64,000 bases of DNA, taken from Pseudomonas putida (GTDB lineage Bacteria; Pseudomonadota; Gammaproteobacteria; Pseudomonadales; Pseudomonadaceae). Of this stretch, positions 1 to 64,000 are shown piece by piece. Every line of letters begins with the position of its first letter. Position 1 is the stretch's first letter. The position numbers and the translations under genes are program-made. Below the pieces are notes generated by a model. It was given only the letters and a program-made list of their open reading frames with translations, searched no databases and was not told the origin of the DNA. The stretch lies in NCBI RefSeq assembly GCF_028682395.1, contig NZ_JANHLC010000004.1, positions 434,001 to 498,000 of the forward strand. Reading direction: 5' to 3'.

Positions 1-383
1 TGCAGGCTGCCGCCGAAGGCCACATTCATCTCCTGGAAGCCGCGGCAAATGCCGAGCACCGGCACGCCCGCCGCAATGGCAGCGCGTAGCAGGGGAAGGG
101 TGGTGGCATCGCGTGCAGAATCATGAGCAGTGCCCGGCGCGCTGGCCGGTCCGCCATACAAATGCGGTTCTACGTTGGAAGGGGAGCCGGTAAAAAGAAG
201 ACCGTCCAGACCGTCAAGAATATCGAGCGGATCCAGCAATGGAGCCAGTGACGGAATGATCAATGGCAAGCCCTTGGCAGCGACGGCCACTGCACGGACA
301 TACTTGTCGCCACTGATGTGATAAGCATGCAGGCCGATCTGCTTGGAGCAGGCGGTGACGCCGATTAACGGCAGGCGAGACAT
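1..383 (-). CDS. Gamma-glutamyl-GABA hydrolase-like class I amidotransferase (partial, 3' end missing)
   Basis: About 127 N-terminal residues are present; the rest lies beyond the left edge. The protein starts MSRLPLIGVTACSKQ and reaches the nucleophile elbow GICRGFQEMN, with the catalytic cysteine near residue 113. This pattern is typical of PuuD/SpuA-type peptidase C26 enzymes, which hydrolyse gamma-glutamyl-GABA during putrescine breakdown in the cytosol. The ATG is the complement of 381-383. The gene diverges from the glutamine-synthetase-like ligase at 662, the usual pairing for gamma-glutamylated polyamine catabolism, so the two probably act in one pathway. Substrate is inferred from family and context; a folate gamma-glutamyl hydrolase role is less likely. 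Confidence 0.85.
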   Translation of the reverse strand, partial: MSRLPLIGVTACSKQIGLHAYHISGDKYVRAVAVAAKGLPLIIPSLAPLLDPLDILDGLDGLLFTGSPSNVEPHLYGGPASAPGTAHDSARDATTLPLLRAAIAAGVPVLGICRGFQEMNVAFGGSL

Positions 384-661
384 GAAGCACCCCGGTATTA
401 TTGCTGTTATGGGTTTGAATCGAGCTTAGCCTTGTTCATTTTTTTCCACAACACCCCCGTAAAAAATACAACACGGCCCGCTCAAGCCCGCGAGAACCAG
501 ACCCGAACGGACGGAAAAACCGCGCCAATTTGCCGCAAAAATGCCATCGCGGCGCTTTTTTAGGGCAAAAAAGCCCTCGCTTGACTTCGGCAGGCCGTTC
601 GGGTTGACTGAAACCCGAAGAGTTCAATGATTGATATTTTTAACAACAAAGGTGTTGCATC

Positions 662-2038
662 ATGTCGGTACCCCCGCGTGCCGTTCAGCTTAACGAAGCG
701 AACGCGTTCCTTAAGGAACATCCTGAGGTTCTGTACGTTGACCTTCTGATTGCGGATATGAATGGTGTGGTGCGCGGCAAGCGCATTGAACGCACCAGCC
801 TCCACAAGGTTTACGAGAAAGGCATCAACCTGCCAGCCTCACTTTTTGCCCTGGATATCAATGGCTCGACGGTGGAAAGCACCGGCCTGGGTCTGGATAT
901 CGGTGATGCAGACCGAATCTGTTATCCAATCCCCGACACCCTGTGCAATGAACCCTGGCAAAAGCGCCCCACCGCGCAACTGCTGATGACCATGCACGAA
1001 CTAGAAGGCGAACCTTTCTTCGCCGACCCCCGCGAAGTTTTGCGACAAGTCGTAACCAAGTTCGACGATCTCGGCCTGACCATCTGCGCCGCCTTCGAAC
1101 TGGAGTTCTACCTGATCGACCAGGAGAACGTGAACGGTCGCCCTCAACCACCGCGCTCACCAATTTCCGGAAAACGCCCGCACTCGACACAGGTCTACCT
1201 GATCGACGACCTCGACGAATATGTCGACTGCCTCCAGGACATTCTGGAAGGTGCCAAGGAACAAGGCATCCCGGCTGACGCCATCGTCAAGGAAAGTGCC
1301 CCGGCGCAGTTCGAAGTGAACCTGCACCACGTGGCCGACCCTATCAAGGCCTGCGACTATGCAGTCCTGCTCAAGCGCCTGATCAAGAACATCGCCTACG
1401 ACCATGAAATGGATACCACCTTCATGGCCAAGCCTTACCCGGGCCAGGCGGGCAACGGTCTGCATGTCCATATCTCGATTCTCGACAAAGAAGGCAAGAA
1501 CATCTTTGCCAGCGAGGATCCCGAGCAGAACGCCGCACTGCGTCACGCGATCGGCGGTGTGCTCGAGACCCTACCAGCGCAGATGGCGTTCCTTTGCCCG
1601 AACGTCAACTCGTACCGGCGTTTCGGCGCGCAGTTCTACGTACCGAACTCGCCGTGCTGGGGCCTGGACAACCGGACCGTGGCAATTCGCGTCCCAACCG
1701 GTTCCTCCGATGCCGTGCGCATCGAACACCGGGTCGCCGGGGCCGATGCCAACCCGTACCTGCTGATGGCTTCGGTCCTGGCGGGCGTGCACCATGGCCT
1801 GACCAACAAGATCGAGCCAGGCGCTCCGGTCGAAGGCAACTCCTACGAGCAGAACGAACAGAGCCTGCCGAACAACTTGCGCGATGCCCTGCGCGAGCTC
1901 GACGACAGCGAAGTCATGGCCAAGTACATCGATCCGAAATACATCGATATCTTTGTCGCCTGTAAGGAAAGTGAGCTGGAAGAGTTCGAACACTCCATCT
2001 CCGACCTCGAATACAACTGGTACCTGCATACCGTGTAA
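662..2038 (+). CDS. Gamma-glutamylpolyamine synthetase (glutamine synthetase family)
   Basis: A 458-residue glutamine-synthetase-fold ligase expected to join glutamate to putrescine or another polyamine using ATP, the first step of the gamma-glutamyl route. Family marks visible are the N-terminal beta-grasp region (VDLLIADMNGVVRGKRI), the ATP/metal segment GNGLHVHIS near residue 265 and the C-terminal EHRVAGADANPYLL block. The length fits PuuA/SpuB enzymes, and it lacks the adenylylation-loop architecture of the larger housekeeping GlnA. An AAAGGTG ribosome site precedes the ATG. The divergent amidotransferase supports the pathway. The exact amine used (putrescine, spermidine, or ethanolamine as in other GS-like enzymes) cannot be read from sequence. 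Confidence 0.88.
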   Translation: MSVPPRAVQLNEANAFLKEHPEVLYVDLLIADMNGVVRGKRIERTSLHKVYEKGINLPASLFALDINGSTVESTGLGLDIGDADRICYPIPDTLCNEPWQKRPTAQLLMTMHELEGEPFFADPREVLRQVVTKFDDLGLTICAAFELEFYLIDQENVNGRPQPPRSPISGKRPHSTQVYLIDDLDEYVDCLQDILEGAKEQGIPADAIVKESAPAQFEVNLHHVADPIKACDYAVLLKRLIKNIAYDHEMDTTFMAKPYPGQAGNGLHVHISILDKEGKNIFASEDPEQNAALRHAIGGVLETLPAQMAFLCPNVNSYRRFGAQFYVPNSPCWGLDNRTVAIRVPTGSSDAVRIEHRVAGADANPYLLMASVLAGVHHGLTNKIEPGAPVEGNSYEQNEQSLPNNLRDALRELDDSEVMAKYIDPKYIDIFVACKESELEEFEHSISDLEYNWYLHTV

Positions 2039-2060
2039 AGCGGTTGTCGACCGACCAAAA

Positions 2061-2095
2061 ACGCCGCCGGCCTCAAGCCGGCGGCGTTTTTTTTT
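2061..2095 (+). terminator. Rho-independent terminator after the glutamine synthetase-like gene
   Basis: A perfect 11-bp GC stem (ACGCCGCCGGC / GCCGGCGGCGT) with loop CTCAA is followed by nine T residues, 23 bases after the stop codon. Confidence 0.93.
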
Positions 2096-2153
2096 GCAAC
2101 GGCACCCGGCGCTAGGTCGCGTACAATGCCGGCTGCCTTTTCAGGAGACGGCC

Positions 2154-2792
2154 ATGTCGCGCCCCGCCCCCATTCGCAAACCCCGTGCACGCAGCCAGGC
2201 CAGGATCGACTCCATCCTTGATGCGGCCCGCACGCTGCTTGCCGCCGAAGGCGTGGCCAGTCTATCGATCTACAGTGTGGCCGAGCGGGCGCAGATCCCG
2301 CCGTCGTCGGTCTATCATTTTTTCGCCAGTGTCCCGGCGCTGCTGGAAGCCTTGACCAGCGACGTGCACGCGGCCTTTCGCGCCTGCCTGCAGGCGCCGA
2401 TCGACCATGGACAGTTGAGGGGCTGGCAGGATCTCTCGCGCCTGGTGGAACAACGCATGCTGCAGATCTATGGCGAAGATGCCGCTGCCCGCCAGTTGAT
2501 CCTGGCCCAGCACGGCCTGACCGAAGTCACCCAGGCCGACCGTCAGCACGACATTGAGCTGGGCGACCTGATGCACAAGCTGTTTATCCGTCATTTCGAA
2601 TTGCCGGTGCTGCCCGCTGATGTCGATGTCTTTGCCCTGGCCATGGAGCTGGGTGATCGCGTCTACGCCCGCTCCGTGCAGTTGCACGACCAGATCACGC
2701 CACGCATGGCCGAAGAAGGCATGCGGGTTTTCGATGCCTACCTGGGGCTGTATCTGCCCCCTTATCTGCCAAAACGCGAACGACCTCTCTAG
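2154..2792 (+). CDS. TetR/AcrR family transcriptional regulator
   Basis: A 212-residue regulator with an N-terminal TetR helix-turn-helix: residues around 15-60 contain ILDAARTLLAAEGVASLS and the recognition-helix pattern IPPSSVYHFFAS. The C-terminal ligand domain is unassigned. The start is the ATG at 2154, preceded by CAGGAGA at a good distance; a longer upstream frame overlaps the glutamine-synthetase gene and is rejected. It follows a strong terminator, so it has its own promoter. It may control the neighbouring polyamine genes or the taurine genes that converge on it, but no matching operator was found, so the target is open. Confidence 0.85.
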   Translation: MSRPAPIRKPRARSQARIDSILDAARTLLAAEGVASLSIYSVAERAQIPPSSVYHFFASVPALLEALTSDVHAAFRACLQAPIDHGQLRGWQDLSRLVEQRMLQIYGEDAAARQLILAQHGLTEVTQADRQHDIELGDLMHKLFIRHFELPVLPADVDVFALAMELGDRVYARSVQLHDQITPRMAEEGMRVFDAYLGLYLPPYLPKRERPL

Positions 2793-2841
2793 CGCCTAAA
2801 AAGACCGCGAGCACGCCCACGCCAGCAGGCCTGGGCGGCCG

Positions 2842-3675
2842 TTAGAACGGCGCATCCCCGAGGATCGTCGCCCGATGCATCACCCGCCGCTGCGGCCGGT
2901 AATCATCGACCGCGTAATGCTGGGTCACGCGGTTATCCCAAAACGCCACGTCGTCCTGCTGCCAGCGCCAGCGAATGGTGTATTCAGGACGCGTCGCGTG
3001 GTTGAACAGCAGCCGCAGAATCGTCTCGCTCTCGCTTTCCGACAGTTCGTTGATCCGCGTGGTAAAGCCTTCATTGACGAACAACGCCTTGCGCCCACTG
3101 ACCGGGTGCGTGCGGACCACCGGGTGGGACAGCGGCGGGTTGGCCTTGCGCGTCTGTTCCCAGCGCGCCAGGTCTTCGGCAGTGCTGCCAAAACGCTCGA
3201 CGGGAAATGACCGGGTGAAATCATGGCGCGCCGTCAGACCGTCGAGCAACACCTGCAACGGCTTGGAGAGCCCTTCGAAGGCCGCGATGCCACTGGCCCA
3301 CAATGTATCGCCGCCAAAGGCCGGCAGTTGCTTGGCGCTGAGTACCGAACCCAGGGCTGGCGTGGCCAAAAAGGTCACATCGGTATGCCAGATCGCGTTG
3401 TCGCGGACATCGGTCACGGCCGTATCGAGTACCAGCACCTCGGGCTGCTCCGGTACATTCGGGAAGATCGGATGGATATGCAGATCGCCGAAGTTGGCCG
3501 CGAACCGTGCCTGAGCCTGAGGCGTCAGCGGCTGCTCACGAAAGAACAGCACCTGATGCTCAAGCAGGGCCTGTTCGACTTGGTCGCGCTGGGGACGGGT
3601 GAGGGACTGGTTCAGGTCGATCCCCTCGACCTGCGCGCCAAGGGCGCTGCTCAGGGGGGTGATGATCAGGCTCAT
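2842..3675 (-). CDS. tauD: Taurine dioxygenase TauD
   Basis: A 277-residue Fe(II)/2-oxoglutarate dioxygenase that hydroxylates taurine so that sulfite is released with aminoacetaldehyde. The metal triad is visible: H97 and D99 in WHTDVTF and the distal histidine in NRVTQHY. The 2-oxoglutarate arginine lies in the C-terminal [11 protein letters not shown] segment. The N-terminus [18 protein letters not shown] aligns with known TauD, so the ATG complementary to 3673-3675 was taken; a longer frame reaching 3807 is rejected. It is the last gene of the leftward tauABCD operon, 64 bases after tauC. Expression under sulfate limitation is expected for the family. Confidence 0.95.
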
Positions 3676-3739
3676 GCTTTTTATCCACTGGGGCGCCGAA
3701 TCGTCGGCGTGGTCAATTAGATTGGGTTCAATGCTTCGG

Positions 3740-4579
3740 TCAGTGACTCTGGCCGTGCCAGGGCACCAGCTTGCGTTGCAGAGCACGCAGGCCCATTTCC
3801 ATGGCAAAGGCGATCAGGGCAATCACCAGGATCCCCAGCAGCACTACATCGGTAACCAGAAACTGCGCCGCCGACTGGACCATAAAGCCCAAGCCACTGG
3901 TGGCCGCGATCAGCTCGGCTGCCACCAGGGTCGACCAGCCCACACCCAGGCCGATGCGCAATCCGGTCAGGATCTCCGGCAAGGCACTGGGCAGGATCAC
4001 ATGGCGAATCAATTGGGCCCGGCTGGCGCCCAGCGACTGCGCGGCACGGATTTTCGCCGGGTCAACGGTTCGCACGCCGGTGGCCGTCGCGATGGCAATG
4101 GGGGCGAAAATCGCCAGGTAGATCAGCAGGACTTTCGACAACTCGCCAATTCCGCACCAGATCACGATCAGCGGCAGATAGGCCAATGGCGGGATCGGCC
4201 GGTAGAACTCGATCAACGGATCGAGGATGCCGCGGGCAATGCGGTTGCAGCCGATGGCGATACCCACCGGCACCGCAGTCAACACGGCAAAGCCCAATGC
4301 CAGGCCAATTCGCCCCAGGCTCGCGCCAAGGTGCTGCCAAAGCGTGGCGTCCATGTAGCCCTGGGTTACCAGTAGCCAGCCCTTGGCCAGGACCGCCGAC
4401 GGCGGCGGCAGGAACAGCGGCTCGATCAGTTGCGTCGCAGTCACCGCCCACCACAGGGCAAGTAATGTCATCAGGGTCAGCACGCTGATCCAGCGCGTGC
4501 TCAACGCGCGACGCTGCGCCGCCTTGGGCGCGGTGGCCGACGTGGTCGCCGATGCGGCCGGCAAAGGAAAACTGCTCAT
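3740..4579 (-). CDS. tauC: Taurine ABC transporter permease TauC
   Basis: A 279-residue inner-membrane permease of the nitrate/sulfonate/taurine ABC family. After a polar N-terminus there is a membrane helix near residues 28-48 ([16 protein letters not shown]), then the permease core with several hydrophobic segments. The EAA-like loop region includes [19 protein letters not shown] near residue 190, which contacts the ATPase. The start overlaps the tauB stop in an ATGA arrangement, showing translational coupling. It works with TauA and TauB to import taurine. Confidence 0.94.
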
Positions 4580-5370
4580 GCGGACTCCTGCCGTGCTGCA
4601 CTGCTACGTTGGGAAAAGACCCGCGCCAGCACATGCTCGCGAGTTTCAATAAACTGCGGATCGGACTTGATCGCCCGAGCCGATTCGCCCGCGCTGTAGC
4701 GCCGACCGAAATCCAGTTGCAGATGCTCCACCACCCGCCCCGGCGTCGGTGCTAGCAACACCAGATCGGTGGCCAGGAACACCGCCTCTTCAATATCGTG
4801 GGTAATCAAAAATACCGGCTTGGCCGTGCGCCGCCACACCTGCAGCAGCAACTCCTGCATCTGCTCGCGGGTAAACGCATCCAGGGCGCCAAAGGGCTCA
4901 TCCATCAACAGCACTCGCGGATCGGCGGCCAGTGCACGGGCCAAGCCAACACGCTGTTTCTGGCCACCGGATAATTGCCAGATCCGACGGCTGTCAAAGC
5001 CTGCCAGATCGACCAGGGCCAACATCTCCTGCGCGCGGATCTCGCGCTGCTGACGCCCGACACCGGCCAACTCCAGACCAAAGGCGACATTGGCCAGCAC
5101 GTCCTGCCAGGGCAACAGCGCATCGTCCTGGAACACCACGCCACGCTCGGCACTCGGCCCTTTTACCGCGACGCCATCCAGCGTGATGCGCCCCGCACTG
5201 GGCTCGACAAACCCGGCAATCAGATTGAGCAGCGAGGTCTTGCCACTGCCCGACGGACCGAGTGCAACCAGCAATTGCTCGGGGCCCAGACTGAGGGAAA
5301 TATCCGTGAGTACCGGTTCGGCGGCGCCGGGGTACTGTGCGCTGATGCGCTCCAGTTGTAACAAGGCCAT
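4576..5370 (-). CDS. tauB: Taurine ABC transporter ATP-binding protein TauB
   Basis: A 264-residue ABC ATPase that powers taurine import. Visible motifs: Walker [10 protein letters not shown] (residues 38-46), Q-loop FQDDALLPW, signature LSGGQ (133-137), Walker B LLMDEP (154-159) and the switch histidine in LITHD. It sits between tauA (23-base gap) and tauC (4-base overlap), all leftward. Assignment to taurine rather than another sulfonate rests on the linked tauD. Confidence 0.95.
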
Positions 5371-5393
5371 GGCCGTGTGCTCCGTAGGCTGAA

Positions 5394-6371
5394 TCAGTTG
5401 GCAATAAACTTCGCGCTGACATACGGCGCGTAGTCCGCCAGCACCGCGTCGACTTTGCCCTGGGCCTTGAGGAAGGCTGCGGTATCGGTAATGGCTTGTG
5501 TCGTCGGCGCACCCAGCACGCTCACCTGATCGGCTGCCAGCGGGTAGACGTTGCCCTGCAGCAGCAGAGGAATATCTGCCGCCTTGGCCCCGGACAGCTT
5601 CACCACCTTGTCGATGTTCGCCTGATTGGCCAACCAGGCCTGGGGCGCCTTGGCGTAGTCGGCGTAGGCATCGAGCGTGACCTTGGCAAATGCCCGGACA
5701 ATTTCCGGATGCTTGGCCGCAAAATCCTTACGCACGATCCAGGCATCGAACGTGGGCGCACCCAGCTTGCTCAGCTCGCCGGAAGTAATCAGTACCTGAC
5801 CGTTTTCCTTGGCCACGCCCAGGGCCGGGTCCCAGACATAGGTCGCATCAATATCGCCACGCTTCCAGGCGGCAATAATGGCCGGCGGCGCGAGATTGAG
5901 AATCTGCACCTTCGCTGGATCGATATTCCAGTGTTTCAGCGCCGCCAGCAGGCTGTAGTGGCCGGTGGAAACGAACGGTACGGCAACCTTCTTGCCGATC
6001 AGGTCCTGAGGCGTCTTGATCCCGGAACCGTCACGGGCCACCAGCGCCTCGGCAGCGCCGATCTGCGTTGCGATCAGGAAGGTTTCCACCGGCACCTTGC
6101 GGGTGATGGCGGCGGTCAGCGGGCTGGAGCCGAGGTAGCCGATCTGCACATCGCCCGAAGCAATGGCGGCAATGACATCGGCGCCATTATCGAACTTGCG
6201 CCAATCGATCTTGGCCTGGGTGGCCTTTTCATAGGCGCCGTCAGCCTGCGCGACCTTTGCCGGGTCGACAGTCGTCTGGTAGGCGACCGTCAGATCGGCC
6301 GCCTGGGTGAAAAAACTGGCCCCGGCCAGGGTCAGGGCCGCCAGCAGGCGGAGTGGGGAAGGCAGATTCAT
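5394..6371 (-). CDS. tauA: Taurine ABC transporter periplasmic binding protein TauA
   Basis: A 325-residue periplasmic solute-binding protein. A Sec signal peptide is visible ([19 protein letters not shown], probable cleavage after FTQA), then the NMT1/SsuA-like fold beginning [16 protein letters not shown]. An AGGAG ribosome site lies eight bases before the ATG. It is the first gene of tauABCD, and the AT-rich leader upstream is the likely operon promoter. Taurine specificity is inferred from tauD in the same operon. Confidence 0.94.
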
Positions 6372-6496
6372 CAGGGAAACTCCTCAACAGGATGGCCGGG
6401 GGATCGGCGTGTTGAAGAGACTAAATGATCTAAGAAATACAAAATAAATAACTTATTTGCATTAGCTTATGAGCTTGAGTTGGGCAACCCGACGAT

Positions 6497-6512
6497 CGCG
6501 AGCCCGCTCGCG
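6497..6512. repeat. REP-like palindrome
   Basis: CGCGAGC-CC-GCTCGCG is a perfect dyad, and with its flanks (gatcgcgagc...ctcgcgcctac) it resembles the core of the short REP elements common in P. fluorescens-group genomes. Only one arm of a possible REP pair is clear. Confidence 0.5.
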
Positions 6513-6869
6513 CCTACCCAGGATGCCAGCGGGCCCGACTACTACTTGAGGAGGTACGTTAAGGAGGCCTTGCCTGGCTACGCAACCCCGCAAGCATTGA
6601 TCTGTGCCGAAACAATAAAAGCCATGACCGGTAAATTACCCGCCAGCGTCAACAGGCAATCACCTTGGGGAACGCGCCTGCGAAACCGAACCGGCCGAAA
6701 TAGAGAACTCATGATTTGACGACGCAGGAGCCCTTTGGACATGATGCGCCGCTTTCGAAGAACCGTTTGAGCCCCCCATGCTCGAACGCCAAGCGCTCAT
6801 AGAAGCGCCGAAGCTTTCCCCAGGCTCCCGCCAGTGAGCACTTTCGCTGAGGAAAGGTGATTTTTTACA

Positions 6870-6886
6870 TATTCATTTAAAGTATT
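6870..6886. promoter_or_regulatory. TATTC-N7 dyad, variant copy, upstream of the porin gene
   Basis: TATTC-ATTTAAA-GTATT lies in an AT-rich leader about 210 bases before the porin ATG. It matches the left arm and spacing of the dyads before lsfA, ssuE, the hydrolase gene and the last LysR gene, but the right arm is degenerate. Confidence 0.35.
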
Positions 6887-7094
6887 AAAACAGAATAAAT
6901 AATTCTTTTTGGATTTAAGAAAAAAGCCATTACCCTGCGAAAACCTAAATCGCGGCGGTTAGACAAAGGTCGTAGAAACGATTGGTTACGATTGACTTAT
7001 CGGTCACGGTCTGGCGCTAATCGCGCACCCAAGGCAGTGGAGCGCAGACCCCACGCCCGGCAATACAAAAATTAGAAATGAGAGGAGCGAAACA

Positions 7095-8447
7095 ATGAAG
7101 AAGTCCACCTTGGCCCTGGCTGTGGCCGTAGGGGTTTTGACCCAACAAGCAAGTGCTGCCGGTTTTGTCGAAGACAGCAAGGCAAGCATCACCGCACGTA
7201 ACTTCTATATCAACACCGATAACCGCGACAATCTGGCGGGGTCGACCAACAACAAGCCGTCGAAGCAGGAAGAATGGGGCCAAGGCTTTATCTTCAACTT
7301 CACTTCCGGCTACACCGAAGGCACCGTAGGCTTCGGTCTCGACGCCATCGGCCTGCTGGGGATCAAGCTGGACTCCGGTAAAGGTACCGCCTACAACAAG
7401 GACAGCGTCGCCAAGGGCGGTACTGTCTTCCCAAGTGATAGCGACGGCCGCGCTGTCGACGACTTCAGCAGCCTGGGCCTGACCGCCAAGGTCAAGGTCT
7501 CCAAGACCGAAGCGCGCCTGGGTACCCTGCAGCCAAAGCTGCCGGTCGTGACCACCAACGACGGTCGCCTGCTGCCACAGACCTTTGAAGGTGGCCAAGT
7601 CACCTCCAATGAATTCGACAACCTGACCCTGGTGGGCGGTAAGCTCGAACACGCCAAGGGCCGGAACTCGACCAACGATGACTCGCTGACCATTGCCGGC
7701 TCCAACGGCAACCCGGCCACCGCGAAAGCCAACCGTCGCAGCAACGCCTTCTACTACGGTGGTGCGGACTACAAGATCAGCAAGGATCTGTTGGCTCAGT
7801 ACTACTACGGCAATCTGGAAGACTTCTACAAGCAGCACTTCCTGGGCTTGACCCACAGCTGGGATCTGCCAGTCGGTAACCTGAAGTCCGATCTGCGCTA
7901 CTTCTACAGTGATTCCGATGGCAAGAACGGCAGCCAGGAAGGTCGCATCGCGGGCTACCGTGCCAGCGGCTATCAGAACAATGGCGGCGAAGTGGACAAC
8001 CGCACCTGGAGTGCGAAATTCACCTACAGCCTCAAAGGCCATGCACTGACCGCCGGCTACCAGCGCGTCAACGGCACCAGCGACTTCCCGTTCCTGAACC
8101 AGGGCGACGGTGCCAGCAGCTACCTGATCACCGACGTGCAGATCGGCAAGTTCCAGCGCGCAGGTGAACGCACCTGGCTCGCCGGCTACGGCTATGATTT
8201 CGCTGCCATCGGCGTGCCAGGCCTGACCACCTCCGTGCTGTACCTCAAGGGTGACAACGTCAACGCTCCTGGCTCCGATCGCTCCGAGTGGGAACGTGAC
8301 TTCTCCGTGGGCTATGTCGTTCCGGAAGGCACCTTCAAAGGCCTGGGCCTGGCCTGGAAAAACGCCAGCCTGCGCTCTGATGCCGTCAACCAGCGCGATC
8401 AGGATGAAAACCGTCTGATCGTCAGCTACACCCTGCCGCTGTTGTAA
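7095..8447 (+). CDS. OprD-family outer-membrane porin
   Basis: A 450-residue outer-membrane protein with a Sec signal peptide (MKKSTLALAVAVGVLTQQ, cleavage near ASA) and the OprD N-terminal pattern GFVEDSKASITARNFYIN. The rest alternates polar and aromatic beta-strand segments and ends in a hydrophobic C-terminal strand (RLIVSYTLPLL). AGAGGAGCG precedes the ATG. OprD-type channels take up small organic acids, amino acids or related compounds. Lying between the taurine and alkanesulfonate operons, with a dyad shared with lsfA and ssuE, it is probably the outer-membrane entry route for organosulfur compounds. The solute is inferred, not seen. Confidence 0.9.
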   Translation: MKKSTLALAVAVGVLTQQASAAGFVEDSKASITARNFYINTDNRDNLAGSTNNKPSKQEEWGQGFIFNFTSGYTEGTVGFGLDAIGLLGIKLDSGKGTAYNKDSVAKGGTVFPSDSDGRAVDDFSSLGLTAKVKVSKTEARLGTLQPKLPVVTTNDGRLLPQTFEGGQVTSNEFDNLTLVGGKLEHAKGRNSTNDDSLTIAGSNGNPATAKANRRSNAFYYGGADYKISKDLLAQYYYGNLEDFYKQHFLGLTHSWDLPVGNLKSDLRYFYSDSDGKNGSQEGRIAGYRASGYQNNGGEVDNRTWSAKFTYSLKGHALTAGYQRVNGTSDFPFLNQGDGASSYLITDVQIGKFQRAGERTWLAGYGYDFAAIGVPGLTTSVLYLKGDNVNAPGSDRSEWERDFSVGYVVPEGTFKGLGLAWKNASLRSDAVNQRDQDENRLIVSYTLPLL

Positions 8448-8460
8448 TAGCGGTCATGAC

Positions 8461-8491
8461 CCCATCCGCCGCAACGGCGGGTGGGTTTTTT
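8461..8491 (+). terminator. Rho-independent terminator after the porin gene
   Basis: A 10-bp stem with one T-G wobble (CCCATCCGCC / GGCGGGTGGG), loop GCAAC, followed by six T residues, 13 bases after the stop. Confidence 0.9.
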
Positions 8492-8618
8492 ATTTCTGAC
8501 AGAATCTTCATCTTTATCCTGCATATCTCTGCCAATCCCTCCTACAACTCCCCTTGAAATCCCGTCCTAGAATCCTGTGCGTGCTGCCCAACCCCCTGGT
8601 GCGACCGATCACTCTTCA

Positions 8619-8635
8619 TATTCAATAAAGCTATA
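8619..8635. promoter_or_regulatory. TATTC-N7 dyad, variant copy, upstream of lsfA
   Basis: TATTC-AATAAAG-CTATA lies in an AT-rich stretch 92 bases before the lsfA ATG. The left arm and spacing match the ssuE copy; the right arm differs. Confidence 0.35.
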
Positions 8636-8727
8636 AACAAATCCTTATTTATTCTTTTTAAATAGTCCAGTATCCGGGCAGAGTAAGCCCATTACGCACT
8701 TATCGCGCACTCATCAGGAGCCACACC

Positions 8728-9366
8728 ATGAGCATCAGACTCGGCGACATCGCCCCCGATTTCGAGCAGGACTCCAGCGCCGGCAAGATCCGCTTCCACG
8801 AGTGGCTCGGTGACAGCTGGGGCATCCTGTTCTCCCACCCCGCCGACTTCACCCCGGTGTGCACCACCGAGCTGGGCTTCACCGCCAAGCTCAAGGATGA
8901 GTTCGACAAACGCGGCGTCAAGGCCATTGCCCTGTCCGTCGACCCTGTGGATTCGCACCACAAGTGGATCGAGGACATCAATGAAACCCAGCACGCAATC
9001 GTCAACTTCCCGATCCTGGCCGACGCCGACCGCAAGGTCTCGGACCTCTACGACCTGATCCACCCCAATGCCAGCGACACCCTGACCGTGCGCTCGCTGT
9101 TCGTGATCGATCCGAACAAAAAGGTCCGCCTGACCATTACCTACCCCGCCAGCACCGGGCGAAACTTCAATGAAATTCTGCGCGTGATCGACTCTCTGCA
9201 ACTCACCGACAACTACAAGGTGGCCACTCCCGCCAACTGGCAGGACGGTGACGAGGTCGTGATCGTGCCGTCGCTCAAGGACGAAGATGAAATCAAGCGA
9301 CGCTTCCCCAAGGGCTACCGTGCGGTGAAACCTTACCTGCGCCTGACGCCACAGCCCAACCGTTAA
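8728..9366 (+). CDS. lsfA: 1-Cys peroxiredoxin LsfA
   Basis: A 212-residue Prx6-class peroxiredoxin. The peroxidatic cysteine is C45 in HPADFTPVCTTELG. The PRX6-type C-terminal domain follows (NWQDGDEVVIVPSL), and no resolving cysteine in the 2-Cys position is evident. LsfA was described in Pseudomonas as a protein induced by sulfate starvation and as a peroxide-resistance factor. Its place between the porin and ssuE fits: FMNH2-dependent desulfonation leaks reduced flavin that generates hydrogen peroxide. It has its own AT-rich promoter region and is followed by a terminator, so it is probably monocistronic. Confidence 0.93.
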   Translation: MSIRLGDIAPDFEQDSSAGKIRFHEWLGDSWGILFSHPADFTPVCTTELGFTAKLKDEFDKRGVKAIALSVDPVDSHHKWIEDINETQHAIVNFPILADADRKVSDLYDLIHPNASDTLTVRSLFVIDPNKKVRLTITYPASTGRNFNEILRVIDSLQLTDNYKVATPANWQDGDEVVIVPSLKDEDEIKRRFPKGYRAVKPYLRLTPQPNR

Positions 9367-9372
9367 CTCAAA

Positions 9373-9410
9373 GGCCTTGCAGGAGCGAATGTGCTCGCGC
9401 CTGCAAGGCC
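9373..9410. repeat. REP-like hairpin after lsfA
   Basis: Perfect 11-bp arms GGCCTTGCAGG / CCTGCAAGGCC flank an inner GCGA...TCGC. The sequence resembles Pseudomonas REP palindromes (core gcaggagcgaa...ctcgcgcctgc). It lies just after the lsfA stop codon. Confidence 0.6.
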
Positions 9411-9439
9411 GTATCCACCTCCACAAAGCAGGGGTTTCG

Positions 9440-9464
9440 GGCCGTTTCGACGGCCTATTTTTTT
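9440..9464 (+). terminator. Rho-independent terminator after lsfA
   Basis: Stem GGCCGT / ACGGCC closed by a UUCG-type tetraloop and followed by a run of seven T residues after TA. Confidence 0.9.
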
Positions 9465-9486
9465 GCCCGCAAGAAAGCTATTCGCA

Positions 9487-9503
9487 TATTCTATTAAGGA
9501 ATA
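9487..9503. promoter_or_regulatory. TATTC-N7-GAATA dyad upstream of ssuE
   Basis: A perfect 5-bp dyad TATTC-TATTAAG-GAATA in an AT-rich leader, 112 bases before the ssuE ATG. The TTC-N7-GAA core satisfies the T-N11-A pattern of LysR-type regulator sites, and CysB-family control of ssu genes is established in related bacteria. Binding here is inferred. Confidence 0.5.
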
Positions 9504-9615
9504 AACAAATGAATAAATATGATTTATAGATATATAAATCTACTGATAAGGTCTCCTCCATCACCGCGAGATCGCAGCCCGCGAATCGCTGACACAACGC
9601 TTAAGGAATCGTCCC

Positions 9616-10209
9616 ATGCTGGTCGTGACACTCGGAGGAAGCCCCAGCCAGCGATCACGCTCCGGGGTATTGCTGGAACGGGCCAGGCACTGGCTGCAGC
9701 AACAAGGCGTGGAAGTGGTGAGCTACCAGGTCCGCGACTTTCCCGCCGAAGACCTGCTCCATGCCCGCTTCGACAGCCCGAAGATCATCGACCTGCTGCA
9801 ACAGGTTGAACAGGCCGATGGCCTGGTCATCGCCACACCGGTGTACAAGGCCTCCTTTGCCGGTGCCTTGAAAACCGTGCTCGACCTGCTGCCCGAACGC
9901 GCCCTGAGCCACAAGGTGGTACTGCCCATGGCCACCGGCGGCAGCATCGCCCACATGCTGGCGGTCGACTACGCGCTCAAGCCGGTGCTGTCGGCGCTCA
10001 AGGCCCAGGAGATGCTCCACGGGATCTTTGCCGAAGACAGCCAGATCGCCTACGGCGAAGGCACCGCCCAGGCCCAACTGGTCCCGGTACTCGAACAACG
10101 CCTCAACGAAGCGCTGGAACAGTTCTACAGCGCCCTGGCCCGCCGGCCCAAGCCGCTGGACCCAACGCTGCTGAACGAACGCCTGCTCAGTGCTCGCTGG
10201 AGCATCTGA
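9616..10209 (+). CDS. ssuE: NAD(P)H-dependent FMN reductase SsuE
   Basis: A 197-residue flavodoxin-fold reductase that supplies FMNH2 to the monooxygenase SsuD. It begins [20 protein letters not shown], the phosphate-binding loop of the family, followed by the [19 protein letters not shown] segment near residues 75-93. First gene of ssuEADCBF; 91 bases separate it from ssuA. The AT-rich leader with the TATTC dyad is the likely sulfate-starvation promoter. Confidence 0.95.
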
Positions 10210-10300
10210 GTACCCACTCAACGTTTTCGCTTTACCCACCTTACTCGACCGCTAACGGCCAAGCAGGTGCAACCCGAACCCAAGCAAAAAGGAGAGCGCT

Positions 10301-11281
10301 ATGCGCACTGTCATTTTGCGTCGCGGTCTGGTCGCGCTGTTTGCTGCGGCTGTGTCCTTCGGCGCCATCACCCAAGCCCAGGCCGTCTCGAACCCGCAGA
10401 GCACCCTGCGCATCGGCTATCAGAAATACGGCACCCTGGTACTGCTCAAGGCCAAGGGCTCCCTGGAAAAACGCCTGGCCGCCCAGGGCGTGCAGGTGCA
10501 ATGGACCGAATTCCCCGGCGGTCCGCAGTTGCTCGAAGGGCTGAACGTCGGCTCCGTCGACTTCGGTGTGACCGGCGAAACACCACCGGTGTTTGCCCAG
10601 GCCGCCGGCGCCGACCTGCTCTACGTGGCCTATGAACCACCGGCACCGACCAGCGAAGCGATCCTGGTGCCCAAGGACTCGCCGATCAAGTCGGTCCAGG
10701 ACCTCAAGGGCAAGAAAGTCGTCCTCAACAAGGGCTCCAACGTGCACTACCTGTTGGTGCGCGCTCTGGAAGACGCGGGCCTGAAATACAGCGACATCCA
10801 AACCATCTTCCTGCCTCCGGCCGATGCCCGCGCCGCCTTCGAACGCGGTAGCGTCGATGCCTGGGTGATCTGGGACCCCTACCAGGCCGCCGCCGAACAG
10901 CAACTGCAAGCCCGCACCCTGCGTGATGGCAGCGGTATCGTCGACAACCACCAGTTCTACCTGGCGACCAAACCTTATACCCAGCAGCACCCCGAGGTGG
11001 TCAAGGCACTGATCGAGGAGGTGCGCGCGGTCGGCGAATGGTCCAAGGCCAACCCGCAGGAAGTCACTACCCAAGTGGCCCCGCTGCTCGGCCTGCCGAC
11101 CGATATCACCCTGACCTCGGTCAAGCGCCAGGGCTACGGCGCGCACTTCCTGACCCCGGAAGTGGTGAGCGCCCAGCAGAAAATCGCCGACACCTTCTAC
11201 CAGCTCAAGCTGATCCCCAAGCCGTTGAGCATCAAGGACGTGATCTGGACACCGCCGGCTGCTGTGGCCAAAGCCCCGTAA
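10301..11281 (+). CDS. ssuA: Aliphatic sulfonate ABC transporter binding protein SsuA
   Basis: A 326-residue periplasmic binding protein. The signal peptide runs over about the first 27 residues (RRGLVALFAAAVSFGAIT, cleavage near AQA). The mature part starts with the SsuA-type LRIGYQKYGTLVLLKAKG. Later marks such as DFGVTGETPPVFAQAAG and WVIWDPYQAAAEQQ are typical of alkanesulfonate receptors. AAGGAGAG precedes the ATG. It delivers sulfonates to SsuC/SsuB; ssuD follows after 31 bases. Confidence 0.95.
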   Translation: MRTVILRRGLVALFAAAVSFGAITQAQAVSNPQSTLRIGYQKYGTLVLLKAKGSLEKRLAAQGVQVQWTEFPGGPQLLEGLNVGSVDFGVTGETPPVFAQAAGADLLYVAYEPPAPTSEAILVPKDSPIKSVQDLKGKKVVLNKGSNVHYLLVRALEDAGLKYSDIQTIFLPPADARAAFERGSVDAWVIWDPYQAAAEQQLQARTLRDGSGIVDNHQFYLATKPYTQQHPEVVKALIEEVRAVGEWSKANPQEVTTQVAPLLGLPTDITLTSVKRQGYGAHFLTPEVVSAQQKIADTFYQLKLIPKPLSIKDVIWTPPAAVAKAP

Positions 11282-11312
11282 TTTCGCGCTGCATTGCTGA
11301 GGAGACAACTCC

Positions 11313-12461
11313 ATGAGTCTGAACATTTTCTGGTTTCTACCCACCCACGGCGACGGCCATTACCTTGGCACCGCCGAAGGCGCCCGCGCCGTCGATCACG
11401 GTTATCTGCAGCAAGTGGCCCAGGCCGCCGACCGCCTCGGTTTCGGCGGTGTATTGATCCCCACCGGCCGCTCCTGCGAGGACTCCTGGCTGGTCGCCGC
11501 CTCGCTGATCCCCGTGACCCAACGCCTGAAGTTCCTGGTTGCCCTGCGTCCCGGGATCATTTCCCCGACCGTGGCGGCACGCCAGGCAGCCACCCTCGAT
11601 CGTCTCTCCGGCGGCCGGGCCCTGTTCAATCTGGTGACCGGTGGCGACCCCGAGGAACTGGCCGGCGATGGCCTGTTCCTCAACCATGAGGAGCGCTACC
11701 AAGCCTCGGTGGAATTCACCCGCATCTGGCGTCGCGTGCTGGAAGGCGAAACCGTCGACTACGACGGCGAACATATCAGCGTCAAAGGCGCCAAGCTGCT
11801 CTATCCACCCCTGCAGCAACCGCGCCCGCCCCTGTACTTTGGCGGCTCCTCGGAAGCGGCCCAGGACCTCGCAGCCGAACAGGTCGAGATGGTCCTGACC
11901 TGGGGCGAACCACCGGCCGCCGTCGCCGAGAAAATCGAACAGGTACGGGCCAAGGCCGCCAAGCTGGGGCGCACCGTACGTTTCGGCATTCGCCTGCACG
12001 TGATCGTCCGCGAAACCACCGCCGAGGCCTGGCAGGCCGCCGAGAAACTGATCTCCCATCTGGACGACGAGACCATCGCCCGGGCCCAGGCTTCGCTATC
12101 GCGCTTCGACTCCGTTGGCCAACAGCGCATGGCCGCCCTGCACGGCGGCAGCCGCGCCAACCTGGAAGTCAGCCCCAACCTGTGGGCCGGTGTCGGCCTG
12201 GTACGGGGTGGGGCAGGCACCGCGCTGGTCGGCGACGGCCCAACGGTGGCGGCACGGGTCAAGGAGTACGCAGACCTGGGTATCGACACCTTTATCTTCT
12301 CCGGTTACCCCCATCTGGAAGAGTCATATCGCGTGGCCGAACTGCTGTTTCCGCACCTGGACGTCGAGCGGCCGGAGTTACCGAAAAACACCGGTTATGT
12401 CAGCCCGTTTGGCGAAATGGTGGCCAACGACATTCTGCCCAAAGCCGCCTCCCAGAGCTGA
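11313..12461 (+). CDS. ssuD: FMNH2-dependent alkanesulfonate monooxygenase SsuD
   Basis: A 382-residue luciferase-fold (LLM) monooxygenase that cleaves C1-substituted alkanesulfonates to aldehyde and sulfite with FMNH2 and oxygen. The N-terminus [18 protein letters not shown] and the active-site segment TGRSCEDSW, with the conserved cysteine at residue 55, match SsuD. FMN is supplied by SsuE from the same operon. ssuC starts nine bases after the stop. Confidence 0.96.
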
Positions 12462-12470
12462 GACACGACC

Positions 12471-13262
12471 ATGACGAGCCTGAGCAAACTCAGCCATAAA
12501 CTCGCGCCCTGGGCCTTGCCCCTCTTGTTGCTGGCGACCTGGCAACTGGCGGTTTCCGCCGGCTGGCTGTCGACCCGTATCCTGCCGGCACCGAGTGCCG
12601 TCATTGCCGCCGGCGTCGAGTTGGTGCGCAGCGGTGAAATCTGGAAACACCTGGCGATCAGCGGCTGGCGCGCCGGGATCGGCTTCCTGATCGGCGGCGG
12701 CATCGGCCTGGCCCTGGGCTTTATCACCGGCCTGTCGAAGTGGGGCGAACGCCTGCTCGACAGCTCGGTGCAGATGATCCGCAACGTGCCGCACCTGGCG
12801 CTGATCCCGTTGGTGATCCTGTGGTTTGGTATCGACGAGTCGGCGAAGATTTTCCTGGTGGCCCTGGGCACCCTGTTCCCGATCTACCTCAATACCTACC
12901 ACGGCATCCGCAACGTCGATCCGGCGTTGGTGGAGATGGCCCGCAGCTATGGCCTCAGCGGCTTCAGCCTGTTTCGCCAGGTGATCCTGCCGGGCGCCCT
13001 CCCCTCGATTCTGGTTGGCGTGCGCTTCGCCCTCGGCTTTATGTGGCTGACCCTGATCGTCGCGGAAACCATTTCGGCCAGCTCCGGCATCGGCTACCTG
13101 GCGATGAACGCCCGTGAATTCCTGCAAACCGATATCGTCGTCCTGGCCATCGTGCTCTACGCCGTACTCGGCAAACTGGCCGATGTCGCCGCACGGGCCC
13201 TGGAACGGGTTTGGCTGCGCTGGCACCCGGCCTATCAAACAGCCAAAGGCGGTGGCGCATGA
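12471..13262 (+). CDS. ssuC: Aliphatic sulfonate ABC transporter permease SsuC
   Basis: A 263-residue inner-membrane permease with six or so hydrophobic segments. The first helix is near residues 13-32 ([20 protein letters not shown]). The coupling-loop region [19 protein letters not shown] lies near residue 163. Family and length match SsuC. The stop codon overlaps the ssuB start (ATGA), so the pair is translationally coupled. Confidence 0.95.
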
Positions 13263-14065
13263 CAGCTCAACAACCCCCACGCCTGCTACGCGGCCTGCCG
13301 CTGGCGGTGCGCAAACTGCAAAAGACTTTCGGCGAACGCCAGGTGCTGCGCGATATCGACCTGCATATCCCGGCCGGGCAATTTGTTGCCGTGGTCGGGC
13401 GCAGCGGTTGCGGCAAAAGCACCCTGTTGCGCCTGCTGGCCGGCCTCGATCAACCCACGGCCGGCGAGCTGTTGGCCGGCTCCGCCCCCTTGGGCCTGGC
13501 CCTGAACGACACCCGCCTGATGTTCCAGGAAGCGCGTTTGCTGCCTTGGAAAAAAGTCATCGACAACGTCGGGCTCGGGCTCTCGGGCAACTGGCGGCCA
13601 CAGGCCCTGCAAGCATTGGACGCGGTAGGCCTGGCCGACCGAGCCGATGAGTGGCCGGCCGCCTTGTCCGGTGGCCAGAAACAGCGCGTGGCCCTGGCCC
13701 GCGCCCTGATTCACCAGCCGCGCCTGCTGCTGCTCGACGAACCGCTGGGCGCGCTGGATGCCCTGACGCGGATTGAAATGCAGCAACTGATCGAACGGCT
13801 CTGGCAGCAACACGGCTTCACCGTATTGCTGGTAACCCACGATGTCAGCGAAGCCGTGGCCATTGCCGATCGGGTCATCCTGATCGAGGAAGGCCAGGTC
13901 GGTCTCGACCTCACCGTCGACCTGCCGCGCCCACGTGCACGCGGCTCGCACCGTCTCGCGGCACTGGAGACCGAAGTCCTCAACCGCGTCCTGGCACTGC
14001 CCGGCTCGCCGCCGGAACCGGAACCCGTGTCCCCTCTCCCGACGCAATTGCGTTGGGCCCAGTAA
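13259..14065 (+). CDS. ssuB: Aliphatic sulfonate ABC transporter ATP-binding protein SsuB
   Basis: A 268-residue ABC ATPase with Walker [10 protein letters not shown] (47-55), signature LSGGQ (136-140), Walker B LLLLDEP (157-163) and the switch histidine in LVTHD. The start at 13259 overlaps the ssuC stop by four bases; a frame starting at 13211 would add 16 residues inside ssuC and is less likely. A proline-rich tail of about 30 residues follows the core. It energises sulfonate uptake with SsuA and SsuC. Confidence 0.95.
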
Positions 14066-14105
14066 CCCAAAGCCTACCCCTTACCCAACGACAGGAATCA
14101 ATGCC

Positions 14106-14321
14106 ATGACCATCAAAGCCATCAACGTTCGCAACCAGTTCAAAGGCACCATCAAGGAAATCGTCGAAGGCGACGTGCTGTCGGAAATCGACGTGCAAAC
14201 GGCCTCCGGCATCGTCACCTCGGTGATCACCACCCGTTCGGTCAAGGAACTGGAACTGGTGATCGGTAGCGAAGTGATCGCCTTTGTAAAATCCACCGAG
14301 GTCTCGATCGCCAAGTTGTAA
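14106..14321 (+). CDS. ssuF: Molbindin-like TOBE-domain protein SsuF
   Basis: A 71-residue single-domain protein of the molybdopterin-binding TOBE type, starting MTIKAINVRNQFKGTIKEIV and ending VIAFVKSTEVSIAKL. SsuF closes the ssuEADCBF operon in Pseudomonas putida and was reported as needed for organosulfur use there, although its mechanism is unclear. An ACAGGAATC ribosome site lies upstream of the ATG at 14106. A strong terminator follows. It may bind molybdate or another oxyanion, but that is inference from the fold. Confidence 0.9.
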   Translation: MTIKAINVRNQFKGTIKEIVEGDVLSEIDVQTASGIVTSVITTRSVKELELVIGSEVIAFVKSTEVSIAKL

Positions 14322-14338
14322 GCGATGCGTCACACACA

Positions 14339-14368
14339 ACCCCGGGGGCGATGTCCTTCGGGGTTTTT
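14339..14368 (+). terminator. Rho-independent terminator of the ssu operon
   Basis: Stem ACCCCG / CGGGGT with a 14-base loop followed by five T residues, 17 bases after the ssuF stop. Confidence 0.8.
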
Positions 14369-14540
14369 CGCTTTTGGGGCCAAGAACAGACGTTGTCTTA
14401 TCGGATGAGATGGTTTCATTTGTCCGAAACCTCTCCCAACCCGCTGTTCGCTGGCACCACCTACAACACCCGCCTAGGCTTTGCCGTCATCACCGCCGCT
14501 TGAAAGCGGCCACTTTCCACGGGGCCTGCATCGCTTGAAC

Positions 14541-14558
14541 GTATCTCAACTGAGATAC
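14541..14558. promoter_or_regulatory. Probable operator of the toxin-antitoxin operon
   Basis: GTATCTCA-AC-TGAGATAC is a perfect 8-bp dyad with a 2-base centre, 43 bases before the antitoxin ATG. RelB/DinJ ribbon-helix-helix antitoxins repress their own operons at short palindromes in this position, so this is the likely autoregulatory site. Confidence 0.75.
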
Positions 14559-14601
14559 ACCGTTCAGCCCATCGATCATTCCATCGGCAGGAGCACTTAC
14601 C

Positions 14602-14901
14602 ATGACGGCCCAGACCTCGATGACTCACGTCCGCCTCGATACCCAGCTCAAGACCCAGGCCAGCGAAACCCTCGCCGCCGTTGGCATGACCCTCTCCGAT
14701 GCCGTGCGCATCCTGCTGACCCGCGTGGTCAGCGAAGGCGCACTGCCACCCGGCCTGACCTGCGATCCGCAGACCTACGACGCCTGGTTCCGGACCAAGG
14801 TAAGGGAAGCCCTGGCTGATCCACGCCCCGCCATCGACCACGACCCGTTGATGGATGAGGTCCAGGCGCTGATCGATAAAAAGCACCATGCTCGCGGTTG
14901 A
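14602..14901 (+). CDS. RelB/DinJ family antitoxin
   Basis: A 99-residue antitoxin. The N-terminal ribbon-helix-helix is visible: VRLDTQLKTQASETLAAVG, then MTLSDAVRILLTRVV. The C-terminal part (DHDPLMDEVQALIDKKH) is charged and helical, the region that usually wraps the toxin. CGGCAGGAGC precedes the ATG. The gene overlaps the toxin gene by 14 bases and lies behind a perfect palindrome, as expected for an autoregulated type II module. Confidence 0.88.
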   Translation: MTAQTSMTHVRLDTQLKTQASETLAAVGMTLSDAVRILLTRVVSEGALPPGLTCDPQTYDAWFRTKVREALADPRPAIDHDPLMDEVQALIDKKHHARG

Positions 14902-15169
14902 GTGGAATCAGCAGGCCCGAGTCGACCTGTTGGCGATCATTGAGCCTATCGCCAGCAGCCACCCTGGCGCCGCGCAACGCTTCAAAGTCGAGATACAGGC
15001 AAAAACCGCGCGCGTGGCACGCCATCCACGATTGCATCGCGTGGGACGAGTCGAAGGCACACGTGAGCTGGTCGTGCGACCCAGCTATGTACTGGTGTAC
15101 ATAGAGCAACCCGGATCCATTTGCATACTGCGGCTCCTGCATACCGCTCGGCAGTGGCCCGCCCTGTAA
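14888..15169 (+). CDS. RelE/ParE superfamily toxin
   Basis: A 93-residue protein beginning MLAVEWNQQARVDLLAIIEP, with the family core GRVEGTRELVVRPSYVLVYI and a terminal LRLLHTARQWP that carries the His/Arg typical of the fold. It overlaps the antitoxin frame by 14 bases. Sequence does not decide between a ribosome-dependent mRNA nuclease (RelE) and a gyrase inhibitor (ParE); the preserved C-terminal basic residues leave both possible. Likely accessory, as it sits between unrelated conserved genes. Confidence 0.87.
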   Translation: MLAVEWNQQARVDLLAIIEPIASSHPGAAQRFKVEIQAKTARVARHPRLHRVGRVEGTRELVVRPSYVLVYIEQPGSICILRLLHTARQWPAL

Positions 15170-15211
15170 ACCCAGCAGCACGCCCGCTCAAGGCTTCGCT
15201 GGCGCCCCCTC

Positions 15212-15835
15212 TCACTTGCGCCAGACACTCGCCAGCCAGGGCTGCTGCTCGCGCGGCAGGCCAGCGGGCCGGAAGTAATGTTCCAGTTCGACAAACCCCG
15301 CAGCAATCAGTAGCGCCTGCCACGCAGTCAAATCGTGGTAGGCCCCGTAACGCTCGCCATTCCAACCTTCCTGGTTATCGCCCCGTGGATTGGAGCTGAA
15401 CAGCACACCCCCCGGTTTGAGCGTTGCCCATAACTGGCGCAGGACCCTGGGCAATTCCTGGCTCGGCACATGGAACAGCACGGCATTGGCAAAGATGCCG
15501 TCAAAGCGTTCGGATGGCAGGTCGAGTTCAAGAAAATTCTGCTGCCAGACTTCACAACCGCTGTCATCACGGGCCATCTGGGCGAAGCGCGGTGTGCCAT
15601 CCAGGCCGATCGCACAATGCCCCAGCTCGGTAAACCGGCGCAGGTCACGGCCCGGCCCGCAGCCGAAATCCAGAATGGCAAAGGGTGCTTCACCACGGAT
15701 ATGGCGCAACAGCGCGGCAATATTCTGGCTGACATCATGGTCGCGCGTGCCTTCGCGAAACCCCTCGGCGCTCTGCTCGTAATGGCCCAGGGTCGTGCGG
15801 GTAATCTGCTCAAGATCGGGGGCGGCGAGTTTCAT
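15212..15835 (-). CDS. Class I SAM-dependent methyltransferase
   Basis: A 207-residue Methyltransf_11/25-type protein. SAM-binding motif I is LDFGCGPGRDL near residue 53; the acidic post-I residue follows in AIGLDGTP; post-motif ANAVLFHVPSQELP matches the family. The start MKLAAPDLEQITRTT (ATG complement 15833-15835) was chosen; an upstream frame to 15895 lacks a ribosome site. The substrate is unknown. It is convergent with the toxin gene. Confidence 0.85.
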   Translation of the reverse strand: MKLAAPDLEQITRTTLGHYEQSAEGFREGTRDHDVSQNIAALLRHIRGEAPFAILDFGCGPGRDLRRFTELGHCAIGLDGTPRFAQMARDDSGCEVWQQNFLELDLPSERFDGIFANAVLFHVPSQELPRVLRQLWATLKPGGVLFSSNPRGDNQEGWNGERYGAYHDLTAWQALLIAAGFVELEHYFRPAGLPREQQPWLASVWRK

Positions 15836-16030
15836 AAGCGCGTGGCCTCGGCAAGAAAGAAAAACCGCCACTATACCGGCTCCGCTCCCGCGCATTGGCG
15901 GGCATCGCTTATGCCAGAAAGTGCTACGGCACGTAGAAAGCGTTCTAGAACGCTATCACCACACATCCCGTAAAGTATCCCCATTCAGGGCGGTCGGGCA
16001 GTTCCACCGCTAGCGTCGGGAGACATAAAC

Positions 16031-16957
16031 GTGAGCGAAGGTTCGGGCCATTGGCAGCTACAGAGTATTGTCAGCCAGTTGCGTGACGCGCGGGATCAAT
16101 GGCGCGCCCAGAACGGCCGGGCCGGCGGCGAACAGGGAGGACGGGAGCTGCCTTCGCGCCAGGCCATGGCGCAGATCCTCGAAGCCCTCTGCGGCGCCCT
16201 GTTCCCCATGCGCCTGGGCCCGGTGGACCTGCGGGAGGAAAGCGAGGACTTCTACGTGGGTCACACCCTGGACACCACCCTCAATGCCCTGCTGGTCCAG
16301 GCGCGGCTGGAACTACGCTATGTCGCCCGCCAACGCGGCGAGCCGGAGCAACCCGTCGATGCTCGGGCCATTTTGCTGATCCAGGATTTCGCCAAGGCGC
16401 TGCCCGGCCTGCGCAGCCTGTTGGACAGCGACGTGTTGGCGGCCTACCACGGCGATCCGGCCGCGCGCAGCGTCGATGAAGTGCTGCTGTGCTATCCGGG
16501 GATTCTGGCGGTGATTCACCATCGCCTGGCCCACCACCTGTATCGCGCCGGCCTGCCCTTGCTCGCGCGGATCAGCGCGGAGATTGCCCATTCGGCCACC
16601 GGCATCGATATCCACCCAGGCGCGCAGATCGGCGCGAGTTTCTTTATCGACCACGGAACCGGCGTGGTCATCGGCGAGACGGCGATCCTCGGTGAGCGGG
16701 TGCGGATCTACCAGGCCGTCACCCTGGGGGCCAAGCGCTTCCCGGCTGACGAGTCGGGGCAGTTGCAAAAGGGCCAGCCGCGCCACCCGATTGTCGAAGA
16801 CGATGTGGTGATCTATGCCGGCGCGACCATTCTGGGGCGCATCACCATTGGCAAGGGTTCGACCATTGGCGGCAATGTCTGGCTGACCCGCAGCGTAGCG
16901 GCGGGTAGCAACCTGACCCAGGCCAACCTGCAGCACGATGACGGCACCCAGAAATAA
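16031..16957 (+). CDS. Serine O-acetyltransferase (EpsC/CysE type)
   Basis: A 308-residue acetyltransferase making O-acetylserine, the carbon acceptor for sulfide in cysteine synthesis. The C-terminal left-handed beta-helix is clear: SATGIDIHPGAQIGASFFID, then HGTGVVIGETAILGERVRIY and GATILGRITIGKGSTIGGN. The catalytic His/Asp segment is IDHGTG. A GTG start at 16031 follows GGGAGA. The N-terminal domain of about 150 residues is longer than in the smaller CysE, as in the EpsC form often present as a second Pseudomonas enzyme. A place amid sulfur-scavenging operons fits a role in matching acceptor supply to scavenged sulfur. Confidence 0.9.
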   Translation: MSEGSGHWQLQSIVSQLRDARDQWRAQNGRAGGEQGGRELPSRQAMAQILEALCGALFPMRLGPVDLREESEDFYVGHTLDTTLNALLVQARLELRYVARQRGEPEQPVDARAILLIQDFAKALPGLRSLLDSDVLAAYHGDPAARSVDEVLLCYPGILAVIHHRLAHHLYRAGLPLLARISAEIAHSATGIDIHPGAQIGASFFIDHGTGVVIGETAILGERVRIYQAVTLGAKRFPADESGQLQKGQPRHPIVEDDVVIYAGATILGRITIGKGSTIGGNVWLTRSVAAGSNLTQANLQHDDGTQK

Positions 16958-17339
16958 CCACAGCCTGGAGCCGTTGCTGCCTGACGGACGGACGCGCAGC
17001 ATTGGTAAAGCACCAGAGGGCAATGTTCCAGGCACCACCATCATGCGCTGCGCACTCGGCCACAGGGCCGCGCGCCGCCATTGAAGCCACTCGCTATAGC
17101 CGCCACAGGCCGTCGTTTGCACACGCAAGAGCGCGCTGCATCCAGCATCTGGCCGCACCTGAGCTAGCGTACAAGCAAGACCGCCAGGCCCTGCGATTAG
17201 TCCTCACGGCCTTTTCATGTTTAACTTGAACACTCGTTCAAGTTAAACCGGCAGTTCGCTGCCCGCTCACAACAGGAGGCTTGCCTTTGCTGAGTCCGAC
17301 ACCTTCAGCCACCTTCCATCCTGATGAGGCGCACCCGAT
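16958..17339. other. Intergenic region before betT
   Basis: These 382 bases show no supported gene. The main feature is the perfect 13-bp dyad at 17219-17248. Short GC-rich frames on both strands look like chance open frames. Confidence 0.7.
17219..17248. promoter_or_regulatory. Perfect 13-bp dyad, possible BetI-type operator of betT
   Basis: GTTTAACTTGAAC-ACTC-GTTCAAGTTAAAC, two perfect 13-base arms around a 4-base centre, about 90 bases before the betT ATG. The TTGAAC...GTTCAA core resembles sites bound by BetI, the TetR-family repressor of choline genes. No T-tract follows, so an operator is more likely than a terminator. No betI gene is in the window. Confidence 0.6.
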
Positions 17340-19334
17340 ATGAGTGCTTCCAGCCTCCCCACCAGCGGCCTGGTCCGCATGAATCCGCCGGTGTTCTACT
17401 TCGCCGCGAGCTTTATCCTGATCTTCGGCCTGGTGGTGATCGCCATGCCCCAAGCCGCCGGCCAATGGCTACTGGCCGCGCAAGACTGGGCGGCCAATAC
17501 GGTCGGTTGGTATTACCTGCTGGCTATGACCCTGTACCTGGTCTTCGTGGTGGTCACCGCCTTGTCCGGCTACGGCAAGATCAAGCTCGGTGCCGACCAC
17601 GACGAACCCGAGTTCAGTTACCTGTCCTGGGCCGGCATGCTGTTCGCGGCCGGGATCAGTATCACGCTGTTCTTTTTCTGCGTCTCCGAACCCCTGACCC
17701 ATATGCTCCAGCCGCCCCAGGGCGAAGCCGGCACCGCCGAGGCTGCACGCCAGGGCATGCAGTTGCTGTTTCTGCACTGGGGCCTGCACGGCTGGGGCGT
17801 GTTCGCGTTTGTCGGCATGGCCCTGGCCTATTTCGCCTACCGCCACAACCTCCCCCTGGCCCTACGCTCAGCGCTGTATCCGCTGATCGGCAAACGCATC
17901 AACGGCCCCATCGGCTATGCGGTGGACGGCTTCGGTATCATCGCCACGGTGTTCGGCCTGGGCGCTGATATGGGCTTTGGCGTACTGCATCTCAACGCCG
18001 GGCTCGACTACCTGTTTGGTATTGCCCATACCCAATGGGTCCAGGTCGGCTTGATCAGCCTGATGATGGGCGCGGCGATCATCGTGGCAGTGGCCGGCGT
18101 CGACAAAGGCGTACGGGTGATGTCCGATATCAACATGCTGCTGGCCTGCGCCCTGCTGCTCTTCGTATTGTTCGCCGGCCCTACCCAGCACCTGCTCAAC
18201 ACCCTGGTGCAGAATATCGGTGACTACCTCGGCGCCCTGCCGATGAAGAGCTTCGACCTCTATGCCTACGACAAGCCCAGCGACTGGCTCGGTGGCTGGA
18301 CGGTGTTCTACTGGGCCTGGTGGATTGCCTGGTCGCCCTTTGTCGGGCTGTTTATCGCCCGGATCTCCCGCGGTCGAACCATCCGTGAGTTTGTCTTCGG
18401 CGTCCTGCTGATACCCCTGGGCTTTACCCTGGCGTGGATGTCGATTTTCGGCAACAGCGCCATCGACCAAGTGCTGAACCACGGCATGAGTGCCCTGGGC
18501 ATGAGCGCCCTCGACAACCCGTCGATGACCCTCTACCTGCTGCTGGAAACCTACCCCTGGAGCAAGCCCGTGATCGCGGTCACGGTGTTTATCAGCTTTG
18601 TGTTTTTCGTCACGTCCGCCGACTCCGGCACCGTCGTGCTGTCGACCCTGTCGGCACGGGGCGGCAACGCCGACGAGGATGGCCCGAAATGGCTGCGGGT
18701 GTTCTGGGGCGCGATGACCGCGCTGGTCACCAGCGCGCTGTTGTTCTCCGGCAGTATCGACGCGCTGAAATCTGCGGTGGTGCTGACTTCCCTGCCGTTC
18801 TCGCTGATCCTGCTGCTGATGATGTGGGGGCTGCACAAGGCCTTCTATCTCGAATCGCAGAAGAAGATCGCCCAGATGCATTCCCTGGCCCCGGTGTCCG
18901 GTTCACGCCGCGGCGGTTGGCGTCAGCGCTTGAGCCAGGCGGTGCATTTCCCGTCGCGCGACGAGGTCTACCGCTTCCTCGACCAGACGGTACGCCCGGC
19001 CATCGAGGAAGTCAGCGCGGTGTTTGTCGAAAAAGGCCTGAACGTCGTCACCCAGCCGGACCCGGCCAATGACAGTGTCAGCCTGGAAATCGGCCACGGC
19101 GACCAGCATCCCTTTATCTATCAGGTGCAGATGCGTGGCTACTTCACCCCTTCGTTCGCCCGCGGCGGCATGGGCCCCAAGGAGTTACGCAACCGGCGTT
19201 ACTATCGCGCCGAAGTCCACCTGAGCGAAGGCAGCCAGGACTATGACCTGATGGGCTACACCAAAGAGCAGATCATCAACGACATCCTCGACCAGTACGA
19301 ACGCCATATGCAGTTCCTGCACCTGGTGCGCTAG
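17340..19334 (+). CDS. betT: High-affinity choline transporter BetT (BCCT family)
   Basis: A 664-residue inner-membrane transporter with about 12 hydrophobic helices in the first 510 residues. The BCCT signature region is seen in WTVFYWAWWIAWSPFVGLF near residues 320-340, which supplies the choline-binding tryptophan box. A cytosolic tail of about 140 residues follows, as in osmoregulated BetT; it includes RDEVYRFLDQTVRPAIEEV. It imports choline with protons for betaine synthesis and osmoprotection. The start is the ATG at 17340; the upstream dyad suggests choline-responsive repression. The nearby betC locus can also supply choline. Confidence 0.92.
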   Translation: MSASSLPTSGLVRMNPPVFYFAASFILIFGLVVIAMPQAAGQWLLAAQDWAANTVGWYYLLAMTLYLVFVVVTALSGYGKIKLGADHDEPEFSYLSWAGMLFAAGISITLFFFCVSEPLTHMLQPPQGEAGTAEAARQGMQLLFLHWGLHGWGVFAFVGMALAYFAYRHNLPLALRSALYPLIGKRINGPIGYAVDGFGIIATVFGLGADMGFGVLHLNAGLDYLFGIAHTQWVQVGLISLMMGAAIIVAVAGVDKGVRVMSDINMLLACALLLFVLFAGPTQHLLNTLVQNIGDYLGALPMKSFDLYAYDKPSDWLGGWTVFYWAWWIAWSPFVGLFIARISRGRTIREFVFGVLLIPLGFTLAWMSIFGNSAIDQVLNHGMSALGMSALDNPSMTLYLLLETYPWSKPVIAVTVFISFVFFVTSADSGTVVLSTLSARGGNADEDGPKWLRVFWGAMTALVTSALLFSGSIDALKSAVVLTSLPFSLILLLMMWGLHKAFYLESQKKIAQMHSLAPVSGSRRGGWRQRLSQAVHFPSRDEVYRFLDQTVRPAIEEVSAVFVEKGLNVVTQPDPANDSVSLEIGHGDQHPFIYQVQMRGYFTPSFARGGMGPKELRNRRYYRAEVHLSEGSQDYDLMGYTKEQIINDILDQYERHMQFLHLVR

Positions 19335-19362
19335 CAGCACTCGAACCGGCCAGTGCCCCCGC

Positions 19363-20931
19363 CTAGTCTTCGAACAGGATGGGGCACTTGTCCGGGCCTT
19401 CGAGCTTCTTCAACTCGTCGACGACCTGCGGTCGAGCGCGGCGCAGCACCAGGCAGCGATGGTGCTGGGCTAACCGACGCGCTTCCTGGTGCAGCATTTC
19501 CACGCCCGAATAGTCGATAAAGTTGATGTGCTGCGCCTCGATGACCACGCGCGGGCCCTGCAAACGCTGCAGGCGCACCTGCAGGTAATGGCTGGCGCCG
19601 AAGAAAATCGAGCCGCCAACCCGCAGGACATCATCGTCCCCATCACGCCAATGCTGGACCCGAGGCTGGGAGGTGCGCTTGAGGTAGAAAAACAGCGAGG
19701 CCAGCACGCCGGCATAGATCGCGGTCTGCAATTCCAGCAACAGGGTCGCTACACAGGTCAGGGCCATCACCACAAACTCGGCATGGCTGACGCGAAACAG
19801 CGCGCGAATGCCGCGATGGTCGATCAGCCCCCAACTGATCAGCAGAATGCTCCCGGCCATGGCCGGGATCGGAATATGGGCGATCAGCGCCGAGCCGCAC
19901 ACGGCAAACAGTGCCACCCAGAGCGCGGAAAACACCCCGGCCAGGGGCGAACACGCGCCCCCCTCGTAGCTCAACCCCGAACGGGTAAAGGAGCCAGATG
20001 ACAGATAACCGGAAAACAACCCGCCGACCATGTTCGACAGGCCCTGGGCACGCACTTCCTGGTTGGCATCGATCAACTGTTGGGAACGGGCCGCCAGTGA
20101 GCGGGCAATCGACAGGCTGGTCACCAGCCCGAGCATGCCCACGGCCACGGCACTGGGCAGCAGGCGCAGGATCATGTCCAGGTCCAGCGGTAGCGGGCTG
20201 AAGGGCGGCAGGCGTCCCACAAAGGACTGCACCAGTTGCACATGGCCAAAGGTGCCGGGCAGCAGCCAGACCATCAGGCTCGCCAGCCCCAGGGTCAATA
20301 ACAGCGTCGGCCAGCGCGGCAACAGTTGCTTGAACAACGCGCCGACCACGACCGTCCCCAGCCCCAGCAGCATCGACGGCATATCCAGTTGATCGAGATG
20401 TGCGACCAGCGCCAGCAGGCTGTTCAGCGCCGTGGCCTGGTTCGGCACACTGAGCCCGAGCAGGTTCGGCAACTGGCCCAAGGCGATGACCACCGCCGCC
20501 CCCAGGGTGAACCCGAGCACCACCGAGTGGGAGACAAAATTCACCAGCGCCCCAAACCGCAACATCCCGAGCAGCCACTGGAAGACCCCGGCGATAAACG
20601 TCAGCAGCAGGATCAGGCTGATGTAGTCCTGGCTCCCGGGCACGGCCAGCGGGCTGACGCTGGCGAACAGGACGATGGAGATGGCCGCGGTCGGCCCACA
20701 GATCAGATGCCAGGACGATCCCCAGAGGCAGGCGATCAGGACCGGAATGATCGCTGCATACAAACCGTACTCGGGCGGCAGGCCGGCGATCAGGGCATAG
20801 GCGATGGATTGTGGCAGGGCGAGAATGGCACCGCTGAGGCCGACCATCAGGTCGCGCCCGACACTGAGGCGTGTCTGACGCGGCAGCCAGGTGAGAAACG
20901 GCAGGAGTGTACGAAGATCAGGCCAGCCCAT
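19363..20931 (-). CDS. SulP-family anion transporter with STAS domain
   Basis: A 522-residue permease. The transmembrane core (residues about 25-400) shows SulP marks such as LPQSIAYALIAGLPPEYGLY and the GGLFSGYLSSGSFTRSG turn. A C-terminal STAS domain follows, with VVIEAQHINFIDYSGVEML near residue 465. It is the last gene of the leftward betC-choX-sulP cluster, 127 bases after choX. SulP proteins move sulfate and other anions, so it could export or import sulfate released by BetC or take up choline sulfate itself. The substrate is inferred from context. Confidence 0.9.
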   Translation of the reverse strand: MGWPDLRTLLPFLTWLPRQTRLSVGRDLMVGLSGAILALPQSIAYALIAGLPPEYGLYAAIIPVLIACLWGSSWHLICGPTAAISIVLFASVSPLAVPGSQDYISLILLLTFIAGVFQWLLGMLRFGALVNFVSHSVVLGFTLGAAVVIALGQLPNLLGLSVPNQATALNSLLALVAHLDQLDMPSMLLGLGTVVVGALFKQLLPRWPTLLLTLGLASLMVWLLPGTFGHVQLVQSFVGRLPPFSPLPLDLDMILRLLPSAVAVGMLGLVTSLSIARSLAARSQQLIDANQEVRAQGLSNMVGGLFSGYLSSGSFTRSGLSYEGGACSPLAGVFSALWVALFAVCGSALIAHIPIPAMAGSILLISWGLIDHRGIRALFRVSHAEFVVMALTCVATLLLELQTAIYAGVLASLFFYLKRTSQPRVQHWRDGDDDVLRVGGSIFFGASHYLQVRLQRLQGPRVVIEAQHINFIDYSGVEMLHQEARRLAQHHRCLVLRRARPQVVDELKKLEGPDKCPILFED

Positions 20932-21058
20932 GGAGCGCTCGTTCGGGGGAAGATAAAGGCGTCAGGGTGCGATGTCTGCCACCAGGGTGCAAGCGTCTGG
21001 CCTTGTGCGTTGATGTCTGGCGGGCACCCGCGCACAGGGCCAATAGGGAGCTCGACGC

Positions 21059-21982
21059 CTAGAGCCGGGCCTTGACCGCCGCCAGGCCATCCTGCCCGTC
21101 CAGGGTCTTGACCCCCTCCAGCCATTGATCCAGCACCGCCGGATTGGCCTTGACCCACGCTTTGGCGGCATCGCCATAGCTGATCTTGCGATTGACCACA
21201 TCGGCCATGATCGCGTTTTCCATCTCCTGGGTGAACGCCAGATTGCCCAGCAGCTTGCCGACATTCGGGCAGGCCTGTGCATAACCCTGGCGAGTCAGGG
21301 TGTAGACACTGCCGCTCTGGCCAAAATAGGCCTCGCCCCCCTTGAGGTAGCGCATCTTGAGTTGCACGTTCATCGGGTGCGGGGTCCAGCCGAGAAAGGT
21401 GACGAAGCGCTGTCTCTTCACCGCCCGCGCGACTTCGGCCAGCATGGCCTGTTCACTGGATTCCACCAGCTTCCACTGGCCCAACTCGAAGTCGTTTTTC
21501 TTGATGATGTCCTGCAACGAGGCATTAGCCGGGGCGCCGGAGCCAATACCGTAGATTTTCCTGTCGAATTTTTCGGCAAATGTGTTCAAGTCGGCGAAGT
21601 CATGTACACCCGCGTCCCAGACGTAGTCCGGCACTGCCAGGGTGAACTCGGTGCCCTCAAGGTTTTTGGCAAATTGCGTCACTTCGCCAGTGGCAATGAA
21701 CTTGTCATAGAAGCCCTGTTGCGCCGGCATCCAGTTGCCCAGAAAGACATCCACCTGGCCATCCTTGAGCCCGCCAAAAATGATCGGCACCGCCAGGATG
21801 TCGACCCTGGCCTTGTAGCCCAGGCCGTCGAGCAGCAGCCCGGCAATGGCATTGGTCGCGGCAATATCACTCCAGCCCGGATCCGCCATCTTGACGGTCG
21901 CACTGCAGCCCTCTTCGGCCTGGGCCGCCAGGCTGCTCAATGTCAGCAGCGCAACGCCCAGGACTGTGGATAACTTATGCAT
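21059..21982 (-). CDS. Choline ABC transporter substrate-binding protein (ChoX-like)
   Basis: A 307-residue periplasmic protein of the OpuAC/ProX type. The signal peptide is MHKLSTVLGVALLTLSSLA (cleavage near AQA). The mature region begins with VKMADPGWSDIAATNAIAG, typical of ChoX, and carries the FLGWTPHPMNVQLKM segment with binding-site aromatics. It starts 17 bases after betC and is expected to capture choline, or choline sulfate. No permease or ATPase partner lies nearby, so it must share a membrane complex encoded elsewhere or serve another role. Confidence 0.88.
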   Translation of the reverse strand: MHKLSTVLGVALLTLSSLAAQAEEGCSATVKMADPGWSDIAATNAIAGLLLDGLGYKARVDILAVPIIFGGLKDGQVDVFLGNWMPAQQGFYDKFIATGEVTQFAKNLEGTEFTLAVPDYVWDAGVHDFADLNTFAEKFDRKIYGIGSGAPANASLQDIIKKNDFELGQWKLVESSEQAMLAEVARAVKRQRFVTFLGWTPHPMNVQLKMRYLKGGEAYFGQSGSVYTLTRQGYAQACPNVGKLLGNLAFTQEMENAIMADVVNRKISYGDAAKAWVKANPAVLDQWLEGVKTLDGQDGLAAVKARL

Positions 21983-21999
21983 GGCCTTCCCCTTTTTGC

Positions 22000-23514
22000 T
22001 TATTGGTTTTGGCAGGGTTGTGGGTAACGTGCCTTGCGCTCCAGATCATCGAGGTCGATATGGTTGCGCATGTACTGCTGGCTGGCGTCGACCAGCGGCT
22101 GGTGATCCCAGCTCTTGAGCGTGCCACGGCTCAGCGCCTGGGCGACAAAACGTCGTCGACGCTGGCTGGCGAGTACCTGTTGGTGAATCAGTGGGATGTT
22201 CCATTTGGCCCGGGCCTCGGAAAGAAAAGCCTCGAACAGGGCCCGATGTTCGGGCGACTGGCTGAGCTCCGCCAGTTCGCCGGGGTCGTTGCGCACATCG
22301 AACAGCAGGCAGGGATCGTCTTCGCTGTAGATAAATTTGTAGGCGCCGCGACGGATCATCATCAGCGGGCTGACGGTGCCTTCGGCCATGTACTCGCCAA
22401 ACACTTCGTCATGCCCGCCCTCGCCACGCAAGTGCGGAACCAGGGAGCGGCCATCCAGTGGCAGCCCGGGTTGCAATTGGCCACCCGCCAGTTCGACCAG
22501 GGTCGGCAGCAGATCGGCGGTGGACACTGCCGCACTTACGCGCCCGGGCGCAAACTGCCCTGGCGCGCACACCAGCAGCGGGACCCGCGCGGCCATTTCG
22601 TACCAGTGCATTTTGTACCAGAGCCCGCGCTCGCCCAGCATATCGCCATGATCGCCGGAGAAGACGATCAGGGTGTCGTCGGCCATCCCCGTGTCCTCCA
22701 GGGTTTGCAGGAGCTTGCCGACATTGCTGTCGATATAACTGCAGGCCCCGAAGTAGGCACGCCGGGCCGCGCGGATCTTATCCACAGGCAGGGGTTTGTC
22801 CCATAGGTCGTAAACCTTGAGCAACCGCTGGGAGTGGGGGTCGAGGCTGGCCTGAGGCGGGGTGTGGGGCAGTGGAATTTCGTCGTCGCGATACAGGTCC
22901 CAGAAAGCCTTGGGAATGGTGTACGGATCGTGGGGATGGGTCATCGAGACGGTCAGGCAAAACGGCTGGTCGCCGGCCTGGCGCACATGGTCGAACAAAT
23001 ACTGCCGGGCCTTGAACACCACCTCTTCATCAAAATCCAATTGGTTGGTGCGCACGCAGGGCCCGGCCTGCAGGACCGACGCCATATTGTGGTACCAGCT
23101 TGGCCGCACATCCGGCTCGTCCCAGTTCACTGCCCAGCCGTAGTCGGCGGGATAGATATCGCTGGTCAGGCGTTCTTCATAGCCATGCAACTGGTCCGGG
23201 CCGCAGAAATGCATCTTGCCCGACAGGGCCGTGCGATAGCCCAGGCGACGCAGGTAGTGGGCATACGTCGGGATATCGGCAGGGAAATCGGCGGCATTGT
23301 CGTAGGCGCCAATCTGACTGGGGAGCTGGCCGCTGACCAAGGTGAAACGCGATGGCGCGCACAGCGGGCTGTTGCAGTAGGCCGCGTCGAACACCACGCC
23401 CGTGGCAGCCAGCCGGCTGAGATGGGGCATGCGGATGGGCGAGGCGCCGTAGAACGGTAACAAGGGCGCGGCCATCTGGTCGGCCATGATGAAAAGAATA
23501 TTCTTGCGTTTCAT
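22000..23514 (-). CDS. betC: Choline sulfatase BetC
   Basis: A 504-residue type I sulfatase hydrolysing choline-O-sulfate to choline and sulfate. The formylglycine-forming motif C-A-P-S-R is at residues 52-56 (SPLCAPSRFT). Metal-binding segments are IMADQMA near the N-terminus and IVFSGDHGDMLGERGLWYK further on. There is no signal peptide, fitting a cytosolic enzyme. The start MKRKNILFIMADQ (complement of 23512-23514) was preferred; codons up to eight residues upstream, including a TTG at 23538, are possible. It leads the betC-choX-sulP cluster and diverges from a LysR gene. Confidence 0.94.
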   Translation of the reverse strand: MKRKNILFIMADQMAAPLLPFYGASPIRMPHLSRLAATGVVFDAAYCNSPLCAPSRFTLVSGQLPSQIGAYDNAADFPADIPTYAHYLRRLGYRTALSGKMHFCGPDQLHGYEERLTSDIYPADYGWAVNWDEPDVRPSWYHNMASVLQAGPCVRTNQLDFDEEVVFKARQYLFDHVRQAGDQPFCLTVSMTHPHDPYTIPKAFWDLYRDDEIPLPHTPPQASLDPHSQRLLKVYDLWDKPLPVDKIRAARRAYFGACSYIDSNVGKLLQTLEDTGMADDTLIVFSGDHGDMLGERGLWYKMHWYEMAARVPLLVCAPGQFAPGRVSAAVSTADLLPTLVELAGGQLQPGLPLDGRSLVPHLRGEGGHDEVFGEYMAEGTVSPLMMIRRGAYKFIYSEDDPCLLFDVRNDPGELAELSQSPEHRALFEAFLSEARAKWNIPLIHQQVLASQRRRRFVAQALSRGTLKSWDHQPLVDASQQYMRNHIDLDDLERKARYPQPCQNQ

Positions 23515-23628
23515 CTGATCGCGGCATTCCATAGTCAATAGTTATGCGGTGGTGCTGAACCTGAGAATGGAGCCCCTGGCTATAGTGGTAAAGCCCACGG
23601 CCGGCAATGACTAGGATAAGTACAGCTT

Positions 23629-24579
23629 ATGTTTGATGCGCTTGGAAACATGTCCCTGGACCTGCTGCGAGTCTTCGAAGCGGCTGCCCGCCATCGCAGC
23701 TTCACTGCCGCCGCCATGGAGCTGGGCACCACCCAGCCGGCCATCAGCCAGCAGATCAAGCGACTGGAAGAACAACTGGCCACGCGCTTGTTCGACCGCA
23801 TCTACCGGGGCATCGAGCTGACCGATGCCGGACTGTTGCTGTTCGAACAACTGCAGCCGGCGCTCCAACAGATCGAGCTCGGCTTGAATGCCGTCACCGG
23901 CCAGCACCAACATGAAGTGCTGCAGGTGGCCACTGACTTTGCCTTTGCGGCCTACTGGCTGATGCCGCGCCTGCACCGTTTCCACGCGGCCCACCCGCTG
24001 ATCGACGTCAGCCTGGTCACCAGTGAACGTAACCACCACATGCTGCGCAGCGACATCGATGTCGCCGTGCTGTTTGGCGACGGGCGTTTCAAACAGGGTG
24101 AAAGCCGCTGGTTGTTCAACGAAGAAGTGTTCCCGGTGTGCAGTGCCGGGCTGCTCAAGGACCGCGCATTACCACTCCCGTCCGAGGCCTTGCTGGAACT
24201 GCCCTTGCTGAATCTGCGCAGCGAGAACGGCAACCAGTGGTTCGACTGGAATGGCGTTTTCCGCCAACTGGGACTGCATACACCTCCCACCCCGGGCCAG
24301 CTGCGTTTCGACAACTACACGCTGCTGATCCAGGCGGCGATTGCTGGCCAGGGCGTGGCGATTGGCTGGCGGCATCTGGTGGATGACCTGCTCGAACAGG
24401 GCTATCTGTGCCGGCCCATCAAGGAAACGGTGACCTCGACGTACGCCTATTACGTGGTCCTGCCACCGCGCAAGCGCCGCGGCGCGCTGATCCAGCTGTT
24501 CGTCGACTGGTTGCAGGCAGAACAGGCGAGCAATGCCCAGTCCCTCAAGGGCGTGGCGTTGCCGGCGGTAGCGGTGTAA
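23629..24579 (+). CDS. LysR-type regulator of choline sulfate use
   Basis: A 316-residue LysR regulator with winged helix at the N-terminus (LLRVFEAAARHRSFTAAAME, then TTQPAISQQIKRLEEQLATR) and an effector domain of the GcvA-like type. It diverges from betC, the standard arrangement for a LysR controlling its neighbour. Two starts are possible: the ATG at 23629 behind AGGATAAG, or the ATG at 23650. A small dyad, ATAAG-N5-CTTAT at 23616-23630, touches the first ATG, which would suit the later start. The effector is likely choline sulfate, choline or a sulfur signal. Confidence 0.88.
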   Translation: MFDALGNMSLDLLRVFEAAARHRSFTAAAMELGTTQPAISQQIKRLEEQLATRLFDRIYRGIELTDAGLLLFEQLQPALQQIELGLNAVTGQHQHEVLQVATDFAFAAYWLMPRLHRFHAAHPLIDVSLVTSERNHHMLRSDIDVAVLFGDGRFKQGESRWLFNEEVFPVCSAGLLKDRALPLPSEALLELPLLNLRSENGNQWFDWNGVFRQLGLHTPPTPGQLRFDNYTLLIQAAIAGQGVAIGWRHLVDDLLEQGYLCRPIKETVTSTYAYYVVLPPRKRRGALIQLFVDWLQAEQASNAQSLKGVALPAVAV

Positions 24580-24754
24580 GTCGTCGCGCTTGTTTGCAGT
24601 GGAAAATCCGCTGGTTTGGCGACGGTCTGGGGCGACTCATGGCACCATGTACGCAGATTTTTGGCGTGAGCCACCGTTTCCCGGGGCTCCTGAGGATATT
24701 CGGTGTGCCCCCTGGAAAGAGCCACGGGGGTCGACCTGCTGTGAGGGTATTGCG

Positions 24755-25081
24755 ATGCAACGTATCAAGGGCTACCACGCCCATGTCTACTTCGATGCCT
24801 CGACCATCGACCAGGCCCGGACGCTGTGCGAACTGGCGGCAAAAACCTTTCCCTTGAGCATGGGCCGAGTACACGAGCGCCCAGTGGGGCCGCACCCGGA
24901 CTGGAGCTGTCAATTGGCGTTCGCGCCGGAGTATGTCGGCGTGGTCATGCCCTGGCTGGCGTTGAATCGCAAGGGCCTGGTGGTGTTCATGCACCCGTTG
25001 ACCGGCGACGAGCTGGCCGACCACCGCGACCACGCGATCTGGATGGGCGCCATCCGCCCGCTGGATTTGTCGGGGTTCTAA
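24755..25081 (+). CDS. DOPA 4,5-dioxygenase family protein
   Basis: A 108-residue small protein of the DOPA-dioxygenase-like family, starting MQRIKGYHAHVYFDAS. Conserved histidines lie in GYHAHVYF, in GPHPDWSC and in FMHPLTGDELADHRDH, a likely metal site. The start at 24755 was chosen because residues before it in the longer frame show no family likeness. Bacterial members have no settled physiological role; the ring-cleavage activity is known only for some homologues. It stands alone, after the LysR gene. Confidence 0.83.
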   Translation: MQRIKGYHAHVYFDASTIDQARTLCELAAKTFPLSMGRVHERPVGPHPDWSCQLAFAPEYVGVVMPWLALNRKGLVVFMHPLTGDELADHRDHAIWMGAIRPLDLSGF

Positions 25082-25201
25082 ACGCGCCCGAGCCGCTGCC
25101 GCAGACTACCCCCCGCCGCGATCGCGGCGTCATTACCATCGCTGAAGGGCCAGCGGCCCTCTAGCCACCTCGCGGCAGCAGCGACTGCCGCTCAAGCCCC
25201 A

Positions 25202-25654
25202 TCAATACAACACCCCATCAAGCACTACATAGACCAACCCGCTACCTATGGCGATCAACACGATATCGCTGCCGGCCCGGCGCCATTCGTAGCCGTGGTA
25301 CACCGGCAGGCGCGACAACGCCCGACTATCCAGCCGTTCGCCGTAGTACCCCGGGGGCAACGGCTGGCCACGCACGATGCGGACATTGCGCGGCGGTGGC
25401 GCGCCACGGTGGAAGTGCTCACGGTCATCGCGGATCATCTGGCGCACCGGGCCAAAGTCCTGGGGCGGCTGGCGCCAGTTCGGGCCATTTTGCCCACCCG
25501 GGCTAGCATGTCCCTGCTGCTGCCCGCCACGCCCCTGCTCGCCTCGATTGCCACCCCAGCCACCCGGCTGGTCCGGCGGCGCAGCCTGGGCCAGGGCGCT
25601 GGCACCGAGCATCAGTACGGCTAAAGACGCAATCAACCGTTTGGGCATGTTCAT
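25202..25654 (-). CDS. RcnB-family periplasmic protein
   Basis: A 150-residue exported protein. The signal peptide is MNMPKRLIASLAVLMLGASA with cleavage near AQA. A Gly/Gln/Asn-rich linker (about residues 28-65) precedes an RcnB-like domain with RGQPLPPGYYGERLD and a hydrophobic end (DIVLIAIGSGLVYVVLDG). RcnB tunes nickel/cobalt efflux in E. coli, but many family members lack a tested role and a metal-efflux gene is absent here. TGAGGAA lies eight bases before the ATG. Function remains tentative. Confidence 0.75.
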   Translation of the reverse strand: MNMPKRLIASLAVLMLGASALAQAAPPDQPGGWGGNRGEQGRGGQQQGHASPGGQNGPNWRQPPQDFGPVRQMIRDDREHFHRGAPPPRNVRIVRGQPLPPGYYGERLDSRALSRLPVYHGYEWRRAGSDIVLIAIGSGLVYVVLDGVLY

Positions 25655-25680
25655 TCGTTATTCCTCAGAAACCAGACAGC

Positions 25681-25714
25681 AAAAAGGGGTTCAGAAAGAT
25701 GATTCTGAACCCCT
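25681..25714 (-). terminator. Rho-independent terminator of trpBA
   Basis: A 12-bp perfect stem AGGGGTTCAGAA / TTCTGAACCCCT with a 6-base loop. On the minus strand it is followed by five T residues, placing it about 60 bases after the trpA stop. Confidence 0.9.
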
Positions 25715-25775
25715 CATTCTTGCTACTTAGTCTGTAGGACGAAGCTTAGATTCCTCTGTATCAGGAACTTTACCT

Positions 25776-26587
25776 TCAGCTGACGCGGGCTTTACGCACG
25801 CCCTCTGCCAGTGCCGCACACAGCCCCAACACGCCGTCGACGGCCTGCTGGGCGGACTCAGCGGCGGCGATCTGATCGATCAACGCCGAACCGACCACCA
25901 CACCGTCTGCCAGACGGGCAATGGCAGCGGCCTGCTCCGGCGTGCGGATGCCGAAACCAATGCTGATCGGCAACGCGGTATGGCGCCGCAGACGCGCGAC
26001 GGCTTCCTCGACATGCTCCAGGGTCGCGGCACCGGCGCCGGTCACACCCGCCACCGAGACGTAGTAGACAAAGCCGGAGCTGCCGTTCAGTACAGTCGGC
26101 AGGCGTGCATCATCGGTGGTCGGCGTGGTCAGGCGGATAAAGTCCAGGCCGGCGGCCTGGGCCGGGTCGCACAGCTCGGCGTTATGTTCCGGCGGCAGGT
26201 CGACCACGATCAGGCCATCGACCCCGGACTCCCGCGCTTCGGCGATAAAGCGCGGCACGCCGTAGTGGTGGATCGGGTTGAAATAGCCCATCAGCACAAT
26301 CGGCGTGTCCTGGTTATCGACCCGGAACTCGCGGACCATCTGCAGGGTTTTCGCCAGGTTTTGCCGGGCCGCCAGGGCACGGATATTGGCCAGTTGGATC
26401 GCCGGGCCATCGGCCATCGGATCGGTAAAGGGCATGCCCAGTTCGATCACATCGGCACCTGCCGCCGGCAGCCCCTTGAGGATTGCCAGCGAAGTGTCAT
26501 ACCCCGGGTCGCCAGCGGTAACAAAGGTCACCAGGGCCGCACGGTTCTGTTGCTTGAGTTGGGCAAAACGCGTTTGCAGGCGGCTCA

Positions 26588-26588
<1 letters not shown>
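25776..26588 (-). CDS. trpA: Tryptophan synthase alpha subunit TrpA
   Basis: A 270-residue TIM-barrel subunit that cleaves indole-3-glycerol phosphate to indole. The catalytic glutamate lies in [16 protein letters not shown] (near residue 48) and the catalytic aspartate in MADGP. The [15 protein letters not shown] loop matches the family. Its ATG overlaps the trpB stop by one base (TGATG), so translation is coupled. Leftward trpBA operon controlled by the divergent trpI. Confidence 0.97.
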
Positions 26589-27915
<1,327 letters not shown>

Positions 27916-27921
27916 GATACC

Positions 27922-28821
27922 ATGAGCCACGACCTCCCGCCCCTCAATGCCCTGCGCGCGTTCGAAGCCACTGCCCGCCTGAACAGCGTCAGCCAGGCTG
28001 CCGAGCAGCTGCACGTCACCCACGGCGCCGTCAGCCGGCAATTGAAGGTGCTTGAAGAACACTTGGGCCTGAGCCTTTTCATCAAGGACGGCCGTGGACT
28101 TAAACTCACAGATTCCGGCATCCGACTGCGCGATGCCAGCAGCGAAGCCTTCGAGCGCCTGCGCAGCGTGTGCGCCGAGCTGACGCAAAGCACGGCCGAC
28201 GCGCCTTTTGTGCTGGGTTGCTCCGGTAGCTTGCTGGCGCGCTGGTTTATTCCGCGGCTGGGACGCCTGAATGCCGAGCTGCCGGACTTGCGCCTGCACC
28301 TGTCGGCCAGCGAGGGCGACCTGGACCCGCGCAAGCCCGGGCTCGATGCCCTGCTATTGTTCGCCGAGCCACCTTGGCCTGCGGACATGCAAGTCTATGA
28401 ATTGGCCAGCGAGCGAATCGGTCCGGTGCTGAGCCCGCGCTTTGCCCGCTATGAGACATTGCGCCAAGCGCCGGCCGTGGCCTTGAAAAGCGAAGCACTC
28501 TTGCACACCACCTCGCGGCCGCAGGCCTGGCCCAGCTGGGCGCGGCACAATGGGATCGACGCGGGGGAATTGAAATACGGGCAAGGATTCGAGCACTTGT
28601 ATTACCTGCTCGAAGCCGCCGTGGCAGGACTGGGCGTAGCTATCGCGCCGGAGCCGCTGGTCGCGGACGATTTATGCGCCGGTCGGCTGGTCGCGCCGTG
28701 GGGTTTCAACGAAACCCCGGGGCGACTGGCACTGTGGCTGCCCAAGCGCGCCGCGGACGGGCGCGCCGGGCAGTTGGCGCAATGGTTACAGCAGGAACTG
28801 CAGGCCGCCGCCGAGGGCTAG
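27922..28821 (+). CDS. trpI: LysR-type activator TrpI
   Basis: A 299-residue LysR regulator with helix-turn-helix [20 protein letters not shown] and [20 protein letters not shown]. It diverges from trpBA, as in other pseudomonads, where TrpI activates trpBA in response to indoleglycerol phosphate. The effector domain is of the GcvA/TrpI/AmpR type. The candidate dyad at 27899-27915 is directly upstream, consistent with self-repression. Confidence 0.93.
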
Positions 28822-28846
28822 CCCGGCGATTCAGCCGCGGCGCTGC

Positions 28847-29173
28847 TTAATCGCCGCGCTTGCACAGCAGATAGGCCGCCAGCAGGCCCAGGGCCCCGAC
28901 GGCAACGCCCGCGGTCGTCCAGGGGTGTTCCTGGGCGTAGTCGCGGGTGGCGATCCCGGTTTCGCGGGTTTTGGTCTTGACCTCTTCATAGGCGTCGCTC
29001 AGCAGATGGCGCGAGTGCTTGAGAGCATTCTCGGCATTGCTTTTCAGGGCCTTGAGGGTTTTGCGCGACTCGTCCGAGGCGTCGTCCTTAAGGCTTTCCA
29101 GGGACTTGAGCAGGCTCTCGATCTCCGCTTCCATGCTTTCCAATGAGGCTTTGCGTAACGAATTACTGGCCAT
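28847..29173 (-). CDS. DUF883/YqjD-ElaB family membrane-anchored protein
   Basis: A 108-residue protein: a charged, heptad-like helical region (about residues 10-75, including EAEIESLLKSLESLKDD) followed by a C-terminal membrane helix (TAGVAVGALGLLAAYLLCK). The conserved family stretch is HPWTTAGVAVGALG. YqjD and ElaB in E. coli are stationary-phase inner-membrane proteins that associate with ribosomes; that role is only inferred here. The start MASNSLRKASLES follows GGAGAG. It is divergent from the dodecin gene. Confidence 0.87.
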   Translation of the reverse strand: MASNSLRKASLESMEAEIESLLKSLESLKDDASDESRKTLKALKSNAENALKHSRHLLSDAYEEVKTKTRETGIATRDYAQEHPWTTAGVAVGALGLLAAYLLCKRGD

Positions 29174-29324
29174 GTCGGCTCTCCTACAGTTGGGTGACGT
29201 GTGAGGGTTCCGACTGCACGCACCGCTGAAAGTGCCATCTATCGAAACCCATCCCGGAGTTCTCCCTTCCAAGTATTCGCAGGATTCGCTGCTAGGCTTT
29301 GATTTACGACAAAAGGAGAGCGAT

Positions 29325-29540
29325 ATGAGCGATCACCACACGTACAAGAAAGTCGAACTGGTCGGTTCCTCCCCCACCAGCATCGAGGACGCGATCAACA
29401 ACGCGCTGGCCGAGGCGAGCAAAAGCATCAAGCACCTGGAATGGTTCGAAGTGACCGAAACCCGCGGGCACATCAAGAACGGCAAGGCCGCGCACTTCCA
29501 GGTCACCCTCAAGGTTGGCTTTCGCATTGCCGATAGCTGA
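29325..29540 (+). CDS. Dodecin flavin-binding protein
   Basis: A 71-residue dodecin. The signature is seen in [20 protein letters not shown], the flavin-stacking W in [13 protein letters not shown] and the closing [13 protein letters not shown]. Dodecins form hollow 12-mers that store or buffer FMN, riboflavin or related compounds in the cytosol. AAAAGGAGAG lies just before the ATG. The usual family length is 65-75 residues, so it is complete. Confidence 0.94.
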
Positions 29541-29670
29541 GTTTGGGCTAGGCTTCTGAACTTGTACGCTGGCCGAATGCCATAGGAAGTGGCAAAGCGC
29601 TATTTAACCTCGGCCACGTCCGTGCGGGCGTCGACGCCTACCTTTGTGATCTGACCAAGGAATGTGAGCG

Positions 29671-29895
29671 ATGAAGAAAATTGTATTGGCGATTGGGTTA
29701 TTGAGCCTGGCGGGAACCGCGATGGCGGCCGGCAAGCCCTGTGAAGAGCTGAAAAGCGAAATCGCTGCGAAGATCGAGGCCAATGGCGTCAAGCACTACA
29801 CGCTGCAAGCCGTCAAGAAAGGTGAGTCGGCTGACGGCAAGGTCGTTGGCAGTTGCGAGGGCGGCACCAAGGAACTCGTCTACAAACGCGGCTAA
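29671..29895 (+). CDS. DUF1161 exported small protein, copy 1
   Basis: A 74-residue protein with a signal peptide (MKKIVLAIGLLSLAGTAMA). The mature part of about 54 residues has two cysteines, in GKPCEELKSEI and VVGSCEGGTKE, probably forming one disulfide in the periplasm. It ends KELVYKRG. A paralogue of the same plan lies at 31759-31992. The function is unknown. A bidirectional terminator follows. Confidence 0.85.
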   Translation: MKKIVLAIGLLSLAGTAMAAGKPCEELKSEIAAKIEANGVKHYTLQAVKKGESADGKVVGSCEGGTKELVYKRG

Positions 29896-29904
29896 AGCGC
29901 ATAC

Positions 29905-29950
29905 AAAAACGCCGGCCCCGGGAGCGATACTCCCGGGGCCGGCGTTTTTT
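29905..29950. terminator. Bidirectional terminator
   Basis: A perfect GC-rich stem (GCCGGCCCCGGGAG / CTCCCGGGGCCGGC, loop CGATA) is flanked by A residues on the left and T residues on the right. It can stop both the DUF1161 gene and the convergent monooxygenase gene. Confidence 0.93.
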
Positions 29951-29955
29951 TGGAC

Positions 29956-30957
29956 TCAGCCCTGCATGACCTGCGCCAGCAGCTCGTAGGAGTGAATCCG
30001 ATCGGCATGCTCGTAGAGGTCGCAGGTGAAGATCAGTTCATCGGCCTGGGTCTGCTCGATCAGCACCTCAAGCTTGGCCTTGATCTTCGCCGGGCTGCCC
30101 ACCATGGCCAGGCCGAGGAAGCTGGCCACCGCGTCTTTTTCATGGGGCAGCCAGAGACCGTCCATGGTTTTCACCGGTGGCCGCTGGACCAGACTCTGCC
30201 CACGCATCAACGCCAGGATGCGCTGGTACACCGAGGTGGCCAGATAGTCCGCCTGCTCGTCGGTATCCGCAGCGACCAGCGGCACGCCCAGCATCACATA
30301 CGGCTTGTCGAGCACGGCTGAAGGCTTGAAGTGATTGCGGTACACGCGAATCGCTTCATGCATGTAGCGCGGCGCAAAGTGCGAAGCGAAGGCATAGGGC
30401 AAGCCGCGTTCACCGGCCAACTGGGCACTGAACAGGCTGGAGCCCAGCAGCCAGACCGGCACCTGGGTCCCGGTGCCCGGCATGGCAATCACCCGTTGGT
30501 CGGACGTTCGTGGGCCAAGGTAGGCCATCAGCTCCGCCACATCTTCGGGGAAATCGTCGGCACTGCCCGAGCGCTCACGGCGCAAGGCGCGGGCGGTCAT
30601 CTGGTCGGAGCCCGGCGCGCGCCCCAGGCCCAGGTCGATGCGACCCGGGTAGAGGCTTTCGAGGGTGCCGAACTGCTCGGCGATCACCAGTGGCGCGTGA
30701 TTGGGCAACATCACGCCGCCGGAGCCGACACGGATGGTCGACGTCCCGCCCGCCAGGTAGCCGATCAGCACCGAGGTCGCCGAACTGGCGATACCGTCCA
30801 TATTGTGATGCTCGGCGACCCAGAAGCGGTTGTAGCCGAACTTCTCGACATGCTGCGCCAGGTCCAGGGAATTGCGCAGGGACTGCGCCGGGCTGCCATT
30901 GGCGCGCACGGGCACCAGATCCAGGGTGGAGAATTTGATGTCGGACAAACGAGTCAT
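29956..30957 (-). CDS. LLM-class flavin-dependent monooxygenase
   Basis: A 333-residue luciferase-like oxidoreductase starting [19 protein letters not shown]. Family marks include [18 protein letters not shown] near residue 60 and [20 protein letters not shown] near residue 125. This group (YhbW-like) uses reduced flavin, but its substrate is unknown; it is distinct from SsuD. The start was set at the ATG complementary to 30955-30957, since the longer frame to 31071 has no homologous look. Confidence 0.87.
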
Positions 30958-31190
30958 GGGCCTGCTACTCCGGTGGGGTACACGGCAGTGGGGTACGCAG
31001 GCTCGCCTTGGCGACGAAAAACCTGCCAGTGAATGTGCAATATGGGCATATACCCGAGATTCAAGGGCCAATGCGTTTTTTGCCGTGTTGACCGCTCTTC
31101 GTGCGGTCGGGCTGAACTTTGCAGCGACGTCTATCCTCAGAACCCTAGTCAGCGCGTGAACCCTTCACGCCGCAGTTCGAGGAGAGACAG

Positions 31191-31622
31191 ATGAGTATCA
31201 AGAAAAAGGCATCAGCTCACTGGGAAGGCGATCTGAAGACCGGCATCGGCCATATTTCCACCGAGACCGGGGTGCTGCGCGAAGCGCCCTACGGTTTCAA
31301 GGCCCGCTTCGAAGGCGGTCGGGGCACCAATCCCGAGGAGTTGATCGGCGCGGCCCATGCCGGCTGCTTCTCCATGGCCCTGTCGATGATACTCGGCGAA
31401 GCGGGGCTCAAGGCCGAGAGCATTGATACCGAGGCCCAGGTCACTCTCGATCAGGTCGATGGCGGCTTTGCCATCAGCGCAGTCCACCTGGTGCTCAAGG
31501 CGAAAATCCCTGGCGCCAGCCAGCAGCAATTTACCGAGCTGACCCAAAAGGCCAAGGAAGGTTGTCCAGTTTCCAAAGTACTGAACGCGAAGATCACCCT
31601 GGAGGCGAGCCTGATCGGCTGA
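31191..31622 (+). CDS. OsmC-family peroxiredoxin
   Basis: A 143-residue OsmC/Ohr-fold protein. The two redox cysteines are in GAAHAGCFSMALS (near residue 59) and EGCPVSKVLNA (near residue 125). OsmC reduces organic and inorganic peroxides and is typically induced by osmotic stress and stationary phase. CGAGGAGAG precedes the ATG. A CTATCCT box at 31131-31137 resembles the extended -10 of RpoS-dependent promoters. Confidence 0.93.
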   Translation: MSIKKKASAHWEGDLKTGIGHISTETGVLREAPYGFKARFEGGRGTNPEELIGAAHAGCFSMALSMILGEAGLKAESIDTEAQVTLDQVDGGFAISAVHLVLKAKIPGASQQQFTELTQKAKEGCPVSKVLNAKITLEASLIG

Positions 31623-31758
31623 CGGATACTCCCGCTCCGTGACTGGGGCGGGTTTCCCTGCGCTCTGTCAGAACTTGCCTTTGGCGTCTGTGGTCGAATC
31701 ATTGTTCGCAGCCCATAGCGCCGACCTCCCGGTGCGCTGCGACAAGGGAGCCACGCAC

Positions 31759-31992
31759 ATGAAACATTTCGCCCTGGGGTTTATCTGCTGCGCCCTGGCC
31801 ACTTCGGCCCTGGCCGCGCCCAAGCCCTGTGAAGCACTCAAGACCGAGATCGAGACCAAGATCCAGGCCGCCGGTGTGGCGTCCTACACCCTGGAAATCG
31901 TCAGCAACGACGATGTAAAGGACAAGAACATGGTCGTGGGCAGCTGTGAAAATGGCAGCAAGAAAATCATCTACCAGAAGAACGACGAGTAA
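31759..31992 (+). CDS. DUF1161 exported small protein, copy 2
   Basis: A 77-residue paralogue of the protein at 29671-29895. The signal peptide is MKHFALGFICCALATSALA. The mature part has the same plan: PKPCEALKTEIETKIQAAGV, then VVGSCENGSKKIIYQ. Both cysteines are kept. The start at 31759 follows AAGGGAGC; the longer frame to 31639 is not supported. Function unknown. Confidence 0.84.
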   Translation: MKHFALGFICCALATSALAAPKPCEALKTEIETKIQAAGVASYTLEIVSNDDVKDKNMVVGSCENGSKKIIYQKNDE

Positions 31993-31998
31993 CCCGGG

Positions 31999-32412
31999 CT
32001 ACGGCAGGCAGCGAGCCAGGCGCTCGCGGGCGACGACCTGGCCACTGGCGTCATACAGCCGCGCGCTGGGCGTCATCACAATGGACCGTGCTTCAAGCCG
32101 ATAACGCTGGCCAGCCTGGAAGTCATCATAGCGTACCGTCAGGTAGCACAAGCGCTCGCTGGGCTCGGTATCGATCCCCATGCCGCTGCTGTAGATCTCA
32201 AAATCAAAACGCACCTGCAACTCATGGCTGCCGGGGCTGACCTGGAAATAACGACCGTCATCGAGTTTGCGATTGTCCAGGCGTTCGGCCATGACCAGCT
32301 TGCCGGTCATGGTCGACAAGTCGACCCAGGCCATCTGCGGATCGACCTCGGGCAAGGGGCTGGCGCAGCCACTCAGGGCAGCCAGGGCAAGCAGGATCAG
32401 GGGTTGGCGCAT
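31999..32412 (-). CDS. Hypothetical lipoprotein
   Basis: A 137-residue predicted lipoprotein: hydrophobic leader MRQPLILLALAALSGC, with the lipobox LSGC placing the acylated cysteine at 16. The mature region is mostly beta-like, with RYFQVSPGSHELQVRFDFEI and RLCYLTVRYDDFQAGQRYRL; such PEGA-like strands occur in envelope proteins, but I do not recognise the family with confidence. It diverges from a lipoprotein aminopeptidase gene, which may hint at a joint envelope role. Confidence 0.75.
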   Translation of the reverse strand: MRQPLILLALAALSGCASPLPEVDPQMAWVDLSTMTGKLVMAERLDNRKLDDGRYFQVSPGSHELQVRFDFEIYSSGMGIDTEPSERLCYLTVRYDDFQAGQRYRLEARSIVMTPSARLYDASGQVVARERLARCLP

Positions 32413-32523
32413 AACGCTGTCCAGGTGGGTTCAAGCCTTAAGCATAGCCTTGATCGCCACGACTGGCAGCCTCGCGGCCTGGCAGGCTAGTCTCTGTGTC
32501 TGCTGCCCTGGATCCCCCGAATC

Positions 32524-33612
32524 GTGAATAAACCCCTCGCAAGCCGTCTTTCCCTTCTCGCCTTGCGCACCGCGCTGACGGGGGCCCTGGCCCTATGGCT
32601 CGGTGGCTGCTCCAGCCTGGGTTACTACAGCCAACTGGGCAGTGGCCAATGGCGACTGCTGCAGGCACGCGAGCCGGTGGCGGCAGTGATTGACGACCCC
32701 ACCCGCGACCCGCGCCTGCGTGCACAACTGGCCCAGGCCCAGAAGGCGCGGGACTTCGCCAGTGCACAGTTGCACCTGCCGGACAACCGCAGCTACCGGC
32801 TCTATGCCGATATCCAGCGGCCGTACGTGGTGTGGAATGTATTCGCCACTCCGGAATTTTCCCTGAGCCCGCAAACCCATTGCTTCCCCATTGCCGGCTG
32901 CGTCGCCTACCGCGGCTACTACAGCCAGGGCGCGGCCCGCGGCGAGGCGGCGCTGCAACGCCAGCAGGGCATGGATGTGTATATCGGCGGAGTCGAGGCC
33001 TATTCGACCCTGGGCTGGTTCGACGACCCGATCCTCAGTTCGATGCTCACCTGGGGCGACGAACGCCTGGCCAGCCTGATTTTCCATGAGTTGGCCCACC
33101 AGCGTTTCTATGTGCAGGACGACACCGAGTTCAATGAGTCCTTCGCCCATTTCGTCGAACAGGAGGGTAGCCGCCAATGGCGCGCCGCCCGCGGTTTGCC
33201 ACCATTGCAAATTGACCAGGCGCGCCAGCGCGAGCAATTTATCCAGCTGATTCTCGACGCCCGCGAACGCTTGCACACGCTCTATGGCCAACCCTTGGCG
33301 CCCGCGCAGATGCGGGCGGGCAAGCAAGCCGAGTTCGCCCGTTTGCGCACGGACTACCAACAACTGCGCGACAACCAATGGGCAGGAGACAAACGCTACG
33401 ATGCCTGGGTGTATACGCCGCTGAACAACGCCAAGCTGCTGCCCTTCGGCCTTTATGACAAATGGGTGCCAGCCTTTGCCGCCCTGTTCCAGCAGGAACA
33501 GGGCGACTGGCAGGCGTTCTATCGCGCCGTGGAAACCCTCGGCGCATTACCCATGCGCGAGCGCAAGAGCGCGCTGCAACACCTGGCTCAGACGCAGAAA
33601 AACGCGCCGTAA
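32524..33612 (+). CDS. Predicted lipoprotein aminopeptidase (zinc metalloprotease)
   Basis: A 362-residue protein with a lipoprotein leader ending LGGC near residue 29. The zinc motif HELAH appears in SLIFHELAHQRFY near residue 195, with a downstream glutamate in FNESFAHFVEQEG as third ligand. This matches the COG4324-type predicted aminopeptidases. The start is GTG at 32524 (atcGTGaataaa). Substrate and activity are untested as far as I know. It is divergent from the hypothetical lipoprotein. Confidence 0.82.
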   Translation: MNKPLASRLSLLALRTALTGALALWLGGCSSLGYYSQLGSGQWRLLQAREPVAAVIDDPTRDPRLRAQLAQAQKARDFASAQLHLPDNRSYRLYADIQRPYVVWNVFATPEFSLSPQTHCFPIAGCVAYRGYYSQGAARGEAALQRQQGMDVYIGGVEAYSTLGWFDDPILSSMLTWGDERLASLIFHELAHQRFYVQDDTEFNESFAHFVEQEGSRQWRAARGLPPLQIDQARQREQFIQLILDARERLHTLYGQPLAPAQMRAGKQAEFARLRTDYQQLRDNQWAGDKRYDAWVYTPLNNAKLLPFGLYDKWVPAFAALFQQEQGDWQAFYRAVETLGALPMRERKSALQHLAQTQKNAP

Positions 33613-33649
33613 CCCTTGACTCGCGATCACAGCCGGCGGCGGCCTGCGT

Positions 33650-34300
33650 TCACCCGCGAATAAACGCCTGGTGCAACTCGGCCAGGGTCTGGAAGTGATA
33701 AGCCGGCTGCTCGGCCGCCAGCTCTTCGGCGCTGCCAAAGCCATAGCCCACCGCCGCGGCGTCCAGGCCATTGCGGGCCGCGCCGATCAAGTCGTGCTTA
33801 CGGTCGCCGATCATCAATGTCTCACGCGGGTCCAGGCCTTCTTCGCTCAGCAGATGGGCAATCAGCTCGACCTTGTCGGTGCGCGTTCCATCCAGTTCGC
33901 TGCCATAAATCACCTTGAAGTGGCGGGCAAAGTCGAAATGCCGGGCGATCTCGCGGGCAAATACCCACGGCTTGGAGGTGGCGATATACAGCTGCCGGCC
34001 CTGCCCGCCCAGGGTTTCCAGCAAGGGCGTTACGCCTTCGAACACCTGGTTTTCATAGAGCCCATTGACCTTGAAGCGCTCGCGATAAAAATTTACCGCG
34101 TCCCAGGCTTTCGCCTCGTCAAAGCCATAGAACTGCATAAAGGCCTGCAACAGCGGCGGGCCGATAAAGTGTTCGAGCTTGCGCAAGTCGGGCTCTTCGA
34201 TACCCAGCTTGCCCAGGGCGTACTGGATCGAACGGGTGATGCCCTCACGCGGGTCGGTCAGGGTGCCGTCGAGGTCGAAGAGAATCGTCTGGTAGTGCAT
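33650..34300 (-). CDS. HAD-superfamily phosphatase, phosphoglycolate-phosphatase-like
   Basis: A 216-residue HAD hydrolase. Motif I is FDLDGTLTD (nucleophile D9, acid D11); motif II is the threonine/serine in YIATSKP; motif III/IV is MIGDRKHDLIGA. The cap is the alpha-helical C1 type of the Gph/PgmB class. Start MHYQTILFDLDG (complement of 34298-34300). The substrate is unknown; phosphoglycolate, 5'-nucleotides and pyrophosphate are possible for this class. It is followed within 30 bases by the gamma-carbonic-anhydrase gene in the same direction. Confidence 0.87.
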   Translation of the reverse strand: MHYQTILFDLDGTLTDPREGITRSIQYALGKLGIEEPDLRKLEHFIGPPLLQAFMQFYGFDEAKAWDAVNFYRERFKVNGLYENQVFEGVTPLLETLGGQGRQLYIATSKPWVFAREIARHFDFARHFKVIYGSELDGTRTDKVELIAHLLSEEGLDPRETLMIGDRKHDLIGAARNGLDAAAVGYGFGSAEELAAEQPAYHFQTLAELHQAFIRG

Positions 34301-34328
34301 GCAATATCCTGGTCTGTATAAAAAACGC

Positions 34329-34877
34329 TCAATCGATCCGGTCATAGCCTTCGGCCAGGTGCTGATCCTTGAGCTTCACGTAATTCGCGGCGCTGTAGGT
34401 GAAAAAGGCTTTTTCCTTATCTGTCAGGGCACGGGCCTGCTTGACCGGGCTGCCGACATAGAGAAATCCGCTGGCCAGGCGCTTGCCCGGCGGCACCAGG
34501 CTGCCAGCCCCCACAATCACATCGTCTTCGAGCACGGCACCGTCCATCACAATGCTCCCCATACCGATCAGCACCCGGCTGCCCACCTGGCAGCCATGGA
34601 GCATGACTTTATGGGCGATGGTCACATCGTCGCCGATCAGCAAGGGAAAACCTTCGGGATTGAACGGCCCGGCATGGGTGATATGCAGCACGCAGCCGTC
34701 CTGTACGCTGGTGCGCGCGCCGATGCGGATCCGATGCATATCGCCCCGAATGGTGGTCAGCGGCCAGACCGAGCTGTCGGTACCGATCTCGACATCGCCG
34801 ATCACCACCGCCGAGCGGTCGACGAAGGCCCGTTCGCCGAGCACAGGCGTGTGGTTTTGATACTTGCGAATAGCCAT
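34329..34877 (-). CDS. Gamma-carbonic-anhydrase-like hexapeptide protein
   Basis: A 182-residue left-handed beta-helix protein of the YrdA/PaaY group. Hexapeptide turns run through VVIGDVEIGTDSSVWPLTTI. Zinc-ligand histidines are in HITHAG and TIAHKVMLHGC. Many members bind zinc but lack proven anhydrase activity, so the name is structural. Same strand as the HAD phosphatase (28-base gap), probably co-transcribed, and divergent from prlC. Confidence 0.88.
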   Translation of the reverse strand: MAIRKYQNHTPVLGERAFVDRSAVVIGDVEIGTDSSVWPLTTIRGDMHRIRIGARTSVQDGCVLHITHAGPFNPEGFPLLIGDDVTIAHKVMLHGCQVGSRVLIGMGSIVMDGAVLEDDVIVGAGSLVPPGKRLASGFLYVGSPVKQARALTDKEKAFFTYSAANYVKLKDQHLAEGYDRID

Positions 34878-34967
34878 GATCGACTTCCTCTATTTTGCTG
34901 ATAGCTGCGGTGAGCGCCGATTGTAATTAAGATGCTCCCATGTTTCTTCCAGCCAAGGTGCCAAACC

Positions 34968-37019
34968 GTGAGCGTGAACAACCCTCTTCTGCAGCCCTAC
35001 GACCTGCCGCCGTTCTCGGCGATCCGTGCCGAGCACGTGCAGCCGGCCATCGAACAGATCCTCGCCGACAACCGCGCGGCCATCGCCACGATCCTCGCCA
35101 GCCAGGGCCAGCAACCGAGCTGGGCCGGCCTGGTCCTGGCCATGGATGAGCTCAATGATCGCCTGGGCGCCGCCTGGAGCCCGGTCAGCCATCTGAATGC
35201 GGTGTGCAACAGCGCTGAACTGCGCGAAGCCTATGAGGCGTGCCTGCCCGCCCTGAGCGCCTATGCCACCGAGATGGGCCAGAACCGCGCATTGTTCCAG
35301 GCCTTCGAAGCCCTGGCCAATAGCCCTGAAGCCGCCGGCTTCGATGTGGCGCAGAAAACCATCCTCGAACACTCGCTGCGCGACTTCCGTCTGTCGGGCA
35401 TCGACCTGCCGCCGGCCGAGCAGAAACGCTATGCCGAGGTACAAAGCAAGCTGTCCGAGCTGGGCAGCCGTTTCTCCAACCAATTGCTCGATGCAACCCA
35501 GGCCTGGACCAAGCACGTCACCGACGAAGCCGCCCTGACCGGTCTGACCGACTCGGCCAAGGCCCAGATGGCCGCTGCGGCCGAAGCCAAGGGCCTGGAT
35601 GGCTGGCTGATCAATCTGGAATTCCCCAGCTACTTTGCAGTAATGACCTACGCCCACGACCGAGCCCTGCGCGAAGAAGTCTACGCGGCGTACTGCACCC
35701 GCGCCTCGGACCAGGGCCCGAATGCCGGTCAGAACGATAACGGCCCGGTGATGGAAGAGATCCTCGACCTACGCCAGGAATTGGCCAAGCTGCTGGGTTT
35801 CACCAGTTTTGCCGAGTTGAGCCTGGCCACCAAAATGGCCGAATCCAGCGACCAGGTGCTGAGTTTCCTACGGGACCTGGCCAAGCGCAGCAAACCCTTT
35901 GCCGCCCGGGACCTGCAACAGCTCAAGGCCTATGCCGCCGAGCAGGGTTGCGCGCAGTTGCAGAGCTGGGACAGCGGTTTCTACGGCGAGAAGCTGCGTG
36001 AGCAGCGCTACAGCGTGTCCCAGGAAGCCCTGCGCGCCTACTTCCCGATCGACAAAGTGTTGGGCGGCCTGTTCGCCATTGTCCAGCGCCTGTATGGCAT
36101 CGAGATCGCCGAGCAGAAAGGCTTCGATACCTGGCACCCGGATGTCCGCCTGTTTGAAATCAGCGAGAACGGCCAGCCGGTAGGGCGTTTCTTCTTCGAC
36201 CTGTATGCGCGCGCCAACAAGCGTGGCGGCGCCTGGATGGACGGTGCCCGCGACCGCCGCCGTACCGCCGACGGCGTGCTGCAACGCCCCGTGGCCAACC
36301 TGGTGTGCAACTTCACGCCGGCGGTCGCCGGCCAGCCGGCCCTGCTGACCCATGATGAAGTCACCACCCTGTTCCACGAGTTCGGCCACGGCCTGCACCA
36401 CCTGCTGACCCGCGTCGAGCATGCCGGGGTTTCCGGGATCAATGGCGTGGCCTGGGATGCCGTCGAGCTGCCTAGCCAGTTCATGGAAAACTGGTGCTGG
36501 GAGCCCGAAGGCCTGGCGCTGATCTCCGGCCATTACGAAAGCGGCGAACCGCTGCCTCAGGATCTGCTGGAAAAAATGCTCGCGGCGAAAAACTTCCAGT
36601 CCGGCCTGATGATGGTGCGCCAGCTGGAGTTCTCGCTGTTCGACTTCGAGTTGCACGCCACCCATGGCGATGGTCGCAGCGTGCGGCAGGTACTCGAAGG
36701 TATCCGCGACGAAGTCTCGGTCATGCGCCCACCGGCCTATAACCGCTTCCCGAACAGCTTCGCGCATATCTTCGCCGGCGGTTACGCGGCGGGGTACTAC
36801 AGCTACAAGTGGGCAGAAGTGCTGTCGGCAGATGCCTTTTCGCGCTTCGAAGAAGAAGGCGTACTCAATGCCGAGACCGGTCGCGCGTTCCGCGAAGCGA
36901 TCCTGGCCCGTGGTGGCTCCCAGGCACCGATGGTGTTGTTCGTCGACTTCCGTGGACGCGAGCCGTCCATCGATGCCCTGCTGCGTCACTGCGGCCTGAG
37001 CGAAGAGGCAGCAGCATGA
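34968..37019 (+). CDS. prlC: Oligopeptidase A PrlC
   Basis: A 683-residue M3 zinc metallopeptidase that degrades short peptides and cleaved signal peptides in the cytosol. The zinc motif HEFGH is in TLFHEFGHGLHHLL near residue 475, with the downstream glutamate in GVAWDAVELPSQ. The start is GTG at 34968 (SVNNPLLQPYDLPPF), giving the usual family length of about 680; the frame from 34932 adds 12 unlikely residues. The stop overlaps yheV by four bases. Confidence 0.94.
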   Translation: MSVNNPLLQPYDLPPFSAIRAEHVQPAIEQILADNRAAIATILASQGQQPSWAGLVLAMDELNDRLGAAWSPVSHLNAVCNSAELREAYEACLPALSAYATEMGQNRALFQAFEALANSPEAAGFDVAQKTILEHSLRDFRLSGIDLPPAEQKRYAEVQSKLSELGSRFSNQLLDATQAWTKHVTDEAALTGLTDSAKAQMAAAAEAKGLDGWLINLEFPSYFAVMTYAHDRALREEVYAAYCTRASDQGPNAGQNDNGPVMEEILDLRQELAKLLGFTSFAELSLATKMAESSDQVLSFLRDLAKRSKPFAARDLQQLKAYAAEQGCAQLQSWDSGFYGEKLREQRYSVSQEALRAYFPIDKVLGGLFAIVQRLYGIEIAEQKGFDTWHPDVRLFEISENGQPVGRFFFDLYARANKRGGAWMDGARDRRRTADGVLQRPVANLVCNFTPAVAGQPALLTHDEVTTLFHEFGHGLHHLLTRVEHAGVSGINGVAWDAVELPSQFMENWCWEPEGLALISGHYESGEPLPQDLLEKMLAAKNFQSGLMMVRQLEFSLFDFELHATHGDGRSVRQVLEGIRDEVSVMRPPAYNRFPNSFAHIFAGGYAAGYYSYKWAEVLSADAFSRFEEEGVLNAETGRAFREAILARGGSQAPMVLFVDFRGREPSIDALLRHCGLSEEAAA

Positions 37020-37297
37020 GCGACGCCCCTGTGACCAAGACCAAGAAGCGCTTTATCGCCGGGGCGGTCTGCCCGGCGTGCAGCGAGCCAGACAAACTGA
37101 TGATGTGGAACGAGAATGACGTACCCCATCGCGAGTGCGTGGCCTGCGGGTATGCCGACACCCTCAATGAACAGGGCCTGTCGGTGCCCAAGGAGCTGGG
37201 GACGCGGGTCAATGTGGCGACGCCCAAGCCGGCGGACAGCAAGGTGCAGACTGTGCAGTTCTTCCCCAATCCCAAGCTGAAAAAACCCCAGGACTGA
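37016..37297 (+). CDS. yheV: YheV-family zinc-ribbon protein
   Basis: A 93-residue protein with a four-cysteine zinc ribbon: AVCPACSEPDKL and HRECVACGYADT. Start ATG at 37016 overlaps the prlC stop (ATGA). The prlC-yheV pairing is conserved in many gammaproteobacteria, though the function of YheV is unknown. The tail from residue 65 is basic and proline-rich. Confidence 0.88.
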   Translation: MSDAPVTKTKKRFIAGAVCPACSEPDKLMMWNENDVPHRECVACGYADTLNEQGLSVPKELGTRVNVATPKPADSKVQTVQFFPNPKLKKPQD

Positions 37298-37345
37298 CCT
37301 CGCGCCTTCAAGAGAACCGAAGGACGAACCCGCTTATCCAGGCCT

Positions 37346-37369
37346 AAAAAACCGCTCATCCAGAGCGGT
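37346..37369. terminator. Bidirectional terminator between yheV and the phosphatase gene
   Basis: ACCGCTC-ATCCA-GAGCGGT flanked by A residues on one side and seven T residues on the other, serving both convergent genes. Confidence 0.9.
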
Positions 37370-37386
37370 TTTTTTCAGCCTGCCGC

Positions 37387-38025
37387 TTACGCCCCGGCGG
37401 ACTTGAGCCAGCTTTTCAACGCACAGGTGGCGTAGGGGCTGGTACTGCACGCGCCGCTGGCCAGCGCTTCGCGTAGTTTGTCGACATCGGCATGCATCAT
37501 GTAGCGAATGCTGTCCTTGAAATGGTCATTTTCGCCAAACCCGCCCTGAGTCATTTCACTGATGGCTTCATCCTTGCTCCAACCCTGGATCACCACGCGG
37601 TACATGGCCGCAATCAGCCCCGTGCGATCGGAGCCATGCTTGCAATGCATCAGCACCGGGCCTTCGGCTTCAGCCGCACGAATGGCGCGCAAGGCGGCAA
37701 TGATGTCGGCATCGTCGACGTGGTTGGTCCGATAAGGCTGCTGCACCCGCGTGATATTGCCAGGTGGCAGCCAGCTGTCGTCCGACTCCGGAAGAAAGTT
37801 GACCACGGTGCCGATCTGCAACGACTGCAGCAGGGCGACGGCCTTGGCATCGGGCAAGGCACTGCGATACAGCGTCGGGGTCATCTGGTGCAGGTTGTAT
37901 TGGGTACCCACGGGCTGGGCCCATTGGACCGGGCGCTCGGCACCGGCCTCGTCAGCCTGGGCACCCGGTGTTGTCCATAGCAGGGCGAGCATCAGGAAAA
38001 TGGCAAGGCGGCGTAGTCTGGGCAT
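37387..38025 (-). CDS. Secreted dual-specificity/tyrosine phosphatase family protein
   Basis: A 212-residue exported protein. The signal peptide is MPRLRRLAIFLMLALLWTTP (cleavage near AQA). The Cys-phosphatase loop is LMHCKHGSDRTG, matching HC-x5-R, and the preceding general acid may be in the PESDDSW region. The start MPRLRRL was chosen for its signal peptide; the frame continues to 38214 but runs into the LexA-box promoter region. The substrate is unknown. Divergent from the radical SAM gene. Confidence 0.83.
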   Translation of the reverse strand: MPRLRRLAIFLMLALLWTTPGAQADEAGAERPVQWAQPVGTQYNLHQMTPTLYRSALPDAKAVALLQSLQIGTVVNFLPESDDSWLPPGNITRVQQPYRTNHVDDADIIAALRAIRAAEAEGPVLMHCKHGSDRTGLIAAMYRVVIQGWSKDEAISEMTQGGFGENDHFKDSIRYMMHADVDKLREALASGACSTSPYATCALKSWLKSAGA

Positions 38026-38173
38026 GCTGGGAGTAACCGAGGCAGTGATGGACAAGGCCCGCAGCTTCGATGAGGCACGGTCAAAGGACTGTGAGGGCTT
38101 TGTCAAAAACTCATGAAGAGCGATCTCGGCCAAGTGACCCAGCGGTGCTAGGCAGGGTCGCACGGCTCGTATA

Positions 38174-38189
38174 CTGTATATAAACACAG
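38174..38189. promoter_or_regulatory. LexA (SOS) box upstream of the radical SAM gene
   Basis: CTGTATATAAACACAG fits the CTG-N10-CAG LexA consensus with an AT-rich centre, 18 bases before the ATG at 38207. In P. aeruginosa the homologous gene is, as I recall, in the LexA regulon. Confidence 0.88.
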
Positions 38190-38206
38190 CATACGAGATG
38201 CTTCCC

Positions 38207-39265
38207 ATGAACACGGCTCTACCACCCCGGGGTCGCGGTACCGGTCACAATCCGCACAACCGTTTTGCCCCGCGTCGCTCCCAGGCCGAGGACGATGGCT
38301 GGTACCAGGAAGCACCGCTGACCCAGGGCACCGAAGTGCGGATCGAAACGGCCAAGACCATCATCACCCGCAACAGCTCGCCGGACCTGCCGTTTGACCG
38401 CTCGATCAATCCTTATCGCGGTTGCGAGCACGGTTGCATCTACTGCTATGCCCGCCCCAGCCACGCCTACTGGGACCTGTCGCCAGGGCTCGATTTCGAA
38501 ACCAAGCTGATCGCCAAGACCAATGCCGCTGCCGTACTTGAGCAGCAGCTGTCCAAACCCGGCTATCGCTGCGCGCCGATCAACCTGGGCTCCAATACCG
38601 ACCCCTACCAACCCATCGAGCGCGAACAGAAGATCACCCGGGGCCTGCTCGAAGTGCTGCTGCGTTATCGCCACCCGGTGACGATCGTGACTAAGGGCTC
38701 ATTGATTCTGCGCGACCTCGACCTGCTGGCCGAACTGGCCGAGCAGCGCCTGGTGGCCGTGATGATCAGCCTGACCACCCTGGACGACGAGCTCAAGCGC
38801 ATTCTCGAACCACGCGCTGCGGCGCCCAAGGCACGCCTGCGGGCGATCCGGGTCATGCGCGAGGCCGGAATACCGGTCGGGGTGCTGTGCTCGCCGATGA
38901 TTCCGATGATCAATGACAGCGAGTTGGAGCGCCTGCTCGGCGAGGCCCACGCAGCCGGAGCGCAGAGCGCGGCGTACATGCTGCTACGCCTGCCGCTGGA
39001 GGTCGCGCCGCTGTTCGAGGAGTGGCTCGCCGCCCATTACCCACAGCGAGCGGCGCACGTACTGAGCCTGGTTCGCCAGTTGCGCGGGGGCGACCTCTAC
39101 GACAGCCGCTTCGGCGCACGCATGCGGGGCGAAGGGCCTTTTGCCGATCTGCTGGCCCAGCGCTTCGCCGTGGCGATCAAGCGACTGGGGCTCAATCGAC
39201 GGCAGGGCTTCAATCTCGACTGCAGCGCCTTTTGTCCGCCGGGAGGGCAGATGTCGCTGCTCTGA
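38207..39265 (+). CDS. SplB-like radical SAM protein, SOS-controlled
   Basis: A 352-residue radical SAM enzyme. The 4Fe-4S motif C-x3-C-x2-C is at residues 73-80 (RGCEHGCIYC), followed by YARPSHAYWDLSPGLDFE as in spore-photoproduct-lyase-related (COG1533) proteins. The ATG at 38207 was chosen, with GAG nine bases upstream; an ATG at 38198 is possible. The LexA box in the promoter implies induction by DNA damage, suggesting repair of a nucleic-acid lesion. Biochemical activity is not established as far as I know. Confidence 0.88.
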   Translation: MNTALPPRGRGTGHNPHNRFAPRRSQAEDDGWYQEAPLTQGTEVRIETAKTIITRNSSPDLPFDRSINPYRGCEHGCIYCYARPSHAYWDLSPGLDFETKLIAKTNAAAVLEQQLSKPGYRCAPINLGSNTDPYQPIEREQKITRGLLEVLLRYRHPVTIVTKGSLILRDLDLLAELAEQRLVAVMISLTTLDDELKRILEPRAAAPKARLRAIRVMREAGIPVGVLCSPMIPMINDSELERLLGEAHAAGAQSAAYMLLRLPLEVAPLFEEWLAAHYPQRAAHVLSLVRQLRGGDLYDSRFGARMRGEGPFADLLAQRFAVAIKRLGLNRRQGFNLDCSAFCPPGGQMSLL

Positions 39266-39308
39266 ACGCTGAATGGGCACGGGCGGTCTATCGAAACCGG
39301 GGACGGAT

Positions 39309-39315
39309 CTATACT
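39309..39315 (+). promoter_or_regulatory. RpoS-like extended -10 upstream of the carbonic anhydrase
   Basis: CTATACT, the best form of the -10 seen in stationary-phase Pseudomonas promoters, lies 73 bases before the ATG at 39389. Confidence 0.45.
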
Positions 39316-39388
39316 GTAGCCGCCGTCAGGCAATGCCTTGTTACGGCCGATTGTGCCGTACCTTTCCATTTGTTGAAGAGAGTGAATC

Positions 39389-40120
39389 ATGAGTGACCAG
39401 GACTCGCGGCCTACAGCCGAGCCGCAAACCGCCCAAACCGATGCTGAAACCGCCGACATTGCGCTGCGGCATATCGTTGACGGTTTCCTGCACTTTCGCC
39501 ATGAGGTCTTTCCACAACAGGAAGAACTGTTCAAGAAGCTCGCCACTGCCCAACGGCCTCGCGCGATGTTTATCGCCTGCGCCGATTCACGCATCGTGCC
39601 CGAGCTGATTACCCAGAGCTCCCCCGGCGACTTATTTGTGACGCGTAACGTCGGCAATATCGTGCCGCCCTATGGGCAGATGAACGGCGGTGTCTCCACG
39701 GCCATCGAATACGCGGTGCTGGCGCTGGGCGTGCACCACATCATTGTCTGCGGGCATTCCGATTGCGGGGCCATGCGTGCGGTACTCAACCCGCAGAGCC
39801 TGGAGAAGATGCCGACGGTCAAGGCCTGGCTGCAGCACGCCGAAGTGGCGAAAACGATGGTCCAGGAAAACTGCAACTGCGCCGACGAAAGCGAAAGCAT
39901 GCACGTGCTCACCGAAGAGAACGTGATTGCCCAACTGCAACACCTGCGCACTCATCCGTCGGTGGCTTCGCGCATGGCCAATGGGCAGCTGTTTATCCAT
40001 GGCTGGGTCTACAGCATCGAGACCAGCGAGATCAAGGCGTACGACGCCGACAAGGGCTGCTTCCTGCCGCTGGACGGCCCGCTGCCAATTCCCATGGCCA
40101 CACCCAAGGCCCGCTTCTAA
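39389..40120 (+). CDS. Beta-class carbonic anhydrase
   Basis: A 243-residue enzyme interconverting CO2 and bicarbonate. Zinc ligands and partners are all present: C64, D66 and R68 in IACADSR, and H123 and C126 in GHSDCGAM. An N-terminal extension of about 25 residues (QDSRPTAEPQTAQTDAETAD) precedes the core. AAGAGAG precedes the ATG. A beta-carbonic anhydrase lies near the aa3 oxidase genes in P. aeruginosa too. It is probably housekeeping for low CO2. Confidence 0.93.
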   Translation: MSDQDSRPTAEPQTAQTDAETADIALRHIVDGFLHFRHEVFPQQEELFKKLATAQRPRAMFIACADSRIVPELITQSSPGDLFVTRNVGNIVPPYGQMNGGVSTAIEYAVLALGVHHIIVCGHSDCGAMRAVLNPQSLEKMPTVKAWLQHAEVAKTMVQENCNCADESESMHVLTEENVIAQLQHLRTHPSVASRMANGQLFIHGWVYSIETSEIKAYDADKGCFLPLDGPLPIPMATPKARF

Positions 40121-40130
40121 TCCCGGTCCT

Positions 40131-40160
40131 CTGTAGGAGCGAAACAACTCACTCCTACAG
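40131..40160. repeat. REP-like hairpin between convergent genes
   Basis: CTGTAGGAG / CTCCTACAG, perfect 9-bp arms around 12 bases. The sequence resembles Pseudomonas REP palindromes and may also act as a terminator for both flanking genes. Confidence 0.6.
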
Positions 40161-40174
40161 GGTTTCCAAGGGGA

Positions 40175-40825
40175 TCAAGCCGCAGGTTGGTCCAGCTCCA
40201 GCTCGACCCCGAGTTGGCGTGATAGGCACGGCCAGCGCTTCCAGGCAGCTTGCGTATCCGGGCTGTTGAGACGCTCGCGATAGCTCTCTACCGACTCCAG
40301 CGCAAAACTCTCCTCATTGAGCATTTCATCGATCGCATGGTGCACCGCTTCGTCCAGCTGGTTGGCGAAGGCTTCGCCGATCAGTTGGTGAGCGATCAGG
40401 TTGGCCACGGTGGTGTCCAGCGGGATCAGCGGCAGCCCGAAGTGCTTGATATAGAGATCGTTGATCTCCTCGACCAGGCGATGCGCCAGGTAGGCTTCGT
40501 CCAACAGGCTGTCGAGGCCTTCGTGCCCGGCCATGATCGCCGGCGGCTGGCTAAAGAAATGCTCGGCAATCTTGAGCACCGGCTTGATCTGCGACTCGAT
40601 ACCGGCTTCACGGGCCACTTCGTTGGCGGCGTCCAGGAGGTCCGGGACCTGGTCGATATAGGCGGCGACAAAACGAGTCATCACACCCTGGGCATCGACA
40701 TCGGGCACCTGGATCGCAGGGTGCAGGTGGGGCAACTGGCTTTCCAACTGGCGCGTCAGCTGGCCGGTACTGGCCTCGTGCTGATGGGCTCGAAGGATCT
40801 GCTCACGCAATGCTGCGGTGTTCAT
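40175..40825 (-). CDS. Conserved hypothetical protein next to the oxidase cluster
   Basis: A 216-residue acidic, helical protein with no signal peptide or membrane helix. I do not recognise a domain. Features are MTRFVAAYIDQVPDLLDAAN near residue 50 and HQLIGEAFANQLDEAVHHAI near residue 145. A gene of this kind precedes coxB in P. aeruginosa (PA0104, from memory), so it is a conserved neighbour. Start MNTAALREQILRAHQ; the upstream extension to 40864 is unlikely. It is divergent from coxB, 367 bases away. Confidence 0.75.
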   Translation of the reverse strand: MNTAALREQILRAHQHEASTGQLTRQLESQLPHLHPAIQVPDVDAQGVMTRFVAAYIDQVPDLLDAANEVAREAGIESQIKPVLKIAEHFFSQPPAIMAGHEGLDSLLDEAYLAHRLVEEINDLYIKHFGLPLIPLDTTVANLIAHQLIGEAFANQLDEAVHHAIDEMLNEESFALESVESYRERLNSPDTQAAWKRWPCLSRQLGVELELDQPAA

Positions 40826-41192
40826 GACAGCTCCAGAAACGGCAAGGAAATAGGGAAAATACAAGGTAGCTGGCTTACGAAGCCGTCTAAGACGTATTTG
40901 TCATAATTATTTCATGGTTATAGGCATGCGTTATATCCAATTGCCATCATCCATCTGCCGTTTGTCGTGATTTACCGGTCGAACCCGGGGGTTTTTCCAA
41001 CTGCGGGCGATTTTCCCGATCGCGTTGCGAGGTACGAGTCGCTGTCTATACTCGGGTCTGTATGAAGTGAACTGATGATGTCCGACTGCATGTGCAGCCT
41101 TGGCTCGGCAGGAAGTTTCGTAGTCTTACAGCCGCTCCCTTGGACGCAGGTGAAAGCCGGCGGGATAACAAGAACGATAAGGGGAACCCGCA
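40826..41192. other. Intergenic region before coxB
   Basis: 367 bases with no supported gene. The part near 40895-40945 is AT-rich and probably holds the leftward promoter. A CTATACT box is at 41046-41052. A 78-codon minus-strand frame at 40972-41208 crosses the coxB start and is dismissed. Confidence 0.7.
41046..41052 (+). promoter_or_regulatory. RpoS-like extended -10 upstream of coxB
   Basis: CTATACT, 140 bases before coxB. The aa3 oxidase of P. aeruginosa is known to depend on RpoS and starvation, which suits this element. Confidence 0.5.
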
Positions 41193-42320
41193 ATGATGCG
41201 ACATCCACGAGTCTGGATGGGCCTCCTGTTGTGGTCGATATTCAGCCAGGCGCAGGCCGCCTGGACAGTGAATATGGCGCCTGGAGCGACCGAGGTGAGC
41301 CACGCGGTATTCGACCTGCACATGACCATTTTCTGGATCTGTGTGGTCATCGGTATCGTGGTCTTCGGCGCCATGTTCTGGTCGATGATCATGCACCGTC
41401 GCTCCACCGGCCAGGTGGCAGCGAAATTCCATGAAAGTACGACGGTCGAGATTCTCTGGACCGTGGTGCCCTTCCTGATTCTGGTGGCCATGGCCGTTCC
41501 GGCCACGAAGACCCTGATCAATATCTACGACAGCAGTGAATCGGATGTGGACATCCAGGTCACCGGCTATCAGTGGAAATGGCACTACAAATACCTGGGC
41601 CAGGATGTCGAGTTCTTCAGCAACCTGGCCACGCCCGCCGAGCAGATCCATAACCAGGCGACCAAGGGTGAGCACTACCTGCTGGAAGTCGATCAACCGC
41701 TGGTGCTGCCGGTCGGGGCCAAGGTGCGCTTTCTGGTGACTGCCGCCGACGTGATCCACTCCTGGTGGGTACCGGCCTTTGCGGTCAAGCGCGATGCGAT
41801 CCCGGGCTTCGTCAACGAAGCCTGGACCCGGGTCGAGAAGCCCGGCCTCTATCGCGGGCAGTGCGCCGAATTGTGCGGCAAGGACCATGGCTTCATGCCG
41901 ATCGTGGTCGAGGTCAAGTCCAAGGCCGACTACGACACCTGGCTGGCCGAGCGTAAGGAAGAAAGTGCCAAGCTCAAGGAGCTGACCAGCAAGGACTGGA
42001 CCCTGGACGAGCTGGTCGCCCGTGGCGACAAGGTCTATCACACCACCTGCGTCGCCTGCCACCAGGCCGAAGGCCAGGGCCTGCCACCGATGTTCCCGGC
42101 CCTCAAAGGCTCGAAGATCGCCACCGGGCCGGCCGCCGATCACCTGAGCCTGGTTTACCACGGCAAACCCGGTACCGCCATGGCTGCTTTCGGCAAACAA
42201 CTTTCGGAAGTCGATATCGCTGCCGTCGTGACCTACGAACGCAATGCCTGGGGCAACAACAAGGGCGACATGGTGACGCCCAAAGACGTTCTGGCGCTGA
42301 AACAGGCAGAAAGCCAATGA
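41193..42320 (+). CDS. coxB: Cytochrome c oxidase subunit II CoxB, with fused cytochrome c
   Basis: A 375-residue subunit. A signal peptide of about 22 residues is followed by two membrane helices (FWICVVIGIVVFGAMFW and ILWTVVPFLILVAMAV). The periplasmic CuA domain has HSWWVPAF and GQCAELCGKDHGFM ligands. A C-terminal cytochrome c domain carries the heme motif CVACH near residue 290. The fusion marks a caa3-type enzyme that takes electrons from soluble cytochrome c. First gene of the oxidase cluster. Confidence 0.96.
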   Translation: MMRHPRVWMGLLLWSIFSQAQAAWTVNMAPGATEVSHAVFDLHMTIFWICVVIGIVVFGAMFWSMIMHRRSTGQVAAKFHESTTVEILWTVVPFLILVAMAVPATKTLINIYDSSESDVDIQVTGYQWKWHYKYLGQDVEFFSNLATPAEQIHNQATKGEHYLLEVDQPLVLPVGAKVRFLVTAADVIHSWWVPAFAVKRDAIPGFVNEAWTRVEKPGLYRGQCAELCGKDHGFMPIVVEVKSKADYDTWLAERKEESAKLKELTSKDWTLDELVARGDKVYHTTCVACHQAEGQGLPPMFPALKGSKIATGPAADHLSLVYHGKPGTAMAAFGKQLSEVDIAAVVTYERNAWGNNKGDMVTPKDVLALKQAESQ

Positions 42321-42402
42321 GCCCGCCCATCGCGTTGTTCCGCCACCGGGCCGGGCTTGATGCCGGCCGCCGCCTCGTATTTGCGATTGCAGGAGACAGG
42401 AC

Positions 42403-43995
42403 ATGAGTGCAGTGATCGATGACCACGGTCATGCCGGCCATGACCACGCCCACGGTCCCGCCAAGGGCTTGATGCGCTGGGTGCTGACCACCAACCACAA
42501 AGACATCGGGACCATGTACCTGTGGTTCAGCTTCGCGATGTTCCTGCTCGGCGGCTCGTTCGCCATGGTGATCCGCGCCGAGCTGTTCCAGCCCGGCCTG
42601 CAGATCGTCGAGCCGGCGTTCTTCAACCAGATGACCACCATGCACGGCCTGATCATGGTGTTCGGGGCCGTGATGCCGGCCTTTGTCGGCCTGGCCAACT
42701 GGATGATCCCACTGATGATCGGCGCGCCGGACATGGCCCTGCCGCGCATGAACAACTTCAGCTTCTGGCTGTTGCCGGCAGCGTTTCTGCTGCTGGTCTC
42801 GACCCTGTTTTCACCGGGTGGCGGGCCGAACTTCGGCTGGACCTTCTACGCCCCGCTCTCCACCACCTACGCACCGGAAAGCGTGACGTTCTTTATCTTC
42901 GCCATCCACCTGATGGGGATCAGCTCGATCATGGGCGCGATCAACGTGGTCGCGACCATCCTCAACCTGCGTGCCCCGGGCATGACGCTGATGAAAATGC
43001 CGCTGTTCGTCTGGACCTGGCTGATCACCGCGTTCCTGCTGATCGCGGTAATGCCGGTGCTGGCCGGTTGCGTGACCATGATGCTGATGGATATCCACTT
43101 CGGCACCAGCTTCTTCAGTGCCGCCGGGGGCGGTGATCCGGTCTTGTTCCAGCACGTGTTCTGGTTCTTCGGCCATCCCGAGGTGTACATCATGATCCTG
43201 CCGGCCTTTGGCGCCGTCAGCTCGATTATCCCGACCTTTTCCCGCAAGCCGCTGTTCGGCTACACCTCCATGGTCTACGCGACGGCGAGCATCGCCTTCC
43301 TATCGTTTATCGTCTGGGCGCACCATATGTTCGTGGTGGGCATCCCGCTGGTGGGTGAGCTGTTCTTCATGTACGCCACGCTGCTGATCGCGGTGCCGAC
43401 CGGGGTCAAGGTGTTCAACTGGGTCAGCACCATGTGGCAGGGTTCGCTGACCTTCGAGACGCCGATGCTGTTCGCGGTGGCCTTCGTGATCCTGTTCACC
43501 ATCGGCGGTTTCTCCGGCCTGATGCTGGCCATCGCCCCGGCGGACTTCCAGTACCACGACACCTATTTCGTGGTCGCGCACTTCCACTACGTCCTGGTGC
43601 CGGGAGCAATCTTCGGGATCTTCGCCTCGGCCTATTACTGGCTGCCCAAGTGGACCGGGCATATGTACGACGAAACCCTGGGCAAGCTGCACTTCTGGCT
43701 GTCGTTCGTCGGCATGAACCTGGCGTTCTTCCCAATGCACTTTGTCGGTCTGGCCGGCATGCCACGCCGGGTGCCGGACTACAACCTGCAGTTCGCCGAC
43801 TTCAACATGGTCTCATCGATCGGTGCCTTTACCTTCGGCGCCACGCAGATCTTCTTCCTGTTTATCGTGATCAAGTGCATCCGTGGCGGCCCGCCAGCAC
43901 CGGCCAAGCCCTGGGACGGTGCCGAAGGCCTGGAGTGGAGCGTCCCCTCGCCCGCGCCTTACCACACCTTCACCACCCCGCCGCAAGTGAAGTGA
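42403..43995 (+). CDS. coxA: Cytochrome c oxidase subunit I CoxA
   Basis: A 530-residue, 12-helix subunit that reduces oxygen at the heme a3-CuB centre and pumps protons. Low-spin heme ligand in TTMHGLIMVFGAVMP; CuB histidines in FWFFGHPEVYIMILPAFG and WAHHMF; the heme a3/a pair in HFHYVLVPG. The K-channel and Tyr-His link are consistent with HPEVY. An N-terminal histidine-rich stretch (DDHGHAGHDHAHG) is of note. AGGAGACAGG precedes the ATG. Confidence 0.97.
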   Translation: MSAVIDDHGHAGHDHAHGPAKGLMRWVLTTNHKDIGTMYLWFSFAMFLLGGSFAMVIRAELFQPGLQIVEPAFFNQMTTMHGLIMVFGAVMPAFVGLANWMIPLMIGAPDMALPRMNNFSFWLLPAAFLLLVSTLFSPGGGPNFGWTFYAPLSTTYAPESVTFFIFAIHLMGISSIMGAINVVATILNLRAPGMTLMKMPLFVWTWLITAFLLIAVMPVLAGCVTMMLMDIHFGTSFFSAAGGGDPVLFQHVFWFFGHPEVYIMILPAFGAVSSIIPTFSRKPLFGYTSMVYATASIAFLSFIVWAHHMFVVGIPLVGELFFMYATLLIAVPTGVKVFNWVSTMWQGSLTFETPMLFAVAFVILFTIGGFSGLMLAIAPADFQYHDTYFVVAHFHYVLVPGAIFGIFASAYYWLPKWTGHMYDETLGKLHFWLSFVGMNLAFFPMHFVGLAGMPRRVPDYNLQFADFNMVSSIGAFTFGATQIFFLFIVIKCIRGGPPAPAKPWDGAEGLEWSVPSPAPYHTFTTPPQVK

Positions 43996-44005
43996 GGAGC
44001 CGCTG

Positions 44006-44554
44006 ATGGCCGACTCGACCCCGATCAGGCGCCTGGTAACACGGCTGCTGTTGCTGGTGGTGACCATGTTCGCCTTCGGCTTTGCCCTGGTGCCGATCTA
44101 CGACGTGATGTGCAAGGCGTTCGGCATCAATGGCAAGACCGCCGGGCAATACGCAGGCCAGCAGGTGGTCGATCCGAGTCGGCAGGTGCGGGTGCAGTTT
44201 CTGTCGACCAATGCCATCGACATGGTCTGGGAGTTCCATTCCAAAGCCGATGAAATCTCGGTCAATCCAGGGGCGGTCAACGAGATGGTGTTTATCGCCT
44301 ACAACCCCACCGACAAGCCGATGACCGCCCAGGCGATCCCGAGTATTTCCCCGGCGGAAGCGGCGATGTACTTCCACAAGACCGAGTGCTTCTGCTTTAC
44401 CCAGCAAGTGTTGCAACCGGGGCAGCGAATCGAGATGCCGGTGCGCTTTATCGTCGACCGCGACATGCCCAAGGATGTGAAACACCTGACGCTGGCCTAC
44501 ACGCTGTTCGATATCACCGCTCGCCAGCCGCCTGTTGCACGGACAGGTGGCTAG
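44006..44554 (+). CDS. ctaG: Cytochrome oxidase assembly factor CtaG/Cox11
   Basis: A 182-residue membrane-anchored copper chaperone for CuB insertion. One N-terminal helix (LVTRLLLLVVTMFAFGFALV) precedes a periplasmic domain with the copper pair in ECFCFTQQ. PIYDVMCKAFGINGKT is conserved in Cox11. It starts 10 bases after coxA and lies before coxC. Confidence 0.95.
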   Translation: MADSTPIRRLVTRLLLLVVTMFAFGFALVPIYDVMCKAFGINGKTAGQYAGQQVVDPSRQVRVQFLSTNAIDMVWEFHSKADEISVNPGAVNEMVFIAYNPTDKPMTAQAIPSISPAEAAMYFHKTECFCFTQQVLQPGQRIEMPVRFIVDRDMPKDVKHLTLAYTLFDITARQPPVARTGG

Positions 44555-44588
44555 GCCATCAAAGCGTGCCCGATAAGGAGAACAATAA

Positions 44589-45476
44589 ATGGCAACTCAT
44601 GAGCACTACTACGTACCCGCCCAGAGCAAATGGCCAATCATTGCCACGGTCGGCATGCTGATCACGGTGGTCGGCCTGGGTACCTGGTTCAACGACCTCA
44701 AGGCCGCACGCCCGGACTCCCATGGGCCGCTGATTTTCTTCGTCGGCGCCCTGTTCCTGGCCTACATGCTGTTCGGCTGGTTTGGCGCGGTGATCAAGGA
44801 AAGCCGTGCCGGCCTCTACAGCCCGCAGATGGACCGCTCGTTTCGCTGGGGCATGACCTGGTTCATCTTTTCCGAGGTGATGTTCTTTATCGCCTTCTTC
44901 GGGGCGCTGTTCTATGTGCGGCACATGTCTGCGCCCTGGCTGGCGGGCGAAGGCGCCAAAGGCATCGCCCATATGCTCTGGCCACAGTTCGAGTTCGCCT
45001 GGCCACTGCTCAACAACCCCGATCCCAAACTCTTCCCGGCGCCCAAAGGCACCATCAGCCCCTGGGGCCTACCGCTGCTCAACACCATCCTGCTGGTCAG
45101 CTCCAGCGTGACCATCACCATCGCCCACCATGCCCTGAAAAAGGGCCATCGCGGCGCGCTGAAGCTCTGGCTGGCGCTGACCGTGCTGCTGGGCCTGGCG
45201 TTCCTGGGCTTCCAGGCCGAGGAATATATCCACGCCTACCATGAACTGGGCCTGACCCTAGGCTCGGGCGTCTACGGCGCGACCTTCTTCATGCTCACCG
45301 GCTTTCACGGCGCCCACGTCACCATCGGCACACTGATTCTGTTCGTGATGCTGATGCGCGTGATGCGCGGGCACTTCAATGCCGAACACCAGTTCGGCTT
45401 TGAGGCAGCCAGTTGGTATTGGCACTTTGTCGATGTGGTCTGGATCGGCCTGTTTGTTTTCGTCTACGTGCTCTGA
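44589..45476 (+). CDS. coxC: Cytochrome c oxidase subunit III CoxC
   Basis: A 295-residue membrane subunit with about seven helices, stabilising the CoxA core. Start MATHEHYYVPAQSKWPII; typical blocks are FRWGMTWFIFSEVMFFIAFF and GFHGAHVTIGTLILFVMLM, and the end WYWHFVDVVWIGLFVFVYV. The ATG follows AAGGAGAAC. A gene on the opposite strand starts three bases after the stop frame. Confidence 0.97.
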   Translation: MATHEHYYVPAQSKWPIIATVGMLITVVGLGTWFNDLKAARPDSHGPLIFFVGALFLAYMLFGWFGAVIKESRAGLYSPQMDRSFRWGMTWFIFSEVMFFIAFFGALFYVRHMSAPWLAGEGAKGIAHMLWPQFEFAWPLLNNPDPKLFPAPKGTISPWGLPLLNTILLVSSSVTITIAHHALKKGHRGALKLWLALTVLLGLAFLGFQAEEYIHAYHELGLTLGSGVYGATFFMLTGFHGAHVTIGTLILFVMLMRVMRGHFNAEHQFGFEAASWYWHFVDVVWIGLFVFVYVL

Positions 45477-45479
45477 GGA

Positions 45480-45683
45480 TTACCAGGGCGCGTGGGAAAC
45501 CAGTTGGCCACTGAAAAAGCCCCAGCTGATCAGGGCCAGGGTGATGACGGCCAGGGCGACGCGCACGGTCAGGGCCCGCAATAGACGGGTGGAGCCGGCG
45601 TCGTCCTTGACCAGAAAGAACAAGCCGCTGAACAGGCTGGCGACCGTGGCGAACAGCATCAGGACGATTGCCGCTTTCAACAT
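45480..45683 (-). CDS. DUF2909 twin-transmembrane protein
   Basis: A 67-residue protein with two membrane helices (AAIVLMLFATVASLFSGLFF and VALAVITLALISWGFFSG) and a short basic loop. Such proteins sit between coxC and surf1 in pseudomonads, on the opposite strand to the oxidase genes. It may affect oxidase assembly, but no function is established. Length fits the family. Confidence 0.82.
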   Translation of the reverse strand: MLKAAIVLMLFATVASLFSGLFFLVKDDAGSTRLLRALTVRVALAVITLALISWGFFSGQLVSHAPW

Positions 45684-45753
45684 GGCGAGACTCCGGGGGA
45701 GAGGCGATGCCCATCAGTATAGCGAGCCAGGTACCCACCGAACGGTTGCGGCC

Positions 45754-46488
45754 ATGAGCCGATTCCAGCCCGGTGTCGTGCCGTCCCTGATCGTGCTGTT
45801 GCTGCTGCCGCTGCTGGTGTTTCTCGGCTTCTGGCAACTGGGCCGAGGCGAACAGAAACACCTGTTGCTCGACAGCTACGTCACGCGCTTTGCTGCCGCG
45901 CCCATTACCGCGGAGGCCTTGCACACCCTGACGGACGCGGCTTATCGCCGGGTCGTCCTGCTGGGGCATTTCGACGCCGAGCACAGCCTGCTGCTGGATA
46001 ACCGCAGCCGCGATGGCCAGGCCGGCGTCGAGTTGCTGCAACCCTTTCTCGACCACGCCAGCGGGCTCTGGGTCCTGGTCAATCGCGGCTGGCTGCCGTG
46101 GCCGGACCGGCGTATCGCGCCGGCTTTCGACACGCCGAGCCAACCTCTGCGCCTCACGACCTGGGTGTATGTGGCACCCGGGGCGACCTTCCAATTGCAT
46201 GCCGATCCGCTCCAGAAAGACTGGCCCAGGCTGGTGACGGCGCTGGACCCGGCACGACTCTGGAACGAGCTGGGCCGCGAAGGCTTTGCCTATGAACTGC
46301 GGGCACAAAGTGGCCCGGCGACCTATCGCACCGACTGGGCAGTGGTCGCCATGGCCCCGGAAAAACACCTCGCCTACGCCGTGCAATGGTTCGCCATGGC
46401 GCTGGCACTGCTGCTTCTCTACCTCTATCTCGGATGGCACAACGCAAGGGAGAAAAACCATGGACACGGCCATGAATCCACCCGCTAG
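45754..46488 (+). CDS. SURF1-family oxidase assembly protein
   Basis: A 244-residue protein with an N-terminal helix (VVPSLIVLLLLPLLVFLGFW, then QLGRGEQK) and a C-terminal helix near the end (WFAMALALLLLYLYLGWH). The periplasmic centre has the SURF1 pattern LVNRGWLPWP. SURF1 helps insert heme a into CoxA. The start is the ATG at 45754. The stop region overlaps the next gene by 29 bases, indicating coupling. Confidence 0.93.
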   Translation: MSRFQPGVVPSLIVLLLLPLLVFLGFWQLGRGEQKHLLLDSYVTRFAAAPITAEALHTLTDAAYRRVVLLGHFDAEHSLLLDNRSRDGQAGVELLQPFLDHASGLWVLVNRGWLPWPDRRIAPAFDTPSQPLRLTTWVYVAPGATFQLHADPLQKDWPRLVTALDPARLWNELGREGFAYELRAQSGPATYRTDWAVVAMAPEKHLAYAVQWFAMALALLLLYLYLGWHNAREKNHGHGHESTR

Positions 46489-47065
46489 CCCGACGGCGCC
46501 GGACCCGCGACGACGCGCCCGCGGGCGCCTGCAACTGGTCCTGATTCTGTTGATGGTCATCGGCCCAATGGTCCTGGCCACCGGCATGTACAAACTGCAG
46601 TTCTGGGTGCCCGACAGCCGCAGCTATCACGGTGAAATGATCGGCAACGGCCAGACCCGCGCCGAGCTGGGGGTCACCGCCGACGAGGACCGCTGGCAGA
46701 TCCTGGTCAGCGCTCCCCAGGCCTGCGATGCCGACTGCCAGCAGTTGGTCTACCTGGCGCGCCAGATCCAGATCGGCCTGGGCCGCGATGCGTCCCGGGC
46801 CAGCCATGCCCTGGCCAGCGCCCAGCCCCTGAGTGCCGAATACGAAGCCCGGCTGCAACGCGAGTATCCGCAGTTGCAGCGCTACCCGCTGGATCTGCCG
46901 GCCTACACCCGGGGGCTCGGCGCCAGCGGCGCGGCTGGCCAACAGCCGCAGCTATGGCTGGTCGATCCCCACGGCAACCTGGTGCTGCGCTATGACGCCA
47001 GGGTCAAGGGCAAGGATCTGCTCAACGACCTGCGCCACCTGCTGAAACTGTCGAACATCGGATAA
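46460..47065 (+). CDS. Oxidase-cluster membrane-anchored hypothetical protein
   Basis: A 201-residue protein with one N-terminal membrane helix (LQLVLILLMVIGPMVLATGM) and a periplasmic part. A cysteine pair C-x3-C occurs in SAPQACDADCQQLVYL near residue 90, in a spot reminiscent of thioredoxin/Sco folds, and the end DPHGNLVLRYDARVKGKDLL resembles Sco-like C-termini. A copper or redox role in CuA assembly is plausible but inferred. ATG at 46460 follows AAGGGAGA. It overlaps surf1 and precedes ctaA. Confidence 0.85.
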   Translation: MDTAMNPPASPTAPDPRRRARGRLQLVLILLMVIGPMVLATGMYKLQFWVPDSRSYHGEMIGNGQTRAELGVTADEDRWQILVSAPQACDADCQQLVYLARQIQIGLGRDASRASHALASAQPLSAEYEARLQREYPQLQRYPLDLPAYTRGLGASGAAGQQPQLWLVDPHGNLVLRYDARVKGKDLLNDLRHLLKLSNIG

Positions 47066-47075
47066 GGGCATTCCC

Positions 47076-48158
47076 ATGGCCAGACCTGGATTTCGTCTTG
47101 CGTTGCTTGCCACCCTGCTGGCACTGGTGGTGGTGTTGCTCGGTGCCTATACCCGGCTGACCCATGCCGGCCTCGGCTGCCCGGACTGGCCCGGCTGCTA
47201 CGGTTTTATCAGCGTACCCAAGAGCGAAGCCCAACTGGCCCATGCCGAACTGCATTTTCCCGAGGCCCCGGTGGAAGCCCACAAGGGCTGGAATGAAATG
47301 ATCCACCGCTACTTCGCCGGCGGCCTGGCGCTGACCATCGCCTTTCTCGCCGGCCGCGCCTGGCGCCAGCGCAAGGACGGCAGCGGCCAACCCTTGAAGC
47401 TGCCGCTGTTCCTGCTGGCCGTGGTCATCGCCCAGGCCGCGTTTGGCATGTGGACAGTGACGCTCAAACTCTGGCCACAAGTCGTCACGGCCCACCTGTT
47501 GGGTGGCTTTGCCACCTTGAGCCTGCTATTCCTGCTGACCCTGCGCCTGTCCGGCGTACTACCGGCGCTGGCCGTACCCAAGCGGTTGCAACGCTGGGCC
47601 ACCGCGGGCCTGGTGCTGGTCATCGCCCAAATCGCCCTGGGGGGCTGGGTCAGCTCCAACTATGCGGCGGTGGCCTGTATCGACCTGCCGACCTGCCACG
47701 GCCAGTGGTGGCCCGAGGTCGATTTCGCCAACGGCTTTCACCTGACCCAGCATATCGGCCCCAACTATCTGGGCGGGCAACTGGACAGCGATGCACGCAC
47801 CGCCATCCATCTGACTCACCGCATCGGCGCCCTGCTGGTGACCCTGGTCCTGCTCGGGCTGGCCTGGCAGTTGCGTGGGGTCGGCATGACTCGCCTGGCC
47901 GGGCTGCTGCTGGTGGCCCTGGCGGTGCAGATCAGCCTGGGGCTGAGCAATGTCTATTTCCACCTGCCCCTGCCGGTCGCCGTGGCCCATAACGCTGGCG
48001 GCGCCGCGTTGCTGCTGAGCCTGGTACTGATCAATTACTACGCGCGCACGGCGCTGGTCCGTGTTCGTCAGCCCGCCACGGTGGGCTGGCGCTTTCATCC
48101 ACGTAAACAGACGGCCGGCCCAATCACGATAAAAGGAGAAATGCCATGGCGACTCTGA
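47076..48158 (+). CDS. ctaA: Heme A synthase CtaA/Cox15
   Basis: A 360-residue, eight-helix membrane enzyme converting heme O to heme A. Conserved pieces are [20 protein letters not shown] near the N-terminus, the heme-ligand histidines in EMIHRYFAG and THRIGALL, and [12 protein letters not shown]. The two cysteines (GCPDWPGC) are typical of the type with a loop disulfide. Overlaps ctaB by 13 bases. Confidence 0.96.
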
Positions 48159-49045
48159 TTGGCGAACGTCACAGCCAGGCGATCTGGCGTGACTATCTGG
48201 AGCTGACCAAACCCAAGGTGGTGGTGCTGATGCTGATCACCTCGCTGGTCGGCATGTTCCTCGCGACCCGCGCCGGGGTGCCGTGGACGGTGCTGGTGTT
48301 CGGCAACCTGGGCATTGGCCTGTGCGCCGGGGGCGCGGCCGCGGTCAACCATGTGGTCGACAGGCGCATCGATGCCGTCATGGCCCGCACCCACAAACGG
48401 CCCCTGGCTGAAGGCCGGGTTTCACCGACAGCGGCCTTGGGCTTTGCCTTGCTGCTGGCGGTGAGCGGGCTGGTGTTGCTGCTGGCGTTCACCAACCCGC
48501 TGACCGCCTGGCTGACCCTGGCGTCACTGCTCGGTTACGCGGTGATCTACACCGGTTTTCTCAAGCGTGCGACGCCCCAGAACATCGTGATCGGCGGCCT
48601 GGCCGGCGCTGCGCCGCCGCTGCTGGGCTGGGTGGCTGCGACCGGGCATATCAGTGCCGAGCCACTGCTGCTGGTGCTGATTATCTTTGCCTGGACGCCG
48701 CCGCACTTCTGGGCCCTGGCGATCCATCGCAAGGAAGAATACGCCAAGGCCGATATCCCGATGTTGCCGGTGACCCACGGCGAGCACTACACCAAGGTGC
48801 ATATCCTGCTCTACACCTTCGCCCTGCTAGCGGTCAGCCTGTTGCCCTATGCAATCCACATGAGTGGCCTGCTGTACTTGGTTTGCGCCCTCGCCCTGGG
48901 CGCCCGCTTTCTGCATTGGGCCTGGGTGCTGTACCGTGGCAGTCAGCCGCACGCGGCGATCAACACCTTCAAGTACTCTATCTACTACTTGTTCCTGCTG
49001 TTTATCGCGCTGCTTGTCGACCACTACCTAGTGTTGAATCTATGA
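48146..49045 (+). CDS. ctaB: Protoheme IX farnesyltransferase CyoE/CtaB
   Basis: A 299-residue UbiA-superfamily prenyltransferase making heme O from heme B. The first Asp-rich motif N-x3-D is in [20 protein letters not shown] near residue 75, and the second is in [14 protein letters not shown] near residue 195. Eight to nine hydrophobic segments. With ctaA it supplies heme A to the oxidase. The ATG follows AAGGAGAA; the stop overlaps the next gene in an ATGA. Confidence 0.96.
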
Positions 49046-49677
49046 CTCGAACTCAGAAAACCGTCTTTATTCTGGTCGCCGTAGTGGCGGTCATCCTCGG
49101 GCTCACGGTGCAGCGGGTGCTGTCCGGCAAGGGCCAGGGCGACCCCACCGCCCTGATCGATGCAGGGATCATCCTGCTGCCGCAGAGCCGCCAGTTGCCC
49201 GACCTGAAGATGCTCGACCAGGAGGGTCAGCCGGTAGCCGTCAACCAGTTGAAGGACAAATGGAGCCTGCTGTTCTTCGGCTATACCTTCTGCCCGGATA
49301 TCTGCCCGACCACCCTGGCCCAGTTGCGTCAGATCAAGAGCGAACTGCCCAAGGAACAAGTCGACAAACTGCAGATCGTCCTGGTCAGCGTCGACCCCAA
49401 TCGCGATACCCCGCAACAGCTCAAGCAGTACCTGAGCTACTTCGACCCCGAGTTCAAGGGCCTGACCGCGACCTCTCTGGGCGACCTGCAAAAGCTCGCC
49501 AATGCCGTAAGCATTCCCTTTATCCCGGCCGATACCAGCAAGCCCAACTATACGGTCGACCACAGCGGCAACCTTGCGCTCCTTGGCCCGGATGGCACCC
49601 AGCGCGGGTTTATCCGCGCACCGCTGAACAACCAGAAGCTGCTGGCCCAACTACCCGGCCTGCTGGCCCGTCCCTGA
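49042..49677 (+). CDS. SCO1/SenC copper chaperone
   Basis: A 211-residue thioredoxin-fold protein anchored by an N-terminal helix ([16 protein letters not shown]). The copper motif C-x3-C is at residues 84-88 (FCPDICPT) and the third ligand histidine is in TVDHSGN. SCO proteins deliver copper to the CuA site of CoxB. Last gene of the cluster, overlapping ctaB by four bases. Confidence 0.95.
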
Positions 49678-49724
49678 TCGCCTAGTCCGCCTGACCGCGG
49701 CCCCGCCCAGGGCCGCGTGAGCGC

Positions 49725-50462
49725 CTACACCAGCCCGCCATTGGCCCGCAGGATCTGCCCATTGACCCAGCCCGCCGCCGGGCTGACCAGGAAGGCGATA
49801 ATACTGGCAATGTCCTGAGGCTGGCCGAGGCGTTCGAGGGGTGGCATCTTGGCGAAGGCCTGGATCTGCTCCGCACTCTTACCGTGCAGAAACAACTCGG
49901 TGGCCACCGGCCCGGGGGCGACGGCATTGACGGTAATCCTCCGGCCCCGCAGCTCCTTGGCAAACACCTGGGTCAAGGACTCCACCGCCGCCTTGCTGGC
50001 GATGTACACCGCATACCCAGGCAGGTTGAGCCCGACGGTACTGCTGGAAAAATTGACGATCCGGCCGCCCTCATTCAGCCGCTTCGCGGCTTCGCGCAAG
50101 GTATTGAAAGTGCCCCGGGTATTGATCGCGAAGGTCTGCTCAAACAGCTCGTCACTGTGTTCGGCCAACGGCAATACCTTGAGAATACCGGCGTTGTTGA
50201 TCAGCACGTCGACGCGGCCCAACTGCGCTTCGACCTGTGCGAACAACTCCCGGACCGCCGCCGAATCGGCAACATCGGCCTTGAACGCAAGCGCCCGGTG
50301 CCCGGCCTGCTGCAGCTCGGCGGCCAAGGCCGAGGCCTCGCTGGCGCTACTGGCGTAGTTGATGGCCACGGCAAAGCCGTCCTCGGCCAGTTGACGCGCG
50401 ATCACCGCGCCAATACCACGGGAGGCACCGGTGACCAGCGCGACTTTGAGGGGAGCAGTCAT
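49725..50462 (-). CDS. SDR-family oxidoreductase
   Basis: A 245-residue short-chain dehydrogenase. The cofactor motif is TGASRGIG near residue 14; the NNAG block is LINNAGIL near residue 90; the catalytic Ser lies in NFSSSTVGLN and the Tyr-x3-Lys in YIASK. Resembles 3-oxoacyl-ACP reductase-like enzymes, but the substrate is not defined. The start MTAPLKVALVTG (complement of 50460-50462) was chosen over an ATG six codons upstream. It stands alone. Confidence 0.88.
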   Translation of the reverse strand: MTAPLKVALVTGASRGIGAVIARQLAEDGFAVAINYASSASEASALAAELQQAGHRALAFKADVADSAAVRELFAQVEAQLGRVDVLINNAGILKVLPLAEHSDELFEQTFAINTRGTFNTLREAAKRLNEGGRIVNFSSSTVGLNLPGYAVYIASKAAVESLTQVFAKELRGRRITVNAVAPGPVATELFLHGKSAEQIQAFAKMPPLERLGQPQDIASIIAFLVSPAAGWVNGQILRANGGLV

Positions 50463-50570
50463 GGTGTAGTCCTTGAGCAAAGGGGAGAGGCCGACAATTT
50501 CACCGATTTGCCCAGGGCAATAAAGCCCGGCCAGCTGACATCACTGTTCGCAAAATCCCAATAATCGAAG

Positions 50571-50596
50571 CGCCCTCGTACCGTCGTACGAGGGCG
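50571..50596 (-). terminator. Hairpin after triC, likely terminator
   Basis: CGCCCTCGTAC / GTACGAGGGCG, a perfect 11-bp stem with a 4-base loop, 7 bases past the triC stop. The downstream tract on the minus strand is only modestly T-rich. Confidence 0.65.
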
Positions 50597-50602
50597 TGAT
50601 CG

Positions 50603-53600
50603 TCAGGCGGCTTTTGCCGGTTCCTTGATCCGGTACCAGGCCACATACAGCGCCGGCAGGAACAACAGCGTCAGCAGGGTGGCGACGATAATCCCGCCAA
50701 TCATCGCGTAGGCCATCGGCCCCCAGAAGACTTCCCGGGCGATGGGGATCATCCCCAGGCTGGCGGCGGCAGCGGTCAGCAAAATCGGCCGACGCCGATG
50801 CTCGGTGGCTTCGACCACCGCATCCCAGGGCTGATAACCCTCACGCTCGAAGGCATCGATCTGGGTCACCAGGATCACCGAGTTGCGGATGATGATCCCG
50901 ATCAGCGCCAGGATCCCCAGGATCGCCACAAAGCCCATGGGCGTTCCGGTCGGCACCAGTGCCAGCACCACACCGATCAGGCCTAGCGGCGCAACACTGG
51001 CCACCAGGAACATCTTCTGCACGCTGTGCAGCTGGATCATCAGGAACGTCGCCATCAGGAACAACATCAGCGGCACCACCTTGGCAATCGGCCCCTGGGC
51101 CTTGCCGCTTTCCTCTACGGTGCCGCCGGTCGCGACCTTGTAGCCCACCGGCAGGCTGGCGGCAAACTCGTCGATCTTCGGCTTCAGTTGCTTGACCAGG
51201 TCGGTCGGCTGAATCTCGCCGTTCACCGCAGCCTTGAGGGTGATGGTGGGCTTGCGGTCACGACGCCAGACCAGCGGCTGCTCCAGTTCGTAGCGCACCG
51301 TGGCGAAGGCCAGCAATGGAATCGAGGTGCCGTTGGGGGTGACGATCTGCAAGTTCTGCAGGGTTTCCGGTGAGCCACGCTCGCTGTCCACCGCCCGGCC
51401 GACCACGTTGATCAGGTAGATATCGTCCTTGACCTGGGTCACTGGGGCGCCGCTGACAATGCTGTTCATCAGTTTGGCCACATCCTCCGAAGACAGCCCC
51501 AACTGACGCGCCTTGTCCTGGGCAATATCAATGCGCAACACCTTGCCCGGCTCGTTCCAGTCATAGATGGTTTCGCCGACATTGGGGTTTTCATCCAGCA
51601 CCTTGGCCAAGGCCAGGGCGTGCTTGCGCACCTGGTCGATATCCGGCCCGCTGATCCGGTACTGCAGAGGCCGGCCCACCGGCGGGCCCATTTCCAGGGT
51701 CTGGACAAAGCTACCAATGCCGACAAAGTCCTCGCGCAGGCGTTTGTTCAGGCGTTCGATCAAGCCCGCGCGCTGCTCCAGGCCCTTGCTGACAATCACC
51801 AACTGGGCGTAATAGGGGTTCTGCAATTGCTGGTCGAGGGGCAAGTAGAAACGGATCGCGCCCTCACCGATATAGGTGCTCCAGTGCTCGATATCCGGGT
51901 CATCCTTGAGGGTCGCTTCCAGGCGGTCGACGGCCCTGCGCGTCTCCTCGATAGAAGCATTTTGCGGCAGGTTGAGGTCCACCAGGACCTCCGGCCGGTC
52001 GGACGACGGGAAGAACTGGTTCTGCACAAACCGCATGCAGAACACCGACAGTACGAAAATCAGCAGGGTAATACCGATACACAGCCAGCGATTGCGCATC
52101 GACCACAGCAGCCCGCTGTTGAACGCCCGGCCAATGCGCCCCGGCTCTGCGGAATGAGGCTTGATGTTCTGGCTGAGGATGTGCACGCCGAGGACCGGGG
52201 CAAACAGCACCGCGACCACCCACGACACCAGCATCGCCACCGCGATCACCGCAAACAGGGTGAAGGTGTACTCGCCGGCCGAACTGGCATTGAGACCGAT
52301 GGGCACGAAACCGGCCACGGTCACCAAGGTCCCGGTCAGCATCGGGAAGGCCGTTGAGGTGTAGGCAAAGGTCGCCGCCTGTTCCTTGGTATCGCCCAGC
52401 TCCAGGCGCGTGACCATCATCTCCACGGTGATCATGGCGTCGTCCACCAGCAGCCCCAGGGCGATAATCAAGGCACCCAGGGAAATCCGCTGCATGGTGA
52501 TGCCGCTGTACTCCATAAAGACAAAGACCAGCGCCAGCACCAGCGGGATCGAACAGGCCACTACCAGCCCGGCACGCAGGCCGAGGCTGATAAAGCTGAC
52601 GACCAGGACGATGATCACCGCTTCGAACAAGGCCCCGGTAAAACCGCCGACCGCCTTCTCTACCACCACGGCCTGGTCCGAAACGTTGTGCACGCCCACG
52701 CCGACCGGCAGGTCGGCCGTCAGGCTGGCCATGCGCGCGTGCAGGTCGCGGCCGAACTCCTGGATATTGCCACCCGGCTTCATGGCCACGGCCAGGCCGA
52801 TGGCCGGCTGGCCATTGAAGCGAAACTGCGGGGTCGGCGGGTCGACATAGCCACGACTGATCTCGGCGATATCTGCCAACCGGTAGAAACGGTCGTTCAG
52901 TTTCAGGTTAACCGTCTCCAGGTCTTTTTCCGACGCGTACTGCCCGCTGGTGCGCACGGAAATTCGCTCCGGCCCAGCCTCGATCACCCCGGCCGGGGTC
53001 ACCGCGTTCTGTTGTTGCAGGCTCTCGACGACCTGGCGCTGGTCAATGCCCAAGGCCGCCAGCTTACGGGTGGAGAAATTCAGGTAGAGCACTTCGTCCT
53101 GCTCGCCAATCATCTCGACCTTGCCCAGGTTGGGCACATCGCGAATCCCGGCCCGGACCTGCTCGACATAATCGCGCAGTTGGCGCATCGACAGGCCATC
53201 GCTGGTAAAGGCGAAGACCGAGCCATAGACATCACCGAACTCATCGTTGAAGCCCGGCCCCTGGATACCCTGGGGAAAGCTGCCGCGGATATCGTCGATC
53301 TTCTTGCGCACCTGGTACCAGATCTGCGGAATGTCCTTGCCGCTGGTGGTGTCGCGCAGATACACGTAGACCGTCGATTCACCGGGGCGGGTGTAGCTTT
53401 TCACGTAATCCAGCGAATCGAGTTCCTCAAGTTTTTTCTCGATCCGGTCGGTGACCTGTTCCAGGGTTTCATCCACCGTGGCGCCGGGCCATTTGGTCTG
53501 GATGATCATGGTCTTGATGGTAAAGGACGGGTCTTCCTCGCGGCCCAGGTTGAAATAGGAAAACACCCCCATCAACAGGGCGACAAACATCAGGTACCAG

Positions 53601-53653
53601 ACGAACGACTGGTGTTTGAGGGCCCACTCGGACAGGTTGAAACTCCCTTTCAT
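50603..53653 (-). CDS. RND efflux transporter, TriC-like
   Basis: A 1016-residue inner-membrane proton antiporter of the HAE-1 RND class. It starts with a membrane helix (WYLMFVALLMGVFSYFNLG), has two large periplasmic loops and twelve predicted helices. The proton-relay aspartates are in LGLLVDDAMITVEMMV. It lies after two adaptor genes, coupled by ATGA overlaps; this is the P. aeruginosa TriABC plan, in which both adaptors are needed and triclosan is a substrate. No outer-membrane channel gene is nearby; TriABC borrows OpmH. Confidence 0.9.
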   Translation of the reverse strand: MKGSFNLSEWALKHQSFVWYLMFVALLMGVFSYFNLGREEDPSFTIKTMIIQTKWPGATVDETLEQVTDRIEKKLEELDSLDYVKSYTRPGESTVYVYLRDTTSGKDIPQIWYQVRKKIDDIRGSFPQGIQGPGFNDEFGDVYGSVFAFTSDGLSMRQLRDYVEQVRAGIRDVPNLGKVEMIGEQDEVLYLNFSTRKLAALGIDQRQVVESLQQQNAVTPAGVIEAGPERISVRTSGQYASEKDLETVNLKLNDRFYRLADIAEISRGYVDPPTPQFRFNGQPAIGLAVAMKPGGNIQEFGRDLHARMASLTADLPVGVGVHNVSDQAVVVEKAVGGFTGALFEAVIIVLVVSFISLGLRAGLVVACSIPLVLALVFVFMEYSGITMQRISLGALIIALGLLVDDAMITVEMMVTRLELGDTKEQAATFAYTSTAFPMLTGTLVTVAGFVPIGLNASSAGEYTFTLFAVIAVAMLVSWVVAVLFAPVLGVHILSQNIKPHSAEPGRIGRAFNSGLLWSMRNRWLCIGITLLIFVLSVFCMRFVQNQFFPSSDRPEVLVDLNLPQNASIEETRRAVDRLEATLKDDPDIEHWSTYIGEGAIRFYLPLDQQLQNPYYAQLVIVSKGLEQRAGLIERLNKRLREDFVGIGSFVQTLEMGPPVGRPLQYRISGPDIDQVRKHALALAKVLDENPNVGETIYDWNEPGKVLRIDIAQDKARQLGLSSEDVAKLMNSIVSGAPVTQVKDDIYLINVVGRAVDSERGSPETLQNLQIVTPNGTSIPLLAFATVRYELEQPLVWRRDRKPTITLKAAVNGEIQPTDLVKQLKPKIDEFAASLPVGYKVATGGTVEESGKAQGPIAKVVPLMLFLMATFLMIQLHSVQKMFLVASVAPLGLIGVVLALVPTGTPMGFVAILGILALIGIIIRNSVILVTQIDAFEREGYQPWDAVVEATEHRRRPILLTAAAASLGMIPIAREVFWGPMAYAMIGGIIVATLLTLLFLPALYVAWYRIKEPAKAA

Positions 53654-54720
53654 TGCGGGCTTTCCTCATTGATTTTGACTTTCTGTCCGGGCTTCAGGCT
53701 ATTCACCCCGGCGCTGACCACACGCTCGCCCGCCTTGACTCCGGACGCCAGGAGCATGCGACCGGCGTTGCGGCTCAACACCTTGACCGCGCGCGGGGAG
53801 ACCGTCTGGGTCTGGCTGTCGATCAGCCAGATCCGTGTCTGCCCGTCGACCTCCTGCAGTGCCGACAACGGCAGCTCGGTGCGCGGTTCGATGGCCGTGC
53901 TGAGGGTTACGCTGATCGAGGTGCCGAGGCGAAACGCCGCCGGTGTCTGGTCCAGGGTCAGCCGCGCACGGCGAGTGCGCGTTGCACTGTCGGCCTGGGG
54001 TTCGATTTCACGCAGATGGGCCCGGGTGTTGACCCCTGGATCCAGCTGGCCGGCCACCAGGAACTCGACCCCTGCCGCCAGTTCATCGGCCAGGGTCGTG
54101 GGCAAGTCGATCACCGCTTCCTTGATATCCGGGCGCGCCAGGGTCACCACTTCCTGGCCGGCGCTGACCACCTGCCCGGCTTCGGCACGCCAATCGGTGA
54201 CCACGGCCGCATGATCGGTGCGCAGTTCGCTGTAGGCCAACTGGTCGCGTGCCTGGCTGACGGCGGCCTTGGCCTGGGTCAGGGAGGCCGCGGTGGTCTT
54301 CAGTTCGGTCTGGGCGATATCGAGCTGGGCCTGGGCGCCTACACCGCGCTGGAACAGTTCCAGCTGGCGTCGGGCATTGGCCTGGGCATTGATCAACTGG
54401 GCCTGGACCCGCGCCAAGTCACCCTCGGCCGCGCGCAACTGGTTGCGCTGGTCGGTCGGATCAAGGGTGGCAAGCAGAGCGCCCTTTTCCACCTCGCTGC
54501 CGACATCCACGTTGCGCCGGGCAATGCGCCCCGCCACCCGAAAGCCCAGGGTGCTTTCATAGCGCGCCTGGATGGTCCCGGCGAAACGCCCGAGGCTCTG
54601 CTCGATCTCGGGCCGAACTTCGACAAAAACCACCGGCCGCACCGGATCCGGTGGCGGTTGTTCCTTCGAGCAGGCGGCCAGGGTCAGGCAGCCGAGCAGG
54701 ATCCATGGCGTCGGCTTCAT
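53650..54720 (-). CDS. RND membrane fusion protein, TriB-like
   Basis: A 356-residue adaptor lipoprotein. Leader MKPTPWILLGCLTLAACSK with lipobox LAAC, so C17 is acylated. Lipoyl half-motif in IARRNVDVGSEVEKGALLAT; the helical hairpin runs from about residues 85 to 150; beta-barrel and membrane-proximal parts follow. The start overlaps the triA stop by four bases and its stop overlaps triC. It bridges the pump and channel across the periplasm. Confidence 0.9.
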   Translation of the reverse strand: MKPTPWILLGCLTLAACSKEQPPPDPVRPVVFVEVRPEIEQSLGRFAGTIQARYESTLGFRVAGRIARRNVDVGSEVEKGALLATLDPTDQRNQLRAAEGDLARVQAQLINAQANARRQLELFQRGVGAQAQLDIAQTELKTTAASLTQAKAAVSQARDQLAYSELRTDHAAVVTDWRAEAGQVVSAGQEVVTLARPDIKEAVIDLPTTLADELAAGVEFLVAGQLDPGVNTRAHLREIEPQADSATRTRRARLTLDQTPAAFRLGTSISVTLSTAIEPRTELPLSALQEVDGQTRIWLIDSQTQTVSPRAVKVLSRNAGRMLLASGVKAGERVVSAGVNSLKPGQKVKINEESPQ

Positions 54721-55826
54721 GGCTGTTTTTCCGGTGAGGGGCTGGCTGATACCGCGGAGCGATCGGCGATTTCCACCCGACTGCCGGGGTGCAGCAGTTG
54801 CCCGCCGGCCACCACCACCCGCTCGCCCGTCTCAAGGCCCGCGCTAAGGATCACCTGGCCAGTCAGGTAGCGGCTCACCTTGACCGGTTGCAGCCGCGCC
54901 TTGTCGTGTTCATCCAGTACCCAGACCGCCGGCTCGCTGACATCCTTGGTCAACGCCGACCAGGGCAGCGCGATACCGGCCTTGGTCGGCGCTGACAGCG
55001 TCGCGCTGACCACCGCCCCCAGGTCCATGCCGGCCGGCAGCGTTTCGAGGGCGACCTTGACCTGCAGGGTACCGCTCTGCGCCGAAACGGCCGGGGTCAC
55101 TTCACGGACCTGGCCTTGGGTCCGGATCGACGGATTGTCCAGCAGGGTCACCTGGATCGGCGCATCCCCGGGCGGCTCGACCAGCAGCGACTCATAGACA
55201 TTGAACACTGCATCGCGCCCGCCATCGCGGGCCAGGCTGAAGATCGGCATGGTCGCCTGCACCACCTGCCCGACCTCGGCCTGGCGCGCGGTTATCACCC
55301 CGGGGGCCTCGGCGACCAGGGCGGTGTAGCTCAATTGTTCACGGGCATTGGCCAACTGCGCCTGGGCAGCCACCAGGGCGCTTTTGCTGCTCAGCAGCCC
55401 GGCCTGGGCCGCGTCGTATTCACTCTGGCTGGTGTAGCCCTTGGGCAGCAGCTTGCGCTGGCGCTCAAAGGCCGCGCTGGTCTGCTGCACCCGCGCCTGG
55501 GCCGCGCTGACTTCGGCCTGGGCGCTGTCGACATTGGTCTGTAGATCCTTGGGGTCGAGGCGGGCCAGCACCTGTTGCGCAGACACCCGATCACCGACAT
55601 CCACCAGGCGCTGAATGATCTTGCCACCGACGCGAAAGGACAGATCGGTCTGGACCCGTGCCTGGATATCGCCGGTCATGGTGACGAGGTTGGCAAAATC
55701 GCCTCGCTGCACTTCCTGGACCAGGACGCGCGGCCGCGTCGGCTCCTGCGGCGGCGCCTTGCCGCAACCGACCAGTAGCGCGACCAGCGCCAAGCCCATC
55801 CTCCCCTTGAATCGCCACCGCGTCAT
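54717..55826 (-). CDS. RND membrane fusion protein, TriA-like
   Basis: A 369-residue adaptor lipoprotein with lipobox LVGC in LALVALLVGCGK. The lipoyl region includes GKIIQRLVDVGDRVSAQQVL and the coiled hairpin spans about residues 90-165. It is a paralogue of the next gene, and having two adaptors in one pump is the special feature of the Tri type. First gene of the operon, with a small inverted repeat upstream. Confidence 0.9.
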   Translation of the reverse strand: MTRWRFKGRMGLALVALLVGCGKAPPQEPTRPRVLVQEVQRGDFANLVTMTGDIQARVQTDLSFRVGGKIIQRLVDVGDRVSAQQVLARLDPKDLQTNVDSAQAEVSAAQARVQQTSAAFERQRKLLPKGYTSQSEYDAAQAGLLSSKSALVAAQAQLANAREQLSYTALVAEAPGVITARQAEVGQVVQATMPIFSLARDGGRDAVFNVYESLLVEPPGDAPIQVTLLDNPSIRTQGQVREVTPAVSAQSGTLQVKVALETLPAGMDLGAVVSATLSAPTKAGIALPWSALTKDVSEPAVWVLDEHDKARLQPVKVSRYLTGQVILSAGLETGERVVVAGGQLLHPGSRVEIADRSAVSASPSPEKQP

Positions 55827-55869
55827 GCAGGCTCCTTTTTTGTGCCAGAGACGTTACGACTGTTAGCGT

Positions 55870-55888
55870 AGATCAGGGTTCATGATCT
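55870..55888. promoter_or_regulatory. Inverted repeat upstream of triA
   Basis: AGATCA-GGGTTCA-TGATCT, perfect 6-bp arms with a 7-base spacer, 44 bases before triA. Could be a repressor site; no regulator gene is adjacent. Confidence 0.35.
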
Positions 55889-56087
55889 GCCTGACACGGC
55901 GACGACACTCGCAGGCAAGCTTGTGCAGGCGGTGATCCGGAGGCCCCTAAAAGGGCGGTTTTCAGGCAATGGACTACAGAAAACTCTTTCTGACGTGTGG
56001 GATGGATCTTTTACTCAGAACCGCGCTCCTATTCTCGAGAATCTTGGCCACACTCACCCAGCGCCGCATTCACGAGGAAGCCCGAGC

Positions 56088-56216
56088 ATGTACAAGCAAC
56101 CCCGTTTGCCTCACACCCGACCACCGGAAAAGCTCGACCCCGAGAACGTGCTCAAGCTGCTGGTCGCTCTGCGCCGGGCCGTCAAGCCACAACCGAATGA
56201 AACACCGCTCGCCTGA
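56088..56216 (+). CDS. Small ORF, 42 residues, proline-rich basic protein
   Basis: A short frame with an unusually good ribosome site (GAGGAAG, about 8 bases before the ATG). The product begins MYKQPRLPHTRPPEKLDPEN and ends with a short helix-like part (VLKLLVALRRAVKPQP). It is divergent from triABC. No homologue is recognised. The ribosome site and compact placement favour a real gene, but a chance frame cannot be excluded. Confidence 0.5.
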   Translation: MYKQPRLPHTRPPEKLDPENVLKLLVALRRAVKPQPNETPLA

Positions 56217-56231
56217 TTTTTCAGGCAACAC

Positions 56232-56267
56232 AAAAAACGCCGAGGGCTGGTAGCAGCCGTCGGCGTT
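56232..56267 (-). terminator. Rho-independent terminator of metQ
   Basis: AACGCCGA / TCGGCGTT with an inner GGCTG / CAGCC stem. On the minus strand six T residues follow. Twenty-three bases after the metQ stop. Confidence 0.88.
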
Positions 56268-56290
56268 GAAGTCTTGAAGGGTGTGGCGAA

Positions 56291-57073
56291 TCAGAACGCC
56301 GGCAGTACCGCGCCGCTGTACTTCTTCTCGATAAAGGCTTTGACCTCGGGACTGGTCAGAGCCTTGGCCAGTTTCTGGATCGCCGCGCTGTCCTTGTTGT
56401 CCGGACGGGCCACCAGGAAGTTAACGTAAGGCGAATCGGCACCTTCGATGATCAAGGCATCCTTGGCCGGGTTCAGGCCGGCTTCCAGCGCATAGTTGGT
56501 GTTGATCATGTCCAGGTCGACCTGATCCAGCACGCGTGGCAGCAAGGCCGACTCCAGCTCCTTGAACTTCAGGTTTTTCGGGTTGGACTTGATGTCCTTG
56601 GGCGTAGCTAGAGCGTTCTTGGGATCCTTGAGTTCGATCAGCCCGGCCTTTTGCAGCAGCAGCAAGGCACGGCCGCTGTTGCTGCCCTCGTTGGGAATCG
56701 CCACGGTGGCGCCGTCCTTGAGTTCAGCCAGGCTTTTGACTTTCTTCGAGTAGCCGCCAAACGGCTCGACGTGTACGCCGATCACGGTCACCAGGTTCGT
56801 GCCCTTGCCTTCGTTGAAGTTCTTCAAGTACGGCAGGGTCTGGAAGTAGTTGGCATCCAGGCGCTTCTGGTCGACCTGGACATTGGGCTGGACGTAGTCG
56901 GTGAAGACCTTGATTTCCAGGTCCACGCCTTCCTTGGCCAAGGTCGGCTTGATCAGCTCGAGGATCTCGGCATGGGGAACCGGCGTCGCGGCTACTACCA
57001 GTTTATCGTTGGCCTGGGCCAGGCCGGCGGTCAGGGCTGCCGCCAGTGCGGTAAACAACAGAACCTTTTTCAT
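56291..57073 (-). CDS. metQ: Methionine-binding ABC transporter protein, MetQ/NlpA family
   Basis: A 260-residue periplasmic binding protein. It has a type I signal peptide (MKKVLLFTALAAALTAGLA, then QAND) rather than the lipobox of E. coli MetQ. The fold marks KLVVAATPVPHAEILELIKP and VFTDYVQPNVQVDQKRLDAN are characteristic, as is AIPNEGSNSGRALLLLQKAG. No metN or metI is next to it, so it must use a membrane complex from elsewhere. It follows the AAA+ gene in the same direction after 175 bases that carry a direct repeat, so it probably has its own promoter. Confidence 0.9.
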   Translation of the reverse strand: MKKVLLFTALAAALTAGLAQANDKLVVAATPVPHAEILELIKPTLAKEGVDLEIKVFTDYVQPNVQVDQKRLDANYFQTLPYLKNFNEGKGTNLVTVIGVHVEPFGGYSKKVKSLAELKDGATVAIPNEGSNSGRALLLLQKAGLIELKDPKNALATPKDIKSNPKNLKFKELESALLPRVLDQVDLDMINTNYALEAGLNPAKDALIIEGADSPYVNFLVARPDNKDSAAIQKLAKALTSPEVKAFIEKKYSGAVLPAF

Positions 57074-57168
57074 GCAGTGTCCTTATCGAAAATCACGGTC
57101 ATCAGCGACGACAGCTTCAAGTGGGGTGCCGATGACCTGATGTCAGCGGCGTGGGGCGGACAATAACG

Positions 57169-57201
57169 ATATTTTTTATTCCCGAACAATATCTTTTATT
57201 C
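57169..57201. promoter_or_regulatory. Direct repeat in the metQ promoter region
   Basis: ATATTTTTTATTC (57169-57181) and ATATCTTTTATTC (57189-57201) are 12/13 identical and spaced 20 bases apart, about two helix turns, on one face of the DNA. Likely regulator sites; they include a TATTC element as in the other leaders. Confidence 0.4.
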
Positions 57202-57248
57202 ACTTTGATATTCCATTTTGCTCATACAGCGCTGCACCCGCGCTGCAC

Positions 57249-58160
57249 CTACAAGGTCGCCAGCAGGCGCTTGAGGGCCGCGCGCTCTTCGGGCGAGCCC
57301 TGAGCAATCAGGCGTTCCACCCGGGCCAGGGCCGATACCTGTTCCGGTAGGTTCAGATGCTCGGGCAGGATCTCCTCGCCAGTACTGACCAGCAAGGCAA
57401 AGTGAATGACGTTTTCCAGCTCGCGGGTATTGCCCTGCCAGTCGTGGCGCTCCAGCACCCGCTGCGCGCTTTCACTGATCAGGGGCACCGCCAGGTTCAG
57501 GCGCTGGCTGTAGATCCCCAGGAAATACTCGGCCAGCGGCAGGATGTCGCCGACCCGCTCGCGCAAGGCCGGCAGGTCCAGCCGCCCTTCGCTGAGGTAG
57601 TGATAAAGACGTTCATGGAACTTGCCGGCGCTGACCGCCTGGGCCAGATCGATACTGGTCGCGGCCACCAGGCGCACATCGACCGGGCTAGGCTGCTGGG
57701 CCCCTACGCGGGTGACTTCGTGATTCTCCAGGGCGGCCAGCAATTTGATCTGGATCGGCAGGGGCAGATCGCCGATTTCATCCAGGTACAGGGTGCCGCC
57801 GTTGGCCGAGCCAAACCAGCCGGCGCGACTGCTCGCCGACCCGGCATGCGCCCCCGGGGCATGACCAAACAGCTCGGCATCGGCATAAGTCGGGCTGATC
57901 GCCCCGCAGTTGACCGAGACAAACAAGCCACCGCGATCACTGGCCCGGTGGATATGCCGGGCCAGCAGCTCCTTGCCGCTGCCGGTTTCACCACGAATCA
58001 ACACCGGCAGGGCCTTGGGCGCCAGGTGCTCGAGGTCTTCACGCAGTTGCCGCGAACGCGGGTCGACAAACACCAGCGCCTTGGCGCGAATGCTCAGCGG
58101 GCTTTTCTCCGCGTCGGGAAAGGTCAGCAGCGGCTGGCCGAAGGTTTCATGCAGGCTCAT
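57249..58160 (-). CDS. Degenerate sigma-54 activator-like AAA+ protein
   Basis: A 303-residue protein consisting almost only of the AAA+ domain of sigma-54 activators. Walker A is GETGSGKE (57-64), Walker B GGTLYLDEI (121-129), sensor I RLVAAT (163-168), and WQGNTRELENV near 241-251 is intact. But the sigma-54 contact loop GAFTGA reads GAHAGS (103-108), both arginine fingers of the FRxDLyyRL segment are lost (FHERLYHYL, 181-189), and the C-terminus lacks a Fis-type helix-turn-helix. So ATP may be bound, but normal activation of sigma-54 polymerase looks unlikely. It follows a hydrolase gene after a 62-base gap. Function unknown. Confidence 0.85.
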   Translation of the reverse strand: MSLHETFGQPLLTFPDAEKSPLSIRAKALVFVDPRSRQLREDLEHLAPKALPVLIRGETGSGKELLARHIHRASDRGGLFVSVNCGAISPTYADAELFGHAPGAHAGSASSRAGWFGSANGGTLYLDEIGDLPLPIQIKLLAALENHEVTRVGAQQPSPVDVRLVAATSIDLAQAVSAGKFHERLYHYLSEGRLDLPALRERVGDILPLAEYFLGIYSQRLNLAVPLISESAQRVLERHDWQGNTRELENVIHFALLVSTGEEILPEHLNLPEQVSALARVERLIAQGSPEERAALKRLLATL

Positions 58161-58177
58161 GGCAGACTCCCGCCGAG

Positions 58178-58195
58178 CCCCGTCCGCAGACGGGG
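58178..58195. other. Intercistronic hairpin between hydrolase and AAA+ genes
   Basis: CCCCGTC-CGCA-GACGGGG, a perfect 7-bp stem in the 62-base gap, just upstream of the AAA+ ribosome site. It has no T-tract; it may shield or stabilise the mRNA. Confidence 0.5.
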
Positions 58196-58222
58196 AGGCG
58201 TTGAACAGAAGGGAAAAGGTAA

Positions 58223-58804
58223 TCAGGCGCGAAGCAGGGAATGCTGTTCCATGCGGGTTTGCAGCCGGTACAGATAGGCGAACCCCTGCTCCCAGCGCTG
58301 GTGGCCGGACTTGACGTTGATATGCCCGGCACCACTGATAATCCCGGCTTCGGCACCCCAGTCACGGGCCAGCTCGAGGGCACGCGGGGCGCTGACGGCG
58401 GCATCGTTGTCGGAAGCAATGACCTGGCTGGGAAAGGGCAGCAAATGCCGCGGAATCGGGGCGAAATTGCGCAACGCCGGAGCGCATGCAGGGCGTTCGA
58501 CATCGGCCGGAGCCACCAACAGGGCGCCGCGAACCTGGCGCAGCAAATGCAGCGGCGCGCTCGCGGCCCAGTGGGCGACGGTGATGCAGCCCAGGCTGTG
58601 GGCAATCAGAATCACCGGCGTGCTGTCGGCGACGATCGCCTCGGCCAGTGCCGCCACCCAGTCTTCGCGGCGCGGGGTCAGCCAGTCGGCCTGCTCCACC
58701 CGCGCGCTGTTCGGCAGGCTGTTTTGCCAATGGCTTTGCCAGTGATCTTCGCTAGACCCTTGCCAGCCCGGCACAATCAGATAGCGAATCGACTCATTGC
58801 GCAT
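58223..58804 (-). CDS. RBBP9/YdeN-type serine hydrolase
   Basis: A 193-residue alpha/beta hydrolase of the small PF06821 type. The nucleophile elbow is LIAHSLGC (Ser near residue 70), the acid is probably in IASDNDAAV, and the histidine in GAGHINVKSG. An N-terminal IRYLIVPGWQGSSEDHW is a family mark. Substrate unknown. It is the first gene of a likely two-gene unit with the AAA+ protein and has an AT-rich leader with a TATTC dyad. Start ATG follows GCAGGAGGC. Confidence 0.87.
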   Translation of the reverse strand: MRNESIRYLIVPGWQGSSEDHWQSHWQNSLPNSARVEQADWLTPRREDWVAALAEAIVADSTPVILIAHSLGCITVAHWAASAPLHLLRQVRGALLVAPADVERPACAPALRNFAPIPRHLLPFPSQVIASDNDAAVSAPRALELARDWGAEAGIISGAGHINVKSGHQRWEQGFAYLYRLQTRMEQHSLLRA

Positions 58805-58858
58805 GGGGTGCGCCTCCTGCAGCGTGTGCGTTGAGGAGAAGTATAGGCAGGGGATATA

Positions 58859-58874
58859 TATTCGTTAAGGAATA
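58859..58874. promoter_or_regulatory. TATTC-N6-GAATA dyad upstream of the hydrolase gene
   Basis: TATTC-GTTAAG-GAATA, 55 bases before the hydrolase start, in an AT-rich leader. Spacer is one base shorter than in the ssuE copy, with which it shares TTAAGGAATAA. Confidence 0.45.
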
Positions 58875-58927
58875 AGAAGCTATTTATTAATCACTGTTAG
58901 CTATATAAGAAAAATAAACAAGAAGAC

Positions 58928-58963
58928 AAAAAAAAGGGCCGCACCCTGCCAAGGAGACGGCCC
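58928..58963 (-). terminator. Rho-independent terminator of tonB-exbB-exbD
   Basis: GGGCCG / CGGCCC with a 16-base loop; on the minus strand eight T residues follow. It lies 20 bases after the exbD stop. Confidence 0.85.
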
Positions 58964-58982
58964 GTAAAAAACGATAAAGGGC

Positions 58983-59384
58983 TCAACGTGCGGTAATCAC
59001 CGACAGTTTGGTAATCCCGGCCCGCTCGATGGACGCCATGGCTCGCGCCACTTCGCCGTAGTTCACACCATTGTCAGCCTGCAACTGCACACGCAGTTCA
59101 GGGTCCCTGGCCTTGGCCGACTGGAGATTGAATTCGAGCAGCCCGGGCTCGATTTCATCCTTGTTGATAAACACCTTGCCGCTGCCATCGATGCTGACCA
59201 CCAGCGGGTCCTTCTGCTCCACCGGTGCCACGGCCTCGGTCTTGGGCAGATTGATCGGAATGGCGTTGGTCAACAGAGGCGCCGTGACGATAAACACCAC
59301 CAGCAACACCAGCATCACGTCCACCAACGGGGTAACGTTGATCTCGCTCAGCACCTCGTCGCTGTCCTGGGTAGAGAAGGCCAT
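58983..59384 (-). CDS. exbD: TonB-system membrane protein ExbD
   Basis: A 133-residue inner-membrane protein with one helix (VDVMLVLLVVFIVTAPLL) and a periplasmic domain. The essential aspartate is in TPLVDVMLVLL near residue 21. With ExbB it makes the proton-driven motor that energises TonB. It begins one base after the exbB stop. Start MAFSTQDSDEVLSEI. Confidence 0.94.
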   Translation of the reverse strand: MAFSTQDSDEVLSEINVTPLVDVMLVLLVVFIVTAPLLTNAIPINLPKTEAVAPVEQKDPLVVSIDGSGKVFINKDEIEPGLLEFNLQSAKARDPELRVQLQADNGVNYGEVARAMASIERAGITKLSVITAR

Positions 59385-59385
59385 A

Positions 59386-60111
59386 TCAGGACGCCTCCTT
59401 CACTTTCTGCGCATTGCCCAGGGCCGCGGCTTTCTGGGCCGCTGGATGGACCAGCACGCGGAACGAACTCTTCTGCGCCAGGCTGTAGAAGTCGTGGGCA
59501 AAGTCATCGAGATCGGCTGCGGTCAGCTTCAGGCGACGCAGGAAATAGTTGTAAACCAGCACGGCCGGCACTGCGACGGCAATCCCCACGCCCGTCGCTA
59601 CCAGGGCCGCGCCAATCGGGCCAGCCACAGTTTCCAGGCTCGCCGAACCGGCTGCGCTGATGCCCTTCAACGCTTCCATGATCCCCCAAACCGTCCCGAA
59701 CAGGCCGATAAACGGCGAGGTGCTGCCAATACTGGCGACCACGGCCAGGCCGGTTTCCAGGGAACGTCGTTCGCGTACGATCTGCTGGCGCAGGGCACGC
59801 TCCAGACGGTCCTGATGGTTGATGGCCTGGCTCAGGTCCGCCGCAGGGGCCGTGTCGCCAACCTGGATCGCGGCATAACCGGCCTGGGCCACGCGGGCAG
59901 CGGCACCGGGGTAGGTCTCGCTCAGCTCAGCCGCCGAGTCGAGACTGGATGCGGCCCAGAAGTGTTGGTGAAACTTGCGGTCCTGGGCCCTGAGGCGGGC
60001 GAACTGCACACCCTTGAACAGGGCAAGGCCCCAGGTGGCGACCGAAAAGACCACCAGCAGCCAGATCACCGCGCTTTCGATGGATTCGAGTGGAGATGCC
60101 AGTAACGTCAT
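59386..60111 (-). CDS. exbB: TonB-system proton channel ExbB
   Basis: A 241-residue membrane protein with three helices: near residues 14-34 (AVIWLLVVFSVATWGLAL), then two after a long cytosolic loop. The family pattern LAVVASIGSTSPFIGLFGTV appears near residue 128, and GIAVAVPAVLVYNYF near residue 183. Pentameric channel of the ExbBD motor. Between tonB and exbD; starts 37 bases after the tonB stop. Confidence 0.94.
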   Translation of the reverse strand: MTLLASPLESIESAVIWLLVVFSVATWGLALFKGVQFARLRAQDRKFHQHFWAASSLDSAAELSETYPGAAARVAQAGYAAIQVGDTAPAADLSQAINHQDRLERALRQQIVRERRSLETGLAVVASIGSTSPFIGLFGTVWGIMEALKGISAAGSASLETVAGPIGAALVATGVGIAVAVPAVLVYNYFLRRLKLTAADLDDFAHDFYSLAQKSSFRVLVHPAAQKAAALGNAQKVKEAS

Positions 60112-60148
60112 GATGTATTCCCTCTGTGAAGTCGATCAGCGCGTCTGA

Positions 60149-60940
60149 TCAGTGAATCTTGAAGTCGATGGGCACACTGACCCAGCCGACCTGGGCCACA
60201 TCGCCCTGCTTGGCCGGGACAAAACTCCAGCGCTTGACCGCTGCCAGGGCGGCATCGTCGAGCTGCTGGCGCCCGCTGCTTTTCTGAATCTGAATCTCGC
60301 CCGGCTTGCCGCTGGCCAATACCTGAACCCGCAACAGCACCGTGCCTTCCCACCCCCGACGCTGGGCCAGCTCCGGGTACTGCGGCGCCGGGTTTTTCAG
60401 GTAGGCGGCATTGGCCGAAGCCGGTGTTACCGGGGCCGGAGCTGGAGCCGGCGGCGCAACAGGTGCTGGCGCAGCCACCGGCTGGGGCGGGGCCGGCGGT
60501 TGCTCGATCGGCTTGGGCACCGGTTTGGGCGTCGGTTTTGGCTTGGGCTTGGGCACCGGTTTGGGCGGTGGCGGCTTGACCGCCAATTCGTCCTCCACGG
60601 GTGGCGGCGGCTCCACGACCGGCTCAGGCACAGGTGGTGTTTCAGGCGGCGGTGGCGCCGGCTGGGAAAATTCGATGGTCATCGGCGGAATTTCCGGCGG
60701 CACGAGCGGCACCGGGGTGTCCTGACGATTGACCCAATAGATCACCGCACCGTGCAGTACCAGCGCCAGCAGCCCCAGCAACCAACCTTCACGGCGACTG
60801 AGAATACCCTTGGGGTTTCTCTGCAAACGCAGTTGGCCCAGCGGCGTGCGATACGGCCGGCCAAGGTCGACCAACTCGCCGCTCGGTGCCTGGCGCCATA
60901 GCACCTCATGGGCACTGGCAGCGGTCTGGACATTGCCCAT
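60149..60940 (-). CDS. tonB: TonB energy-transducing protein
   Basis: A 263-residue TonB with an inner-membrane helix near residues 51-70 (WLLGLLALVLHGAVIYWV), a Pro/Lys-rich periplasmic spacer (PVPKPKPKPTPKP) and a C-terminal TonB domain (QYPELAQRRGWEGTVLL, ending near KRWSFVP). An N-terminal cytosolic extension of about 50 residues precedes the helix, which is longer than in E. coli. Start MGNVQTAASAHEV; the upstream extension to 60979 is doubtful. It is first in tonB-exbB-exbD. No TonB-dependent receptor is adjacent; sulfur-regulated receptors are possible partners. Confidence 0.93.
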   Translation of the reverse strand: MGNVQTAASAHEVLWRQAPSGELVDLGRPYRTPLGQLRLQRNPKGILSRREGWLLGLLALVLHGAVIYWVNRQDTPVPLVPPEIPPMTIEFSQPAPPPPETPPVPEPVVEPPPPVEDELAVKPPPPKPVPKPKPKPTPKPVPKPIEQPPAPPQPVAAPAPVAPPAPAPAPVTPASANAAYLKNPAPQYPELAQRRGWEGTVLLRVQVLASGKPGEIQIQKSSGRQQLDDAALAAVKRWSFVPAKQGDVAQVGWVSVPIDFKIH

Positions 60941-61403
60941 TGATTCACTCCTGCGGTCTTCAACCAGAAACCGAGGCACCTTCGCGGCAACCTCGTGGGG
61001 TGAATCATCGACGGGAGGTTCTTATCTCTTAAAGTATTTTTTAAAGTTATTGATAGACCAAAATGACATATATAACCCCACAGAAAGCGGCCAGGCCCCG
61101 CCGTGCAAGGGCTGGCGCGGCACGCCTGAAAGCCCATGCCTTCCAGGCATTGAAAATATTGCCAAAAGGCATCGTTTTCTCCCTGTGCACGCTGGGTAGA
61201 AGCGTGTTTCTACCGCATTTTCCAGCGCTAAAACCCGGCGCCTACTGGACGGCGATAGCCCGGGGCAACATGGCTCTATTTATATTCTTTTTTGATCTAT
61301 CAATTTAAAATCATATTCATTGACGGAATATAAAGCTGTCTTTAAAACGTCAACGTTCTCCCCTACAGAGATCGGGTTCGCCTTCGATTCCCGGGACGTT
61401 TTT
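60941..61403. other. Divergent AT-rich region between tonB and LysR
   Basis: 463 bases. Two AT-rich zones flank a GC-richer centre: 61020-61080 facing tonB and 61265-61345 facing LysR. Both contain a related TCTATCAAT element in divergent orientation. A dyad ATGCCT-TCC-AGGCAT is at 61136-61150. A TATTC dyad lies at 61314-61330. No gene is supported. Confidence 0.65.
61314..61330. promoter_or_regulatory. TATTC-N7-GAATA dyad upstream of the LysR gene
   Basis: TATTC-ATTGACG-GAATA, perfect 5-bp arms with 7-base spacing identical to the ssuE copy, 73 bases before the LysR start. Fits a self-regulating LysR site (T-N11-A). Confidence 0.5.
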
Positions 61404-62321
61404 ATGGATCTTCGCCAACTGCGCTACCTGGTTGCCCTTAATGAACACCGCAGCTTCGTTCGCGGCGCCGAGGCCATGGGCATTACCCAGCCGGCCTTCA
61501 GCCGCAGCATCCAGGGCCTGGAACAGGAGCTGGGTTGCCTGCTGGTCGAGCGGGGGCACAAAGAGCTGCGCCCGACACCCCAGGGCCAGGTCGTGCTGCA
61601 ACATGCCCTGAGCCTGTTGCAGGGTGCAGCGCGCTTGAGCAGTGAGGTCGCGCGCATGGGGCAGCTCGACGCTGGCGAACTGCGCTTTGGCTGCCATCCG
61701 GCTGCGCTGGCGTTGGTGCCCGAAGCCGTGGCGGGGTTTATCCAGGCCTACCCCAACGTGCGCACCGGTTTTGAGGTGGACAATGACGAGCGACTGGGGC
61801 GACGCCTGATGCGCGAGGAGATCGAGTTCTTTGTCGGCGACCTGCGCCCTTTCGAAGCCGATCCCAACTTTCAGACGCTGGCACTGACACCTCGCCGAAG
61901 CGTGTTTTTCTGCCGGCCCGGGCATCCGTTACTGACCAAGGACAGCCTGTCCACCAACGATCTGTTTGCCTATCCGCTGGCCACCGCGCAGCTGGCACCG
62001 GGGACCCGCAAACGGCTGGCCAATCTGAGTGGACGTACCGATTTTGCACCGGCCATCGAGACCGAGTACTTCCCCGCGCTGGTGGACATCGTCCGGCGCA
62101 GCGACGCGATTGGCCTGGGCAGCGAAGTCGGCTTTCTTGAAGCCAGTGCCCAGGCGCCGCTGATGCGCCTGCAGTGGCGTAACCTGGCGACCAATATCGA
62201 TAGCCTGCACAGCCACTGCGCGATTGTCAGCCGGGCCGGCTTCCGCCTTTCGCCCGCGGCCCGGGCGATGGTGGATCGCCTGGTGGCGCTGGATCACCAA
62301 AGGCCCTCGGGCGCCTCATAG
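61404..62321 (+). CDS. LysR-family regulator
   Basis: A 305-residue regulator. The helix-turn-helix is MDLRQLRYLVALNEHRSF with ITQPAFSRSIQGLEQELG. Effector domain includes FGCHPAALALVPEAVAGF near residue 95 and the C-terminal AIGLGSEVGFLEASAQ. Start ATG at 61404, with the longer frame from 61320 rejected. It diverges from tonB-exbBD and carries a TATTC dyad in its own leader, so it could be the regulator reading these sites. Its target and effector are unknown. Confidence 0.9.
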   Translation: MDLRQLRYLVALNEHRSFVRGAEAMGITQPAFSRSIQGLEQELGCLLVERGHKELRPTPQGQVVLQHALSLLQGAARLSSEVARMGQLDAGELRFGCHPAALALVPEAVAGFIQAYPNVRTGFEVDNDERLGRRLMREEIEFFVGDLRPFEADPNFQTLALTPRRSVFFCRPGHPLLTKDSLSTNDLFAYPLATAQLAPGTRKRLANLSGRTDFAPAIETEYFPALVDIVRRSDAIGLGSEVGFLEASAQAPLMRLQWRNLATNIDSLHSHCAIVSRAGFRLSPAARAMVDRLVALDHQRPSGAS

Positions 62322-62349
62322 CAGCCGCCCGCCGGCGGCCTCGAGGGGG

Positions 62350-63423
62350 CTACGAACTAGACGCGTCCAGGGACGCATAGCCCGGCTGCGCTGCACGCGT
62401 AAAGCGATTGGCCCGGGTGAAGGTGCCCAGGTCATTGAAGCGCACCCCCATCTCGGCCATCACCTTATGCGCCACCGGAGCGGTCAGCTGACGCAGATAA
62501 AAGGGTTCCTTGACCACAAAATGATGGATGCCATGGGTGCTGCCAAAGTTGAAGCAGAACGCCTGCAAGGGCCACATCCACCAGGGGTTGAGCACCTGGG
62601 TCTGCTGAATCACGTTGCCGGCCTCGACATCGCCGTAGTAGTGCATGTTCGAGCTGACAAAGTGCAGGCAAAAAGTACGCAGCACATTGGGGCCGATAAT
62701 CACCACCACCGCGATATCAATCACCTGCATCACTGCCAGGGTCGTGGCCGACCACTCGATGGGCGCGCCCAGCAGCCCGGCGATGACATTGGCGCCGTGG
62801 AATCCGAGAAACACATACCACGCGCCCCAATGCAGCAATGCCAGGGGCGCATACACCAGCAACGTGCGCAAAATGATCTGCCCGCGGCGCCTCCAGGTCC
62901 TGGCCCGCAACACGCGAATCAGCGAGGACATCATGTTGTCCCCCACCATCAGCAATCGGGCGAAGCCCCAGGGCTCGCCATTGGTGATCGCCCGTTCCTC
63001 CAGATCGGCCTCGGTCCCGGAGACCTTGTGGTGGTTGAGGTGCAAATGGCGGCGAATCCACGGGTTGATGGTGCTCGGTCGCGCGAGCCAGACCAGTGCC
63101 AGCATCAGGTTGTGGGGCACGCGCTGTTTGCGAAAGTACATGCTGTGGATCAGGTCGTGTTCCAGCTCATGGGTCAGCGACGCGAAGAACGCATTGAGCA
63201 GCAGGCAGGCCCACCAGGCCAGGTGACCGCTGATATACAGCGCCGCCGAGCCGACCATCGCCGTCAATGCCAGGGCCAGGATTCCAGCTCCCAGGGCATC
63301 CTGATGCTGGAGCCAGGGGTAGCGTTGGCGCAGCTCCATGCCCCTGGCCATCACCACTTCACGAATATGCGCAGCACGCTGTTGCGGGCTCAGGTGTTCG
63401 GGACTTGCGCAAATACCCTGCAT
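62350..63423 (-). CDS. Membrane fatty-acid desaturase
   Basis: A 357-residue di-iron desaturase. All three histidine boxes are visible: HELEHD (85-90), HLHLNHH (126-132) and HGIHH near residue 300. Hydrophobic helices lie near residues 45-80 and 185-245. Related to alkane/fatty-acid hydroxylase-type desaturases; the acyl substrate and double-bond position are unknown. It is divergent from an AraC-type regulator at 63524, suggesting specific control of membrane-lipid unsaturation. Confidence 0.88.
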   Translation of the reverse strand: MQGICASPEHLSPQQRAAHIREVVMARGMELRQRYPWLQHQDALGAGILALALTAMVGSAALYISGHLAWWACLLLNAFFASLTHELEHDLIHSMYFRKQRVPHNLMLALVWLARPSTINPWIRRHLHLNHHKVSGTEADLEERAITNGEPWGFARLLMVGDNMMSSLIRVLRARTWRRRGQIILRTLLVYAPLALLHWGAWYVFLGFHGANVIAGLLGAPIEWSATTLAVMQVIDIAVVVIIGPNVLRTFCLHFVSSNMHYYGDVEAGNVIQQTQVLNPWWMWPLQAFCFNFGSTHGIHHFVVKEPFYLRQLTAPVAHKVMAEMGVRFNDLGTFTRANRFTRAAQPGYASLDASSS

Positions 63424-63523
63424 GCTTCCATCCTCTGGTTATTGATGTTCGCATCCTGCCCCACACGCCTGGCCGGGGGCGTAGCCGCGAACGCCAACCT
63501 GTTGACCGGATGCGCCAATCGCC

Positions 63524-64000
63524 ATGCCCGAACCGACTTCCCTCTCCAGTTGGACCCGCGCCCTGCGCAAGCAGCTCGACGCACTGAACCTCGACAGCGC
63601 GGCGCTGTGCCGCCAGGCCGGGCTCGATCCGCAGTGGATGGAGGATCCCAACGCCCGCTACCCGCTGTCGGCCACCACCCGCCTGTGGCAACTGGCGGTC
63701 GAGGCCAGCGGCGATCCGGCCATCGGCCTGCGGGTGTCGCGGTTTGTCAGCCCCACCACCTTCCACGCCCTGGGGTATGCGCTGGTCGCCAGCGGCAGCC
63801 TGCGCGAAGTGTTCGAGCGCATCGTGCGTTATCACCCGGTGGTCAGCGATGCGCTGCTGCTGGAACTTGGTCTGGTCGGCGAGCGCTATCGCTTCTGCCT
63901 GCGGGTGCCGCCAGGCAGCCCGGAACCGGCACCGGAGGCCATCGATGCCTTTGCCGCGATCTATGTGCGGACTTGTCGCAATCGCCTGGGCCGCGACTAT
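63524..64000 (+). CDS. AraC-family regulator (partial, 3' end missing)
   Basis: 159 codons are present before the right edge. The region matches the arabinose-binding-like N-terminal domain of the OruR/ArgR-like AraC group: it starts MPEPTSLSSWTRALRKQLDA and continues with TTRLWQLAVEASGDPAIGLR and TTFHALGYALVASGSLREVF. The C-terminal AraC helix-turn-helix would lie beyond the window. Divergent from the desaturase gene, about 100 bases away, so probably its regulator. Start ATG at 63524. Confidence 0.83.
   Translation, partial: MPEPTSLSSWTRALRKQLDALNLDSAALCRQAGLDPQWMEDPNARYPLSATTRLWQLAVEASGDPAIGLRVSRFVSPTTFHALGYALVASGSLREVFERIVRYHPVVSDALLLELGLVGERYRFCLRVPPGSPEPAPEAIDAFAAIYVRTCRNRLGRDY

Follow-up and report, generated by a model that had tools for sequence, protein, structure and literature searches.

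Gene, domains, and C-terminal end

The analysed window is a stretch of 64,000 nucleotides from Pseudomonas putida (contig NZ_JANHLC010000004.1, positions 434,001 to 498,000), and its ORF list contains an open reading frame of 303 amino acids with an ATG start on the minus strand at 57249..58160. The encoded AAA+ protein was catalogued as a putative pseudo-bEBP from the ORF, Pfam, alignment, and AlphaFold2 (AF2) model. It comprises the Sigma54_activat domain (PF00158, E 1.2e-53) and lid (AAA_lid_14, PF25601, E 4.1e-19) found in bEBPs, and neither a regulatory nor a DNA-binding domain was found from Pfam and the tail length. The AF2 model, built from an alignment of 45 orthologues, had a mean pLDDT of 86.6 and a pTM of 0.80. 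When this model was compared with the PDB using Foldseek, the AAA+ domains of FlrC, NtrC1, FleQ, PspF, and other bEBPs were the closest; all of the 50 PDB matches listed were bEBP chains or their relatives, and the AAA+-only chains mostly had a TMt of 0.83–0.92.

The closest activators are proteins that we take to be of the SfnR type, and the copy in the window genome is L205 (contig G000:C46). The C-terminal tail of the window protein (residues 271–303; 57249..57350, minus strand) is variable in the family and was modelled as two helices. No helix-turn-helix (HTH) was detected by Pfam at E values up to 1 in the window protein, and no Pfam HTH was found in the orthologues L019 and L191. Among the controls, L206 scored an HTH (HTH_8) and the full-length SfnR-like L205 scored none; because Pfam missed the HTH of L205, the absence in the family was argued mainly from the tail length. 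The tail after GNxREL was 55 residues long in the window protein and 24–81 residues long in the family, compared with 108–126 residues in ten paralogues. The first-pass annotation had noted that no Fis-type HTH follows residue 280, which agrees with the Pfam result and, more strongly, with the short tail. Inspection by eye of the three frames of that strand between the stop codon and metQ revealed no HTH remnant.

A serine hydrolase gene (PF06821; 58223..58804, minus strand) lies directly upstream on the same strand, and a gene for a MetQ/NlpA-family lipoprotein (PF03180; 56291..57073, minus strand) lies downstream, confirming the co-orientation with a serine hydrolase and metQ proposed in the first-pass annotation. 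Promoter and terminator patterns in 56100–59500 did not exceed the range obtained from shuffles. Elsewhere in the window, an RND-type efflux gene and two adjoining membrane-fusion-protein-like genes (named from their translations) occupy 50603–55826, with a 4-base overlap between each gene and the next, and a LysR-family regulator gene (61320–62321, Pfam) is divergent from the tonB-exbB-exbD genes.

ATP site, arginine fingers, and loop in the orthologues

Residues were matched by alignment with Escherichia coli PspF taken from K-12. The 208 orthologue loci, some places of which were fetched twice, gave 176 distinct proteins; the g19 sequences were left out of this set, and before the orthologue counts, 16 proteins (10 paralogues and 6 other activators) were taken out and kept as controls. 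Most of the 176 proteins came from the best-matching genomes, and a recount on 44 proteins with less than 85% identity to each other gave the same residue picture as the full set.

In the aligned orthologues, the motifs that make up the cis half of the ATP site, namely Walker A, Walker B including the catalytic Glu, and sensor II, are invariant or nearly so. Walker A reads GETGSGKE in the window protein (residues 57–64; 57969..57992, minus strand), and its Lys was kept in 176/176 orthologues. Walker B reads GGTLYLDEIGD (residues 121–131; 57768..57800, minus strand), with the Asp kept in 175 and the catalytic Glu in all 176. The WQGNTREL block (residues 241–248; 57417..57440, minus strand) carries the sensor II Arg, R246, which corresponds to PspF R227 and was kept in 176/176. 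The L2 Arg (PspF R131) was also kept in 175 of the 176 orthologues.

By the same alignment, the fingers that form the trans half of the site are gone, as are the Asn of sensor I and E97, the residue that coordinates the loops. In the arginine-finger segment FHERLYHYL (residues 181–189; 57594..57620, minus strand), H182 aligns with PspF R162 and Y188 with PspF R168, placing both residues at the finger positions to which the first-pass annotation had assigned them. The finger of NtrC1 analogous to R168 touches the gamma-phosphate in trans (PMC7175178). The first finger position was occupied by His (110), Asn (27), Asp (21), Leu (12), or Ser (6) in the 176 orthologues and never by Arg, and the second was occupied by Tyr in 175 and by Arg in one (L191). 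PspF E97 at the base of L1 makes nucleotide-dependent contacts with R131 of L2, coordinating loop movement (PMC2941729); its position is taken by G117 in the window protein and by Gly in 176/176 orthologues, a change that the first-pass annotation had missed. The position of PspF F105 was Tyr in all 176 orthologues, and that of the switch Asn N64 was Ser in 37. The sensor I segment AATSID (residues 166–171; 57648..57665, minus strand) has S169 at the position of PspF N149, which was Ser in 176/176. Thus, the earlier statement that Walker A, Walker B, sensor I, and the WxGNxREL block are all kept holds for the Walker motifs and WQGNTREL, but not for sensor I.

The L1 loop, which in bEBPs carries GAFTGA and touches sigma-54 together with L2 (PMC7175178), reads GAHAGS at residues 103–108 (57837..57854, minus strand), aligned with PspF 83–88 as the earlier reading had it, and the exact GAFTGA motif was found in none of the 176 orthologues. 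An aromatic residue remained at the third loop position in 50/176 (Tyr in 46, Phe in 4), and the fourth position was Ser in 103 and Thr in 13; the retained aromatic residue and Thr indicate a loop that has degenerated but has not been deleted. Apart from the single second-finger Arg, the bEBP hallmarks absent in the orthologues are the GAFTGA loop, the two arginine fingers, the sensor I Asn/His, and E97; in the 16 controls, both fingers were Arg, sensor I was Asn or His, and E97 was Glu.

A relocated finger, i.e., an Arg at the Asp position of FRxDL, was present in 159/176 orthologues, and this idea was set aside because the other 17 lacked that Arg. The g22 sequences L173–L184 are among these 17 and read FLEGLQ, FLEGLR, or FLEPLR.

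Distribution, selection, and genomic setting

Among 38 relatives, an orthologue was present in 24 of the 25 genomes of the genus (the window genome included), and a larger sample of the genus gave matches at E <= 1e-95 in 369 of 398 genomes. Orthologues were read from 11 further genera of Pseudomonadaceae. No members were found beyond this family in 174 genomes of the order (E <= 1e-75) and 166 of the class (E <= 1e-70), thresholds below which a divergence like that of g19 could fall. Matches outside the family occurred only in G607, G881, and G895, and the one read from each (L248, L252, and L253) was canonical, with GAFTGA, FRxDLYYRL, and a long end; G607 has two matches, of which the canonical call covers one.

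The pooled dN/dS, calculated by the plain Nei–Gojobori method over 8673 pairs that are not independent of each other and whose synonymous sites are in places close to saturation, was 0.16 for the AAA+ core, 0.05 for Walker A, 0.04 for Walker B, 0.37 for the loop, and 0.49 for the tail, and the highest single-pair value in the core was 0.71. Judged from these ratios, the gene is under purifying selection, and the low values at the Walker motifs relative to the loop suggest that the nucleotide site still matters and the loop much less. Conservation in close homologues had been proposed earlier as a check; the altered loop and missing fingers were kept in the 176 proteins, and the contrary picture of a lone decayed copy among homologues bearing GAFTGA and fingers was looked for and did not appear. 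A lone decayed copy was ruled out by the presence in 369/398 genomes, the residues fixed in the 176 proteins, and dN/dS.

In a quick tree calculated with SH-aLRT and no bootstrap, 47 family sequences formed one clade (SH-aLRT 100, stem length 0.73). Its sister was a long-ended G[AS]FSGA group, at a fork with a support of 91, and the SfnR-like proteins came next. The family thus lies in a clade separate from the SfnR-like proteins, without their active residues. L206, L207, and L209–L212 represent the close paralogue, which has Arg at the two finger positions, a G[AS]FSGA loop, and a long C-terminal end. L191 (genus g24), a long branch with the segment FNRDLFERL, is possibly an intermediate or a reversal; because its second finger is still Arg, it does not follow that the two fingers were lost once in a common ancestor.

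A short-tailed sister branch was found in g19 (L257 in G415, L259 in G519, and L260 in G507), in which Walker A reads GEWGTGREL, with Lys replaced by Arg in 3/3 proteins. It joined the family with a support of 99, to be read with caution on account of its long branch (1.6). The distances between its members and a canonical SfnR-like gene are approximately 7, 7, and 14 kb, and the hydrolase is not adjoining in 3/3 loci. Given the replaced lysine in this branch, ATP binding may not be universal.

In 195 of the 208 orthologue loci (163 of the 176 distinct proteins), the gene immediately upstream, on the same strand, was that of the hydrolase, with a median gap of 55 bp, and the outer neighbours of the gene–hydrolase pair varied between genera. 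The 13 loci without an adjoining hydrolase comprised 12 of the 13 loci of genus g22 (the exception being L149) and the second copy of G482. This second copy (L195, G482:C1:2466566-2476351) has neighbours that are, by cluster membership, taurine-dioxygenase-like and transport-like genes.

The neighbouring genes were called with a simple ORF picker and clustered by blastp links, and one or two representatives per cluster were scanned with curated models. For the 53 loci with clustered neighbours, a sulfate-binding-protein cluster with a permease was found in 20, mostly divergent from the gene–hydrolase pair, and a metQ cluster member lay within the fetched flanks in 24; either a sulfate-binding-protein or a metQ cluster was present in the fetched flanks of 44 loci, and neither in nine. 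The representatives scoring above the curated cut-offs were a sulfate-binding protein, CysT, CysW, a sulfate ABC ATPase, the sulfur-starvation protein OscA, and the SsuA family, and those scoring below were SfnB/DszC-like, taurine-dioxygenase-like, and O-succinylhomoserine-sulfhydrylase-like proteins. The sulfate ABC ATPase (CysA-like) and SfnB/DszC-like representatives were taken from the hydrolase-only loci L226 and L240. Many loci of the genus of the window had exbB/exbD before the gene–hydrolase pair and metQ after it. The recurrence of sulfur neighbours across loci is in line with the earlier description of a sulfur-type region; gene neighbourhood is an association, not a function.

In g22, the gene stands by metQ, with a sulfhydrylase-like gene at several loci and with oxidase, BCCT, and OPT genes beyond (names read from the sequences). 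This order resembles what we take to be the order of PA3929–PA3934 in P. aeruginosa, and on that match, PA3932 was taken as the orthologue. A literature search found no functional study of this gene (PA3932). In a mutant transcriptome, PA3932 appears with a table value of −0.97 and PA3931 with −2.58 among the changed genes, and 30 of the 42 changed transcripts of that mutant concern sulfur (PMC8466066). According to these values, PA3932, the putative orthologue by gene order, co-varies with the sulfur regulon (PMC8466066).

Proposed function and alternative explanations

The family and the SfnR-type activators have approximately 51–57% identity, share an N-terminal SxRAxxxVFxDPxS segment, and both lack a receiver domain. 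In the ten paralogues examined, the loop is GAFTGA or G[AS]FSGA, the two fingers are Arg, and the sensor I Asn, E97, and the end of 108–126 residues are retained; apart from the second finger Arg of L191, the family has lost these features. FleT of Rhodobacter sphaeroides is likewise devoid of regulatory and DNA-binding domains and is called the only known bEBP without both (PMC7175178). FleT activates sigma-54 flagellar promoters with FleQ (PMC7277832), and its likeness to the family is one of domain content. HrpR and HrpS of Pseudomonas syringae also have no N-terminal regulatory domain and form hetero-hexamers, but both are working activators (PMC9542535). The lack of a functional GAFTGA loop is shared with NtrC of Caulobacter and Rhodobacter capsulatus, VspR, VpsR, DhaR, and YplP; however, in the NtrC examples, the loop is deleted and, in Caulobacter, the HTH is kept (PMC10274813, PMC3162934), whereas in the family, the loop length is mostly kept and the fingers and HTH are lost. 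A 2011 paper (PMC3162934) pointed to approximately 110 homologues in which GAFTGA deviates slightly. The literature search brought up no family described as lacking the loop, fingers, and HTH together, and the list of GAFTGA-defective proteins in PMC3162934 may already hold members.

The explanation that we favour, at slightly better than an even chance, is a fixed pseudo-activator derived from an SfnR-type ancestor and kept in Pseudomonadaceae as a regulator of sulfur limitation acting by protein contact. In this descent, an SfnR-type sigma-54 activator would have lost its DNA binding, the loop that contacts sigma-54, and its arginine fingers. The present protein is very probably unable to activate sigma-54 promoters, its homo-oligomer is probably unable to hydrolyse ATP normally, and a role in sulfur limitation is likely. 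The mode of action is proposed tentatively, with somewhat less than an even chance: protein contact, in which the likeliest form would be an ATP-binding, receiver-only subunit whose site is completed by another protein, for example, a canonical activator with which it forms a mixed ring. Such a subunit would bind ATP but neither donate fingers nor move the sigma-54 loop, and a ring of the protein alone would be inactive. The loss of the loop, fingers, and E97 together with the retention of R131 and the cis half would be expected of an ATP-binding, non-donating subunit, and the catalytic Glu, being retained, points to completion of the ATP site by a partner. The early steps of this explanation are far better supported than the partner.

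By co-occurrence in the 398 genus genomes, no obligate partner was found among the two nearest paralogue groups (SfnR-like and G[AS]FSGA). An SfnR-like match was found in 275 genomes at E <= 1e-100, a threshold at which a more diverged SfnR could be missed; at least 246 genomes had both the gene and an SfnR-like match and at least 94 had the gene only, which excluded an SfnR-like protein as the obligate partner at this threshold. The G[AS]FSGA paralogue was excluded by its presence in only 22/398. These counts bear on the alternative that the protein serves SfnR-type activators specifically, as a decoy or a modulating subunit. Its appeal is that SfnR-type proteins are the closest relatives, that activator paralogues are known to form hetero-oligomers (HrpR/HrpS, FleQ/FleT, RedR1/RedR2, and VnfA1/VnfA3; PMC9542535), and that the diverged g19 members lie within 7–14 kb of an SfnR-like gene in three genomes. 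However, with at least 94 carriers lacking an SfnR-like match and the nearest paralogue so rare, an SfnR-dedicated decoy is improbable. The first-pass annotation had suggested that the protein may bind ATP but act as a decoy, a partner-dependent subunit, or a regulator of another kind; the absence of activator parts was conserved across the genus and the 11 further genera, but the decoy dedicated to SfnR became unlikely, and the Arg in g19 qualifies ATP binding. The protein could instead be a dedicated partner of the adjoining serine hydrolase, serving as an ATP-binding adaptor, chaperone, or inhibitor in sulfur limitation unrelated to transcription. This is consistent with the pairing that persists while the outer neighbours change between genera, and in a sample of 198 family genomes, a hydrolase match was present in 99/99 scored carriers. 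Conversely, 59 of the 198 genomes, among which the g19 genomes are counted, had a hydrolase match and no scored family member, the two genes are apart in most g22 loci, for the second G482 copy, and in g19, and such pairing is equally expected of two co-regulated genes; we regard this alternative as rather unlikely.

Other readings leave the partner aside. The GAFTGA-less NtrC proteins of R. capsulatus and Caulobacter keep the ATP site and regulate sigma-70 promoters, and that of R. capsulatus reportedly needs ATP binding and not hydrolysis (PMC10274813), which would suit a stand-alone nucleotide switch or sigma-70-type regulator resembling them and VspR; however, Caulobacter NtrC has an HTH domain (PMC10274813), none was found in the family, and this reading is quite improbable. 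An unusual but working sigma-54 activator acting from solution has precedents in CtcC, FlgR, and FleT, which lack a DNA-binding domain (PMC3162934), and in the tolerance of PspF for a change of the loop Phe to Tyr (PMC2941729), the residue seen in 46/176 orthologues. Against the near-complete lack of finger Arg residues (0/176 and 1/176) and the complete lack of E97 and the sensor I Asn (0/176 each), its chance is slim. The fast loop and tail, the single core pair at 0.71, and a stop inside the aligned stretch in six of the matches listed (in the one that was read, L047, the frame ends in the tail) are features of a decaying pseudogene, and yet the strong constraint on the ATP site, the fixed derived residues, and the wide presence make decay a negligible prospect.

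Extended to the whole family, and more speculatively, the favoured pseudo-activator explanation would perhaps describe proteins having only the receiving half-site, completed by another protein, that tune the response to sulfur limitation across Pseudomonadaceae through rings with canonical activators or through gating of the hydrolase, with the g19 branch being a pure scaffold without the ATP-binding lysine. A match to PF00158, the "Sigma-54 interaction domain", would suggest an activator; such a match does not demonstrate sigma-54 dependence, and the sequence evidence argues against the members being conventional activators. If this explanation is right, a gene matched in 369 of 398 genus genomes has a function that its domain match does not imply, the control of sulfur limitation in Pseudomonas has a component for which no description was found, and the family is a natural test of the use of one half of an AAA+ ATP site. 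Most of the sampled Pseudomonas genomes keep this gene, usually near genes for sulfur uptake, and it probably does a job other than that of an activator.
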